64,000 nt of DNA. It comes from Diphasiastrum complanatum (lineage: Eukaryota; Streptophyta; Lycopodiopsida; Lycopodiales; Lycopodiaceae). The stretch lies in contig CM055100.1 in assembly GCA_029204225.1 (NCBI GenBank), positions 34,708,645-34,772,644 on the forward strand. The letters are read 5' to 3'. The notes under the pieces are model-generated. The model worked only from the letters and a program-made list of their open reading frames with translations, made no database searches and was not told the origin of the DNA. Positions 1 through 64,000 of the stretch are shown piece by piece (the stretch's first letter is position 1; each line of letters begins with the position of its first letter). A program made the translations under genes and the position numbers.

Positions 1-266
1 ATTGCAACAAACTTGATATTAAATCTTGTAGCCTCCAATGAAGCCTTCCTAATGCATCAAAAGACGGCCAATTCTAGTAATCCAATTGTGAAATTGGAAT
101 TCCTCAAGTTTATAAATCTAAATTGAGTTTTGACCTACAAAAGATCAATTCTACATATGCAAAATTCTTGATTTTTGAGTAGAAACTATTCTAGCATACT
201 CTAGAGATAGAAGCTCCTCCAAATCTTTGATAAATGCTACTGATCCTTTCATAATCTGCAACACAA
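1..266 (-). other. 5' leader of a copia LTR-A element
   Basis: On the minus strand this is the untranslated leader that follows a tRNA-Met primer site and an LTR at higher coordinates. It resembles the leaders at 29471-29711 and 34867-35100 (same phrases about an AGCATGCTCTAGA-like stretch and a following T-rich segment). The gag gene would lie to the left, outside the window. Assignment rests on similarity to the other two copies. Confidence 0.6.
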
Positions 267-278
267 GCTTTGATACCA
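267..278 (-). promoter_or_regulatory. Primer binding site (tRNA-iMet), mutated
   Basis: The plus strand reads GCTTTGATACCA, one base away from the complement of the copia primer site TGGTATCAGAGC. It directly abuts an LTR that starts TGTGAAAA at 279, the expected arrangement for a minus-strand copia element. Confidence 0.65.
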
Positions 279-756
279 TGTGAAAATTTTGTCAGTCATT
301 AAGTTCCAAAATCATCTATTGATCTTTAGTTTGAAAGACAACACAATTTACACCCTTTACAATGTAGAAAATCAACATCTACTTAATGAAAGAGATGCAA
401 ACTCAATAAGATATTGATCAAACATCAAACTTGTGATAATATGAAGTTGTTTTCCATAAACAAAACAACAAGCTACTGTATTTCACACGTGTGGATCCAT
501 CCTTCTAGTCTCCTTCTCTACACGCTCCTTGAAGATTTTGAAGCAGTTGAAGGCTTCTGATTTCTTCTTTATAAAGTACACCATGGTCCTTCTGGAAAAT
601 TCATCAATAAAGGTTATAAAATACTTGGCATCCTTTAGCGAAGGATTTTTCATCAGATTCTTTTAGAATAATATAACTTTGAAAAGTCAAACTCTAAGTC
701 TAATATGAAAATTGGTTTCAATTGCCAAATAAACAAATATGTCCAAAATATCAAAC

Positions 757-770
<14 letters not shown>
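279..770 (-). repeat. Chimeric copia LTR (family LTR-A)
   Basis: The two ends match LTR-A copies at 21716-22361, 29725-30361 and 34218-34853: TGTGAAAA at the primer-site end, a CACACGTGTG palindrome at 484-493, and the AACTAGTTGA end near 755. The middle is missing: about 300 bp carrying the TATA box in other copies is replaced by a piece of copia integrase (504-657). The right border is blurred (approximately 755-770). As promoter sequence was lost, this LTR is unlikely to be transcriptionally competent. Confidence 0.6.
504..657 (-). pseudogene. Copia integrase core fragment inside the LTR
   Basis: The minus strand encodes about 48 residues typical of the copia integrase catalytic core, including ITFIDEFSRR and KSEAFNCFKIFKERVEKET. 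The same block appears at 41345-41590 on the plus strand (KSEAFNLFRTFKEHANKET). It carries no start codon and only part of the catalytic core, so it is a captured fragment. It has the same orientation as the surrounding LTR. Confidence 0.65.
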
Positions 771-1118
<348 letters not shown>

Positions 1119-1154
1119 CAGACTTTTCTTTCTCAGAACACTTTTGTTTGTTTT

Positions 1155-1960
1155 TATTTTCCGGATGGGTCTCCACCCGCCGCTGCCAGTGGAGACCCAT
1201 CAGAACATTTCTTTTCTTTTTTTTGAAAAAAGTTCAAATGGGTCTCCACCCGCCGTGGGTGGAGACCCATCAGAACACTTTCATTTGTTTTTATTTTCCT
1301 GATGGATCTCCACCCGCCGCACATTGGAACACTTTTGTTTGTTTTTATTTTCTTGATGGGTCTCCACTCGCCACGACAGGTGGAGACCCCATCAGACTTA
1401 ACATGTCGTTTACAGATCCATCAGACTTTCCTTTTTTATATTTGTCTTTCTGATGGGTGGAGACCCATCAGAACACTTTTGTTTGTTTTTATTTTCTTGA
1501 TGGGTCTCCACTTGCCACGAGGACCCATCAGACTTTTTATTTTTATTTATTTTTTCTGCATGTATGGAGATAAAAAAATTTGCTCTAACAACATAAGTGA
1601 ACTCTACCATATTTAACGTGAGGAGAGAGAGAGAGTGCTGATAATTGAAGGTCATCAAAAATCGCAATTTGCTCGCAAAATTGTAGATTGCAATAAAAAG
1701 CAAAAGGAAAATTGAAATCACGTGAATCTATGGTGGAGACCACCTTTACATATAAGGGATTTGGGGAGTAGAAGTAAAATATCGCTTATGGGATAAATAG
1801 GTATTGGCATGTCATTTACAGATGCATCAGACTTTTTTTTTTTATATTTGTTTTTCTAATGGGTGGAGACGCATCAGAGAACTTTTGATTTTTTTTTTTT
1901 AATTTTTCTGATGGATCTCCACCTGCGGCAGCGGCGGGTGAAGACCCATCGAAACAATTT
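1155..1960. repeat. Array of GC-rich hairpins (GATGGGTCTCCACC)
   Basis: At least seven imperfect palindromes have arms GATGGGTCTCCAC and GTGGAGACCCATC around a CCGCCG-like loop. Clear ones lie at about 1164-1201, 1238-1271, 1356-1396, 1451-1472, 1498-1531 and 1909-1952, with degraded ones near 1304 and 1857. Several are separated by a T-rich spacer like ACTTTTGTTTGTTTTTATTT. Units vary in length, so this is not a classical satellite. It could be the subterminal region of a DNA transposon or a cluster of tiny foldback elements. No coding potential is evident. Confidence 0.8.
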
Positions 1961-2042
1961 TTTTTTTGGAAAAAAAGTATGGGAACAGTTTTCTGTAGAA
2001 CAGAAGGGTTGTTATGTTTGAGCATCTTATAGGAAAAATTTC

Positions 2043-2508
2043 ATGTTTCTCCATTTGGATCAGTGGAATTGTATATATAGGATCCACTTTATGTATGCTC
2101 TACAATATATAGAACTTAAAGAATATCAATTTTTTGAGAACGAATATTGGAAGCGATTATTTTGGAAGAAGAAGTCACAATTTCATTTGTTTATACCATC
2201 CGTTAGCGCAGATATCGAAGCCCTCGACAATGGAGGTCTTCTGATCAGCATAAACATGGCGTATTCAGAGCTATATAGTTTGTATATTGACTGCGTGCAC
2301 AATTTCGCAGATTTTACTTTGCAAAAATCAAACACAATATTTAGGACATGCAAAAATCTCTAGAACATCATCCATTTTGTACATATTCTTATCGGTAGTT
2401 TGAGACTTTCGCAACAAAAACTTTATATTTTGTACAATAGTTATATGTTAAATGTAATTTTATATAGTTTTCACCTTTCTTCAAAGAAATTACATTACGA
2501 TCAGACTT
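2043..2508 (+). pseudogene. Unrecognised coding family, copy 1 (5' part)
   Basis: The frame contains KEYQFFENEYWKRLFWKKKSQ and, further on, GGLLISINMAYSELYS. The latter matches AGLLLDINMAYPELYS in copy 2 (16409-18470, minus strand), and the two are alignable at DNA level for several hundred bases. Stops interrupt the frame after 2363, where copy 2 probably has a short intron. A copia element inserted at 2514 separates this part from its C-terminal part at 8476-8690. I do not recognise the family; it may be a host multicopy gene or the ORF of a DNA transposon. Confidence 0.5.
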
Positions 2509-2513
2509 CGAAG
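2509..2513. repeat. Target site duplication CGAAG (left)
   Basis: The 5 bases CGAAG immediately precede the LTR that starts TGCTGAATTC at 2514. The same 5 bases immediately follow the other LTR at 8471-8475. A 5-bp duplication is standard for Ty1/copia integration. Confidence 0.92.
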
Positions 2514-3124
2514 TGCTGAATTCGCACGTGTGGGATGCCCTACACATGTATTTTTGATCTCCTAAGCACAATAACACCATAAAGATTAGACTAGCATTGG
2601 TTGTCAATAGGAAAGCTGATCATACAAGCAATATTATTGTGTTACAAGCAAAATCTGTCAACAAAACATAAGACAAAGCATCATAAATGCCTCTACTCGG
2701 CTAGAGAGAGAAAATAGAAGGTACAAAACTCATAAGGAGAGAGAGGGCACAAAGAGCTTGTCTCAAATTTGCATTACACACAAATTTCATAATTTCTCAA
2801 TGAGAGTACATCACATACATATAGATCCATGGACTCTTCTCCTACTTTGAGTTGAATTGGAGTTGTGGATCCACCTCTCAAGCTATCTAGACTTATCCAA
2901 GCCACCTCACTATGTCTAATTGTGCCACATAGTCTTTTCATGCATTAAATGTGGCATGTAAAGTACAAATGGCAATTCCTATGGTATCTCGAGTTTCTAC
3001 TTCTACCTACCTTGAATATTTTATTCTAAGATGGGTCTTTACTAAGCCAAAAGAGCTCAATTTATCTTTGGCATTTTTTGGACCCATACTCACAACATTA
3101 GATAGATTTTTCAATTTTTTGACA
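2514..3124 (-). repeat. 3' LTR of the full-length copia element
   Basis: It starts TGCTGAATTC and ends TTTTTTGACA on the plus strand, matching the LTR at 7875-8470 nearly base for base. It holds about 20 extra bases near 2645-2665 absent from the other LTR and a shorter AT stretch near 2818. A GCACGTGTG motif sits 10 bases from the left end. Confidence 0.93.
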
Positions 3125-3132
3125 CTCCTCCT
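3125..3132 (-). promoter_or_regulatory. Polypurine tract
   Basis: The minus strand reads AGGAGGAG immediately before the LTR start TGTCAAAAAATTG. This is the expected plus-strand primer site for reverse transcription. Confidence 0.8.
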
Positions 3133-4393
3133 AAAAATGTATCTAATGTGGATCAAGCATTGATCTTGAGATAAGACCAAGATTAGACCTTTGCTTTGAG
3201 AAGGCACTTTTGCAAAGTGGCTTTGTGAGAAGATCAACAATACACGATTATATGTCGACATGTTCTAAGTTGATTTCACCTCCAATGAGCTTTTCCCTTA
3301 CAAAATGGTGTGCCACTTCTATATGCTTGCTTCTTGCATGAAAAATAGGATTGTTTTCAAGAGCTTGTGCCGATATGTTGTCACATTTGATCAAGGGAGG
3401 ATCATCCTCTTTGATGCAATTTAGCTCCATGATTAACCTCTTGATCCAAAGCACCTCTTTAGTTGTTGTAGTGAGTGCTTTGTACTCGGCCTCACAAGAT
3501 GATAGAGATATGGTATCTTGCTTCTTTGAAAGCCAAGACACAAGATTGCCTCCAAGAAAGATAGTATATGCATTAATGGACTTTCGATCCATTTTATCAC
3601 TTGCAAAATCAAAATATGAATAGCCAACAATGGTTAGATCTTCATCCTTGTACAATAAACCATAATCTTGAGTAGAAGGTACATATCTTAGAACTCTCTT
3701 GGCCATCTTCCAATGTTGGATCTTGGGATCTTGCATAAATGGACTCAATTTGTGCACACAATAGCTCAAATCGGGTCTAGTGATAGTAAGCCAAATTAAA
3801 GAGCCTATAAGACTTCTATAAAGTGTGATGTCCTCAAATGGTCTTTCATCACCTTTAATAGGATCTTTTACATGTTGCTCCATGGGAGTATCTATGCCTT
3901 TACAATTTTGCATATTGAATTTTCTCAACATAGAAAAGACATATCTAGATTGACAAATAAAAGCATACTCTTCATGAAAATCAATCTCAAGGCCCAAAAT
4001 GTAATGGATCTCTCCTAGATCTTGCATTTTAAATTCTTTTCCTAATGCATCTTTGGTTTCTTGAACTAGCATCAAACAACTTCCACTAAGAATAATGTCA
4101 TCTACATAGATTAGGAGAATGACAATATTACTACCATCAAATTTTAAGTACATAGAAGGATCATAGTCACTAAGCACAAATCCTAATGAAAGTAGAAAGT
4201 TGTTGAGTCTTGAATACCATGATCTAGGTGCTTGTTTTAAGCCATAAAGACTTCTAAATAGAAAACACACCTTAGATTTATCCTTGATAAATCCTTGAGG
4301 CCTTTCCATGTATATCTCCTCCTCAAGATAGCCATTCAAAAAAGCGTTGGAGACATCAAATTGAAACAGTTTCCACTTAAAAAAATAAGGCAA
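3133..4393 (-). pseudogene. Copia reverse transcriptase (C-part) and RNase H
   Basis: An open frame of 381 residues runs 4393-3248. Its RT block has DVSNAFLNGYLEEEIYMERP and the catalytic YVDDIILSG. The RNase H block has SSCEAEYKAL, KCDNISAQAL and HARSKHIEVAHHFVREK. It ends early at LEHVDI because of a frameshift; the expected tail (DLLTKPLCKSAFSKQ) continues in another frame to about 3133. The canonical first RNase H aspartate motif is altered to YFDFASD. Upstream it is separated from the RT N-part by a stop and frame slip near 4380. Confidence 0.9.
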
Positions 4394-5945
4394 GAGAGAT
4401 TATGATTCTTATTGTCACCATCTTTGCCACAGGAGCAAAGGTTTCTTCATAGTCAAGGCCATATATTTGTGCAAAGCCTTTAGCACACAATCTTGCCTTG
4501 TACTTGTTGATGGAGCCATCATGATTGTACTTGATCTTGAACAACCACTTGCATCCAATGATATGCATGTAAGGTGGTGGATCCACTAGCTCCCATGTGT
4601 GGTTGGTGATCAAGGCATCATATTCAATCTTCATGGCCTCATACCACTCCTTGGTATTGAGGGCTTCTTGAACATCTTTGGGCTCCTCATAAGAAACAAA
4701 ATAAGCATAAGTGGAATCAAGATCCACTTGTTTTCCTTTGTCATCATAAGTGAGCCTCTTGGGCTCGGATCTCTCCCTCATGGATCTTCTAGGAGTGAAA
4801 ATCCGAGGACTTCCATCTTCAAATCTTGACTCCTCCATATGTTGATTGTCTTCAATAACAACAGGTGATAGATTTTGAGGTTGCTTGATCTCGGCCCCTC
4901 CAAGATTGGACTTTTCTTCTTCATGTAAAATTACATCTCTACTATCAACTACTTTAGAGGTAGAGAGCATGTAGATTCGATAGGCTTTCTTGTTGGATGA
5001 ATATCCAACCATTACTCGTTTGCTTGCACAAGGATCATCCTTCTTTCTCGTTTCCAAGGGAATATGGACAAAGCATATGCATCCAAATACTCTAAGGTGA
5101 TCAACCTTAGGTTTCTTCAAATAGAGTGCTTCATATGGTGATTTTCCTCCAAGTGTAACATGAGGGATTCTATTGCAAAGATAGTTTGAACAATTGATAG
5201 CCTCACCCAAAAAGTCTTTTGGCAAAGATGCCTCAATTCTGATGGTTTTGGCACATTCACACAGTGTTCTATTCTTTCTTTCAGCCACCCCATTTTGAGA
5301 TGGTGTATATGCACAAGAAAACTCTCGTTTAATGCCTTCAAGCTCACAATAATCATAAAATTTATTGGAAGTGTACTCACCACCTCCATCACTTCTAAGA
5401 ATCTTGATTTTGTAAGAAATTTGCTTTTCAACTAGAGCTTTGAACTTTAGGAAATAGTCAAACACCATAGATTTTGAAGCTAGAAGATATACCCAAGTAA
5501 ATCTAGTGAAATCATCAATGAAAATTACAAAGCAAGTAGCACCACCCTTGCTCTTTGAAGATGAGAAGTGCACATCTGAGTGTATGAGCTCCAATGGATG
5601 TGTAGTCTTGATAGATGACTTTGAAAAAGGCTTCTTATGAGACTTAGATATGGCACAAGCCTCGCATGGCTTGAAATTCTTCGAGATAAGATTAGGCAAG
5701 CCAATAGCTTTGGCTTTTTTGACCATGGACACCATAGAATTATAGTTAGGATGACCCAACCTTCTATGCCATAGTTCCTCCAAAGACTTATGAGTAGCAA
5801 AAGCACTATCACAGGAGTTAGCGTACTCTTTGGGATCAAGCTTGTAGATTCCACCATATCTAGACCCAAATGCAAGGATTTCATCAGGCTTCTTGATTGT
5901 ACATGTATCAACATTGAAATTCACATCTAGTCCACTATCAAACAA
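4377..5945 (-). pseudogene. Copia integrase and N-terminal reverse transcriptase
   Basis: A 522-residue frame. In order: the gag-pre-integrase zinc motif (ELWHRRLGHPN ... PCEACAISKSH), the integrase core with catalytic residues in ELIHSDVH, LRSDGGGEY and SQNGVAERKNR, a proline/serine-rich linker, then the RT fingers (WYEAMKIEYDAL, GCKWLFKIKYNHDGS, ETFAPVAKM). An in-frame stop at 5943-5945 replaces the usual Gln in the VGQLFDSGLD junction with the protease frame. The frame ends at SLALFF, where intact copies continue into the palm domain. Confidence 0.92.
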
Positions 5946-6716
5946 CTACCCAACACTGATAAGATTTTTTGTTAGCTTGGGAACAATAAGTACATTAGAC
6001 AGAGAAAGAACTTTTGATGAAGAAAGCTTTAAGGGAATGGTCCCTATGCCTTCAATAGCACACTCATGATCATTTCCTGTGTAGATGGGCTTCTTGGCTC
6101 CTTCATAAGGTGACATAGATGAGAAAGAATACTTGGAGCTACACATATGTGAGGAAGCTCCACTGTCTATATACCACGAACCATCCTTCTTGAAAGATGA
6201 TGAAGAAAAACTCGAGACTATAAGAGATCCCTCTTCATCACTTGCATGATCATCTTCCTGCTCTTCATTAGAAATGTTGGCTTGCTTGAATTGACTCTTC
6301 TTCTTAAAGCAATTGGTGGCATAATGCCCCTTCTTGCCACAATAGAAACACTTGATGTTTTTCTTCTTCTTCTTGGATGTGGAAGCTTGAGAGGACTCAT
6401 CCTCATCTCCTTTCTCCTTGGAAATAAGATTGTTCTTGCTTGAAGAGAATTGCTGTTGATTCTTACTTCTTGTCTTGTGCTTGTCTTTGGTAAAGAGAGC
6501 TTTATCATCAATGTTGAGAGACAGTCTCTCCATTTTCAAGAGTTTATACTCTTGTCTTGATTCTTCAGAAATGAGCACACTTTGGAGTGCTTCCAAACTT
6601 GGTAGCTCCTCCTTAATGGCATAACTCTGAACAAGGTTGTCATATTCCTCCTTTAACCCATTAAGTATGACTTGAACAAGTTCACTTTGGTTGATGGAGT
6701 CTCCTATGCATGACAA
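5946..6716 (-). pseudogene. Copia gag C-part, zinc knuckle and protease
   Basis: 256 residues. Gag helices lead to a lysine-rich stretch, then the CCHC zinc knuckle CFYCGKKGHYATNC (residues 123-136), then the aspartic protease active site WYIDSGASSHMC (about residue 181). The frame ends at KNLISVG, where a stop interrupts the junction with integrase. Upstream gag continues past a stop at 6717-6719. Confidence 0.9.
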
Positions 6717-7121
6717 TTATCTATGGAGGTCTTTAACTCTCATTACATAGGCTGAAGCACATTCATCACTTCTCTGTACACTTTGAAAAATTTGGTTTCT
6801 TAGTGTTAGAAGTCTAGAAGTATTTTTTGCCTCATAGATAGACTTGAGAGTATCCCAAGCATCTTTGGCATTAGTACAAGCACCAATTTCTCTTAAAATG
6901 TCATTTGAGACATTCATCTAAATATAATGTAGAGCCATCCTGGCTCTCTTTTTGTACTTTGGAATTTCTTGAGGAATTTGTGGTTCTTCTTAAATGCCAA
7001 GTACAATATCCATCACATCTTGTAGTATTAAGACAGATTCCATTCTAACCTTCCAAATTGAGTAATTGGAGGTTGACAATCTTTCACTTGCTTCTAATAG
7101 AAAGACACCCATTGAAGTCAT
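6717..7121 (-). pseudogene. Copia gag N-terminal part, interrupted
   Basis: The likely start is the ATG at 7121-7119 (MTSMGVFLLEASERL), which matches starts of the related gags at 31166 and 35455. It has the UBN2-type retrotransposon gag pattern (YSIWKVRMESVL, DAWDTLKSIYEAKNTSRLL). Stops occur after VLGI, before MNVSN and after KDLHR, so the gag is split into three pieces. Confidence 0.85.
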
Positions 7122-7861
7122 AAAGAATGATGGAAATAAAAAAAGATGGATGAAAGAATTGCTTTTCTTCTCACTATAGGAACCAATCAAGGGTACAGGA
7201 CCAAATCCTATGTAAGACTTAGCAAAAAAAACCGTGAGATAGATCTCACTAGCTTGACAATCTCTCTAAAACAAGATTTGAACAAAAAAGATGAAGTATG
7301 GCAAAAGTTATGGTTCTCTGAATTTCACACGTGTGAAATATTCCAAAAATGTCAAATTGACTCAAATACAATCTATTTGTATAAAACAATTTGCGTAGAA
7401 CCTACAAGTTTTGTTTAAATCACATATAGATAAGATTGTGTAGCTTCTGGATGATTTTTGTGATCATTCAAGCAATAAATGACATGTACACATGATTTGC
7501 CACAGGTCTAGGCGCCCTACCTATGACTCTTCAAAAGCTTATAACTTTTGATTGGCTTATCCAATTGTCATGATTCAAATTGCATTGGATTCTACCATTT
7601 TTAGCTTTCTAGTGGGCTAATTTGCTTGAAATTTGGATCTGAGATGAGAGAGAACCACCAATCTGAAGATGGGCGGATTTCACACATGCCAGCACCTGAA
7701 ATTCCGTACAGTACCTGATCCGGCCCATTCAATGTGGTTTGAAGCTCAGAATCACAAGAAAACTGCAAACTAGTTAGAAGGTAGAATCTAGACAATTCCT
7801 AGCTTGAAATCTGATCAGATCTGCAAACTTTTTGATTAGATTTGCTTGTAAAACTTAGGTA
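7122..7861 (-). other. Untranslated leader between primer site and gag
   Basis: This is about 740 bp on the minus strand from the primer site to the gag ATG, with no convincing ORF. It contains a second CACACGTGTG palindrome at 7326-7335. Such a long leader may carry packaging signals, but this is inferred only from position. Confidence 0.6.
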
Positions 7862-7874
7862 GGCTCTGATACCA
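7862..7874 (-). promoter_or_regulatory. Primer binding site (tRNA-iMet)
   Basis: The plus strand reads GGCTCTGATACCA, an exact 13-nt match to the 3' end of plant initiator tRNA-Met, so the minus strand is its complement. It abuts the LTR starting at 7875. Confidence 0.93.
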
Positions 7875-8470
7875 TGCTGAATTCACACGTGTGGGATGCC
7901 CTACACATGTATTTTTGATCTCCTAAGCACAATAACACCATAAAGATCAGACTAGCATTGGTTGTCAATAGGAAAGCTGATCATACAAGCAATATTATTG
8001 TGTTACAAAGACAAAGCATCATAAATGCCTCTACTCGGCTGGAGAGAGAAAATAGAAGGTATAAAACTCGTGGAGAGAGAGAGGGCACAAAGAGCTTGTC
8101 TCCAAATTTGCATTACACACAAATTTCATAATTTCTCAATGAGAGTACATCACATATATATATATATATATCCATGGACTCTTCTCCTACTTTGAGTTGA
8201 ATTGGAGTTGTGGATCCACCTCTCAAGCTATCTAGACTTATCCAAGCCACCTCACTATGTCTAATTGTGCCACATAGGCTTTTCATGCATTAAATGTGGC
8301 ATGTAAAGTACAAATGGCAATTCCTATGGTAGCTCGAGTTTCTACTTCTACCTACCTTGAATATTTTATTCTAAGATGGGTCTTTACTAAGCCAAAAGAG
8401 CTCAATTCATCTTTGGCATTTTTTAGGACCCATACTCACAACATTAGATAGATTTTTCAATTTTTTGACA
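7875..8470 (-). repeat. 5' LTR of the full-length copia element
   Basis: 596 bp, bounded by TGCTGAATTC and TTTTTTGACA on the plus strand. It is a near-identical partner of 2514-3124. It has a CACACGTGTG palindrome at 7884-7893 and an expanded (AT)n run near 8154-8170. The CGAAG duplication follows at 8471. Confidence 0.94.
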
Positions 8471-8475
8471 CGAAG
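8471..8475. repeat. Target site duplication CGAAG (right)
   Basis: Identical to 2509-2513, flanking the 5' LTR. Host sequence resumes here in the unrecognised coding copy. Confidence 0.92.
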
Positions 8476-8690
8476 AAGATGAAGGTTTAGCTCAAGCTCT
8501 TTTCGATGGAAGCTTGCTACCTGTTAAATTAGAAGAATTTCATAATCTACCAATTGGTCGATATAATCGATCAAAAGAACAATTGATGCTAATTGAAGTC
8601 CAGAAAGATCTGGAATTGGCTCAGAAATTACAAGCAGAAATGGGGATACTTTATAAACTTTTTCTACGTTTTTTGTATGTGATGTTGTTA
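8476..8690 (+). pseudogene. Unrecognised coding family, copy 1 (3' part)
   Basis: With one copy of CGAAG, the frame continues from 2508 and reads EEDEGLAQALFDGSLLPVKL then NLPIGRYNRSKEQLML, matching LFDGSLLPVRL and NLPIGRYTRARKDVLL of copy 2. It reads on past LAQKLQAEM to a stop near 8690. This is the C-terminal exon, preceded in both copies by an AG acceptor-like site. The function is unknown. Confidence 0.5.
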
Positions 8691-8854
8691 TGAGTTGCTA
8701 ATTTTGCAAGATCAACTCAACTCAATCAATCTATCTCAGCTCAATATAACCTATCTATGGTATGTAATGGTCATCAATTTAGATGAAGAAATATCTTAAC
8801 ACATAAGCTAAGCTCAAAGATTGGACAAAATATTCAAATTGGTTCACCAAGAGA

Positions 8855-9097
8855 TGTATGTAACTTTCATTGATGATATTAGTAGATTTTGTTGGATCTA
8901 CCTACTAAAGAAGTGTATGATGTCTTTGTCAAGTTCAAGAATGAAAGGGAGAACCAATTTTCCACAAAGATCAAGTGCTTGAGGAGTGACACTGGTGGTG
9001 AGTATATCTCAACCAAGTTCAAGGCATTTTGTGATAAGCATGAGATCAAGAGGGAGTACACAACTCCAAGGACACCACAACTATCACGGCCATATTT
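8855..9097 (+). pseudogene. Copia integrase core fragment
   Basis: It begins with FIDDISRFCWIYLLKK, slips frame, and continues with FKNERENQFSTKIKCLRSDT, GGEYISTKFKAF and IKREYTTPRTPQ. It includes the second catalytic aspartate (LRSD) but ends before the catalytic glutamate. It has no start or stop of its own and is a truncated scrap. Confidence 0.8.
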
Positions 9098-9104
9098 AGC
9101 TAAG

Positions 9105-9578
9105 GACATGGAATAGTCCTAATATGGTAGACCGGCCCTCTGGTGTTCAAGGTTATTGGTCACACCTAGATTTTATTCCACTTCGAGGCATGTTGGTGAC
9201 TAATGACCTTGAGAGGACCCAAACACTCTAATTGAGACTTATGGAGTAGTGCATGTAAGTGTGATAGATATAGGAAGGAGAAATGCATGAAGAGCTGTGA
9301 CCTATTTATAGTTGACCTGCATGGGGATTGCATGGATTCATGCACAGGATCCTACTCTCTATATATTGAGGTAGTGATTATTACGTCGACGACTTTGGTC
9401 TAGGTTACCAGTTGAGCTTTTCTTCTCTTGCTATCACATGGCTTGGGGGCTAGATCCAGGAGGATTCTCCAAGAGGGATCTAGGATTGGTTGGGTGGTTT
9501 TGCTCCATAGTCTCTCTTGTGTTTGTCTATCCTCATCTTTTGTGTTTTCCCTAGTGGTCTTTACATTGATATCAGAGC
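9105..9578 (+). repeat. Possible LTR with primer-site-like sequence
   Basis: A segment without ORFs ends ...TTTACA and is followed at 9567 by TGATATCAGAGCT, one base from the copia primer site. The left border is not identifiable; the nearest TG is around 9109. It has a TATA-like stretch near 9360. No second copy is present in the window, so this is tentative. Confidence 0.35.
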
Positions 9579-9579
9579 T

Positions 9580-11540
9580 CGGCTAAGATGCGGTCTTGGA
9601 TGAGAATGGAGACGAGTTCTACATCGGATTGGAAGTTGGAAGCACTTGGATTGGTATCTCGGATTGGAGTGCTGATTTCTCAAAATGAAATTCAAAGGAG
9701 GATTCACAAAATTTTGGTTGCAGCTTGTTTTCCAAAATTGTGGTAGAGTGCTCTTCTATAAGGTTGATTTTGGACTATGATGTTGAGAATTTTTATGACT
9801 TCATTGATAATATTCTGTTCTTTTGAGAAAGCTCTCAGTTTGGGTTGATTGAATTGCTAAACCATATTCGGATGCTTGTCTCTTTGCTAGATTCTGCTTG
9901 ATTTAAATTTGATTGCATGCTTTAGTCCATAATGTGCTAAATCATGTCTTTTTGGTTGGGTTCATAGATAGATTGATATAAGTCAATTCATCAAGATAAT
10001 ATGAACAGGTAATTTTTTTTAGTACATGATTCTGGGGACTGCATGTTGAGGAAAAAGAGATTTATGCCCAAAATCCTCCTACAAAACTGCATATTGAAAG
10101 ACATTGATGGCAATCAAACTCATATTATGCAGAATAGATAGCTAACACAATTGGAGTGAGCAATCACCTCATTGGAAATGCATTTGTCCCTGCAAGAGTT
10201 ATGGAAGCATAACAAATGGTTCTAGTAACTGTATATGGTTAAGAAGAGACTTTTCAAAAACTTCTCAAGTGCTGCCAAAGGCCGTTTGAAAGCTAGTTGC
10301 TACTTGGAGTCGGTTTCTCAGAGATTGATTTGCATGAATGGTTCTGCAAATAGAAAACGACTAAGACAATCCTTTCTTTCGGAGCTTCTTGAGCTGTTGA
10401 GCGCGCTCTCTTGTTGCAATTTTGAGTGGCAGCAGAACTGTAAATTGGATTTAGGTCGTCGATTGTTAACTGTTGTCCTAGTAGGCTGACAGATTCGATT
10501 GTTGATAGCGTTTTTCTGCTAGACATCGGATGATGGTAGACATAAACGAGATGGCTAGTGAATTACCATTACTCCAGCAATGGACAGTGTTGGGGATGAT
10601 GGTGAAATCCCTGCTTGATATCTCTCTCCTCTCTATCTCGATGGGGTCACAGCTGGGTTCTTCTTGAACTAAGAAGAGTGGTGGTCAGTTCAAAGTTTAG
10701 GGTTTAGAAGGAGGGGTGCCCTTTTCAAGCATGCATGAAGTTATTTATTTAATTAACTTCTCTCTTTTATTTTCCCAAACATGAATTGAATGCATGGTTG
10801 GTGTCTGACCCTGTTGCATGTCTATCAATTAGTTCATTGAGTAGTGCATGCCGGTAACTTTGTGATTGAATTGATGTCATAGTTTTTTTTGCAAAGGGTT
10901 TTGGTGAATTTTGACGAATGCATGGTTGTTTACAACGTTATTGGTTGTTGCTGCAAGATTAACTGTGATTAATGTAATGGTCAATTTGGCAAGAGGATTT
11001 TTGTGAGTCTACCTAAATCGACAGTTGAGAATTGAATCACCTATTCTCCTGACCTTAATCGAGAGAATTTTTGGAGAATAATTTTATTATCCTCACTGTT
11101 ATGTCTATGTGATTGAATCCATGGATTTAGGATTGGCTATAAAATACTATTCTTCATGGTAATTTTTCTCTAGGCTAGTAACCATTGTTGGAAAATCAAT
11201 TTTCTAGTACTGGGCTATTCATCCACTTAACTCTGGAGTTTTGGTACTCCCTGTAAATTGAGTTAAATGGTGTTTAGGGTTTTTCCTTTTTGACTCGGTG
11301 TGACACCGATACGCTTATACTAAATGATTTTGATCTTTAGGATTGGGCAGATTAAAGCTTTTGAGATACTTGTCAAAGTGAATAAATGAAAAAAAGGTCA
11401 TAAATTGGGAGGTAGCTCTATATTTGATAAATTTTAAGAGTATCGAATATCGTAAAAGAGTACCCAGATCCAGTTTTTATGGATTTTCCATTAGGTTTAG
11501 GCAACTTTAACAATGTAATACTTAAGGTAAGGAAGTAAAA
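9580..11540. other. No recognisable gene
   Basis: About 2 kb with only short open frames and no motif I recognise. If 9105-9578 is an LTR, this could be its decayed leader and gag. Confidence 0.5.
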
Positions 11541-11552
11541 AAACATAGCAAC

Positions 11553-12600
11553 TTAGCATTTACTTGTGTCAAAGGAGTTTTCAGGGCCTTCACTGATGAA
11601 ATTTTTCGGGTGACCGAAATATCTAAGGGAGGAAGAAATTGAGGCAAGTTGGTTAACGACAAACTGTTGACATGGTGGGGGGTACTGATTTGGTGTAGTT
11701 GGTCGTGGTTGGTAGACCCTGGTCATGGCATAGGCTGTTGTGGAGAGTAGGGTTGGTATGCTCGATAGATGGTGGGTCTGGTTGCTGCTGGAAAATGGTT
11801 TCGCAGTTGAGGGCATTCATTAGCAGTATGATGCTATGAGCAGATTGGACACCAGACACTTTCTCTTGCTGGAAAGGATTTTTCAGCAATCTGTTTCATG
11901 GCGGTTTCGAAATCAACAGTGAGCTTATCCATATGAGATTGTTGAGCTTTCTGCCAGGTTTCCATTTGATGTAGATGTTCAGAAGGTTGGGCAACATTGT
12001 CAGACTTTGGGTGATTAGGGCGGTCGAGATTCTTAGATTTCTTTTCACGATGGTCAAAGTCATCGTTGGAACCTTCGCCTTTCTCACGGATAGCATCAGA
12101 CATCACATCTTTAAGTTGATCATAAAGGTCAACTGGTTTGAGTTCACGGTGGATGTTTTTAGGCAATCCAACCATACGTTCGGTGATATTTTCTTCAACA
12201 CATTCGACTTTGAGACGTTTAAAATGCTCAATGTAGTTTTGAACAGACTCTTCGCGATGCATCTTGATATGGGTAATTTGGATTAATGGGCTCTGAGTCA
12301 GTTTGGATGGTTTGAAACGCTTGATGGGAGTGCCCTTGAGGGTGGTCCAAGAAGCAAGATCAGGAGCTTCAGGGTTAAGTTACACTCTTTGGTTGTTCCA
12401 TAGAGTACCATGGGAAATAGGCGAAGCTTTTCAGTCTCAGAGGTATCTCCTAAAAACGGCATGCATTATCAAATTCTTGGAGAAATCTAATTAGGTCAGA
12501 TTCTCCATCATCATACTTTGGTGCATTGATACGTGGAATTCTACGTTCTAGTCGTGGAGGGGCCGGATTAGAAGATTCAGCACAGTCTCGAGACATGATG
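11553..12600 (-). pseudogene. Ty3/gypsy-type gag remnant
   Basis: The longest frame (142 residues, 12262-11834) has HREESVQNYIEHFKRLKVEC and a Lys/Asp-rich tail with CPICSQHHTANECP, a zinc-knuckle-like motif that continues past a frame change. Upstream on the minus strand, other frames read YDDGESDLIRFLQEFDNACR and LRLFPMVLYGTTKE, which are typical of the retrotrans_gag domain. At least three frameshifts are needed. The pol at 18963-21715 has the same orientation but is not clearly the same element. Confidence 0.6.
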
Positions 12601-13160
12601 CAGAATGAGGAGTAGAGTAACAATACAGATGATCAGGTCAGTACTGTACTTGGCAAAAAGACAAAAAGATAGTTTGCTTATAGAATGGAGAGTGTTGGAC
12701 AAAAACAACTGGTCTTGTTGGCTGTAATAGAATTCACGGACAGGTTGAAAAATCGTGGATAGGCAGATAAATCGAACTATAGGGTTCGTGAATTCTGACA
12801 GGGAGTGCTGTTTGTCAGAATTTAAATTTTTTTAATATTTTTTGAAAATTTTTGTATTGGTAAAATTCGCAGGTGGGACAAAGAATTCGTGCTCTCTAAG
12901 GACGATTTTGTAGGCTGGATGGCGATTTCTGATACAAAGGTTCTATTGACAGATAGGGAATATGAAAAAATAATGACTTTTTGACAGAAAATAGGTAAAA
13001 TCTCTGAGATAGAATTCATGAAGCCATTAGAGGATGGATCTTGATTAGATCTAGCCTCAGTGAAGCCGACAAATTCTAAGACAAAGATTTGGGTCAGAAA
13101 TAAGGGATTTTGACAGTATATCAAGCTGTTTGCTCAAAATCTGACCGTGGTTAGAATTTG
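12600..13160. other. Non-coding, possibly gypsy leader
   Basis: AT-rich sequence upstream (on the minus strand) of the gypsy gag, with the phrase GAATTCGTGAATTCTGACAG-like repeated in degenerate form. No LTR border was found. Confidence 0.35.
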
Positions 13161-13199
13161 TGGAGGTGATAAAATGAAAGATCAAGGTCTGTTAGGGCT

Positions 13200-14545
13200 G
13201 TAGATAGACCGACGAATTCTGATATACCTATTTGGTTCAAAAAAATGTGCACCATGTGACATTGTGGCTACTAGCATGCTCATTGTTGAGTGCCCAAGTT
13301 GTAATTTACTAATTTGTGATACTATAGCTATTGATTAGAAACCCAAGTTCTCGCTTATAATTTGTAAATACTAACTAGAAGAACTTGCTAGTGAATTAGG
13401 TCTAATAGTTAGTCTAATATGTAGTAAAAAGTGTAAGAAACTACCTGAAGGCTATCCTTTGAAGTAAGTGCTTGAATATAAAAATACATAATTAGAATCA
13501 AAACCTTAAAATTACATTGTATATAAGTGATTTTTTCTAACAATCAAAAAGCCTTTGGGACTTAGATTTTGTAGAAGACAAAAATCTACAAACTAAAATC
13601 AAAGAGGTGAAACGGCAAATTCAGCGATTGTAGGCCACAACTCCAAAATTAGACGACCTTGATTTGAAAGGTAGTTTGGAAATTATCACAAGTAGCACAA
13701 GAGAATTATATCTTCACAAACAAGTATTAGATTGTGTGTGTGTTTATAAGTATGATAATAACAAAAAGCACAATGTTGTACACGTTAATGCATTGATCTC
13801 TTAGAATAGATTTGATAGCTTTGAGAAAGTTTCTATACTCACTACTCCTGGCATCGACATAATCTTTTTGCCTCATAGGAAATTGTCATCATAGACATAT
13901 TCAACAAAATGACATATGAAAGCAATTTTTTTGTGTGGATGTTTATGGCTATCTAAGATTAGGTATTAAATGTGATGCATGCAAAATTCCATAATGTGAA
14001 AGAAATGCATGTTCGCGTGGCCTACAGTTTTCTTGATGTGTCTCCAAAGCAAGAGGGAGAGCTATTGTTGGCCCTACATTACATCAACATGTAAGGGCCC
14101 TATATGAAAGAAGTGTGTTGAGCCCCTTCTTTTGACATATTTGCCTTGGCTTGGAATATCTCAACTGCAACCATCCACTTCTATAATTTGCAGGCTCACT
14201 CACATCCATGTGCCACATAATATTTCGGCCGATATATTCATGATGCAAAAGTTTGGTGTTTCCTATAAAGAGACGCTTCTTAGAAGCATGTCTCCGGAAA
14301 TCCACATGTGGATTGAGACAGAGATGCACAGAGACCGTGTGGGAGAGAGAGCTTCGTGGTACAATGTGCCCATGACTATTTTGGCACAACTTGTTTTGAA
14401 GGTATAGCTGTCTAGTGTTGTTACTTATTTTTGTAGTTGAATGCAATATCCCGTTTCATTTGTGTACATTATATTGCTCTCTTGTATTTGATCTTATAGG
14501 ACAAGTTTACTCAATTGATCGCGGAAAAGACGTGGGGAATTGACT
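13200..14545 (+). other. Degenerate exon-like sequence, unrecognised
   Basis: Several short plus-strand frames look protein-like: one with a CPSCNLLICD zinc-ribbon-like start near 13290, and one near 14191-14402 (ADIFMMQKFGVSYKETLL ... ERASWYNVPMTILAQL) that ends at a GT splice-like site. Possible continuation after an AG near 14500 (DKFTQLIAEKTWGID). No family assignment can be made; a decayed DNA transposon is one possibility. Confidence 0.3.
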
Positions 14546-14599
14546 GACTCACAATGAAGAATATAGAGTGTAGGAAAGCAAGGCTATTGAGGTATCACT

Positions 14600-15560
14600 G
14601 AAGAAACATCAAGTTTCTATCCACAAAGCGCTACTAGCTCGTGATCATGTACTTGTAGAAATACACGTAAAAGGCCACAAGCCTTACTTGTAGAAATACA
14701 CAACAAATCCACACAGGCAACAACTGCAACCGCTCTGCATGGCATCGCAACCACAAGACTCTACAAGTCCCGGCAAGACACCACAGGCTACCGCCGAGGA
14801 ACCGTAAGAGTCCAGCCTACAGTCCATCATGAAGTTGAAGAAGACCGAAGGCAACCACAAGACAACACTTGCGGTCAACGAGCGAAGACTATAGCTCATC
14901 GCAAGGAACCGCCAAAACACCGCAAGCTGAAACTTGCGGTCACCTACAAAGTAAACCGAAGGTAGTCTCCGAGGAAGCTGACCAAAGGCCACCACAAGTC
15001 AATGAATGTGGCTCACTACGGTTCTCTCCTCTCGAAGGAGATGAACCTCCCGTGCGCCACAGAAGCCCCTGCTATGGTCTATCTATGGTTGCTTGTGAAC
15101 ACCTCATGCTTCGAAGAACCTTCACAACCACAGAGGCACCATAGAGCAACGATTGCGGTCATAAGACGACTGTAAAAATGACTACAAAAGTGGTGCATCT
15201 TAATGATCCCAGTATTGGCTTGGACTACAAAGTACCAGAGAAAGCACAGGCAACACGGACAACCAAGAAACCGTTAGAACGAGCTTAACCAGTTCTTGTA
15301 ATCACCGCTGCTTAGCTTAAACCATTTTCTCTATTCCTATATATAGGAGATGAACGAGATAGAGAGATTTGATGATCAAAGTGTTCGCTAGTCAGCAAGA
15401 CTAGTTGGTTGATTTGATAAGATGATCAGATGTTGTGGATGTCAGAGTCCGCTAATAAGTGAGACCAATTGATCAGATAGATGTGTACGCTAGTAAGCGG
15501 CACTTAGTATTCATAAGAGACAAAGATTCTCTTGTGGTAATGTGCTGTGTGGTATGTCAG
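14600..15560. repeat. Region of short inverted repeats (ACCGCAAG/CTTGCGGT)
   Basis: Short motifs recur in both orientations: ACCGCAAG-CTGAAA-CTTGCGGT near 14920-14942, further CTTGCGGTCA copies near 14870 and 15155, and degenerate CGCTAGTAAGCGAGAC-like repeats between 15385 and 15505. A TATA-like CTATATATAGG lies near 15336-15346. It could be a transposon subterminal region or an LTR/promoter. It lies just left of a (TC)n tract, as other hairpin regions here do. Confidence 0.4.
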
Positions 15561-15689
15561 ACAGTGCTCAAAGGTCAATGTCATAATATAGATGCTTTCT
15601 TTGCACCTCTTGCCTTGTGTATAGTCTTGCAAACTCTACACTATGATCTAAATCAGCAATTCTACTTACTAATAACAGATTTGTAGAGA

Positions 15690-15690
<1 letters not shown>

Positions 15691-15774
<84 letters not shown>
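15691..15774. repeat. (TC)n microsatellite
   Basis: About 84 bp of uninterrupted TC dinucleotide. The Arg-Glu frame over it is not a gene. Confidence 0.97.
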
Positions 15775-15775
<1 letters not shown>

Positions 15776-16127
15776 ATGTGAGAGTGAAACATAACTACTT
15801 TTATAACCTACAAAGCAAATAAACACAGATAGGAATTCATGGTGCATCACTCTATTTACAAATTCTAACTATCATATAAGTTACAAGTACACGTAATTTG
15901 TATAGTTTAACAGTTCATTGTGACGATTCGAATCCAGTCATTTCATAATCCAAATGTCGTTTCATTTCAGGAGTTCATGTCCTTAAATCAAAGACAGGTC
16001 CTTAAGCAAATATATCCAAAAAATGATATAGGCCTCTTCAAAATATATAGTTGTCCAGTGCATATCCTCATTTCTAAGTATAAATTGTCATTTTTAAATA
16101 AATATAGAAATATGTGTTATCACATAT

Positions 16128-16150
16128 CCCCCCCCCCCCCCCCCCCCCCC
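16128..16150. repeat. Poly-C run of 23
   Basis: A homopolymer of C on the plus strand. Its length is likely unstable, and sequencing error in the count is possible. Confidence 0.95.
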
Positions 16151-16408
16151 TTCAAATGTGAAACGTCCTCGTGAACATATATTTTTCGTTTCGAGGTTTA
16201 TTCATTTCTTAGAAAAGAATAATTTAATGTTGAGGATCTTCGTTAGGTCACATGTAGAGATATTTTTTCATTCGTTGGGTGGATAACGGTCACTTAATAT
16301 TTCAGAATCAAATATTTATCCAAAATATGTTTCGACGTCATAAAATAAGCATCATCACATACGAAACTCAACATCACATAATCTGCAACGCAATATAGAA
16401 GAAAAACT

Positions 16409-18470
16409 TTATGTATTAAGCTCTTCATGTAACTGTTTTGCCATGTCTAGATCTCTTTGGCACTCAAACAACAATACATCTTTTCTGGCCCTTGTATACC
16501 TTCCAATTGGTAAGTTGCCATAAGGTGACAATCTCACAGGGAGAAGAGAGCCATCGAACAATTCTTGTACTAACTGAAAATCTTTTTTTAGAATCTTTAA
16601 GTACAAACTGTTCAAATAAAGTAGAGGAATATATTTACACTTGACAAATAAAATTTGAATAGAAAATAAAACTTTGGCTGCAAATGTGCCAAACTGCCAA
16701 AAATTATATGTACAAACTGTTCTATATTTGCGGGATTTAAATCTGTCTTGCAAGTTATGTTTTATCTCCGCAAAATAACTGGAAAAGTTCCTCTCCCAAT
16801 CAGTGTGGATACTATACAGTTCCGGATATGCCATGTTAATATCCAACAGCAGACCTGCATCGTCAAATTCTTTGATATTTGCTCGGCCTTCTGGTGATTA
16901 CAACTTGAACTGTGCATGCTTCCTCCAAAACTTTTGCTTTGAGTCGTTATGCTGCAAACACTAGTACTCCTTGATTCATATGTACCCCAACGCATACAAG
17001 AATGTGGATTCTATGTACAATTCGACTGATCCAAAGGTAATAACTTTGAAATTTCGTTGGATGATGGCCCAGCTGAAACATTATTTCTGCTCTATGCTTG
17101 GCTGGTCCCACAACCAAAGGAAATCGTCTTTGTTTCACTCTGATTGCCAGTTGTTGAATGCCACACCTATCATGTCTGATAACATTAAATAATCCATATG
17201 CCACTATAATTCCACATTGAAATGGAAAGGACTCCACTTCCAAAATCTTTCAGAAAAAACTTGAAATCATTAAGCACATATATTTTGACTGATTTCTCTT
17301 CTGTCGCTTTGGTTTAGGCTGTGCTTCTGCCATGTCTTGCCTGTGGATATCTACAGCAAGCTTCTGGACTTTGAGCTGCTATTTGAGGTCTTGTACTTTC
17401 TTTTGTAAATCAAAAATTTTCTACACATGCCTCAGCATACTCCAGGTGATCTGCTACCCCTGTACAACTTCGGGTTGCTTGGAGCTGCTTAGTCAATTCT
17501 TCGATCTTGTCAGAAATGGTGAACTCCTGCAACTTTGTCGCAACACGAACACGAAGCAAAGGTCGAACGAGAACAATTCGCGAAAGTCAACATGCCTTGA
17601 CTCGAAGGATGAACGATTCGCGAATCATTCACGAAACTTTTAGAGTTGTATTTTGCTCAGACAAAATAGCAATATTGCTATTCAACTCATCATACTGCTG
17701 GAACATTTGTATCATACTATTTTGGTGTGTAGATCATACACATGGAGCTTTCCCACAATATCCTTGGCACCTAGAGAGAGAACTGATGGTACCACCTATA
17801 AAGCTTGTGTTTCCTTTCCTCTTCATCCTCCTCTGCGTCAACAGCTTCCTCCTCTGTTCAGAAGAAGCTACTGTTGGTCTTATTGAGCGCCTTGCAAGAG
17901 GCTCGACAAATCAATCTTTGTTGGTGTTAACGTCCTTCTTGCAACACTCCCTACTCTGTCTGAGTAAGAATGCCGAAATATTTGCACAACCGCGAGATAT
18001 GTGCTCCCACTGTAGCAAACTTCTTATGCTTGATCCAGTGCAAAAATGCTTTGTAGGTGATAGAACCAAAGCAACACCGCTGATCAGCTAGAGCTAAAAT
18101 TGTTGCATCAGCATCGGTGATGAAGAGCACCTAGTTGGCGTACTTGCAGAAAAACTTCATCTGCGCACCATGGTGATCTTATACCCCTTGCTAGATATGT
18201 AGCAGTTCGACAAAAAATAGGTCGACTCATCAATGGCATCCTTGGTCATAACATTGGCTGTCCCATCAGTTGGCAAACCAAGAGCTTCAGAAAATACAGC
18301 TTCATTCACTGAAAAAGTAGTGTTCCGCAACGATCTAGTAGAGACTAAATTGAAACTAGACGGATAGATGCTCGTATCTTTCAGTTAATGGTTGTGTTGG
18401 TGCTCGTACTTGCGTCCATTCTGATTGCAAATATGATCGCAGATTGAGAGAAGAGTGGTAGCGAGCACAA
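16409..18470 (-). pseudogene. Unrecognised coding family, copy 2 (longer)
   Basis: The minus strand codes, across several frameshifts, from a possible start MDASTSTNTT near 18417 to the stop at 16409. Visible blocks: NTTFSVNEAVFSEALGLP; VLFITDADATILALADQ; a coiled-coil-like KIEELTKQLQATRS and DLQKKVQDLK; a basic KPKRQKRNQSK (possible nuclear signal); AGLLLDINMAYPELYS; and the C-terminal LFDGSLLPVRL and NLPIGRYTRARKDVLL. A likely 110-bp intron (GT...TTTTCAG) precedes the last exon near 16575. Copy 1 on the other strand matches the last third. I cannot name the family. Confidence 0.45.
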
Positions 18471-18599
18471 AAGCAGCAAGCGATAGAGAGCAAGAAAGTA
18501 AAAAGAAAGTGTGAAGTGAAAATAGAAAATTGGAGGTTTTAACAATGATAGTGGAGATGATGATTATGTGGCAACATGATTTGACAATTGTTACATTCA

Positions 18600-18960
18600 T
18601 AAATAAAAAGCGGTGACTACGAAATAATCTTTAATTAATAGATTAAGACCGTTTAAATTTAAAATATGTATAATCACGCCTACGCAGTCTTCCATGTGGT
18701 CATAAATATGAACCTAAATGTGAATGACCTTAAATAACACGTGTAAAAATATTCATTAAATAAAAAGAAATTCACTAAATCTAAAAGTGAATAATAAAAA
18801 TTAATTAATTAATATAACAAAAGGAAAGAAAAAGAAAATTTTGGAAAGACAAAAATTAAAGAAATCCAATAAAAAAGAAAAGAAAAAGAAGAACTTGTGA
18901 TGGAAGATTCTCGAAAGGTTTTTGAAAGATACTTGAAAGATTCTCTTCTCAAAATTCTTC
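18600..18960. other. AT-rich spacer
   Basis: Very AT-rich with A/G runs and no ORF. It separates the unrecognised copy 2 from gypsy pol. Confidence 0.5.
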
Positions 18961-18978
18961 GTCAGAGATAATATTTCT

Positions 18979-19580
18979 TCAGTCTGGAGCCATTAATGTG
19001 TGTTGGCAATAATTCACCATCCATGTAGTGGGTTTCTTTCCTTGCCTATCCTCAACCCAAGATCTAATCAATCTGTCATGCTTCATGGAAAACCGCAAGG
19101 ATGGGAGCTCTATTTCTATTGGCAGTACACATTCTTGGCCATACACTAGAAAAAAGGGCGTGTGGTTGGTACTGGTCTTATAGGTGGCAGTATATGCCCA
19201 CAACGTCGAGTACAGTTTTTTGTCCCAATCCCTCTGTCGGTCTGATATGGTTTTCCTTAGAATACCCACTAGTTGTTTGTTCGTGCTTTCAGCTTGACCG
19301 TTGGCTTGCGGGTGGTAGGGTGTGCTTTTCCGGTGCTTGATCGTCAACTGATCGGTCAAGGCTTTGATAGTTTTGTTTAGGAAATGGGTACCCCTGTCAG
19401 AGATGAGTTCTCTGGGTATACCAAACCGGCTTATCACCTGTTCTAGTAAGAACCAGGCGGTTTCTTTTGCATTGTCTTTGGCCACAGCTCGTGCCTCGGC
19501 CCACTTTGTGAAATAGTCAGTGGCCACTATGATATAATGTTTTCAGCTAGATGAAGCTAGGTGTATTGGGCTAACAAAGT
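18979..19580 (-). pseudogene. Gypsy integrase core
   Basis: 182 residues (19527-18979) with the DDE residues in ATDYFTKWAEA, LISDRGTHF and YHPQANGQAES. A frameshift near MVNYCQHTL removes the normal tail (GELLPTHINGSRLKKYY in the next frame). Confidence 0.9.
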
Positions 19581-19610
19581 CGATGTCCCATTTTTCAAAG
19601 GGGAGAAGGC

Positions 19611-19841
19611 CTATATTGAAACTAACAATCGCACCCTATTATCCATCTTGTCAACTTGTTGACAGGTGTCGCAGTTTTGGGCATGTAGATGGGCATCTTG
19701 AAATAGTGTCGGCCACCAGTAACCCGCCCTCAGAATTTTCTGCCCTGTGAGTTGGCCAGCAAAGTGGCTCCCACAGGAAGAATCGTGACACTCCTCTAGT
19801 ATAAATTTGGCTTCTTCAGGAGTGACGCATCTTCGATACAA
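19611..19841 (-). pseudogene. Gypsy integrase zinc-binding domain
   Basis: A 76-residue frame with the HHCC-type integrase_H2C2 pattern: ILEECHDSSCGSHFAGQLTG and QNCDTCQQVDKMDN. It lies between RNase H and the integrase core, out of frame with both. Confidence 0.85.
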
Positions 19842-19910
19842 CCCTTCTACACCTCGTCTATACAGTGTGCCCTCTATTAAAGTGAACTTTAGGGCTTGTA
19901 GACGTAGCTT

Positions 19911-20279
19911 TCATTTTTCTGGAGTCGTCATACTGCTGGGTGTCTCTAGTGTGGATAGGTAGGTTGCTAAACCTGTATACCACTTAGGAATTGTGTCAAC
20001 GTCTACCCTCAAAAGTTCTCTTAAGTGATCAATCTCCCACTCATCGTCTGTTTCAGTAATCCCTCCCAGCTCGTAAATACAATCATTTAACCCCTGCAGT
20101 TTAGGCGGCTTGCTTTGGAGGGTGTAGTCAAACTCCTGAATGGAGATTATCCACTTCATTAAGCGCTCCGGAGGTTCTAGTTTATTCATCATCAAGGTGA
20201 TTGTAGTACTCTTGGTAAAGAAAGTCACTTTCCGCAATAGGTAATGTCTTAGTTTGGCGGCAGCGTAAGCTATCCCCAA
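19911..20279 (-). pseudogene. Gypsy RNase H C-terminal part (second copy of a duplication)
   Basis: The frame starts at MGIAYAAAKLRHYLL and includes LMMNKLEPPERLMKWI and FDYTLQSKPPKLQGLND, then the normal downstream linker. The same blocks occur at 20405-20690 because of the tandem duplication. Confidence 0.85.
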
Positions 20280-20777
20280 ACAAATTCTCTCAACCTTACT
20301 ATAATTAAGTTAAGCTTTGTTTAGTTTTCTCCTTATAAAAATAATAGGGTGATATTTTTCTGTCCCAAATCTGGACTAGGCAATAGTTTACCCTCAAAAG
20401 TTCTCTTAAGTGATCAATCTCCCACTCATCGTCTGTTTCAGTAACCCCTCCCAGCTCGCAAATACAATCGTTTAACCCCTGCAGTTTAGGCGGCTTGCTT
20501 TGGAGGGTGTAGTCAAACTCCTGAATGGAGATTATCCACTTCATTAAGCGCTCCGGAGGTTCTAGTTTATTCATCATCAAGATGATTGCAGTACTCTTGG
20601 TAAAGAAAGTCACTTTTCGATGCAATAGGTAATGTCTTAGTTTGGCGGCAGCGTAAGCTATCCCCAAACAAATTCTCTCAACTTTACTATAATTAAGTTC
20701 AGCTTTGTTTAGTTTTCTCCTTATAAAAATAATAGGGTGATATTTTTTGTCCCAAATCTGGACCAGGCAACAGTTTA
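20005..20777 (-). repeat. 385-bp tandem duplication in gypsy RNase H
   Basis: Unit 20005-20390 is followed directly by a near-identical unit to about 20777. Only about ten differences are seen by eye, including a 3-bp insertion near 20618. It repeats the RNase H segment and shifts the frame (VNYCLVQIWDRK). Junctions share a short AGTTTA-like end. Confidence 0.93.
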
Positions 20778-21640
20778 TACATGTGTCCGTAGTGCTTGTG
20801 AAAACAAAGAACTCCCTGTTGTACATAGGTGGTTTCAATATTGGAGCATTAGCCAAAGCTACTTTTAATACCTGAAAAGTCTTCTCACATGCCTCGTCCC
20901 AAGTCCACTCCACGTTGGTTTTCAATAAGCCAGTCATCTGGTAAGTATGCGTGGCATAGGCCATCACATATCTTTTGTAATAACCGCTCGAGCCTAAGAA
21001 GGTATGAAGTTGGGACACCGTAGTTGGTGCCATCATGGCTAGGAGTATAGCTATTTTTTCTGGATCAGTTGCCATGCCGTACTTGCTAATGACATGTCCT
21101 AACAGTACCTCGTAAGGAACTCCGAATAGGCACTTGTTAGCATTCAAGGCTATACAGGTTACTGCGCACTTCTGAAAACACTTCTCTAGCATGGTGAGAT
21201 GTTCTGTGATGGTGGTTGCCCCACAGAGGTCGTCTATAAAATTTTTGAGGTTTTCATCTAAGATATCCTCAAAGTGCTTCTTCATAAACCTCTGATAGGT
21301 TCTAGGGGCATTAGTCAACCCAAAGGGCGTGACGTGGTAAGAGAAAACCCCAAATGTGGTTGTGAAGGTAGTCTTCAATTTATCCTCTTCTGCTAAGGCT
21401 ACCTGATTATAGCCCACAAAACAATCCATGAAAGAGTACTAGTCTCTTCCTGCCATTTCTTCTAGGACTTGGTCTATGAACGACAATGGGTAGTTGTCCT
21501 TCTTAGTTTGTTTGTTCAGCCTCTTATAATCCACACACACGTGAATGCGTGTAGAGTTCTTCTTGGTGTGAGGTAGTATTGGGGAGCACCACTCGTTGTT
21601 CTCTACCAGAAATATCAATCCAACATTTCAAAGTCTCTCG
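20305..21640 (-). pseudogene. Gypsy reverse transcriptase and RNase H
   Basis: The main frame is 374 residues (21429-20305): CFVGYNQVALAEEDKLKTTF, VTPFGLTNAPRTYQRFMKK, the catalytic NFIDDLCGAT (F-x-D-D), GHVISKYGMATDPEKI, FLGSSGYYKRYV, then RNase H. Upstream, past a stop, frames to 21640 carry the RT N-terminus. The frame ends abnormally in the duplication. Confidence 0.9.
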
Positions 21641-21715
21641 AGTTCAGTGTATACTCAGCCGGCGTTGTTTTTGTCATAAAGGTTTGGCTCCCTCCTTCAG
21701 TGGTATTGTATGAGT

Positions 21716-22361
21716 TGTGAAAAATTTCAGATCCTTAAGATCCAATCTACTTAAATGATCTTTGATTAGAAAGAGAAATACATTACCAATCTCACCAATG
21801 TAGAAAAATCAGCATCTACACACAATTTGAGATGCAAACACTAATAGAACTTGATTAAACTTGAATGAAATGATTATGTATTGTTGCTGTCCGTACAAAA
21901 CCAGCAAGCTACTGTATTTCACCCGTGTGGATCCAAAAATAGCAAATATAGATCATTCTACACAGAATTGCAAGCAATCACCAAGATAGTGCACCAATGG
22001 ATAGTAGAACCCAAGAGAACCATGTATAAGCATGAAATGAGATAGAAAAGAGAGAATATCACTCTCTCTATGAGTTACATCCTTTTATAACAGGTCCAAA
22101 CCCTATTTGGCCACTTGGCTTTCCCACCAAAATGCTAACCCTACTAATTTTGGGTCTAGATTCAATGTACCCAACTATTCAAATTGAATCTACTCAAACT
22201 CGCATTCTAACTTTTCCCACTTTCAAAAAGTGTTTATTTAAATGAAATTTAGACTAATGAACTTTAAAAAGTCAACCTCTAAGTCTAAAACAAGTTTTGG
22301 CCTCAATATGCCAAATATGGAAATATTGCAAAATGTGATGAAACTAGTTGAATCTTTCACA
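21716..22361 (-). repeat. LTR-A, 3' LTR of a minus-strand copia element
   Basis: 646 bp from TGTGAAAAAT to GAATCTTTCACA. It closely matches 34218-34853 read on the opposite strand. A TATA box (TTTTATAA) lies near 22083 and a CACCCGTGTG variant of the palindrome near 21920. It is inserted in gypsy RT; the preceding bases TGAGT are the expected duplication site, but the other end is lost. Confidence 0.92.
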
Positions 22362-23592
22362 CTCCCTCTTCAACTAGTTTTAGCATAGACTTTGATAATA
22401 CTCCAAGTGAAGTTCTATGCTTCATGAACAAGTCTTTTCCCAATGCTTTGGTGATTATATCAGCTACACATTCCCTTGAAGACACATGTTGAAGCTCCAC
22501 CTCCTTTGTAATGACTTGCTCCCTCACAAAATGATATTGTATCTCAATATGCTTGCTCCTAGCATGAAAGATAGGATCGGAGGCCATTCTTTGGGCTGAT
22601 TGATTGTCACAAAAGATGATTGGGCTCTCTGAAAAATCCAGCAAGTGAAGATCCTTGATCATCCTCTTGATCCATACCATCTCCTTTGTGCAATGTGTAA
22701 GAGCTTTGTACTCGGCCTCACTAGATGAGAATGAGATAGTGGCTTGTTTATTTGACATCCATGATATAGCTCCATCACCTATGAAAATACAATAAGCACT
22801 AATGGATTTCCTATCCATTACATCTCCAGCATAGTCCGAATCTGAAAATCCAAAAATATTAGGTGATGATCCCTCATACAATATGCCAAAATCTCGAGTT
22901 CCAATGATGTACCTCAAAACTCGCTTTCCTAGCTTCCAATGCTCCTCACTAGGATCTTGCATGAATTGACTCAATCTTCCAACACAATAGCTTAGATCAA
23001 GTCTAGTAATGGTTATATAGATGAGTGAACCAACTATCTTCCTATAGAGAGTAATGTCCTTGAAGGATCTTTCATTACCTCTTATAGTTAGTTTTACATG
23101 AGACTCCATAGGTGTATCAATAGCTTTTGCATCTACCATATGAAATCTTTCTAGAATAGAATTAGCATACTTCTCTTGACAAATGAAAGTAGATTGAGAA
23201 GATCTAATGACTTCTATTCCTAAAATGTAATGCAAATTACCAAGATCATGCACCTCAAACTCCTTCTTAAGAGCATTCTTGATATCCTCCACATCTTGAT
23301 TATCTCCACCAATCAAGATGATATCATCCACATAGATCAGCAAGATGGTAACATCATTTCCAGCAAAACTATAATAAAGTGAATGATCATAATCACTCAT
23401 AACAAAGTCTTGAGAGAGTAGAAAAGTGTTAGGCTTAGCATACCAACTCCTTGGTGCTTGAATAAGGCCATACAAACTCTTGTGTAGAAGACACACATGA
23501 TTTGGCTTTGTTGATGAAATGTAGCTGTTGGGTTGCTCCATGTACACTTCCTCCTCAAGATCACCATTCAAGAATGCATTTGAAATGTCCAT
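22357..23592 (-). pseudogene. Copia reverse transcriptase C-part and RNase H (LTR-A element)
   Basis: A 411-residue frame with MDISNAFLNGDLEEEVYMEQ, the catalytic YVDDIILIGG, RNase H SDSDYAGDVMDRKSISAY, FSSSEAEYKAL, CDNQSAQRM and HARSKHIEIQYHF, and an intact tail ADIITKALGKDLFMKHR. The stop lies inside the LTR. It is separated from the N-part by one stop where Trp (TGG) is expected. Confidence 0.9.
22362..22375 (-). promoter_or_regulatory. Polypurine tract
   Basis: The minus strand reads AGTTGAAGAGGGAG directly before TGTGAAAGATTC, the LTR-A start. Confidence 0.8.
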
Positions 23593-23604
23593 TTGCCATA
23601 GATC

Positions 23605-24146
23605 TCATCTATAAAGTGTAGCAAGTGAAATGATGACTCGAATGCTTACCATCTTTTCCACAGCTGCAAAGGTCTCATCATAGTCAATTCCTTGTTGTTG
23701 AGCATATCCTTTTGCCACTAACCTTGCCTTGTACTTGTTGATAGATTCATCTTGGTCTGTCTTCACCTTGAAGATCCATTTGCATCCAATAGCTTTCTTG
23801 TCCTTAGGCAACTCCACCAATCTCCATGTTCCATTCTTCATAAGAGCTTGATACTTGAGATCCATTGCTTGGATCCACTCCTCTTCTTTCCTTGCTTGAT
23901 CTACATTTGTAGGCTCATGCAAAGAGGTTAGGAAAGAAACATAATTTCCAGAAACTACTTGCTTACCTTTTTGATCATATGTGAGCCTTGAAGGTACTTG
24001 TTTTTCTCTTGATGTTCTCCTTGGATTTTGACTTGATGAAGGTCCATCATCACCACCATCCAAAGTAAGATCCTTCTCATCAACATCAAGAATGCTAGAT
24101 CCATCCACTTTACCATCAATCATGCAACAAACCATGTTGTCGTATA
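23605..24146 (-). pseudogene. Copia RT N-terminal part and linker (LTR-A element)
   Basis: Blocks: PRRTSREKQVPSRLTYDQKG, EEEWIQAMDLKYQALMKNGT, GCKWIFKVKTDQDES and DYDETFAAVEKMVSIRV. It is cut at about 24146, where plus-strand sequence of another copia family begins. Integrase, protease and gag are therefore missing. Confidence 0.88.
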
Positions 24147-25522
24147 GGAGAAGCAACTTATGTACCTATTGCATGCACTACCAAGATCATTCCAGATGAC
24201 ATGCACTCTACTAGCTAAAGGTCCTGCGATGACTCTTGAGAAGGCAATAGTCGAGATCAAGGAGGGGGTAGAAGCAAGAGAGTACTATGATGACAGACAC
24301 AAATCTAATCAAGCTTTGTATAGCAACAAAGATCAATGCAAGAATAAGCCTAATCCTAAGAGGGAGTCATCTCGAAGATCAGATCGAAGTCAACAGAAAG
24401 AAGACGACAAAGAAGGAAGATCAAAGACACCTACCAAGCACAAACTGCAAGGTGGAGACAAGAAATTTAGCATAAGATGCAGACACGACAGACATACCGT
24501 TGAAACATGGTGGTTGAATCCAAATATTGAGTGCATACATTGTCATAAGAAAGGCCATGTATCCATGGATTTCTATCAAAATCCAAGGAATAAGAAGACA
24601 CAAAGTAGGAAGGAGACCTCCAATAGCTTGTCATATGAAGAGGATTCAAAGTCCTCAAAGATGGCTGAGGAGAGAGCAAGCAACAATCCACCTGCTTACC
24701 TATGCACCGATGCATGCAATGCATCTCACGCAGATATGCAAGAAGTAAGCTACGTCACACTTTGTGACCACAAAGCATTAGATTGCTGATTATCGTCAAA
24801 CGGATTCTTCTAGATACATCATTATGGGAGATGGACTAGCTATGGCTATATGCTAACATCAGAGATAGGAAGCTTGACGATGTGTTATACATCCAAATGC
24901 TTCAAAAGGATCTATTATTTGTCGTGAAGTTGGTAGATGCAGGGCATGTGCGTCACCTTTGCAGATGACTCATGTGAGGTAACTGAAGCAAACATCGCTC
25001 ACATTAGCACACAAGGCAAGAGCAAAGGCAACTTGAATCATTTGCAGATACACGTTCCAACTGAACAAGCACACCAAATCTACGAGTCCACAGACATTCT
25101 ATGGCACAAAAGGCTATGTCATACTAGTACGATGGCTTTATAGAAGGCTAGTTATAATGGAGTATTCACCGGTGCAAGCATCAAAGATGCAAAGATGGTA
25201 GCTAGAGGTTTCTCACAGAAGTATGGCGTTGACTACATCGAAACCTTTTCTCTAGTTGTCAAGCATACCTCCATACGTTTGTTGATCGCATATGCAGCAA
25301 CATAGAACTTGAATATCCACATTGTGGACGAGAAGATTGCATTCCTACATGGAGAGACTCAAGAAAGAACTCTACATGGATCAGCCACCAGGTTTTATGT
25401 GCGAATCATTCTCTGATTACGCATGCATGATGCACAAAAGCATCTACGGAATCAGAGACATGGGTGAGAAAGACCAACTGAGAACTGTGTTCATTCCAAC
25501 CAAAAAGATGGATGTTGATATA
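24147..25522 (+). pseudogene. Copia family-E gag to RT remnant
   Basis: It starts in mid-gag with GAGAAGCAACT, homologous to 47753 onward (ALPRSFQMT shared). A lysine-rich gag tail and a zinc-knuckle-like CIHCHKKGHVSMDF follow, then protease and pre-integrase scraps near 24800-25140, then a jump to RT fingers (KMVARGFSQKYGVDYIETFS). Many stops. It ends where LTR-A begins at 25523. Confidence 0.8.
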
Positions 25523-25838
25523 TGTGAAAGATTTCAACTAGTTTAGTCAAGTTTAGTCATATTCTGGTTAATTGTCAATATTAGGCCGATATGCATTTTA
25601 TACTTAGAGATAAACTTTATGAAAGTTATTGTAGTCAAATTTCATTTGAATTACCACTTTTGGAAAGTGTGAGAAAGTTAGGAGGTCGAGTTTGGACACA
25701 TTCAAATTTGAATGTTAGATTCATTGAATTTAGTCATATTGTCGATAGGGTTTTAGGTCTAGAAAGTTCTTGGAGGGAAACCAAAGTTCAAATGAGGCAT
25801 GGATCTGTTATATATAGTTGTACACGTGGGAAGAGACA

Positions 25839-25932
<94 letters not shown>

Positions 25933-26143
25933 CATGCTTATACATGAGTTCTCTTGGGTTCATGTATCCGTTGGTGCACTATCTTGATGATATCTTGCAA
26001 TCTTGTGTGTAGAATGCTTATATTTTGTTATTTTGGATCCACACGTGGGAAGTACAGTAGGGTACTGTTATTGTAGTGACAACAATTTCACTTTATCATA
26101 TATTTGTGTTTGATCAAGTTCTTATTGATTTTGCATCTCTTTC
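25523..26143 (+). repeat. LTR-A copy, plus orientation, 3' truncated
   Basis: It starts TGTGAAAGATTTCAAC and follows the LTR-A layout: TTATATATAG TATA-like box near 25808, ATTTCATGCTTATACATG near 25927, CACACGTGG near 26039, then homology stops near 26143, so the last roughly 110 bp are missing. It is more diverged than other copies. A (TC)n tract lies between the TATA box and the ATTTCATGC motif. Confidence 0.8.
25842..25928. repeat. (TC)n microsatellite inside the LTR
   Basis: About 87 bp of TC. In the LTR-A copy at 34218 the equivalent place holds only a short CTCTCTTCTCTATCTC seed. Confidence 0.96.
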
Positions 26144-26169
26144 ATGTAACTTCTAACTTGGCAAGTCTA

Positions 26170-29030
26170 ATGTACATCTATCTACAACTCCAAGAGCATC
26201 TCTTAACTTGAAAAATGAATACCAAAGGTTTGGTTAAGATATTAGCTATGCACTCGGATGAAGGCACATGATGAAGTTGAACCTCCTTGGATTGCACCTT
26301 CTCCCTCACAAAGTGATTAGCTATATATGCTTTGTTCTAGCATGGAAGATCGAATTGGTAGCAATTTGTTGAGAAGCTTGATTGTTACAATGGATACAAG
26401 AGACCTCCTTGGCCTTTGCACTTGAAGCTCCACCAAAAGTCTTCTTAGCCATAGGAGTTCTTTGGTTGTTGAAGTCAATGTCTTGTACTCTGCTTCACAA
26501 GAGAAAAGAGAAATTGTATCTTGCCTTTTTGAAAGCCAAGATATCACTCCTCCAAAAAGAAAAGTGACAAATGCACTTATGGATCTTCTATCCATCTTGT
26601 CTCCTGCAAAATCTGAATCCGAAAAATCCTCTCAAGTACAAGTTAGATCCTTGATAGAGAATGCCAAAAACTCTAGTAGAAGAGACATATCTAAGCACTC
26701 TCTTGGCACTTTTCCAATGATGCATCAAAGGACCTTGCATATATTGACTTAACTTGCTTACAATATAACTCAAATCTGGTCTAGTGATTGTCAAATAGAT
26801 TAAGGACCCTATTAGCTTCCTAAAGAGTGTGATGTCCTCAAAGGATGCTTCATCACAATCATTAGTAACTTTACAAGCTTGCTCCATAGGGGTGTCAATC
26901 CCTTTGCAATCTTTGTACTTACTTATAAATCCATCTTGATTGTACTTTAATCTATAGATCCACTTACATGTAGGTGGCTTTTTCCCATATGGAAGGTGTA
27001 CAAGATTCCAAGTTTGATTATCTATCAAAGCATCAAACTCTACTTGCGTTGCATCTCTCCAAACTTGTGATCTATTTTGCATCTTCATAACATGATGGCT
27101 CTTCAAGCATTGTGGTTAGAAAAGAGTAAGAGGTAGAAGGAGATGTGTCTTCCCTTTGCTTCCGTTTCTCAAAGTATGTAAGCCTTGAAGGCTCGGCCTT
27201 GCTCCTTGTGGATCTTCTGGGCTCCTTTGGCACTTGATTTTGATCTTCCAAAAGATCATTTTCAAGAGGCTCCTCCTTGGGTGTTGCAAGATCTTCATCA
27301 CCTAAGAGATTAGATGCATTTGGAGACAACTTGTAACTTTGGATTCATCAAACAAGACATCCTTGCTAACTTTTACTTTCTTCGAAATAGGATCAAATAT
27401 CCTATATCCTTTGCTATTTTCACTATAGCCTACAAATATTCCTTTGAAGGAAGTTGCATCTTCTTTCCTTCTTGTTTCCAAAGGAATGTGGACATAACAT
27501 ATACATCCAAACATTTGAAAATCTTTGACATTGGACTTATTGCCAAGCAAAGTTTGAAATGGTGAGATCCCACCAATAGCACTACTAGGAAGCCTACTAC
27601 ATAAGTAATTAGCACAAGTTATGGCCTCCCCCCAAAAAGTGATGGGTAGAGATGCATCAAGTCTTAAAGACTTTGCACATTCACAATGACTCCTATCTTT
27701 CCTCTCGACCACCCCATTTTGTTGGGGGGTGTAAGGACAAGTGAGTTCTCTCTTAATGCGATTGATTCACAAAAGTCTCTCATCTTGTTGGAGATATACT
27801 CTCCTCCATTATCACATCTTAGATTATACACTTGTAAACTTGAAACTTGACATCCAATCCACTATCAAACAACTGTCCTACACTAATGGGATTCTTGGTC
27901 AATCTAGGTACATAAACTACATCATGTAAGCAAAAAGATTTTGATGATGATGCATGCAGTGGAATACTACCTATTCCTTCAATCCTACACTCTACAGCAT
28001 TAGCAGTATAGATTGATCTTGAGCCTAGATATGGCATGAGACTAGTGAAAGAGTTCCTAGAACTAGACATATGGGAACTAGCCCCATTATCTATCCACCA
28101 TACTTCTTCATTCTTAAATGTCACATACATTAAAGCACCTCCATTACTTTCATGAGAAAAAGTATGTACATTCAAATGGATAAGATCTAAAGGTGAGGTA
28201 GATCTTGTTAAAGATCTCTTGTAGAAAGTCTTGTGTGACTTTGCAAGGCCACATGCCTCACACACTTTGCCACACTTCTTGAAAGCTTTTGGTAGGCCGA
28301 GAGCTAGCTCCTTTGATGCCATGGATTCCATTGATTGAAGATTAGGATGGCCCAATATTTGGTGCCAAAGCTCCACTTGAGTCAACTCCTCCCTAACCAT
28401 ATTCACACTTTCAATAGCCACATTAGCATCCAACTTAAAGAGCTTTCCTTGCTTATCTAGTTCATTGTCCATTAATTGACCAACACTAGGCAATTTTTTT
28501 GTAAAGGATAGACCATACAAAAAATTATCAAGATCTATCCTCGTAGATGATCCTAAGCATAATGGAATAGATCCTATGCCATCTATCTTGCATTCTTGAT
28601 CACTAGCAGTGTAGATTGATTTCTTAGAATCATTACAAGAAAGTAGATAAGAAAAATAATGCTTGTTGAATGACATGTGGGAACTAGCCCCACTATCAAT
28701 CCACCATGTCTTGGCTTGATGTTGGTGTAGATGCTACCACCAAGGATGTGTTGAAGCCATCATCTTCCTCCTCCCCTTGTGCAAGGTTGCCTTGATCTTC
28801 ATTCCCTTGTGCATTCTTCTTCTTATAGCATTCAGAAGCAAAGTGTCCTTTCTTCCCACAAAAGAAACACTTTAACTTTGCTTTGTTCTTTGGCTTCCCT
28901 TTGGAGGTAGATCCTCCATCCTTTGCCTCGGCCTCCCTGCCTTGGATCTTCTTGAAAGGATGAGTCTTCTTTTTGTCTTTAGATGTGAAGTTTGCTTTCT
29001 CATCACCATTATGTAGTGATAAGGATCACC
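26170..29030 (-). pseudogene. Domain-shuffled, RT-deleted copia element
   Basis: Minus-strand order: gag tail with zinc knuckle CFFCGKKGHFASEC (28865-28820), protease 1, pre-integrase HQILGHPNLQS ... CEACGLAKSHK, integrase start (DLIHLNVHTFSHESNGG), then a second protease (VWWIDNGASSHMSS, near 28100), then integrase C-part (CDNGGEYISNKM; VERKDRSHCEC), linker, RT fingers (CKWIYRLKYNQDG) joined in frame to RNase H (KGIDTPMEQACK). The RT palm with YVDD is absent. Most of gag is deleted near 29030. RNase H continues to about 26317 (ISLFSCEAEYKTL) and a frame-shifted tail to 26170. Confidence 0.88.
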
Positions 29031-29185
29031 ATTTGTTGTTGTTCAGCAGCCCACAAATCTATCTTGACCAAAAACAATGATGATACCTCTCTCCTTGAAC
29101 TCGCCCTCTCAATTAGAACTCAAAAAACAACAAATTGTCAATGATTTCACAAGTACTATTAATCATTTAGATCACTCTTAGACTT

Positions 29186-29198
29186 GGCTCTGATACCA
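29186..29198 (-). promoter_or_regulatory. Primer binding site (tRNA-iMet)
   Basis: The plus strand reads GGCTCTGATACCA, followed directly by an LTR starting TGTCAAAAAATC. It belongs to the minus-strand element at 26170-29030, with 5' leader at 29031-29185. Confidence 0.9.
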
Positions 29199-29470
29199 TG
29201 TCAAAAAATCAGAGAATAGGACTCAAATAGATCTACAAAAGATCAATAAGAGTGATTGGCAACTTGGAATGTTGATCTACCTCCAAACTAGCTTCTACTT
29301 GACAATTTCTACACATCCAAGCAAGAACAATAAAAAATAATGATCAAAAGCCTTCACACGTGTGAAGTACAGTAGTTGTACGGCCTTCCAACAACAAAAA
29401 TGATTACTTATCATTTCCTAAACATTCATTCACAAAGAACATGCTTTATAGAGTGAAAACACTTAGATTG
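29199..29470 (-). repeat. LTR-B, partial
   Basis: It begins TGTCAAAAAATCAGAG next to the primer site, contains CACACGTGTG at 29355-29364, and matches 45940-46050 (opposite strand) over the CATGTTCTTTGTGAATGAAT segment. It is truncated near 29470, where the leader of an LTR-A element begins. Confidence 0.7.
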
Positions 29471-29711
29471 ATAGGTAAACCACTTAGGCTGATCCAATGA
29501 TCCAAAAATCGGCCAAATCCAATATGTGAATCCAAAAACTCAAAATTGATCAAGTTTATAAACCTTTATAAGGTTTTGATCTACAAAAGATCCAATCTAC
29601 AAATGCAAGAAACTCGATTTTGACGTAGAATCCTCTCTAGCATGCTCTAGCTTTGACATCTTCACCAAATCATTGATAGATCTGATTTCCTCCTTCATAA
29701 TTTGAAACACA
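29471..29711 (-). other. Leader of an LTR-A copia element
   Basis: It matches the leader at 34867-35110 on the opposite strand. The gag expected next is replaced by LTR-B at 29470, which marks a nested insertion or a deletion. Confidence 0.7.
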
Positions 29712-29712
29712 A

Positions 29713-29724
29713 GCTCTGATACCA
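29713..29724 (-). promoter_or_regulatory. Primer binding site (tRNA-iMet)
   Basis: The plus strand reads GCTCTGATACCA immediately before LTR-A at 29725. Confidence 0.9.
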
Positions 29725-30361
29725 TGTGAAAGAATTCATATCATAAATGATCCAAATCCATAAAGGATCTTTGGTTACAAAAGAAGCTACTCCACCAATC
29801 TTGCCATTGTAGAAAAATCAGCATCTACACACAAAATAAGATGCAAACTCTAATAGAACTTGATCAAACATGAATCAAAACATAAAGTACTATTGCTGTC
29901 CATACAAAACCAGCAAGCTACTGTATTCCACACGTGTGGATCCAAAAATAACAAATATAGATCATTCTACACATAGAATTGCAAGCAATCACAAGTATAG
30001 TGCACCAATGACTAGTAGAACCCAAGAACCATGTATAAGCATGAAATGAGATAGATAAGAGAGAAGATATGTGTCTCCACGAGTTACATTCTTTTATAAC
30101 AGTTCCAAACCCTATTTGGCCACTTGGCTTTCCCTCCGAAATGTAAATCATTTGGGTCTAGATTCAATGTACCCAACAATTAAATTTGAATCTGCTAAAA
30201 CTCGACTTCTAACTTTTGCACACTTTCAAAAAGTGTTTATTAAAATAAAATTTAGACTAATGAACTTTGAAATGTCAAACTCTAAGTCTAAAATAAATGT
30301 TGGCCTCAATTTGCCAAATATAGAAATGTAGCAAATATGATCAAACTAGTTGAATCATTCA
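29725..30361 (-). repeat. LTR-A, 5' LTR of a minus-strand element
   Basis: About 637 bp from TGTGAAAGAATT to GTTGAATCATTCA. The last border is slightly degraded. TATA (TTTTATAA) lies near 30090 and CACACGTGTG at 29929-29938. It is more diverged from 21716-22361 than 34218-34853 is, so it is a different insertion. Confidence 0.88.
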
Positions 30362-30735
30362 TTAATCTTGTGTCTTGGTTATCCACGAAACAAGATATAC
30401 TATATCTTTATCTTCATGTGAAGCCAAGTACAAGGCCCTTACAACCACTACTAAAGAGGCATTATGGATCAAAAGATTACTTATGGAGCTCAAGTGCATC
30501 AAGGATGAAGATCTACCTATCACCAAATGTGACAACATCTTGGCTCAAGCTCTTGCGAACAATCTATCTTCCAAGCAAACAAATTGAGGTTGCACACCAT
30601 TTTGTAAGGAAAAAAGCTATTGGAGGAGAAATCATCTTGGAGCATGTTGGATCATCTTCATGTATTGTCGATCTTCTCACCAAACCACTGCTCAAGAATG
30701 TTTTTGTCCAGTTTAGATATAATTTTGTTTGATTT
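30362..30735 (+). pseudogene. Copia RNase H fragment
   Basis: Two overlapping frames give LVSWLSTKQDI, ISLSSCEAEYKALTTTTKEA, ITKCDNILAQAL and VAHHFVRKKAIGGEIILEHV, ending CIVDLLTKPLLKNVFVQFR. It is the C-terminus of a plus-strand pol, truncated on the left by LTR-A. Confidence 0.85.
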
Positions 30736-30760
30736 CAAGATCTATGTTGAATTAGATAGC

Positions 30761-31160
30761 TTTTAAGGAGTGTGAAAATTGTAAAAGTCATCTATCTTAA
30801 GGTTTGGTAGTCCTCTTTTAAAACCACTCATTATACACTTATAAATAAGTGATTAGGCCAAATTTAGAGTTGGATTAGCCCGTGGTAGTGTAGGCTACTT
30901 ACACTTGGCTTGATGGTAGAGGTCTAGTGACATACATCCTCTTGTTTTCATTTGTAAATTTGGACCAATCATATTGTAAGATGTTTGAGATGTCCTCACA
31001 CGTGTGAAAAGTACACACAATCACATGCTTTTGGCTGTCCTCACATGTGTGAAACACAAAGTGATTTCAAGATCTCAAATTGGATTTGGTTGGACACCAT
31101 TATTTGATCCTTTTTTGAGAGAGAAGCAAAACTTTTGGTTGTGTTGTGATCCATTGAAAA
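30761..31160 (+). repeat. Polypurine tract and LTR-C
   Basis: TTTTAAGGAG (30761-30770) precedes TGTGAAAATTG at 30771, a copia 3' LTR start. CACACGTGTG lies at 30997-31006, and a second TCACATGTGTGA follows near 31041. No primer site was found before the gag start at 31166, so the LTR end or leader is deleted. Confidence 0.65.
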
Positions 31161-32960
31161 TTGATTTCTCAAGAGAAGATGGTTGCCATGGGCTCCGTAC
31201 TATTGGAGCAAGGTGAGAGATTGACCACCTCTAGGTATGCCATTTGGAAGGTGACGATGGAGTCAATTTTGGTACTTCAAGATATGATGAATGTTGTTCT
31301 AGGACTTGAGGAGGAGCCACAAGTGCTCCAAGAAGTTCAAAAGTACAAGAAGAGGACAAGGATTGCTTTACATGCCATCAAAATGAATGTGTCAAATGAA
31401 GTGTTGAGGGAGATTAGCTCGTGCACCTCAGCGAAGGAGGCTTGGGACACACTAAAATCCATATATGAGATAAAAGACATCTATTTTGCTCACACTTAGG
31501 AACCAAATCTTTCAAAGCTTCCAAAAGAGTGATGAGAGTGCCTCAAATTTTGTCATGAGAGTGAAAGATCTTCATAGAGAGCTTGCTTGCATAGGAGACC
31601 ATCTCAATCAAAGATAGTGCAAATAATTCTTAATGGATTAAGAGATAAATTTGACAACATTTTTCAATCTTATGCAATCAAGGAGGAGCTTCTAAGCTTG
31701 GAGGCATTACACGAAGTTCTCATTTCTGAGAAGTGTAGGCTCAAGAACAAGCTATTGATCAATCAACTTTATTTGATGGATGGTGGAGAGGACAAAGCAT
31801 TCTTCTCAAAGGACAAGACAAGAGGAAGGGGAAAAGAGAAACATAAACATTCCAAGGAGGACAAACTCAAGGAGGAGAGTGATGGATTTCTCACAACCAT
31901 CAACAAGTTGCAAATCCAATGGGAAGTGTTTCTTTTGTGGTAAGAAGGGGCATTTTGCTTCTAATTGTTTCAAGAAGAAAAAGTTCTTCAAGCAAGCTAA
32001 TCTTACTAAAGAGAGTGAAGGTGAGGTAGAAGGGAGTTTTGAGGAAGGATCTCCCATGATGTTAATGTACTCTTTTTCTAGTTTTAAAGATGGAAATGCA
32101 TGGCGCATAGATAGTGGAGCTAGTTCTCATGTGACTAGTTCAAGGAAAATTTTCACTCATCTTGCACCTTACAATGGGATCTAGAAAGTTCATTTCCATT
32201 CATAATGATAGTAGATGCAAGATAGAAGGAATTGGTGGTGTACCGATTGGCGTTGAATCCACTATGACTCTTAATGATTTACTTTTTGTGCATAATCTCA
32301 TTAGTGTTGGTCAAATGCTTGATGATGGCTTTCAAGTTGACTTTGGGAAGGATGCTTCCTTGATTAAGAGGGATGGTTAAGTTGTAGCAAGAGGGACTAG
32401 ATGTGGAAAGCTTTTCAAGTTTAAATCAAATTCTTGTGGAGGTATGGTCAAGAGGTACTTGGATCATCTCAAGGAGGAGAAAAAAATTGGATTGCCTCAA
32501 TCTATGTTCCATGATAGTAAGGCTCATGAAGATGGTGCTTTGGAAAAAGCACTCGGAGAGTCATTTCCAAGGTGTTATACTTCTCATCATTTTTTCATCT
32601 TGTTCATTTGGATGATCATGTTTCACCAACTAGAAGCAAAGATAGTGCTTTCATACATGTCTCTTTCATTGATAACTTCAATTAGATGCATCTCCTATCA
32701 ATGGTGCTTGATAGGAAGATTGCAATAGTTGACACTTTGGGGATCTTTAAATCCACATGCTTTGTCAATATTTCTTTGCATGTAAAGAGTAATAAAAATC
32801 TCATATCTATCAAGAGGATGATGGCAGGATTCTCATATCTACCAACAATCCAAGTGCATGATGGGGAGAGACCAAGGCTTGAGGAGGAGTCATCCCAACT
32901 CATGTACCAACAAGGAGATTTTCAAGAGCCAAGGCCGAGTCTTTGTGGCTCACACTTCAG
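31161..32960 (+). pseudogene. Copia gag, protease and degenerate integrase
   Basis: Gag starts near 31166 (MVAMGSVLLEQGERLTTSRY), with KEAWDTLKSIYEIKD, then frame breaks, SKIVQIILNGLRDKFDNIFQ, the zinc knuckle CFFCGKKGHFASNC near 31930, the protease WRIDSGASSHVTSS near 32105, IEGIGGVPIGV, and LISVGQMLDDGFQVDF. After 32380 only a loose similarity remains. At least five frameshifts or stops. The gag is close to that of the full-length element at 2514-8470. Confidence 0.85.
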
Positions 32961-33339
32961 GTGGTATCTACTCCAACACATCCACTTTTTTTTTCCTTTG
33001 ATCATTTGATGTACCATCTTGCTTTGATGAGATTTCTACATCTCAAAGTTGGAGTGAGGCAATGCTAGTTTTGTATGATGCCTCTTGTATGGACATATCT
33101 GATGTCATTAATGGCTTAGATTTGGTTCTAAATCATTTAGAAAGCAAGTGGTTGTGTCATCAAATCTATGCTCTTGGATCTTATAAGTGCAAAAATGAGA
33201 TAGTCATTCATAGTGTGAAAAATCATGTTTTTTCATTTTGTGAGGCAATTTGTACACTTCTCATGAGAACAAGGGAAATGCAAAATGTTCATAGTTTGTG
33301 GACTAGTCAAGGTAGAATGCAAAATCTTGATAATTAACA

Positions 33340-34053
33340 CTTTTGCCTATTATGTAATAGTAATTATGAGGCACGAAGGCCTTGGGTTTCCCTCATTATG
33401 GTGTAGCTATTTTTGAGGAGGTGGAGCTTTCAAGCCCAAGTTCCTCTTCAAACATGGAGGGAACAAAAGGAAATGCATTAGAGGGGTTCTAAATCCAAAA
33501 AAGACCCTTTGTAAAGATTCTTTTTATTTTTTTTCTCAATTTTTTCTTACACATGGACCAATTAATACACTCAAATTTGAAATCTACGTAACGTAACTTT
33601 TTGAGTCCACATTTTAATTCCGCACTAAAAATGGCATAACTTTCTAGTAATAAGTCCGAATTTAGCGGAGTTTGGTTCATTGAAAAGAGCTCGACAAGGG
33701 CTTTCCAATGATATGTTACATTCATACTTTTGAGCTACGATTAAAAATTTATGGCTAGTCAAAAATATTAGTGCTATAATATTTTAATAATATAAACTAC
33801 ATCTTGCACGAATTCTTATAGGGTCTTTTTGGAGCTCAAAACTCCTCTAATGATGGCAAATTGGTAGAATTCTCATCAAGGAGATTGGCAATGGATTTCC
33901 ATCAAAGAAATCCTCTCGTGGATTTGGTAAATTTGCTGCTATCATAGGTCCATTGGCTGGTTTTCACATCATATCCATGCCAAAGGATCCACTCAAGAAG
34001 TATCATAAATTTGTTGTTTGATATTGTATCTCATCAAGCTAATTTTTCAGGAG
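33340..34053 (+). other. Decayed sequence ending in a copia-like 3' end
   Basis: No readable ORF. The last part ends AATTTTTCAGGAG directly before an LTR-like TGTGAAGATT, so it is probably the eroded tail of a copia pol plus a polypurine tract. Confidence 0.35.
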
Positions 34054-34217
34054 TGTGAAGATTTAGCAAAATTTAGCTTGATATTTTCTCATCATTACAT
34101 ATGTAAATCTGAAATGTGTGGAGCATGTTCCGACGTGTGGAGGGTCTCTCTCTACCCAAGGGTGTGTGTTCCATTTTCTCTCTCTACCTAAGAGCAACCT
34201 ATTTTTGTACTAAGTTT
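34054..34217 (+). repeat. LTR-F fragment
   Basis: It starts TGTGAAGATTTAGC after a purine-rich CAGGAG and contains GACGTGTGG near 34133. It is interrupted at 34218 by a complete LTR-A. Confidence 0.45.
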
Positions 34218-34853
34218 TGTGAAAGATTCAACTAGTTTTATCACATTTTGCAATATTTTCATATTTGACATATTGAGGCCAAAACTTGTTTTAGACTTAG
34301 AGGTTGACTTTTCAAAGTTCATTAGTCTAAATTTCATTTGAATAAACACTTTTTGAAAGTGTGGGAAAGATAGAATGTGAGTTTGAGAAGATTCAATTTG
34401 AATGAATCTAGACCCAAAATTAGTAGGGTTAGCGTTTTGGTGGGAAAGCCAAGTGGCCAAATAGGGTTTGGACCTGTTATAAAAGGATGTAACTCGTGGA
34501 GAGAGTCATCTTCTCTCTTCTCTATCTCATTTCATGCTTATACATGGTTCTCTTGGGTTCTACTATCCATTGGTGCACTAACTTGGTGATTGCTTGCAAT
34601 TCTATGTGTAGAATGATCTATGTTTGCTATTTTTGGATCCACACGTGTGAAATACAGTAGCTTGCTGGTTTTGTACGGACAGCAACAATACATAATCATT
34701 TCATTCAAGTTTGATCAAGTTCTATTAGTGTTTGCATCTCAAATTGTGTGTAGATGCTGATTTTTCTACATTGGTGAGATTGGTAGTGTATTTCTCTTTC
34801 TAACCAAAAATCATTCAAGTAGATTGGATCTTAAGGATATGAAATCTTTCACA
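34218..34853 (+). repeat. LTR-A, 5' LTR of a plus-strand element
   Basis: 636 bp, TGTGAAAGATTC to GAAATCTTTCACA (inverted terminal repeat). It is the cleanest LTR-A copy in the window. TATAAAA lies at 34478-34484, then a short CT-rich stretch, ATTTCATGCTTATACATGG, and CACACGTGTG at 34640-34649. Confidence 0.95.
34478..34484 (+). promoter_or_regulatory. LTR TATA box
   Basis: TATAAAA, about 260 bp from the LTR start and conserved in position in other LTR-A copies. It is the probable core promoter of the element. Confidence 0.7.
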
Positions 34854-34865
34854 TGGTATCAGAGC
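34854..34865 (+). promoter_or_regulatory. Primer binding site (tRNA-iMet)
   Basis: TGGTATCAGAGC directly after the LTR end, complementary to initiator tRNA-Met. Confidence 0.94.
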
Positions 34866-35454
34866 TTGTGTTTTAGGTAATGAAGGAGGAAATCAGATTT
34901 ATCAATGATTTGGTGAAGATATCAAGTCTAGAGCATGCTAGAGAGGATTCTACACCAAAATCGGATTTTTTTGCTTTTGTAGATTGGATCTTTTGTAGAT
35001 CAAAATACTAAATAGGTCAATATACTTGTTCAATTCCAATTTTTTAATTCACATACTAGATTTGGCCGATTTTTGGATCATTGGTTCAGCCTAAGTGGTG
35101 GCTTATAGATTGCATATCAAATTTTCAGCATTTGCATGTAGATTTGGAATAGTCAATTTTTTGTGATTTTGTCAAAACCCTAATTTTGATTGGATCTCTA
35201 GATAGTGAGGTCTTTGGACTTCATTTGAGTGTGTTTCAATCTTAGGAAGTGGCAAAAGGCATTGGATTGAGGATAGATCATAGGTTGATCAAGATTCCAT
35301 GATTCTATGTGTTGATTTGCTTGGATAAGTGCTAGAAAAGAATTTGTGAGATAGTTTCAAATCTTGGTGATTTCTTTTGAAAGCATTTGTTGTTGTTCAA
35401 AGGAGTGCTTTGTGCATTGAAGCAGGTTGAAACAGAAGATCAGGTCATTGCTAC

Positions 35455-36461
35455 ATGGCAACCTCAATTGGAGTCATGTTGGAAGCCAATGATAGGCTTA
35501 CCTCAAGTAACTATTCATTGTGGAAAGTGAGGATGGAGTCACTTCTTGAGATGAATGATGTTTTGGATATTGTTGTAGGCTTGGAGGAGAGACCAAAACA
35601 CAACAAGATCAATTGAGGTATGACAAGAGGACCAAGAAGGCTCTACACATGATAAAGATGAATGTTACCAATGAACTTCTCAAGGAAGTTGGTAAGTGCA
35701 GATCATCTTTGGAAGCTTGGAATTCATTGAAGAAGCTTTATGAATCCAAGTCTACTTCTAGAGTGTTGACTCTAAGAAGGCAAATCTTTTCTTGTTTGCA
35801 AAAGAATGCAGAAAGTCCAAGTACTTTTGTTTTGAGAATGAAAGCATTGGTTGATGAGTTAGCTTGCATAGATGAAAGCATTAAGGAAGGAGAGCTTATT
35901 CAACTGATACTTAATGGCTTGTTGGATGCTCATGCTAACATTGTTCAAAGTATTGCTATTCAAAAGACTTTGCCAAGTCTGATGGATCTTCAAGAGATCT
36001 TGATCAATGAGGAATATAGGCTTCAAGCAAGAGGTGGATCTACATCGACACTTCAAGATGATGCTATGTTCACAAAGGGCAAATTCAAGGGCAAAACCAA
36101 AAGCAAGTGGTCTAAAGGGCAAGATCAAGTGGATGCTTCTTCAAGTGGCAAAAAGAAGGATAGATCAAAGCTCAAGTGCTTCTATTGTGGCATCAAATGA
36201 CACTTTGCAAGTGAGTGCTACAAGAAGAAGAGAGATCAAGGAGACAAGCAAGGTAATCTTACTCTTGATGAGGATGGTTTGGATGTTCAAGATGCAAATG
36301 ATGATGCTTTTGTGATGTCTTCATGTATGCTTGCTAATGATGGAGATCTAGATCCTTGGTGGATTGATAGTGGAGCAAGTTCACACATGACCTTTTACAA
36401 AGAGTACTTCACTTCTTTGTTTCATCAAGTGACTTCTCAATATGTTAATGATAGCTTTTGA
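35455..36461 (+). pseudogene. Copia gag and protease start (LTR-A element)
   Basis: ATG at 35455 (MATSIGVMLEANDRLTSSNY). After a frameshift near 35610, a 195-residue frame has NSLKKLYESKSTSRVLTL and GELIQLILNGLLDAHANI. The zinc knuckle CFYCGIK-stop-HFASEC has a stop (TGA) in place of glycine at about 36198. The protease active site WWIDSGASSHMTF lies near 36358. The element ends abruptly near 36461, so integrase to 3' LTR are missing. Confidence 0.88.
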
Positions 36462-37880
36462 TAGCTCTTTGGTGGATAGATGCATGCTTGTTTGCTCTTG
36501 CCTTGAAGATTGTGAAGATAGATTGGTAGCCACAATCCAGCGATAATTTCATGAGCAATCAGACACTCCTTAGAAGATCAATCACATGCTTTTGGCTGTT
36601 CTCACATGTGTGAAAAGTACACAACAAATGTAAGAATCTGGTCAATTCTGATTTGTTTCAAATGAAGTGGACACCACAATTGTTGTTTCCTAATTTGTGG
36701 CAACATAGTGAACTGTAACCAGGTCAAAAATTTGTAGCCTCGACAAAATCCCGATCCAATTTCAAGAACGACTGAAATGGTGGCTCTCTTCTAATTGATT
36801 ATGGTGAGCTCACCAACGCACTAGCTTAGACGACCTGAATCAATAGCAAATAGCAGGAAGAAGGGGAGAGCAAGCAAGGAGACGAAGAGACAAGAGAGAG
36901 AATTGATACATTTTGAGAAAACTAAAATAATATCAACTGCATTTTGAAAGCACTAAAGGAAAAAGAGCATGATAATTGCTATAAGTTGTTGTGGCGTTGC
37001 CACATCAACATTTTTCAACGATTATGATACCCATGCTAGGAGTAGGGCCAAAAAATTACCAAAAATTGCATTTTAGAAAAACTAAAAATTAAAAAAACTC
37101 ATTCTGATGCTCAAACTCTCCTGTTAGTGACACCTCAACTTTTACTATAAATCATCACAATAGCTTATCGTTACTATAGCAAAGCTAAAATGGTAACTAC
37201 GATGCCACAGTTCCAAGACAAGTGAGATTTGAAAACAACTAAGGGCCATTTCACGCTACACTGCCCGGCAAGTCCAAAGTTTAAAATGGAGCTCTGCCAT
37301 TGGTCCATGGAGAAAAAATGGGCCTTCCACCCTTTCACACTAACAAGCACTTGCCACTATGTGGCATATGACATGGCAAGGACTCACTGCCACGTAGGGG
37401 CAACTCAAAGTCAGTTTTTGGGCCAGCCAATGTCCCACTAGCATGTTGAGCTTCCACTGACATGTTGGCCTACATTTTGAAGTTTTTTTAACCCTTCGAT
37501 GCCAACATTTCTTTCAATCAAATGGATTTCAATTTTGACCTCACCAATAAAGGTGATTGCTTGAAAACAAAAACTTAGAGCACCCTTCAACATGAAAAGT
37601 TTCATACTTTCACTTTAAAACACAAGACCTTAATAAAATGGACCAATTATATGTCAAGATTCAAATGGGCCAATCATATTGTAGCCTTTCATTTAACACT
37701 TACCATCCAAATGTGAAATAGGAGTGATATATTGAAGAAACTTTCTGTTTTTATTAATAAAAGATGGGGAAACCTATCAGAGTACAAAGGAATGCATGTA
37801 GAAAGTGTAAAGGCCATAAAGCGAATTGAGATATTATACATCAACTATAACAATGCAACAATCACACAAAGTAGCTATTA
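36462..37880. other. Mostly unrecognised; LTR-C-like piece at about 36570-36620
   Basis: Near 36577-36625 the sequence matches LTR-C (CACATGCTTTTGGCTGT ... CACATGTGTGAAAAGTACAC). The rest, including the 70-residue frame at 37229-37441, shows nothing recognisable. Confidence 0.45.
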
Positions 37881-38322
37881 ATAGCCTACTGCTTGATGCA
37901 AGTCGCTAGCTAAGATAGTTGGAAGTTTAGGTAGTGCAGGAAGCTGTGAAACAACCGTTCCTGCAATTACGACACGTCGAAGTATTGCAAGTGCCTGAGT
38001 GCGTTGTAAAGTGGTAGAAACGCGTTGACGAAAATAAGATGTAATGATAGATAAAGGTGAGCCAAGCACCAGCACCAGGGCCTGCACAAGACAGAAGGCG
38101 AGCTCGAGTCTCATCAAAAGGTGAATCACTGAGAAGCTGAGTGAAAGCATGTGAGTGGAACTGCTCCAAAAGATACTTTTGAAAATGAGCCCGCTGATGG
38201 CTAAGCAAAATTTCAAAGGGAGGCAAAGAAGCTCGCATAGGTGGAGGGAGGAGATCCTTGGCCGCACGAAGATGTTGTTGGAAAGGAAGAATGCATGTTT
38301 CCACATGAGCTATTGTTTCCAT
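37880..38322 (-). pseudogene. Degenerate ORF with AGPGAGAWL motif
   Basis: Frame 38322-37927 reads LSDSPFDETRARLLSCAGPG then AGAWL; the following part (TSYFRQRVSTTLQ) is in the other frame, so one frameshift is present. The R-L-x-S-C-x-G-P-G-A-G-A-W-L pattern resembles a segment of retroelement-associated proteins that I recall from plants and algae, but I cannot name it firmly. It lies about 550 bp upstream of the F-box gene, on the opposite strand. Confidence 0.3.
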
Positions 38323-38449
38323 TGCTCGTCAACTCATTTGCCAAGATTCAAAAAATGGGTGACAAGTGAAAGGGCTAGGCAGTGCTCAGAAAAGCCGACA
38401 AACTATAGATAGGAATGAAACCGACAAGTTTTCTTAAAAATTGGCATCA

Positions 38450-38866
38450 TAAAATACTTGACGAGTTTTTTTCAAGCATATATAAGTAAAATAAAATGCA
38501 AGTTTTTTGAGGATAACTCAAAAGAGGTTTCCCGAGCACCGGGGCTAGGCAAAGCGACGACCTGACTGTTGTGTGAGGCAAAGGGACTTGCCTGTAACGT
38601 GAAACTACCCTAATTTACGTTGCATTGAATATTGCACATTTTTTATTCAAAAAATTTGTGATAAGGCTTTTTGTCAACGATATTTGATCTTTTTGTGATT
38701 TATGATGTCCTCATAGGAAGGAAGAGACGGGGGTCCTCATATGTGCGGCGGATGGAGTTTCGAACTCGTGACGTTCAACTGAGAAAGGGAAGTCCTTGCT
38801 TTCTTCAGCTTTCCTGAATAATTTTTGCTTCTGTTCAGATGTTCGAGTAATCGGTGAGATCTAGCT
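38450..38866 (+). promoter_or_regulatory. Presumed promoter and 5' UTR of the F-box gene
   Basis: The interval between the degenerate minus-strand ORF and the F-box ATG. I see no strong TATA box. The sequence upstream of the ATG (GAGATCTAGCTATGG) has G at +4. The extent of the promoter is inferred. Confidence 0.3.
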
Positions 38867-40342
38867 ATGGAGGATGAAGCCATCAGAAATCAGAGCTCGC
38901 ATCTGTTGCAAGGGAGGCTGATTGCAGGCGAAAACGATTCCGTTTCTCTCAGCTTTTCTTCAGATGCACCAATGAAGACCCATAGCAGCAATGAAGCATC
39001 ACCCAGTTCTGCGGAGGCATGTATTTCAGGCTCAATGCTACAAATGTCCCTCATTCCGGAAGAATCACGCATTTCTATACACAATTCTGCTCAAAGCAAG
39101 CAGATTAGATCAACTTTTATGGATTCTGAAAATGGTTACTCCTTTTCGGATCCGAACACAAAGACAAACCCTAAAGCCAGAGCGACACATGCTACAACCC
39201 TAGATCTAGGGTGTGATCGAGACTCGGTTGTAGATTATCTGAAGTCCTTTCAGCTGCGTTCTGGGACATATGAGGAGCCAATGGATGAGGTTTTATGGAG
39301 CAATTTGCCTGATCATCTCTTCGATGCGATCCTTGCGTGTTTGCCCATCACCAGCATTTTAAAAATGAGAAGTGTGTGCAAAAAATGGAATTGGATAATT
39401 TCATCTGCTGCATTCTTGCAAGTGTGTTCCAGGCTTTCCCCCAGACGGCCATTTTTCCTCATGTTTGCAGACCACTTTCGTCACAAAGTAGGTGCAGCGT
39501 ACGATGTTGAGCTGAATAAGTGGCATATTATACCCTTGTCAAATTTTCTTCAGTGTCAACCGCTGGACTCCTTCAATGTTCTGGCAACAGATGGAGGGCT
39601 TTTCTGTCTTGAAGGTACAGGAATTCAGAGTGGGTCCATTTTTGTCTCAAATCCCATGACGCGCTACCAAAGGAAACTTCCTCCCATGCTGTTCATGAAA
39701 TCTCCTTACGTAGTTGGTATGGTGGTGGACAGATATGGGGAAGGGTATAAAATTTTGGTAGCTCAGGATGGAGATTGCTTATTGTCACAGGTTTATGATT
39801 CCAAGAGCAATGCATGGAAGATGACAGGTACTCTTCAGAGAAGGACTGCCCTAGTATCAGGAGCTGCCTTCCACAAAGGATTGCTCTATTGCATAACTTT
39901 TGGACCAGATGGTGTACTTGCTTTTGATTTGGAGCATGGCACCTGGCATGAAAGTAATCCAGTCATGCCATCATTTCTAACATGCCCACAACTTCTTGAA
40001 AACCGCGGGGAGCTGATGATGATAGGAGGTATCGAAGAATTTGGTGCTTTGAAAGGTGTTCATTTTTGGCGGTGGATTCCAGGCACGCAGTACTGGTTAG
40101 AGGTGAAAAGAGTACCTGAGACATTATTTAAGAGGTTTTTCAATTCGTCTTCAGGACACTTCCTGTGTGTTGCTCACAGTGATCAAGTTTGCTTTCATGA
40201 TTACCATTACCCTCATGTGCTAATGTACAACTTCGTTAGGGATGCATGGAGCTGGTTACCAAGCTGCTCGCTCACTCGAGATATGGAAGCTCAGAGCGTC
40301 CTTGGTTTTGCTTTTGAGCCCAGGCTGGATGCTTCAGTATAG
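38867..40342 (+). CDS. F-box protein with propeller-like C-terminus
   Basis: An intact 491-residue single-exon frame. Residues 1-135 are serine-rich and low in known motifs. The F-box lies at about 141-188 (WSNLPDHLFDAILACLP; MRSVCKKWNWIIS), the SKP1-binding part of SCF ubiquitin ligases. Residues 195-491 show kelch/FBA-like spacing (YDVELNKWHIIPL; VSNPMTRYQRKLPPM; VYDSKSNAWKMTGTL; AFDLEHGTWHES), suggesting a beta-propeller substrate receptor. It resembles plant F-box/kelch proteins of the At5g15710 type by general layout; the substrate is unknown. The first ATG is chosen: it is in frame, followed by no earlier stop, with good context. Codon usage and lack of TE motifs set it apart from its neighbours. 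Likely nuclear or cytosolic. Confidence 0.9.
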   Translation: MEDEAIRNQSSHLLQGRLIAGENDSVSLSFSSDAPMKTHSSNEASPSSAEACISGSMLQMSLIPEESRISIHNSAQSKQIRSTFMDSENGYSFSDPNTKTNPKARATHATTLDLGCDRDSVVDYLKSFQLRSGTYEEPMDEVLWSNLPDHLFDAILACLPITSILKMRSVCKKWNWIISSAAFLQVCSRLSPRRPFFLMFADHFRHKVGAAYDVELNKWHIIPLSNFLQCQPLDSFNVLATDGGLFCLEGTGIQSGSIFVSNPMTRYQRKLPPMLFMKSPYVVGMVVDRYGEGYKILVAQDGDCLLSQVYDSKSNAWKMTGTLQRRTALVSGAAFHKGLLYCITFGPDGVLAFDLEHGTWHESNPVMPSFLTCPQLLENRGELMMIGGIEEFGALKGVHFWRWIPGTQYWLEVKRVPETLFKRFFNSSSGHFLCVAHSDQVCFHDYHYPHVLMYNFVRDAWSWLPSCSLTRDMEAQSVLGFAFEPRLDASV

Positions 40343-41330
40343 AATTCATGCAAATTTTGACACTTTCCCTGAAAGCCATGTCTTTATGACAATCTATTTC
40401 AGGGTAAGTTCCATCCTGTGGGTTATTCATGTTTAGGCCCTTTCACAACTCAGGGACACTTTTATGGAGCCCATAGTAGAATGTGTTTCTGACTTTTTTG
40501 AACAAGTTTAATATCACAGTTTGGGATTGGTGGTTTGCAAACTTTGCTGCATGGTAAGTTGTACAATAATGTCAGTATAATAATTTTCAAACCTAAGATT
40601 GAGCATCAGTTATCTCATAGGGTTTTTAGATACATATTGTATACCTCCATCAGTTGCCAAGTTTTGTTGACATGTGAGAGGAAATTAGTGTCTGCTTTCT
40701 ACTATCCATAGCCCCTTAACTGTCTTAACTGTAAGGTTGCTAGTGTTATCTGCTTCCAGGTGTGGGCATGTTGAATAGTGAAATGTAAGCCCCTCTTGTT
40801 GCCTTTTTCCTAGATGGTAGTGTTTTCAGACCAGATATAGATCGTCTCTTATGAGGGAACTTAGACAAAGCATATGATTTGGTTAGTTGTCACTATAAGA
40901 ACCTATAGTGCATGAATATATATGTAAGGAAAGCAAGTTGACGAGGAGAGCAGACAGACAGTCGGTTGCAGTAAGTGCTCAATTAAAGAAAAGGGAAAAG
41001 TAAACATAAGCAAAATACGAAAGGAAAATTAGTTATAATCTCCCATATAGAAATTACGTGAGATGGGAATGTAGCACTGGAGTTTTGAATCACCATCTTT
41101 CCGACAAGGGAAATCTCGGTCACAGTGAGCGGATAGAGGTCCCGACTCAGTGGACATAGCTTTCATCGAGTTGAGAGTGGACTAGAGGCCTATAGGGAAG
41201 ATGCCTTGTTTGAAATAGAGTGCACTGCATCTATGCTTGAAGTCAATGAGCACGACGACCCTTCTCTGTGTAGAGAATGCACATAAAGTCAACACATGAG
41301 AACTGCCTGCCCCCTTTTATTATAGGAAGT
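40343..41330. other. 3' flank of the F-box gene
   Basis: It holds the presumed 3' UTR. A CAGGGTAAGT donor-like site near 40400 hints at a possible 3' UTR intron. No other ORF or repeat is recognised. Confidence 0.4.
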
Positions 41331-41640
41331 GCTTTGGTGCCAGCTTGGAGTTAGAAGAACACTGGAGGTCGGCCAGCATAAACGGCCCTCTCTTTTGTGG
41401 GAAATGGCACATAGATGCAAACATATGTGGCCTAATGCAAAATTTGTCATTGAAAGATGTCAGATACTGCATAACTTTTATTGATGAATACTTCAGACGA
41501 ATAGGTGTATATGTCATCCCGCATAAATCAGAGGCATTTAACCTTTTCAGAACATTCAAGGAGCATGCAAATAAGGAGACTGGTCCCTGAGGTCAGATAA
41601 CGGTGGAGAGTATATCTCAACCAAATATGTTTGGAGATAT
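41330..41640 (+). pseudogene. Copia integrase fragment
   Basis: Frame 41345-41590 has GLMQNLSLKDVRYCITFIDE and KSEAFNLFRTFKEHANKETG, then after a TGA a shifted RSDNGGEYISTKY. It is homologous to the block in the chimeric LTR at 504-657. Truncated at both ends. Confidence 0.8.
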
Positions 41641-41819
41641 TAAAACCAATAATAGGATAAAAAATGAGATCAGAGACATTATTGAAAGCACTTTTTGATC
41701 TGAAAGACACTTAATATAAATCTTATTCTATGGTTTCTTTATATGAATGCAACACATTTCATTCCATGGGCATGTGTTTATTGTGTTGATCTGTCGCAAC
41801 ATTTTATGAGCCCTTACCA

Positions 41820-42040
41820 TTCACATCTCGCACATCACACCAAGGCACGGTGGTGGGCAGTTTGTCATGGTCAAAGACCCCCCACCATGCCTTGGTGTGA
41901 TTTGCATGCCAAGGCATGGTGGGGGGCAGTTTGACCAGGTCAAAGCCATCGTGCCTTTGCGTGATTTGCACACAGAGGTGTAGTGGCGAGATCTTTGACT
42001 TGGTCAAACTGCCCCCCATCGCGCCTTGGTGTGTATTGAG
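41820..42040. repeat. Palindromic repeats (CACCAAGGCACGGTGG)
   Basis: Four or five short segments recur in alternating orientation: CCAAGGCACGGTGG and CCACCATGCCTTGG arms, with GGTCAAAGA and GGGCAGTTTGACC between them. They make long imperfect hairpins. A transposon subterminal repeat is a plausible explanation. Confidence 0.7.
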
Positions 42041-42150
42041 TTTTTCTACTCAACTCAATGTCCTTGGCAAGACTCTGTCACATGGCCTCCATGCAATCCC
42101 ATTTATGATAACACTATCTCTAGATTTATGATGCTAACATCTGCTCTTAA

Positions 42151-43260
42151 TTAGTTGCAATGCAAGATGTGTTTGTGTCGCCCACTTGCAGACATACAAT
42201 ATATGCAAAAATGGTTTACATTTGCACCAAGCCTGCAAACAAACATGCATTTTAAGGTTCTCAAATCAGTAGTTAAGTGCCATTCTACCATAAAGCTTTC
42301 CCTATCAACACTTAGCAATTCATCTCCATTTTGCGCAAGAATTACCTTAGATATATTGCATATTTCAAAAAGCCACTTCAACACATCGTGAGTCTCTTTA
42401 TGAACTTCAAATGTAGCTATCCATATATGATTTTCTGATTGCACACTAAATTCATTGGATTGACTTTCATTTGACTGTTGCAATGCTTAGTTCATCAACG
42501 TGATTGTGACACGTTCAAGTTTGCAACCTTTTATGATCTCCGCTTCATTTCTTAGTAACAAATATAACTTTGCCTCCACAATTTGCAACACAAAATTCTC
42601 GTAATGAACACATACAAAAGAATTTTCACTGAAGAGAAATAGAAAAATTAAAATTAAAATTTACGTAAAACAATCTCACTCTCTCTTTTAACATCGTAAT
42701 GTCGTATCATCATCGCTTGGACCTATTCCAGATCCAAAAACATATTGTTATTTTGGTGATAATGAAAATGAATGATAGCTCTCTTTTTCTTGTTGGATAT
42801 TGTAAAAGTATCCTCAATATACAAGAATTCTCCTAATTTAGTTTGTAAAATCAAATCGCATTCTCGTTTTGTAGATTCAAACAATTTGTAAGCAAATAAC
42901 ATTTGATGTCGTTTCAATCCCTTTTTGTCAGAATTTTTCATAAATTTTTTTTGAGGCTCTATAACCTTTTCGATTCACACCTCATGCATAAACTCTCTCT
43001 TTACTATTTGGATTCGGCTTGAATTTGTTAGCAAGTCTTTTTGCAATCTATAAACGAAGTGCATTAAATCTATACCCTTCTTTATTCATGCTTTCATTGT
43101 CTAGCAACACATTAACTTTGTAGCACTCTACCACCTTGGTTGACAACTCGCAAACCCAAGGATTAACCGTGTCTACACTTGATTAGGCACTACATGGTCT
43201 CATCACGTCCTTTGTACTAAAAAATTGAATGATTGGCATCTAACTTGCATCGTTAAAGGA
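42151..43260 (-). pseudogene. Decayed coding region, transposase-like
   Basis: The best frame (110 residues, 42483-42151) reads EWHLTTDLRTLKCMFVCRLG then HFCIYCMSASGRHKH, a pattern of zinc-binding residues seen in some transposase-derived proteins. Further minus-strand frames near 42723-42941 and 43050-43110 (ESMNKEGYRFNALRL) look protein-like but are broken. It is flanked by palindromes at 41820-42040 and 43336-43373. The family is not identified. Confidence 0.35.
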
Positions 43261-43335
43261 CTACTTGTGTTTTTTACACTCATGTTCAGCAACGTCTTTG
43301 TTATCAATAGACCCTTGGTGCAACTAATTGAACAA

Positions 43336-43373
43336 CCTCACACCCCACCAAGGTTCAAACTATGGTGGGGTGT
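43336..43373. repeat. Hairpin CACACCCCACC / GGTGGGGTGTG
   Basis: An inverted repeat with arms of about 11 bp and a 15-base loop, directly left of a long CT-rich tract. Confidence 0.75.
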
Positions 43374-43375
43374 GT

Positions 43376-43565
43376 TTTTGCTTCTTCTTCTTCCTTCTTC
43401 TTCTTCCTCTTCTTCCTTCTTCTCCTTCCTCTTCTTCCTTCTTCTCCTTCCTCTTCTTCTTCTCTCTCTCCTTCTTCCTCTTCCTCTTCCCCTCTTGCTT
43501 CCTGCTTCCCCCTTCCGCTTCTGATGTCCCGTGTCCCTCTTCCCTCTCCCCTCCCTTCTTCTTTT

Positions 43566-43656
<91 letters not shown>
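43376..43656. repeat. CT-rich tract ending in (TC)n
   Basis: Imperfect CTT/CTTC repeats to about 43567, then about 88 bp of pure TC (43568-43656). The frames across it are low-complexity artefacts. Confidence 0.95.
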
Positions 43657-43659
<3 letters not shown>

Positions 43660-43897
43660 CAACCATGTTGTTCAAGAACTCTTTTGTGAATCTCATAAGT
43701 CTTTTACTAGCACCACCACCTAGTGTCAAAACTTCCAGTTTGCATTTCTTTGTATTTCCTTTTGATGTGTCATCTGCTGAAAGTCTACACTTTTTATTGT
43801 AATCCATATAATGTCTAATGTTTGAAGATTGCAATTCTTCAACCTTTGTGACAGAACTGGCGAGCTCTATTTTTAGATCAATTATCTCTTTAGACAA
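43655..43897 (-). other. Possible coding remnant, coiled coil
   Basis: An 80-residue frame on the minus strand (KEIIDLKIELASSVTKVEEL) with heptad-like leucine/isoleucine spacing. It may be the N-terminal part of the region at 42151-43260, split by the CT tract. Low confidence. Confidence 0.25.
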
Positions 43898-43899
43898 TG

Positions 43900-44740
43900 T
43901 CTTATTTCTTGCAATGATTTTAAACTCTCATTCATATTCAAGATATGAACGTTTGCACTATTTTGCAATGTTTCAGCTTGAATTCTTTGAGAATCCATAG
44001 CTCTACAATAGCCAAGAAGTCCATTAGCACCATCACCAAAGAACCTTTACAAACTATGTACATCACAAAACTAAAGAGGAATATTTGACAATAGATTAGG
44101 TGGATGCAAATCACCTCTTACCCAGATCGATATTTTTCCTGCCTTCTAACCTCTAATAATACATTTCATATGAGTTTAAGTTAACATCCCATGTAGCTTT
44201 GGTTGTAGAATAGTCCTTATCTAATTTTACATGCAAGTAATATTTTGTTCCCATCTTGAAGATGTCCAAGGTTAAAAATTTTTGTTGTCAAACTTTGATA
44301 TATTCTCTAATCCAAAAGATAATGTTATCCTAAAACAAATTTGGCATAATGTTGGGTTGAAGTATGCATGTGAAATGAGCATCTATAAGATTCTTAGGCA
44401 TTAAATGGAGCCTATAGTACTATGTCATGCCTAGGGCCCAAGTGTTGCAGTATTGCAATGACAAGACAATGAAAGGCCTTATCCTATTGTAAGGCTATCC
44501 TAGTTACACTTTGTGTGTTACCGAGTGTAGTCTATGCAATAAATCTACAAAAGTCTATGAAAATAGGACCTACAGTTAACTCTTAAATCATACTCACCCT
44601 ATGTGATAACCCAAGGTAAAGATGTCACATAGGATGGATTAGCACTAGACCAATTATTAATAAGAAACTTGTTTAGGCAAGGAAGAGGCTCTTTCTGAGT
44701 AAAAAAAGAGCCCTAATGCTTTTGTTATGATATTTTAATC
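43900..44740. other. No recognisable gene
   Basis: AT-rich, with no ORF above about 60 residues and no repeat seen. Confidence 0.45.
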
Positions 44741-44746
44741 TACAAT

Positions 44747-45540
44747 ATGACTCTTAAGGAGCATATAAATCACATCAAGATTGTCTTGCAAATTCTCATA
44801 AGAAAAAAACTTTTTGCTAGGGAATCCAAATGTGAATTCTTTAAGTATGAACTGGTATATCTTGGTTATAAGAGCATCCCAAAAGGGTTAAAGATAGACA
44901 AAGATAAAATCAAGACAATGCTTGGCCGATACTGAAAATGGTTAGAGAAGTTAAATATTTTCTTGATTTTATAGTATTCTTTCATATGTCTATAGAAGAT
45001 TATGCGAAAGTTGTAGAGCTCCTTAATAATTTGACAAAAGATAGAACTAATAAGAAAAGAAGAGAGGTCAACTTAGTTTGTCTATTGAGTGAAATGAGAA
45101 ATTGAAGCAATGTTTTGAGAAGCTCAAAAGAATGGTGGTTTCAGCTCCTGTTTACAGATCACAAGTGTTATAATCGATGCAAGTGATTCAACTATAGGAG
45201 CTGTTCTTTTGCAAAATGATAGATCGATAGCGTTTGAGAGCAAGAAACTTACTAGACCTCGGTTGCATTATACAACTCAAGAAAATGAGTTATTTGCTAT
45301 GATTTATGCACTTAAACTAGGAGGCATTACCTTTATGGCAGTCATTGTATAGTGAATATAGATCACCAGCCTCTAAAATACTTTTGCAATCAACGTGATT
45401 TGAGAAGTCATACAGCTGGTGCGCTGAGCTTATGCAAGAAATTGATCATGAGATCTGATATGTCAAAGGTATCTCTAACTAGGTTGTAGACACTCTTAGT
45501 TGGATTGCTGAATTAAATGAACTTTCATATATTCAGATTT
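44747..45540 (+). pseudogene. Gypsy reverse transcriptase C-part and RNase H
   Basis: Frame 44747-44935 carries LFARESKCEFFKYELVYLGY, the RT thumb region. After stops come RNase H pieces: FESKKLTRPRLHYTTQENEL, RHYLYGSHCIVNIDHQPLKY and the tail VVDTLSWIAELNEL. Many stops; it is an old copy, different from the gypsy at 18963. Confidence 0.8.
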
Positions 45541-45659
45541 CTATATATCTATATCTTTAGTTGAGAGAAAAGTGTAAAATAGATTCTCATTCGAAATAAA
45601 AAAATTTGCGGACCAGGGAATAATTGTTAAAAATATCACTTCTAACTTGATGTACCTTG

Positions 45660-46050
45660 TAGATCTCAAGTTAATTGATCTTGATAGGATCTCACATGTG
45701 TGGAGTCTGTTCCCACGTGTGAAAGAATGTACATAACTCACTTTTATAAAGTTAGATTGATTTTAGCTTGATCTACACTAGTGTGAAATTGACCTTTGAG
45801 TAGAATCTTGAAAATGGTCAAATTGGTCAAATTTTGTGTAAATAGATTGGACTTCCATGTGAATGAGTTATTACTCACAGATGTCAAGATATCATTCACA
45901 TGGGTGGATAAGCTTCTAGAAGAAAGACATTGATTTGGGAGCAATCTAAGTGTTTTCACTCTATTAAGCATGTTCTTTGTGAATGAATGCTTAGGAAATG
46001 ATAAGTAATCATTTTTGATGAGTGAAACCGTACAACAACCTTCAAGTTAA
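45660..46050 (+). repeat. LTR-B-like sequence
   Basis: It contains CACATGTGTGG and CCACGTGTG near 45692-45720 and a segment (CATGTTCTTTGTGAATGAAT to GATAAGTAATCATTTTTG) that matches LTR-B at 29380-29450 on the other strand. No clear borders. Confidence 0.5.
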
Positions 46051-46565
46051 CTTCCATTAGTGTTTCTGATCCAAAAAAATGCATATCAGTCCAAAATTCA
46101 AGGTTTTTAGTGCATTGTCTAGATCTAGGTTCAATCTATTGAATGCTAATGATCAAATAGTGATTTGAGTCATTGAAGCAATTCATTTTGAAGCATTAGG
46201 TCAGATCTTTAAGGCTGATTTGTTTGAATCTTAGATGCGTGTGACCAAAATTGAACTAGAATCAATCTTTTTGAGGACATCTGGGATCCAACTTGATCCA
46301 AGGGTCCATAAAAAGTACATTGAAATTTACAAGATTCATGTGAGAGTCAATTTGGACCCAACTCTAAAAAGTAATCTCTAAGTTTAAAAATGATCTCTAA
46401 GTTTAAAAATGACTTTGGGCCTCTAGCTTTATTTTAATTCAAAGGCCCGTCTATTTTATTTTATTTACACTTAGGCTTGCGTGCTCATTGGGCAATGAGC
46501 TTATATGCGCAATAGGCCATGCCCTCGCAACACATTTTATTGGACAATTTTATTTATTTGCACTT
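46050..46565. other. No recognisable gene
   Basis: No ORF, repeat or motif is recognised between the LTR-B-like segment and the LTR at 46566. Confidence 0.4.
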
Positions 46566-47191
46566 TGTTGGGAATACCCCCAACAGTAGGGGTTGCTCTT
46601 TTGTGAGGATCGAAATAGATAACGAACGTTCATCTCAGAATTTGTTGTATTGATGTTGTTCCACTCGTGGGTCTGGATAGTCTCATGGTAATTGTCGTAA
46701 AACGGTAGGCGTGAGCTGCAGCGAAAGCTCGAGGATTTGAGTGTGGCATGTAGGAACAGAAACACAACCATTAGTAGCAAAAATATTCAAGTAGAAGAAT
46801 TCATATAGAATGCGCAAATGAACGACGTAGTAGTGAGACAAAAATTGCACTCTGACTAACATCAACAATGAGTACAATGGCTTGAAGTAATAACTTCAGC
46901 TTGTTGAGCGTGATAACGTTAGCTACAAATTTTTTTTTAATTGAACGAGAAATTCAATTAACACTTACATAGCCTGATTCAGCTAATATATATATTTACA
47001 AGTGTCCAAAAAAATATCTTATGTCTTAACTACCATTTACTCCAGTTTTGCATATGTACAATACCTGACTACATTTTGGAGTACTGTAGGAGTGATTTCG
47101 CTGGCAGTGTCCAACGACCACATCTGAACTCCATCCGAATCGCATTGTGCCGTGGTTGTTTCGCCTTCGCGACTGCAAAATGTTTTCATCA
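46566..47191 (+). repeat. 5' LTR of copia family E
   Basis: 626 bp from TGTTGGGAATACCCCC to ...TTTTCATCA, one base before a perfect primer site. The first 20 bases form a small hairpin (TGTTGGG...CCCAACA). It lacks the CACACGTGTG palindrome of the other families. Confidence 0.85.
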
Positions 47192-47192
47192 G

Positions 47193-47205
47193 TGGTATCA
47201 GAGCC
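47193..47205 (+). promoter_or_regulatory. Primer binding site (tRNA-iMet)
   Basis: TGGTATCAGAGCC, an exact 13-nt complement of initiator tRNA-Met. Confidence 0.94.
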
Positions 47206-47289
47206 TACGTATTGTCATAATCTAACGTAGCCAAGAAGCTATCAGATCCAGGAGGCCAAGCATTCAGGCAAACAACCATCAACAAGAGA

Positions 47290-48180
47290 ACAGATTGCAG
47301 AAGCAATGGCTTTAATCAGTAGCATGTAGAGCAAGATCTGCACAGTTGTTGATTCTTCAGGATCTAATTTTCTAGCCTGGAAAGTTAAGACATCACTCAT
47401 ACTCAAGGGTGAAGGTATACTCCCCTGAGTGGATGGCACAAAAGAGATACCTACAACATCAGGCAAGGAGCTACACAAGTGGAGGGAGAAAAATGACAAG
47501 GCAGTAGCCTTGTTGTCTTCATCCATCGAAGATAGTCTCACATTTGACCTGGCTACACTCTCCAAAGCTAAGAAGATTTGGGATGCATTGCTCACAAGAT
47601 TTCAGACGAAATCAAGAAGTCAAATCATGATGCTGAAAAATCAGCTGACGAATCTACAGTGGGATGGAAAAGGCCTCACTTGTTTCGTAAGGAAGATGAA
47701 GGATCTATATCTATCACTACATAACTCTAGAGCAAAAGAATGCAGTGTCAGCTGAGAAGCAACTCACCTACCTGTTTAGAGCCTTACCTAGATCATTCCA
47801 GATGACGAGAACCCTGCTCACGAAAGATCCTACCATGAACCTCAAAAAGGTGATTGTCGAGATTCGAGAGGAAGTCGAGGCTAGAGAACATCTTGATCAC
47901 AAAGATGGTTCTGACCAGGCCCTCTACAGCAATAAAGAGAAATCAAGAAACAATTTAAGCCTAAGAGGGAGTCAAATCGGAGGCAGGATCATGACCAGCA
48001 AGCAAAGGGGACTAGCAAAGGCAATTGGAAGGGCAAAGGGAGGTCAAAGCAGCAAGGTGGAGAAAAGAAGACTTGCATGAGATGCTGAAGAGACGGACAA
48101 ACAATTGATACATGCTAGCTCAATCCCAATATTGAGTGTATCCACTACCACAAGAAGAATCATGCAGTTATGAATTGCTG
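47290..48180 (+). pseudogene. Copia family-E gag
   Basis: Frames 47429-47755 and 47745-48080: KVKTSLILKGEG, KKIWDALLTRFQTKSRSQIM, LFRALPRSFQMTRTLL, then a basic tail. The zinc knuckle is broken up near 48130. A frameshift near 47750 and stops near 47327 and 47428 interrupt it. It is homologous to 24147-24790. Confidence 0.85.
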
Positions 48181-49621
48181 CCAGAACCTGAGGAACAAAT
48201 CAACACAGAATAGACAGGAGAATAGCAACAGTTCATCCTATGTCGAGGAGCTCGAGAGCTCGAAGATGGGCAAAGAAAGATCAAACAGAAACTGTTCGAC
48301 TGCCTACATCTGTGAAGACGTGTGTGCAATGTCAACATCTGACACACTCGAGGTGATCCTAGATTCAGGAGACACCTCACACTTCATGACATCAAGACAA
48401 ATCGTGTCTAATTTCAGAAGTGCAGATCCTTCAAGATTCATAGTTTTTGGAGATGGATCCAAACATCAAGTGAACGACATTGGTTCACTGTGGCTCAACA
48501 CCAATGGCAGAGACAGACGGCTTGAAGACGTTCTGTTCGTGCCTACACTGCAGCAGGACTTGCTTTCTGTAGCAAGAATACCAGATGCTGGGATGCGTGT
48601 GACATTTTCTGACGAAGCATGCAACGTGATTGACACCAGTACCAGTACTCTGATCGCTCAAGGCAGAAGGAAAGAAAATCTATATCATCTGAAGATACGT
48701 CTACCTGCAGATCAGGTGCATCGACTCATGATGATTCACCAGGTACTCTGTGGCACAGGAGACTCTGCCACATGAACTCAATGACACTTTACCAAGCAAG
48801 CATCATGGAGCGATAACGGGAGTCAACATCTCGAGTGCAACCAATTTGACCACCTGTGATGCATGTTTGAAGGGCAAGATGTCACGCACTCCATTCGTCA
48901 AAAACTCCTATAGAATGACTAAGATTCTGGAGTTAGTGCATTCTGACATTTGCGGACCATTCAATGTGATCTTAGTAGGAGGTTCAAAGTATTATATAAC
49001 CTTCATTGATGACTATAATAACAAGAGTGTATTTTATTCAGAATAAATCTGAAGCACTTGATAAACTCACCGAATACATGAATTGGGTTGAGAGATGTAC
49101 AGGCAACAAAGTGAAGCAGATCAGGATAGGTCGAGGTGGCAAATACATCTCGAATCGCTTCACTGACTGGACCCTGGTGGAAGCAGCCAAATGCATGATG
49201 GCCTACTCCAAGGCTCCAAGGGTACTGTGGGCTGAAGCAAACTATAGCCGCATACATCCAAAATAGAATAGATAAGTTTGGTGTCCCTCACATGACACCA
49301 CACAAGTTATGGTGGGGTAGAAAGCCCAACTTGTCTCACATCAGAATATTTGGCTGTGCAGCTTATGCACATATTCGAGATAAGCTTTGAAAGAAGCTTG
49401 ATGAGAAAGTCGAACAGAAATTTCTGGTAGGTTATGACAACAACTCGTCATACTACAGAGTCTACATGCCAGACATGAACACTGTGAAAACAGTGAGAGA
49501 TGTCAGATTTGATGAGAGCAGGACAATGGCCAATGACGATCATGTCAGCTATGAAGTTATGGAGAGACAGTACTATCACCTGCCGCAAGTGATAGAGGGA
49601 GCAGAGGACGAACACGAAAAT
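48170..49621 (+). pseudogene. Copia family-E protease and integrase
   Basis: Protease near 48355 with ILDSGDTSHFM, where the usual Ala of DSGA is Asp. Then VNDIGSLWL, LEDVLFVPTLQQDLLSVARI, the pre-integrase CDACLKGKMSRTPF, the integrase LVHSDICGPFNV, RIGRGGKYISNRF (diverged second catalytic block), and after a deletion HMTPHKLWWGRKPNLSHIRI. It ends at about 49621 in gypsy sequence. No third catalytic motif (NGVAER) is present. Confidence 0.85.
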
Positions 49622-51411
49622 GAAGATTTTTGTGATTACTTTTGTAGTCATGGATATATCTGAATCTCCAACTGCATACCATGTTTTATTGGGAAGACCA
49701 TGGCTGAGGACTGCGCAACTAGTACACAACTGGGGTACGGGAAAACTCACCTTCGAGAATAGAGAACAGACTATAAAGGTTGATCCAACCACATGGGTGG
49801 TGAAACCTATTGCACCCAAGGCTGATGACGGATCATCTATGACAAATCACACGATTGATCGCCCAAGGCTAGCCAAGGGAGGTCACTATGATTCAGAAAT
49901 GGATGTCGTGATATGGACGGATGCATTAGCAACTATTGACTGCCGGGCATGTCAATATGAATCAGATACTGAACCCAGAACATCTTCGCCCAAGTGTTAC
50001 ACTATGGACACACCAATCACATTTGGGGTGAATATGATAAATGTAGCATGGCTGTCAGTGGAACCTATTGAGAACCCAGTGGACGATGATTTAGTCCCTT
50101 GGCAACATGCTCTAACTTATAATAAGGAGATTGAGTTGACTGATGAGCAGGTCCTACACCACATGGGCCTAGATCGTTACGGAACCAAGAAAGTACCAGC
50201 TCAACCACCGCAAAAGTCTGCTATGGCGAAAGTCTCAAGGATCAATTCCCCCAAGGCACCTATGAATAAGAAGAATCAGTTGAAACAACTCTACAACCAA
50301 GTGATCCGATGGAGTGATCTACCCAAAGACGCGATAGCTATAGTGGATGTTGATATTCGTAATCATGAGGCGAATATCACGGCAGTCCCAATGAAAGACA
50401 ACAAGGATGAATCCACCAAAATGACAAAAAAAGACAAAAAGAAGGTGTTGGATTCCTTGAAGTCAATCAAGATAGACTCAGATATAGTGTCATCTTCTAC
50501 ACAAGTGACAAAAAATCAAAAGATGACCAGTCGGGCCAAGATCAATATGCTGAAGGAGGAATATCGATGAGCTCCACTTCACGAGATGCTTGAGACTTTC
50601 AAAAATTATATCTTGGACGATGTAGTAATAATGATGCCACAAGCCCAACGAGAACCTGATCAAAGTCAGGCACCAGCGGAACAAGTCTTCGAGGGACCTA
50701 CGCGGACACAGCCGATGAACCTTGCTGAGCCAGGTGAAGAAGAAAAGATAGTGCATGTGGGAGAGCAATTAACGCCCACATAGTTCAAGAGACTACGATT
50801 GTTGTTGGTGGAGTATCAAGACTGTTTTGTCTGGGTTTATAGTGATCTGAAGGGCATTCCGCCAACAGTGGTCCATCATACGCAAAAATTTCTAAAAATT
50901 TTCTTGGACGATCTATGCGTGCATGGACCAGATTCAGAACACTTATCCAATTTGAAAAAAGTGCTACAAAAATGCCACGATTACCAGATATCCCTGAATC
51001 CAGAAAAATATCAATTTTGGGTGACAAATGGCTTGATTCTCGGCCATATAGTGTCAAGACACGGGATCGTCACAGATCTATCAAAGATCAGGATCATTGT
51101 TGATCTACCACCACCCGGGACGATCTGCAAAGACTACATCTTCATGGGTCATGCTAGCTATTATAGGATCTTCATTCTTGATTTTGCAAAGTTAGCCCGA
51201 CCAATTTACAAACTCACAATGGATCCACATTGGAACGAGCCCTAAAGGCTTTCCAAAAGCTTAAGGATGCATTGGTTTCAGCACCAATCTTACGCCCGTC
51301 CAATTGGTCCATTGAGTTTCACGTGCATACGGATGCATCGAAGTATGCAGTTGGAGCAGTCTTAACCCAGCCAGGTGAACATAAAAAGGATTTTCCAATC
51401 TGATTTGCAAC
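49622..51411 (+). pseudogene. Gypsy pol fragment fused to copia
   Basis: Starts abruptly with FVVMDISESPTAYHVLLGRP, the sequence just after a gypsy protease. A long 316-residue frame follows (linker rich in Lys/Asp), then QDCFVWVYSDLKGIPPTVVH, directly joined to IFLDDLCVHGPDSEHL (F-L-D-D, catalytic). About 100 residues of RT fingers and palm are deleted near 50885. RT thumb GHIVSRHGIVTDLSKIRI, then RNase H start HTDASKYAVGAVLTQPGEHK. Cut near 51405 by CACTA-type sequence. Confidence 0.85.
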
Positions 51412-51429
51412 ACAACTACAAATATAGGC

Positions 51430-51800
51430 CCATTGCCATGCCCATTGCCACACACATAAGATGGGGACCAGATTTGACCCGATGGCCCTCGCATGGCAAA
51501 ATCTGTGGCAATTGCGTGGCAAACTGCATGGCACTACCACGCCACCTAAGTTTTCCATCGCCGGCTCTTCCTCCGAACCGATTTGGGGGGAGGGGGCTCG
51601 GAGGGAGTCAAATTTTAAATTTGCGTGGCACTACCACGCTTAAAAAATCTGGAAAATTGCCACGCGTGGCAGTTTTTTATAGAATATTAAATTTTGCCAC
51701 GCATGGCAAAAATTCTGAATTTTTTTCTAAAGTTTGCCACGCATGGCAAATTTTTCCAGAAAGTGAAATTCTGCCACGTCGTGGCAAACTTTTTTGCAAT
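51430..51800. repeat. Palindromic subterminal-type repeats (GCCACGCGTGGC)
   Basis: The motif GCCACGCATGGC/GTGGCA recurs in both orientations: TGCCACGCGTGGCA at 51658-51671, TTTTGCCACGCATGGCAAAA at about 51692-51711, again at 51733-51750 and 51772-51787, plus several half-sites between 51492 and 51545 and near 51628. CACTA transposons carry such short subterminal arrays. A related motif appears at 56790-56825. Confidence 0.8.
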
Positions 51801-51860
51801 TTTTTTAGGGCAAAAAAAAACCCTGCAAAATGAAAAAAGTTCTTGAAGAAGAGATTTGGG

Positions 51861-51862
<2 letters not shown>

Positions 51863-51907
<45 letters not shown>
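51863..51907. repeat. (GA)n microsatellite
   Basis: About 45 bp of GA next to the palindromic array. Confidence 0.95.
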
Positions 51908-51909
<2 letters not shown>

Positions 51910-52950
51910 GTCGTGGGATGGATAGAATCGATGTGAGGTGTCATGAGATAGATAGAATCGATGTGTGGTGACATCGTGGAATGAATAGGATCCATAGTAG
52001 AATTTGCGTGAGGTGTTGTGGGATGGATAGAATCTATGTGTGGTGATATCGTGGGATGAATAGATTCCATGGAAAGATCTATGTGAGGTGTGGTGGAGTA
52101 AGTGACATGCAAAATGGAAAGATGCATAACTTCCACATCATGAGGTGTGTAGTGACTAGTGACATCATTATGATCATCAACAAGATCTTCGTCTAATGCC
52201 AAAGATGATGCAAGATTGATATTTCTTATCTTGTTGATAATGTCAATCGACGTGTTATAAGACATTGACATCAATGTATTATTCTGCAAGAGTAAAACAT
52301 TACACAAGCATTAGTTTTATTTTTTTCAAAAAAATTATAAATATGTGTATGATACGAACAATACTAAATTGTCAAAATGTACCTCCAAATTCACATCGGG
52401 CTTCTCAATGTGCTTTCCAAACTTCCACCGATGTTGCGCCACTATCCGTCTTTCTCGAATTTTCAATCCTTTGCCTTGTTTGCGCTTGCAATATATCTTT
52501 TCATTGTACCTCTGTTGATACTAACTTCATTTTACAATTACAAAAATGATTAGCTTAATGTTACAAGCTAATTTATATGTGTATAAATACAGTCGTAAGT
52601 TTTAAACAAATAATTATATAGTATCTGCGATTTAGGTTGAGGCTGGGCACCAAAACTTGATGATGATGATGTTCCACTAAGTCTTTGCTCAAGCATTTGT
52701 GCTCTTTTTCGTGATTTCATTTTGTAATAATATTGTATCTTCTTTAACTTTTTGCTATCGTGTGGAGGTGTCGTGTTTTAAACAATCGCAGAAAAAAAAC
52801 AAAAAAGTTATATTCAACACACAATGCTGCAAATCTAAATGTTAAGTACATAATATCTATTGTACATTTAATAAATATACCTATTTCAATACAATTCCTT
52901 AGTAGAAGACATATTCGCTAATGAACGATTAAATTTTATCTGCAATTTTT
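51910..52950 (-). pseudogene. CACTA TNPA-like gene remnant
   Basis: The minus strand shows, over several exon-like pieces, SKKLKKIQYYYKMKSRKR, then TSVEVWKAHREARCEFGGTF, which fits the C-terminal end of plant Ptta/En/Spm (transposase_24) proteins, then a low-complexity repeat of about ten residues (PHIDSIHPTT-like, four to five units) at 51915-52120. Frame shifts and stops are present. Confidence 0.55.
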
Positions 52951-53280
52951 TAACAAGAATGTTAATGATATTGACAAAATACACTTGTTAAAATATACAG
53001 TTAAAATTGATATGTACACACAAATTTAACAAGATCCACAAATATCTTTATCACTAGAACATTTAGATACCTTACCAATGTCAAGTTGCTTGAACGAACA
53101 TGACATTGTCTAATTCGTGAAGAAAAGAAACAGATTCAAGCAAACTATGAAATAGAAGTGTGATTTCTTTTAACTATTTAGAAAACTAAGCAATAATTAA
53201 TACATATTTGTCATTTTTAAAAAATCATCAAAATCTTCAAAATCCCGAGTTTGGAAAAATCAAGTAACTTGAATTTGATA
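52950..53280. other. AT-rich, unrecognised
   Basis: No ORF; presumably decayed transposon interior. Confidence 0.3.
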
Positions 53281-53919
53281 CTTACATGTGAAACAACTCT
53301 ATTTTGTTCCCTATCGCTTGACATAGCCCATTGAATAATCATAATTAACCAGCATCACATGAGATAGCTCAAACAACTTGATGTCTATCAATGTAAAAAG
53401 TCTCATTTTGGCACTTCTCACCTGAGGCTCCTCATAGAGTGATCAACTTTGAGGGATTTCATCCAAATAGATTAAATTAGTGCACCTATCATTTGGAAAT
53501 GCCAAAATTTGATGGCCAATGTGTAATTTTTTTTTCCTTATCACCCAACAAGGCTCATCAAGTTATTAGAATCAAATAGTTTTAAATCTAGTATGTTTTG
53601 TTGCACCAGTTATTGTTGACATTTGATCCCTATCACATCAGATAGCTCAAATTTGCTATCTACCATTAAAGATAGTTTATTTTTGGCCCTTATCACTCGA
53701 AATTGTCTATTGAGTGACGAAACCAAAAGCATAATGACTTCAAGACATTGAAATAGCTTGAATTTGGTACCTATCACTTGGAATAGTTCAAATTTGATGC
53801 CTAACGTGTGGTTTTGATGTTGATCACTTGACATGGCTGATCAAGGGATTAGACTCAACTAGCTTCAAATCTACTATGAATGAGATCTAATGACTTAGAA
53901 GATCTAGTAGAAGAGTTAA

Positions 53920-54420
53920 TGGTTGCTTGCGAGCCTTTGAGAATAGCCTCCTTTGCTTAAATCCGTTTACAATGCAAGTATCATAATAGAGTAAACACCT
54001 TCCTTAAAATGAACATCTAAACCACTATCCATTAGTTGCCCAACACCAAGCAAGCTCCTAGTAAGATTAGAAACATAGAGTACATTTTCTATATCCAATC
54101 TTTTAGAGGATCCAAGACTTAAAGAGATCCAAGACTAGCCTCACTCTCAATCCACCATGTGTCATTGGAGTAGCTCTTGCTTGTTGGTGTAGATGCCATC
54201 AAGGATGAATCAACTTCATCCTCATAATCCTCAATGGTAAGGTTGTCTTGCTTACTCTCATCTTGTTTTTGTAGCACTGGGATGCAAAGTGCCTTCCACA
54301 AAAGAAGCACTTTTGTTTGGCTTTGTCTTTCTTCTTTCGTTTAGAGCTTAATTCTTGATCATCATCACTTTTGCCATGCTTTGGATTTTTCTCTTGGACT
54401 TCCATCATGCAATACATTCA
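53920..54420 (-). pseudogene. Copia gag-protease fragment
   Basis: Zinc knuckle remnant KQKCFFCGRHFASQCYK (one residue block lost), linker with ASTPTSKSYSNDTWWIE, the protease start altered to IESEAS where IDSGAS is expected, then ENVLYVSNLTRSLLGVGQLM in other frames. It is embedded in the degenerate repeat field. Confidence 0.7.
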
Positions 54421-54668
54421 GATTGAATGTTTTTTATCGCTTATCAATGGAATTGACCCCTATCATGCGATATAGCTCAAGATTATCGTCTATCACTTGA
54501 GATAAGACATTGAGTGATCAAGTTAGAGTAATTTCGAGTTTACGACATTCATGTGACTTTGAATGTTGTGCTTACATGTGAGACAACTCAATTTTGGTCC
54601 TAATTACTCATCATTATTCTTTGAGTGATCATAATTGACCAACATCGCATCAGATAGCTCAATCTTGG

Positions 54669-54972
54669 TGTCTATCAATGTAAATAGCCCCATTTTGGTG
54701 TCTCTATCACTTGAGAAAGTCAAAATTTGCTACCTAACATATGATTTTGTTGCTTATTACTTGACATGGCTCTATCAAGTGACTAGACTCAACAAGTAAT
54801 ATATTAAGACAACTCAAGTTCCACCCCTTGTCAAACCCCTATTACATGTGATGACTTAAATTTTATGTCTATGCGTGGTTTTGTAGCTTATCACTCGACA
54901 CGGCTCATCAAGTGATCAGACTCAACCAATCCCAAGTCTAATATACTAAGCTAGCTCATATCACATGAGATA
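54669..54972 (+). repeat. Source-like copy of a 304-bp duplicated segment
   Basis: Runs from TGTCTATCAATGTAAATAGC to CACATGAGATA. It is about 95 percent identical by eye to 56004-56308. Confidence 0.85.
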
Positions 54973-55199
54973 ACTAAAATTTGATGTGTATATTTTGGAA
55001 TAGCTCACTTTTGGTGCATATCACTAAAGGTTTCTCATAAAGTGACCAAATTTGAGAAATTGTGTGCTCATGAAATAGATTAAAGTCGATTCCCATCACT
55101 TTAGATAGCTCAAATCTAATGTCCAATACAAGATCTTGGTCCTTATCACTTGACATAGAAGATCAAGTGACTGAACTTGGTCAATCTATGATTTGGAAC

Positions 55200-55960
55200 A
55201 ATCAATTTTGGCCCATGATAGATTGAATCTAGTCCTTGGGCAGGATGATTAGTTTGCTGCTTGGAAGGACAAGAGAGCAATAGTTTTATTTTAAGAAGAG
55301 ATTATGACAACAAAGATCTAATATAGGAGCATGAGCACTTCAACATATGGACATTGCAAATGCTCAATTTTTTCTTGTCCCCTATCACCATCTCAAGAAA
55401 AATCCATTTTACACTCTCAATGATCTTCTGAAATCAAATTCGACTGTGATACAATCAATTAGTCATGGCAATCTTGTTAGCATTGCTGGTAGCACCTCTA
55501 CACAAGACCACAGCCAAGGATTTCACAAACAAAGATGTTTGATCCATTCCTCAATGCTAGCAATCATCTAATAACGTCCGCCGAGTTATTTCCTTTCCAT
55601 CCACTCAACACAAAATCCGAAAACACCCCACCACATTCCCCTGCACTCTTGTCAGTTGCTCTCATCTCCATCCATCAACAATCCCTTCACAAAAAAAACC
55701 CACCTCCAATTTCTCCTCGGATTCCACCCACAGAGATTTCAAATCTCTTCTATCCTTAATCTTCCTTCAACTGGCTTTAACCGCATAGCACACAACCATG
55801 TTCCTCGAAATCTATTAGCTCATTGGTACCATACTTTATGGAAGTAGTAGTATATCTAGCGTCCCTCAGTGTATTACAAAAAAAAAAAAGGAAAATTGCG
55901 CCTAGCTTAACACATGTTTTTTTATTTTTTAAAAATATTCCGACCCAGTACGTTCTGACC
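55200..55960. other. No recognisable gene
   Basis: Short frames only; the C-rich stretch 55560-55760 has plant-like composition but no motif. No assignment. Confidence 0.35.
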
Positions 55961-55965
55961 CAAAA

Positions 55966-56343
55966 GGGTCGGAAAGGGTTTCTAAGGGACACATATATAA
56001 AAATGTCTATCAATGTAAATAGCCCCATTTTGGTGTCTCTATCACTCGAGAAAGTCAAAATTTGCTACCTAATATATGATTTTGTTGCTTATTACTTGAC
56101 ATGGCTCTATCAAGTGACTAGACTCAACAAGTAATATATTAAAACAACTCAAGTTTAACCCCTTGTCAAATCCCTATTACACGTGATGACTTACATTTTA
56201 TGTCTATGCATGGTTTTGTTGCTTATCACTCGACACGACTCATCAAGTGATCAGACTCAACCAATCCCAAGTCTAGTATACTAAGGTAGCTCATATCACA
56301 TGAGATATGGGTCGGAAAGGGTTTCTAAGGGACACATATATAA
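55966..56343 (+). repeat. 305-bp insertion flanked by 35-bp direct repeats
   Basis: A 35-bp sequence (starts GGGTCGGAAAGG, ends ACATATATAA) occurs identically at 55966-56000 and 56309-56343. Between them, 56004-56308 is a copy of 54669-54972. Confidence 0.9.
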
Positions 56344-56749
56344 CAAATTAATAAATACTCTTTAAACTAAATAATGTCCACAACTTATATGCAACATCAA
56401 ACCACATATTTACATTTGTCATTTTTTTTAAATCACAAAATTCTCTTAAACACGTGGTCATTTTGTACCAACCATATCAAATCATCTACTTGTTTTATAT
56501 CAAATCAAAATACAATTAATACTCATTTGTCCTTTTCAAAAATCATCAAAATCTTCAAAAAAAACATGGTCCTCTTGTACCCAAAATATGTCATATCAAT
56601 CACATGCTTTTGTCCTTAAAAATTCATGCTTAAAAATATGTCATATCACCCACATGCTTTTGTCCTCAAAAAATATTTATAAAATTAGAGTCAAATCATT
56701 TTTCTAGTTCCATAATTTGTCATTTTGACAAACCACTCACCATATGACA

Positions 56750-56853
56750 CATTCCAAACCGTAATCATGGATTTCCATGCAAAAAAAAATCGCGTGGCAA
56801 AAAAATGTGTGGTAGAGCCACGCGACACTTGAAATCTGGAAAATGAATATAAA
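56750..56853 (+). promoter_or_regulatory. CACTA 5' region: palindrome and TATA box
   Basis: CGCGTGGCAAA and GAGCCACGCG (56792-56825) form an inverted pair like the 51430-51800 array. TATAAAG lies at 56848-56854, before a CT-rich leader and the TNPA-like gene. No CACTA terminal repeat is visible, so the outer end of the element is not fixed. Confidence 0.55.
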
Positions 56854-57031
56854 GGCCCTCATTCAATATTTCTCCACGCCTTCTTGTGGACTTCTTGAGG
56901 CTCTCAAGCTCTCACACTCAAGCTCTCACTCTCAAGCTTTCAATCTCTCATTTCTCTCTCTCTCTCTCAATCTCTCACTCTCAATCTTTCATTTCTTTTC
57001 ACTCCTCTCCACTCTTTTCTCAATCTCTCCA

Positions 57032-57321
<290 letters not shown>

Positions 57322-57322
<1 letters not shown>

Positions 57323-58484
57323 TGTCTACTAGTGGTAGCGGAGCATCAATGAGGAGGCCAAGATCCTCTTTCAGTGGAAGAGGACAAGCCTCAGGATCGG
57401 ATTCCAATTGAGTGCGAGATTTTTATACTATGCTATCTCCCGAGGAAAGGCAAAGGATAAAAGCCCTTTTTCTTTTCGAAGGAGAATCCGATCAACAAGA
57501 TCGTGGATTCGTTTTGACGAACATGCCGTCGGAAGAATCCACGAATATTTTCTATGACCTTGATGAGGATGGTTCCATCATCATGGACATTAGGGGTAAG
57601 GTCGTCATCAATAGATTGCACGACCTTACTCTTAAATACTTTGGTCACAATTTGTTTAACCCTTGGGAGCAACAAGACCAAGGGGACAAAGACAAGATAC
57701 TTGATATATTGTACCGTGAGTTTCCACAACCATATCGATTTAATGGCAAATGGGCGAAGACGAGTATGTGTATGCATATTCGTCATAAGCGCCAATCATT
57801 AAGACGATTATGTAGTAAAGGCAAGAAGAGGCCGGGATGGGCATCTAAAAAAGATTGGAAAAAAGTTGTTTATGAATCCAAGCATCCTAATCCCGAGCGC
57901 TTTAAGCAACAAAGAGAGGCAACAAAATCAAGGCTTAATCTTTTAGGCCAATCTCACCTTGGATTGGGAGGCAAGGCCAATATGCATGCCCAATTTGTAA
58001 GCAATTCTCTTTTAGCTAATTGCATTTCATATGTTTATTGTTTATCAATATTTTTTTTGCTTTTGTCTAATCATCGATTTGTGTTGATGTAGGTTGAAGA
58101 TTATGGGCGTAAGTATACAAATGTTGAGTACAATATTGGATATCGCCATGGCTATAGTGCCTTGGTTGATCATCTTGCGGCACAAGGCGTACATCCAAGG
58201 GTAAATTTTTGCTACATAATTTGTATTTCTCTTATTTTTTATACACACTTTTTATTTCATTTCAATTTTATGACATGTGTTTGGCTAATAATTATTAATT
58301 TGTTTTGTGAATGTGTATGTAGAGGGCATCCGCTTCCTTTGTGGAAGAAAGTACGGGAGGAAACCAAGGAGAAGAAGGGAATGAAGATGAAGGGATGAAG
58401 GTGAAGACAAAGGACAAGATTCGGCTTCGGACAACGATGAGGGAGAAGATAGCAAAGACTAAGAAGTCTACTATTACTTCTTAG
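57322..58484 (+). pseudogene. CACTA TNPA-like protein (Ptta/En/Spm, transposase_24 type)
   Basis: Start ATG 57322 (MSTSGSGASMRRPRS). Exons 57322-57996, 58093-58200 and 58323-58484, all joined in phase 0 with GT-AG introns of 96 and 122 bp; about 320 codons. Blocks: RDFYTMLSPEERQRIK, LTLKYFGHNLFNPWEQ, ILYREFPQPYRFNGKW, GWASKKDWKKVVYESKHPNP and VEDYGRKYTNVEYNIGYRHG. An in-frame TGA at 57409-57411 (codon 30) disrupts it. The last exon is acidic in an alternative frame (GQDSASDNDEGEDSKD), so a further frameshift is possible. In En/Spm, TNPA binds subterminal repeats; here that role is inferred. Confidence 0.8.
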
Positions 58485-59100
58485 ATTTGATGTATTTTTA
58501 GTTTTTGCAAAAGTAGAAAAAAAGAGTATTAGTATCAATGCTCTTTTCATGAATTAGATGCGAATATGTATACTTTTTTGAATTATGAATATAAACTTTT
58601 GTATTTGATCATCTCTATCTCATTATGTATGGAATGATTGTTTATTGTTTATGTATTTCTATTTCATCTTGTATAAATTTGTTGTAAATATATACAAACA
58701 ATGAAAAACAAACAAAACATCAATTTAAGATGATAAAAACATACCTCATCTATTGTTTAACTGATCTTTAATTCCTTTTAAGATGCATTTCTTTTTTTCT
58801 CTATAAAGAAAACAACAAAAACCAAATCATTTTTAGATTACAAATCAATCAACAAAATGATAATTGTTAGAATACAAATCAAAGAATCATTGCTAAATTA
58901 AAAATCATTAATCATTGTTACATCAATCTCACCATGTTCAAGATACTATGAAAATGCACTTTATGACTCAAATGTAATCTATCAAAATTTAGAATGCATA
59001 ATATATCTCATGAATAAAAAATGAAAAACTAACAAACAAAATCCCCCACATCACCTCACATACCTTGTGTAGAATCTCCTCTTCTTCCTATCCCATCTAG
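58485..59100. other. AT-rich intergenic or intron sequence
   Basis: Between the TNPA-like stop and the SET exon. A pyrimidine-rich acceptor-like CTTCCTATCCCATCTAG ends at 59100, so part may be an intron of the SET gene whose first exon was not located. Confidence 0.4.
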
Positions 59101-59852
59101 ATTTACTCCATTACAAAAAAAAACACGACTTGGACGCATTTTGACAAGATTTGAAAATGAACAACCAAATTTACGTATTGTTGACTTATCCAAGAATGTT
59201 TTAAATTCATTGACTGAGTCTCTCCTTCCTCCCTACCTAGAAGCATTGGTTAAGCCCTTTGATGGAAAGAAATATTCATGTTGGCCTGATAGAGTACTAC
59301 TACCATTATGTGGAACATCATTTTCATATTGGGGTCATATGTACATGATCAAGCCAAGTGAGCACTTTCCTAATGCGGGATTGGGTTTATTTTCTTTGAC
59401 TAGCATTGATGTCCCCTTGAATTGTGTTGTCACATTGATGCCTTATGCGAGACCTCAAGCCAATTGGGGTGGCATGTCATCACCAATGGAGAATGCAGGT
59501 TTATGGCTTGAATGCCAATGCTTGTTCTTTGGAAGAGCGATATCTGCAAGGAGAGAATGTTTCAAAATCACATCGTATGTACATTGATGGGCGTCCAGGA
59601 AAATATGGCAATATTGCTGCATATATAAATAGTTCCATTGGGCACCCTTCATTAACTAATTGTGATTTCGAGGAACGAACCAATGGAAAGGAAGAATACT
59701 TTTCTAGGAACTCAAAAAGTACATTCGTAATGGTATGTGCGATAAGGCCCATTAAATGTGGTGAAGAGCTATTCATCAACTATAGCTTCAATCGCCCTCT
59801 TCCAGGATGTGTACAAAAGGCTTTGAGCCAAACTCAAGCATGTACCTTGTGA
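59101..59852 (+). pseudogene. SET methyltransferase-like domain within the CACTA element
   Basis: Two overlapping frames (to about 59500, then 59445-59852), so one frameshift. First half: NAGLGLFSLTSIDVPLNCVV, the SAM-binding G-x-G start of a SET domain. Second half: HRMYIDGRPGKYGNIAAYIN, then SSIGHPSLTNC, then VMVCAIRPIKCGEELFINYS, the C-terminal SET core (N-x-S...NC, G-E-E-L-x-x-N-Y). The family transfers methyl from SAM to lysine, usually on histones. The usual N-H-S-C is N-S-S here, so activity is uncertain. In the next frame SKHVPCEYQQCAKANQ leads into the transposase frame 5 bases before this stop. Confidence 0.75.
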
Positions 59853-62800
59853 ATATCAACAATGTGCCAAAGCAAATCAGCCTCGATCTTCTTCTTCAGA
59901 ATCAAGTTCAAGTGTTGAAAATGATTTTTGCATTCAAGGTGAAAATGAAGTCATGAACAACTTGATAAATAACCTCTATGAGCATCATGATATGGAAGAA
60001 CACACTGAACATGATAGCGAATCATTTATTAGTGCCGAGGAAAAAAAAATTGAGAGAAGAATCAAACACACCATTATATCCAGGAGCAAAGACATCTCGT
60101 TTGGCCGTTTCGTTGCTTATACTGAACCTCCAAGCAAAATATAAATGGAGTGATATAAGTGTTACATCCTTATTTGGGTAAATAAAATTAAGATTGTTTT
60201 TTAAGAACTTAATAGATGTGTTGTTCAAGTCAAATGTTTTAGTTGGCTAAATGATCTTTTATTTTATATTATGAAAATTTATTTTATATTATGAAAATTT
60301 ATTTTATATTATGAAAATTTATTTCATCATGTACAGGTTATTGCACAAACTACCCCAGAAGGAAACACTATGTTAGAGACAAGAGGTGAGGCACAAAAAA
60401 TGTTGAGCGCAATGGGAATGGACTATACATTGCATCATGCTTGTCCCAAAGATTGCATCTTATATCCAGGTGAGTATCGAGGGTTAAAGGTTGTCCTATA
60501 TGCAATACTCCTCGATATCGAGATGACTTACAAGGAACCACTATCCCATGCAAGGTGTTACGACACTTTCCAATAATCCCATGATTGCAACGATTGTTTT
60601 GTTGCAAGTCTCTTGCAGAACTTGTGAATTGGCATGCTAATCATTGTTCTTCGGACGAGATCATGAGAGTACCCTCAGACTTTTCTGCATGGAAACACAT
60701 TGACAAAGAATATCCATGTTTTGCAAGTGAAACAAGAAATATAAGATTTGGACTTGCAACAGACGGGGTTAATCCCTTCGGAAAAATGTCAAGCACGTGA
60801 TCTACTTGGCCAGTGGTGTTGGTCAACTATAACATTCCACCTTGGCTAAGCATCAAAAAAGGACATCTCATGCTAGCACTTCTAATTCCTAGAAAACATA
60901 AAGTAAAAAATATGGATGTCTACTTTGCACCATTGATTGAGGAACTAGAACTACTATGGAAGGGAGTCCAAGCATATGACATCTCACGTCCACTTCAAGA
61001 CAAAACATTTTTGTTGCGTGCGATGTTAATGTGGACTATGCACGACTATCTAGGATTGGACGATTGTTCAGGTGACTATAAAATGAAATCATTTGTAATG
61101 TTTGTATATTTATTTTTTATGCATGCAATATTTATGCTTTAAAAGAATTCTATTTATAACACGAACTAGATTTGATTCTTTTAGGTTCTACAACTTCTGG
61201 ATATCATGCGTGTCTCATTTGTGGACCAAATATTGATGCTCGCCACTCACGTCATTTAAACAAAGTTGTGTATGAAAATCATCGCAAGTACTTGCATAAA
61301 GTCATCCATTTAGAAATGCTCATAGAAGAGGCTTTGGAGAAAGATCAGAAACAAGAATGTCTCCAAAGAGAAAGTCCGTGGCAGATTGGCACAAACTTTG
61401 GATTGAATCCGAGACTAAGCCAATCAATGATATGAAAAGACTATCCGTATTTCATTGTTTACCATATTGGAATAACCTTTTGATCAATCACTTGCTTGAC
61501 CCTATGCACATATTCAAAAATGTGGGTGAATCAATATGGAAACACTTGGTGGGCGACAAAGACAATATTTCTGCCAGGCATGATCTACAAGAATCAAAAA
61601 CAAAAAAAAGAGTATTGGCCAAAATTATGTACTGATGGAAATACCTATAGTATTCCAAGAGCCCCTTGGATTCTTACGCAAGAAGAGTATAAGTACGTAC
61701 GGTCAGTCATTTGTGAGATGAGAACACCAACGGGTTTTGCTCATTCACTACGAACATCATTCACAGTTGAAGGAAAACTCCATGGTCTAAAATCTCACGA
61801 TTGGTTGAATATGGTCGAGTACATATATCCAATGTGCATTCGTGGCTGTCTAACTGATCAACTTCGTGATGCCATTTACAAATTAGCATACGTTGTCAGG
61901 TACTTAATTTTTTTTGCTTACATCAATATCTTATGAAATTGCATGTTTTTTTTCTAATACAAGTTTGATAAAATAATATGAACGTACTAAAATCTAGTTA
62001 TACTACAAACATGATGTAGATGGATGTGTGGTAAGGAGATTCATGAGATAGACGTGCAAACAAAGCAAGAAGATATGGTGGAGGCTGTATGTATGCTTGA
62101 GAGAGATTTTCCAACTTCTATCCTAGACATACAGGTGCATCTGCTTGTGCACTTGGTCCAAGAAGTTGGTATTGCCGGTCCTGTGCACTCAAGGTATAAT
62201 ACACTTGAATTTGATTTTAGTAGTTTCAATAAATGTAGTGTGATTTTTTCAAATTATAAATAACAGAATGTTCTCATTGATGTGTTAAAATTTTCTGTAG
62301 GTGGATGTTTTTCTTGGAGAGATTCATGAAAGTGTTGAAAGATTTTGTGCGTCAGAAAGCAAAGCCAGAGGAAAGCATGTCAGAGGGATGGTTAGTGCAA
62401 GAATCTGTATTTTATATTATCGAAGTTTTGTTTCAAATAGATCCATCTGCTCCACGACTATGACATGATGAGGAAAGCAATGAGGTGAAAGGTGAAAAAC
62501 CTCAAGGTATGGGTAGTCTTAAAAAAATTACACCTAGTTTGAGAAAAAAAAATTCAACCTTCATGCTATATAATTCAGGAGTAATGGATAAATGGTTGGA
62601 ATTATATGAAGAAGAAAAAAAAAAAGGGTATTGACAAGAAATCAACACCGACGCAATAGGCGTAGAGGTCAACCTACACCTTCACATGATCTTGAGCCAT
62701 TGCCCAACCAATGCACTATAGACTGGATGGTTGATACACTCCAACAAACAAGATCAAAGGGACAATTCATATCTGACACAAAATGGGAATTTGCAAGAGG

Positions 62801-63788
62801 ATGTGATTGGAAGGTTTGTCTATAACTCTATTTTTTTTAAGTGAACAATTTTAATTTGTATGATAATTGATAATCAACATGTGACAGTATCGAAAGTATA
62901 GTGCAATGTGGGCATATGGTCATCATCATCGCATTGAATCAATTGATATGAAACGACGAACTTATGATTGTGGTGTGATGGCATCCTTCCATCAAGAAAG
63001 TCGGAGTAGTGCTCGAGATCAAAGTCCAATTTCTGGAGAGCTTGAGTATGTAGGAACCATACAAGCCATATATGAGGTGTGTTTTGGTGAAATGGGTAAA
63101 TATATGTTGTTTGACGTGAAATGGTTCAAAATCAACGATTGAGAATCAAATGCAACTGTAAAAAAAGACCGTAGTGGATTTTTTGCTATCGATTCAACCA
63201 AGACATTAAGCATGGGCTTTTTAGACACATTGGTGTTGCCTTGTCATTGTGAACAGGTGTGCATGAATTTCACATTTTTTTCTCTTTGTCAATTGTGATC
63301 AATGTTATATTAATCATCTACACTACTTTTTTATTACGTCTATTTATTGTGAATTAAAATGTGAGCATAACAAATATCTAATCCTAACATTGCTAAATGT
63401 GCAGGTATTTTTTCAACCAGATCGACTAAACAAAGATTGGTGGTATATTGTTCAAATTAAGCCATGCTCAAGACATGTATTCGAAAATGCATATGTTGAG
63501 AATGAAATGGAAGATCTAAATTTGGACAACACAAGTATATCTGATGAAGATGTACATATGCCTTTGAGTTTTATAAATATTGAAAATTCGAGAATTGATT
63601 CTCATGATTCTGACAACTCAGATGATGAAGAGGACAACAATGATTCTTTGCATGAGGACAATATTGGGAGAGGTTTTGATTTCAAAAGTGATGATGAAAA
63701 TCATGTTCACGGAGATGAGTTGCAAAATGTATTGGCTGATGATTTGAATTTTGCGATGATGAATAAAATTTGTACATGTCACAAATAA
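59848..63788 (+). pseudogene. CACTA TNPD (tnp2) transposase with DUF4218 and DUF4216-like regions
   Basis: N-terminus acidic (59848-60050), then TPLYPGAKTSRLAVSLLILN, an intron about 60178-60336, HHACPKDCILYPGEYRG, CPICNTPRYRDD, KVLRHFPIIP, LATDGVNPFG (likely first catalytic Asp, 60760), WPVVLVNYNIPPWL, an intron 61072-61184, HACLICGPNIDARHS, LLDPMHIFKNVGESIWKHLV (likely second Asp). DUF4218 part: HDWLNMVEYIYPMCIRGCL, VHLLVHLVQEVGIAGPVHSR, WMFFLERFMKVLKDFVRQKA (introns near 61900-62019 and 62195-62300). DUF4216-like: GELEYVGTIQAIYEVCFGEM and VFFQPDRLNKDWWYIVQIKP. An acidic tail ends at 63788. At least five frameshifts, plus a TGA at 60574 that reads as CGA elsewhere in the family. Cut-and-paste transposase; inactive as it stands. 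Confidence 0.85.
60261..60320 (+). repeat. Three tandem 20-bp units in a TNPD intron
   Basis: ATTTTATATTATGAAAATTT occurs three times without change at 60261, 60281 and 60301. A partial unit precedes. It lies inside the intron before the CPKDC exon. Confidence 0.95.
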
Positions 63789-64000
63789 TTTTTTCATAAA
63801 ATGATCCATTGTCGTCAATATATATTGTTTTCAAATTAAGATGATTATATTTTTTTACGATGTTGCATTTCAAAAGTTTCATTTCAAACGCATCTCGCAA
63901 TCACTTAGAATTAGAAAAATTTATCAATATTAATAGATGTGTGAACTAATTAAAAGATATATGTGTTGATTATTTATATATTATAATTAAAAAACATCTT
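63789..64000. other. 3' flank of TNPD
   Basis: AT-rich with no ORF. The 3' terminal repeat of the CACTA element is not seen and may lie beyond the window. Confidence 0.4.

Follow-up and report, generated by a model that had tools for sequence, protein, structure and literature searches.

The window, a 64,000-nucleotide stretch of contig CM055100.1 of Diphasiastrum complanatum, contains a decayed copy of an EnSpm/tnp2-type, CACTA-like DNA transposon family. The element lies on the plus strand and occupies 51411..64000 of the window; its termini and target site duplication (TSD) place the 3′ end past the window, at 65013 (position 1013 of L029). The 5′ terminal inverted repeat (51411..51428, plus strand) agrees with the 3′ terminus in 15 of its 18 bases, and the same 5′ end is found in X13, an extended version of locus L013. 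The 5′ terminus reads CACAACTACAAATATAGG and is directly preceded by GCAA, while the 3′ terminus, as its reverse complement, reads CACAACTACATATATGTG and is directly followed by CAAGCC; CAA flanks both ends as a 3-bp TSD. With 0–3 mismatches, the 3′ terminus recurs within the compared stretches of 8 of 20 other copies (X27, which is locus L027, and L009, L012, L017, L018, L020, L021 and L028), and the flanks of the recurring terminus mostly differ from copy to copy. Motifs resembling TGCCACGCGTGGC (at most 2 mismatches, counted without a chance control) occur five times in the window plus L029, seven times in X27, five in X13, four in L017 and once in L020, and not at all over the extent examined of X23 and L026. 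They sit near the ends in some copies, not in all.

Since both ends read CACAA and the literal letters CACTA are absent, we call the element CACTA-like and place its class by its transposase. Other CACTA families also deviate from literal CACTA ends. The TNPD transposase exons (60337..62463, plus strand) bear nonsense and frameshift damage, and their read-through translation matches the tnp2 transposase profile (PF02992, E=5.2e-60, 202.7 bits) and DUF4218 (PF13960, E=3.1e-25). In Pfam at E≤1 this read-through matches Transposase_21 and DUF4218 only, with no Harbinger transposase. The element also contains a fragment at 54119..54417 (minus strand), common to other copies, whose motifs resemble those of a copia gag/protease.

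Directly upstream of the transposase lies a SET domain. The initial annotation had proposed a SET-like domain at 59101–60180, and a Pfam scan bears this out: frame 3 of 59439–59849 matches PF00856 with E=1.4e-8 and 35.6 bits, well above the curated cut-off of 22.4. An annotated D. complanatum protein (P0001), which itself matches PF00856 with 33.0 bits, is 62% identical (146/235) to the window SET by tblastn and aligns in two frames, 59138–59470 (frame 2) and 59475–59831 (frame 3), which implies a frameshift inside the domain near 59470. The domain is thus encoded by 59138–59470 plus 59475–59852. Its N-terminal part, containing GLGLF, belongs to a longer frame 2 segment (59045..59470, plus strand) that continues what we call exon C. 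The C-terminal part (59475..59852, plus strand, frame 3) carries GNIAAYINSS, TNCDFE and GEELFINYS and ends at a TGA. Further frameshifts and stops beyond this frameshift show the window copy to be dead.

The window copy has been rearranged. Blastn against 11 copies shows that 51905..59042, which holds a TNPA-like gene, the inter-gene region, exons A and B and the start of exon C, matches 8 of the 11 on the minus strand only, whereas the remainder of the element matches on the plus strand, and we therefore read a 7.1-kb inversion in the window. Three copies depart from this pattern: the minus-strand match of L020 is short, L022 aligns partly on either strand, and L017 aligns over a TNPA stretch on the plus strand. 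On the minus strand of the inverted segment we find exon A (52625..52756; tblastn 86%), whose AG|GTA donor, present in 5 of 9 copies compared, is broken in the window; exon B (52383..52514; tblastn 86%), with the donor GGAG|GTACAT and a zinc domain resembling Transpos_assoc; and the start of exon C (52050..52283; tblastn 90%), with the acceptor CTCTTGCAG|AAT, parted from the SET domain by the inversion. In other copies these exons lie upstream of SET in the order A, B, then C running into SET, and exon B shows a C.C..C / HLW pattern. A string of exon B assembled from several copies matches PF13963 over profile positions 28–61 of 74 with E=1.4e-4 and 22.4 bits, against a cut-off of 27.7. The initial annotation held that the zinc-associated N-terminus was missing and that SET had taken its place; a region of this kind appears instead to be present, displaced in the window to 52383–52514, and SET sits between it and the transposase core.

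The TNPA-like gene itself (57412..58480, plus strand in the window because inverted) has no Pfam family for its first exon, and the values between the window and L017 (dN 0.28, dS 1.24) suggest that it is constrained between these two copies. Three copies have a TNPA match; in two of them, X13 and L012, the gene runs against SET, and in the third, L017, it runs with SET. L017 belongs to the rearranged C1 cluster, and the native TNPA strand rests on few copies. Of the arrangement described in the initial annotation, with SET between TNPA-like and TNPD-like genes on one strand, the TNPD side thus stands (34 of 35 loci, see below), while the strand of TNPA in the window appears to reflect the 7.1-kb inversion.

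A second rearrangement accounts for the frame that runs without a gap from SET into the acidic linker of the window copy, AKLKHVPCEYQQCAKANQ. This fusion is specific to the copy: it is a deletion scar at 59857..59863 (plus strand), where about 340 bp comprising a spacer and the beginning of exon D were lost. The matches on either side to X13, L009 and others overlap at this junction, and blastn alignments against X13 and L009 give a size of 342. The junction shows CAA microhomology. We also considered the absent spacer as a splice footprint and ruled this out, since the loss starts only downstream of the GT site and reaches into exon D. What is left of exon D (59863..60177, plus strand; frameshift near 60045) encodes a Ser/acidic linker and the start of TNPD. 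In other copies a stop codon closes the SET frame, and about 200 bp (group 1 of the SET sequences, below) or about 590 bp (group 2) separate it from exon D. The once-continuous SET–TNPD frame that had been suggested from the window is therefore not borne out.

SET is a standard part of this family rather than a peculiarity of one copy. When we scored 150 of 875 candidates in the 1.74-Gb assembly, we found at least 146 PF00856 matches. A first sample of 20 loci was chosen for long open frames and is thus biased toward better-preserved copies; the family SET is present in all 20. In 19 of them, all but L015, the linker or TNPD follows it on the same strand, and in 16 most of exon D is within about 0.7 kb of SET. 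L014 retains just the start of exon D ahead of its tnp2 part. L017 and L018 likewise have just this start directly after SET; their full exon D is found at a distance of 4.1 and 2.7 kb, respectively, past an intervening 3′ terminus and within a second unit that is partly duplicated. For a second sample we spread 16 loci by hand down the list, ignoring frames: 15 belong to the family and the other, L036, is a different SET; exon D adjoins SET in all 15. In total, 34 of 35 family loci, all found via SET, have exon D or TNPD, partly or wholly, after SET on the same strand. By extrapolation the family has more than 100 copies. P0001 itself is not among the loci compared with it, the best of which matches at 68%. 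The search for adjacent SET and tnp2 that the initial annotation had proposed for this genome thus returns multiple copies, and, as far as loci located through their SET domain can tell, the capture idea survives the refuting conditions that the annotation had set for it.

Splice signals are also conserved. The exon B donor is conserved in 9/9 copies, as GGAG|GTACAT in the seven of group 1 and as GGAG|GTATAT in the two of group 2; the exon C acceptor is TTGCAG or TTGTAG in these nine, and the window also keeps both. A motif search finds the exon D acceptor, TTTGAAG|GA(C/A), in 15 of 20 loci, 13 of which have no other AG within the 40 bases before exon D. All of the B, C and D junctions are in phase 0. 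Group 1 uses TGA as the SET stop and group 2 uses TAA; L019 has lost its stop. In copies with an open SET frame, a stop lies between SET and transposase, which there do not share one open frame. Near the SET end there is a phase-0 site of the TGT|GTACAA type in most copies (17 GTACAA and 2 GTACAG of 20; in L021 the GTACA site is out of phase through that copy's own frameshift), as well as phase-2 sites, CTT|GTGAAT or GTT|GTAAAT. P0001 has Leu at the codon where TGT|GTACAA would fall. We considered L010 as a spliced copy upstream of SET, but its missing stretch lacks GT-AG ends and is taken as a deletion.

Comparisons among copies indicate that SET has been under selection. The SET sequences form two groups, group 1 with 15 loci plus the window and group 2 with L017, L018, L020, L025 and L026. 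Between groups the median dN/dS is 0.25 (range 0.19–0.31, 80/80 pairs), and within group 1 it is 0.79 (120 pairs). Fixed SET differences (80% threshold) number 30N:51S compared with 163N:62S for singletons (Fisher p=4e-8), with 4 stop-making singletons excluded; singletons may contain sequencing error. As a yardstick we used the tnp2 core, represented by 13 and 2 sequences and hence thin in group 2: fixed differences are 9N:19S and singletons 208N:65S (p=4e-6; 75% threshold, 16 stop-making singletons excluded), and at the 80% threshold the counts are 8:19 and 82:23 (p=4e-6; 11 excluded). Constraint on exon D is weaker (20N:12S vs 153N:40S, p=0.04; 10 excluded). SET and transposase appear alike in their selection pattern, that of purifying selection between two element lineages, and the simple reading is that SET would have been functional while the element moved, with neutral decay in dead copies. 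We are highly confident that SET is part of the element and has been under selection. The capture of SET by a transposon, raised from the window as a possibility, is accordingly better founded than when it was proposed, given the arrangement at the family loci together with the selection on SET.

A profile of nine SET sequences retrieves 73 proteins at E≤0.1, P0001 included. P0002 matches at 46% and the other relatives at 27–41%. P0002–P0073 come from JGI, ENA and one further source, and are presumably from metagenomes. In an alignment of 42 sequences (P0001 and 41 of the 72 others; P0001 numbering), G81, G83, N168 and E210 do not vary, and conservation of Y215 reaches at least 90%; we take these five to be residues that an active SET would keep. 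Searches for SET relatives in viral contigs (two profiles) and in prokaryote genome contigs (one profile) gave pattern matches, none of them confirmed. Profile searches of the PDB leave the nearest SET class equivocal between ATXR5/6 and H3K4-type enzymes: a profile of eight relatives has ATXR5/ATXR6 as its best match (3.3e-5), and a broad profile has an H3K4-specific methyltransferase (6bx3, 3.3e-7), with ATXR5 at 1.4e-5. The PDB matches of the family's own sequences were antibody chains only (0.0034, 0.85; 0.2), which we took as chance. Structure predictions were poor (pLDDT 31.0 and 46.5), so the assignment of the SET fold rests on sequence.

How would SET and transposase be expressed from one element? 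We lean toward a single split gene, in which alternative splicing would skip exon C to give the transposase and include it to give a zinc–SET protein. The gene would consist of exon A, exon B (zinc-associated), exon C (a Ser/Thr-Pro-rich spacer and SET with its own stop) and exon D onward (acidic linker, tnp2 and DUF4218). Because the B, C and D junctions are all in phase 0, skipping C would restore the frame of the transposase and including it would end translation at the SET stop. A-B-D splicing would therefore give an ordinary in-frame transposase with its usual N-terminal domain, and A-B-C splicing a second protein that joins this N-terminal domain to a SET enzyme. The position of SET, its multiplicity, the selection on it and the conserved splice signals and phases support this. 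Several points count against it: the PF13963 match is under the curated cut-off, 5 of the 9 copies compared keep AG|GTA where exon A ends, the SET exon of group 1 ends about 200 bp before exon D, exon D is less constrained, and the predicted structures are poor.

The fusion idea of the initial annotation can be recast as a single zinc–SET–transposase protein in which exon C is spliced to exon D at the phase-0 TGT|GTACAA. The GTACA site is in phase in 19 of 20 copies, and exon D, with an acceptor and without a conserved in-frame ATG just upstream, needs an upstream exon. This site, however, has no AG before its GT, unlike the exon B donor (9/9) and the exon A donors (5/9), and given the Leu at the corresponding codon of P0001, the P0001 subfamily cannot have it. 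The more donor-like TT|GTRAAT is in phase 2 and would shift the frame. Moreover, the two groups can be aligned to a few bases past the stop codon and diverge beyond that point, as expected for a coding sequence that ends there, and a SET–TNPD read-through query found no 530–1680 aa relatives of the SET region at E≤1 among 1116 candidates. Weakened by the SET stop codon, the out-of-phase donor-like site and the origin of the contiguous frame as a deletion scar, a fused protein seems to us quite improbable. We also think it unlikely that the element expresses SET from a promoter of its own, as a separate gene that has no exons in common with the transposase. The SET stop common within each group, the annotation of P0001 as a SET-only gene model, the in-frame ATGs of exon C in group 1 and an inner Met (EVMH) kept in both groups would all suit such a gene; a conserved splice acceptor that opens exon C, an exon B donor conserved in phase and the failure of group 2 to keep the first in-frame ATGs of exon C would not. 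Finally, SET could be a passive passenger, either a piece of a host gene captured a single time and multiplied with no function or a host pseudogene into which an element inserted, in line with the broken window copy, the stops or frameshifts in some others and the within-group-1 median dN/dS of 0.79. The between-group dN/dS of 0.25, a fixed N:S ratio far under that of singletons and an arrangement kept in 34 of 35 family loci make this a very remote prospect.

For the split gene that we favor, known CACTA elements offer a precedent. PMC2613891 describes two alternatively spliced transcripts from one CACTA gene in Spm/En, and in soybean Tgmt* a large transposase transcript with smaller spliced ones; PMC4158355 analyses the introns of CACTA transposases in flowering plants. 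Spm/En and Tgmt* thus resemble the proposed gene of our family in making two proteins from one CACTA locus, and Tgmt* resembles the element also in its 3-bp TSD; Tgmt* has subterminal repeats besides. In these elements the second protein binds DNA (presumed for Tgmt*) and is not a SET enzyme (PMC2613891).

As to what the second protein would do, the common N-terminal domain may recruit the methyltransferase to DNA of the element itself or to the transposase complex, where SET could mark histones and alter the silencing or transposition of the family. We infer the two transcripts, catalysis, targeting and an effect on silencing, and the natural reading is that the enzyme would act on the element's own chromatin. 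The full proposal, that one locus yields a transposase and a SET protein sharing a DNA-targeting N-terminus and that the SET isoform marks the element's own copies, which would escape or tune silencing, is one we put forward tentatively, as possible but doubtful.

Enzymes of this kind have been taken up by other transposons. Closest are the SET genes in HarbingerS and MuDR elements of Phytophthora, for which PMC12730594 cites Kojima and Jurka (Repbase Reports 2014): these too are DNA transposons with a gene for a SET histone methyltransferase, but, compared by description only, they belong to other transposase superfamilies and another kingdom. Fungal transposons, including EnSpm, carry TET/JBP genes proposed in the same source to counter silencing (PMC12730594); here too EnSpm-type elements have acquired an enzyme acting on chromatin or DNA marks, in this case a dioxygenase acting on DNA methylation rather than a SET, and in fungi. 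Plant Vandal elements, as PMC12730594 describes them, likewise have a gene that acts on their own silencing, although it encodes a sequence-specific regulator, not a SET enzyme, and they are MuDR elements. The initial annotation had drawn a parallel with SETMAR of primates, where SET is associated with a DNA transposase; the parallel is loose, as SETMAR is a single host fusion gene and not an amplified transposon family, and the Phytophthora elements are closer. Its remark that it knew of no plant CACTA counterpart holds among the matches listed from open-licence PubMed Central, to which Repbase Reports does not belong: none describes an earlier SET in CACTA, EnSpm, lycophyte or other plant transposons.

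Hosts silence transposons through histone and DNA marks, and to our knowledge transposon silencing in lycophytes has been little studied. A multicopy element that keeps a selected histone methyltransferase would, if this is true, be strong evidence that transposons use the chromatin language of their hosts, against the host or alongside it. The SET element makes it testable whether such an enzyme activates, restrains or shields the element that carries it, and provides a plant counterpart to the SET-bearing elements of oomycetes and the TET-bearing elements of fungi. Should the reading of two products and self-marking be true, P0002–P0073 would represent an undescribed, widespread clade of transposon-borne SET enzymes.

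Both L017 and L018, two genomic loci of the SET lineage that we call group 2, derive from a cluster on contig C1 of the genome (48.59–50.24 Mb), where the PF00856 scan, with 150 of 875 candidates scored, placed at least 16 SET matches within 1.65 Mb. Each locus has two 3′ termini, whose flanks resemble one another, together with an additional incomplete unit containing exon D (the linker and start of the TNPD transposase); this arrangement suggests that group 2 multiplied locally or in tandem. At another locus of the family, L015, the element copy ends abruptly after SET, near position 4608; CACTACAAGAAGTCAAATG at this breakpoint resembles the terminus of a different CACTA element. Among the relatives found by the protein search with the SET profile, P0054, P0058 and P0066 are longer (313–415 aa); P0054 and P0066, with His/Asp-rich N-termini, score under the Pfam SET cut-off.

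Directly before the 5′ terminus of the window element, and stopping just short of it, are plus-strand open frames (49596–51403) that we take to be retroelement-like, so the element may have inserted into a retrotransposon. Within the element are a 300-bp direct repeat (54669–54968 and 56004–56303; 96% identity) and, between TNPA and exon A, a minus-strand fragment (54119–54417; motifs CFFCGRHFASQC and TWWIESEAS) that resembles copia gag/protease. Copy comparison found this fragment in several element copies, which marks it as a long-standing passenger of the SET-bearing transposon family.
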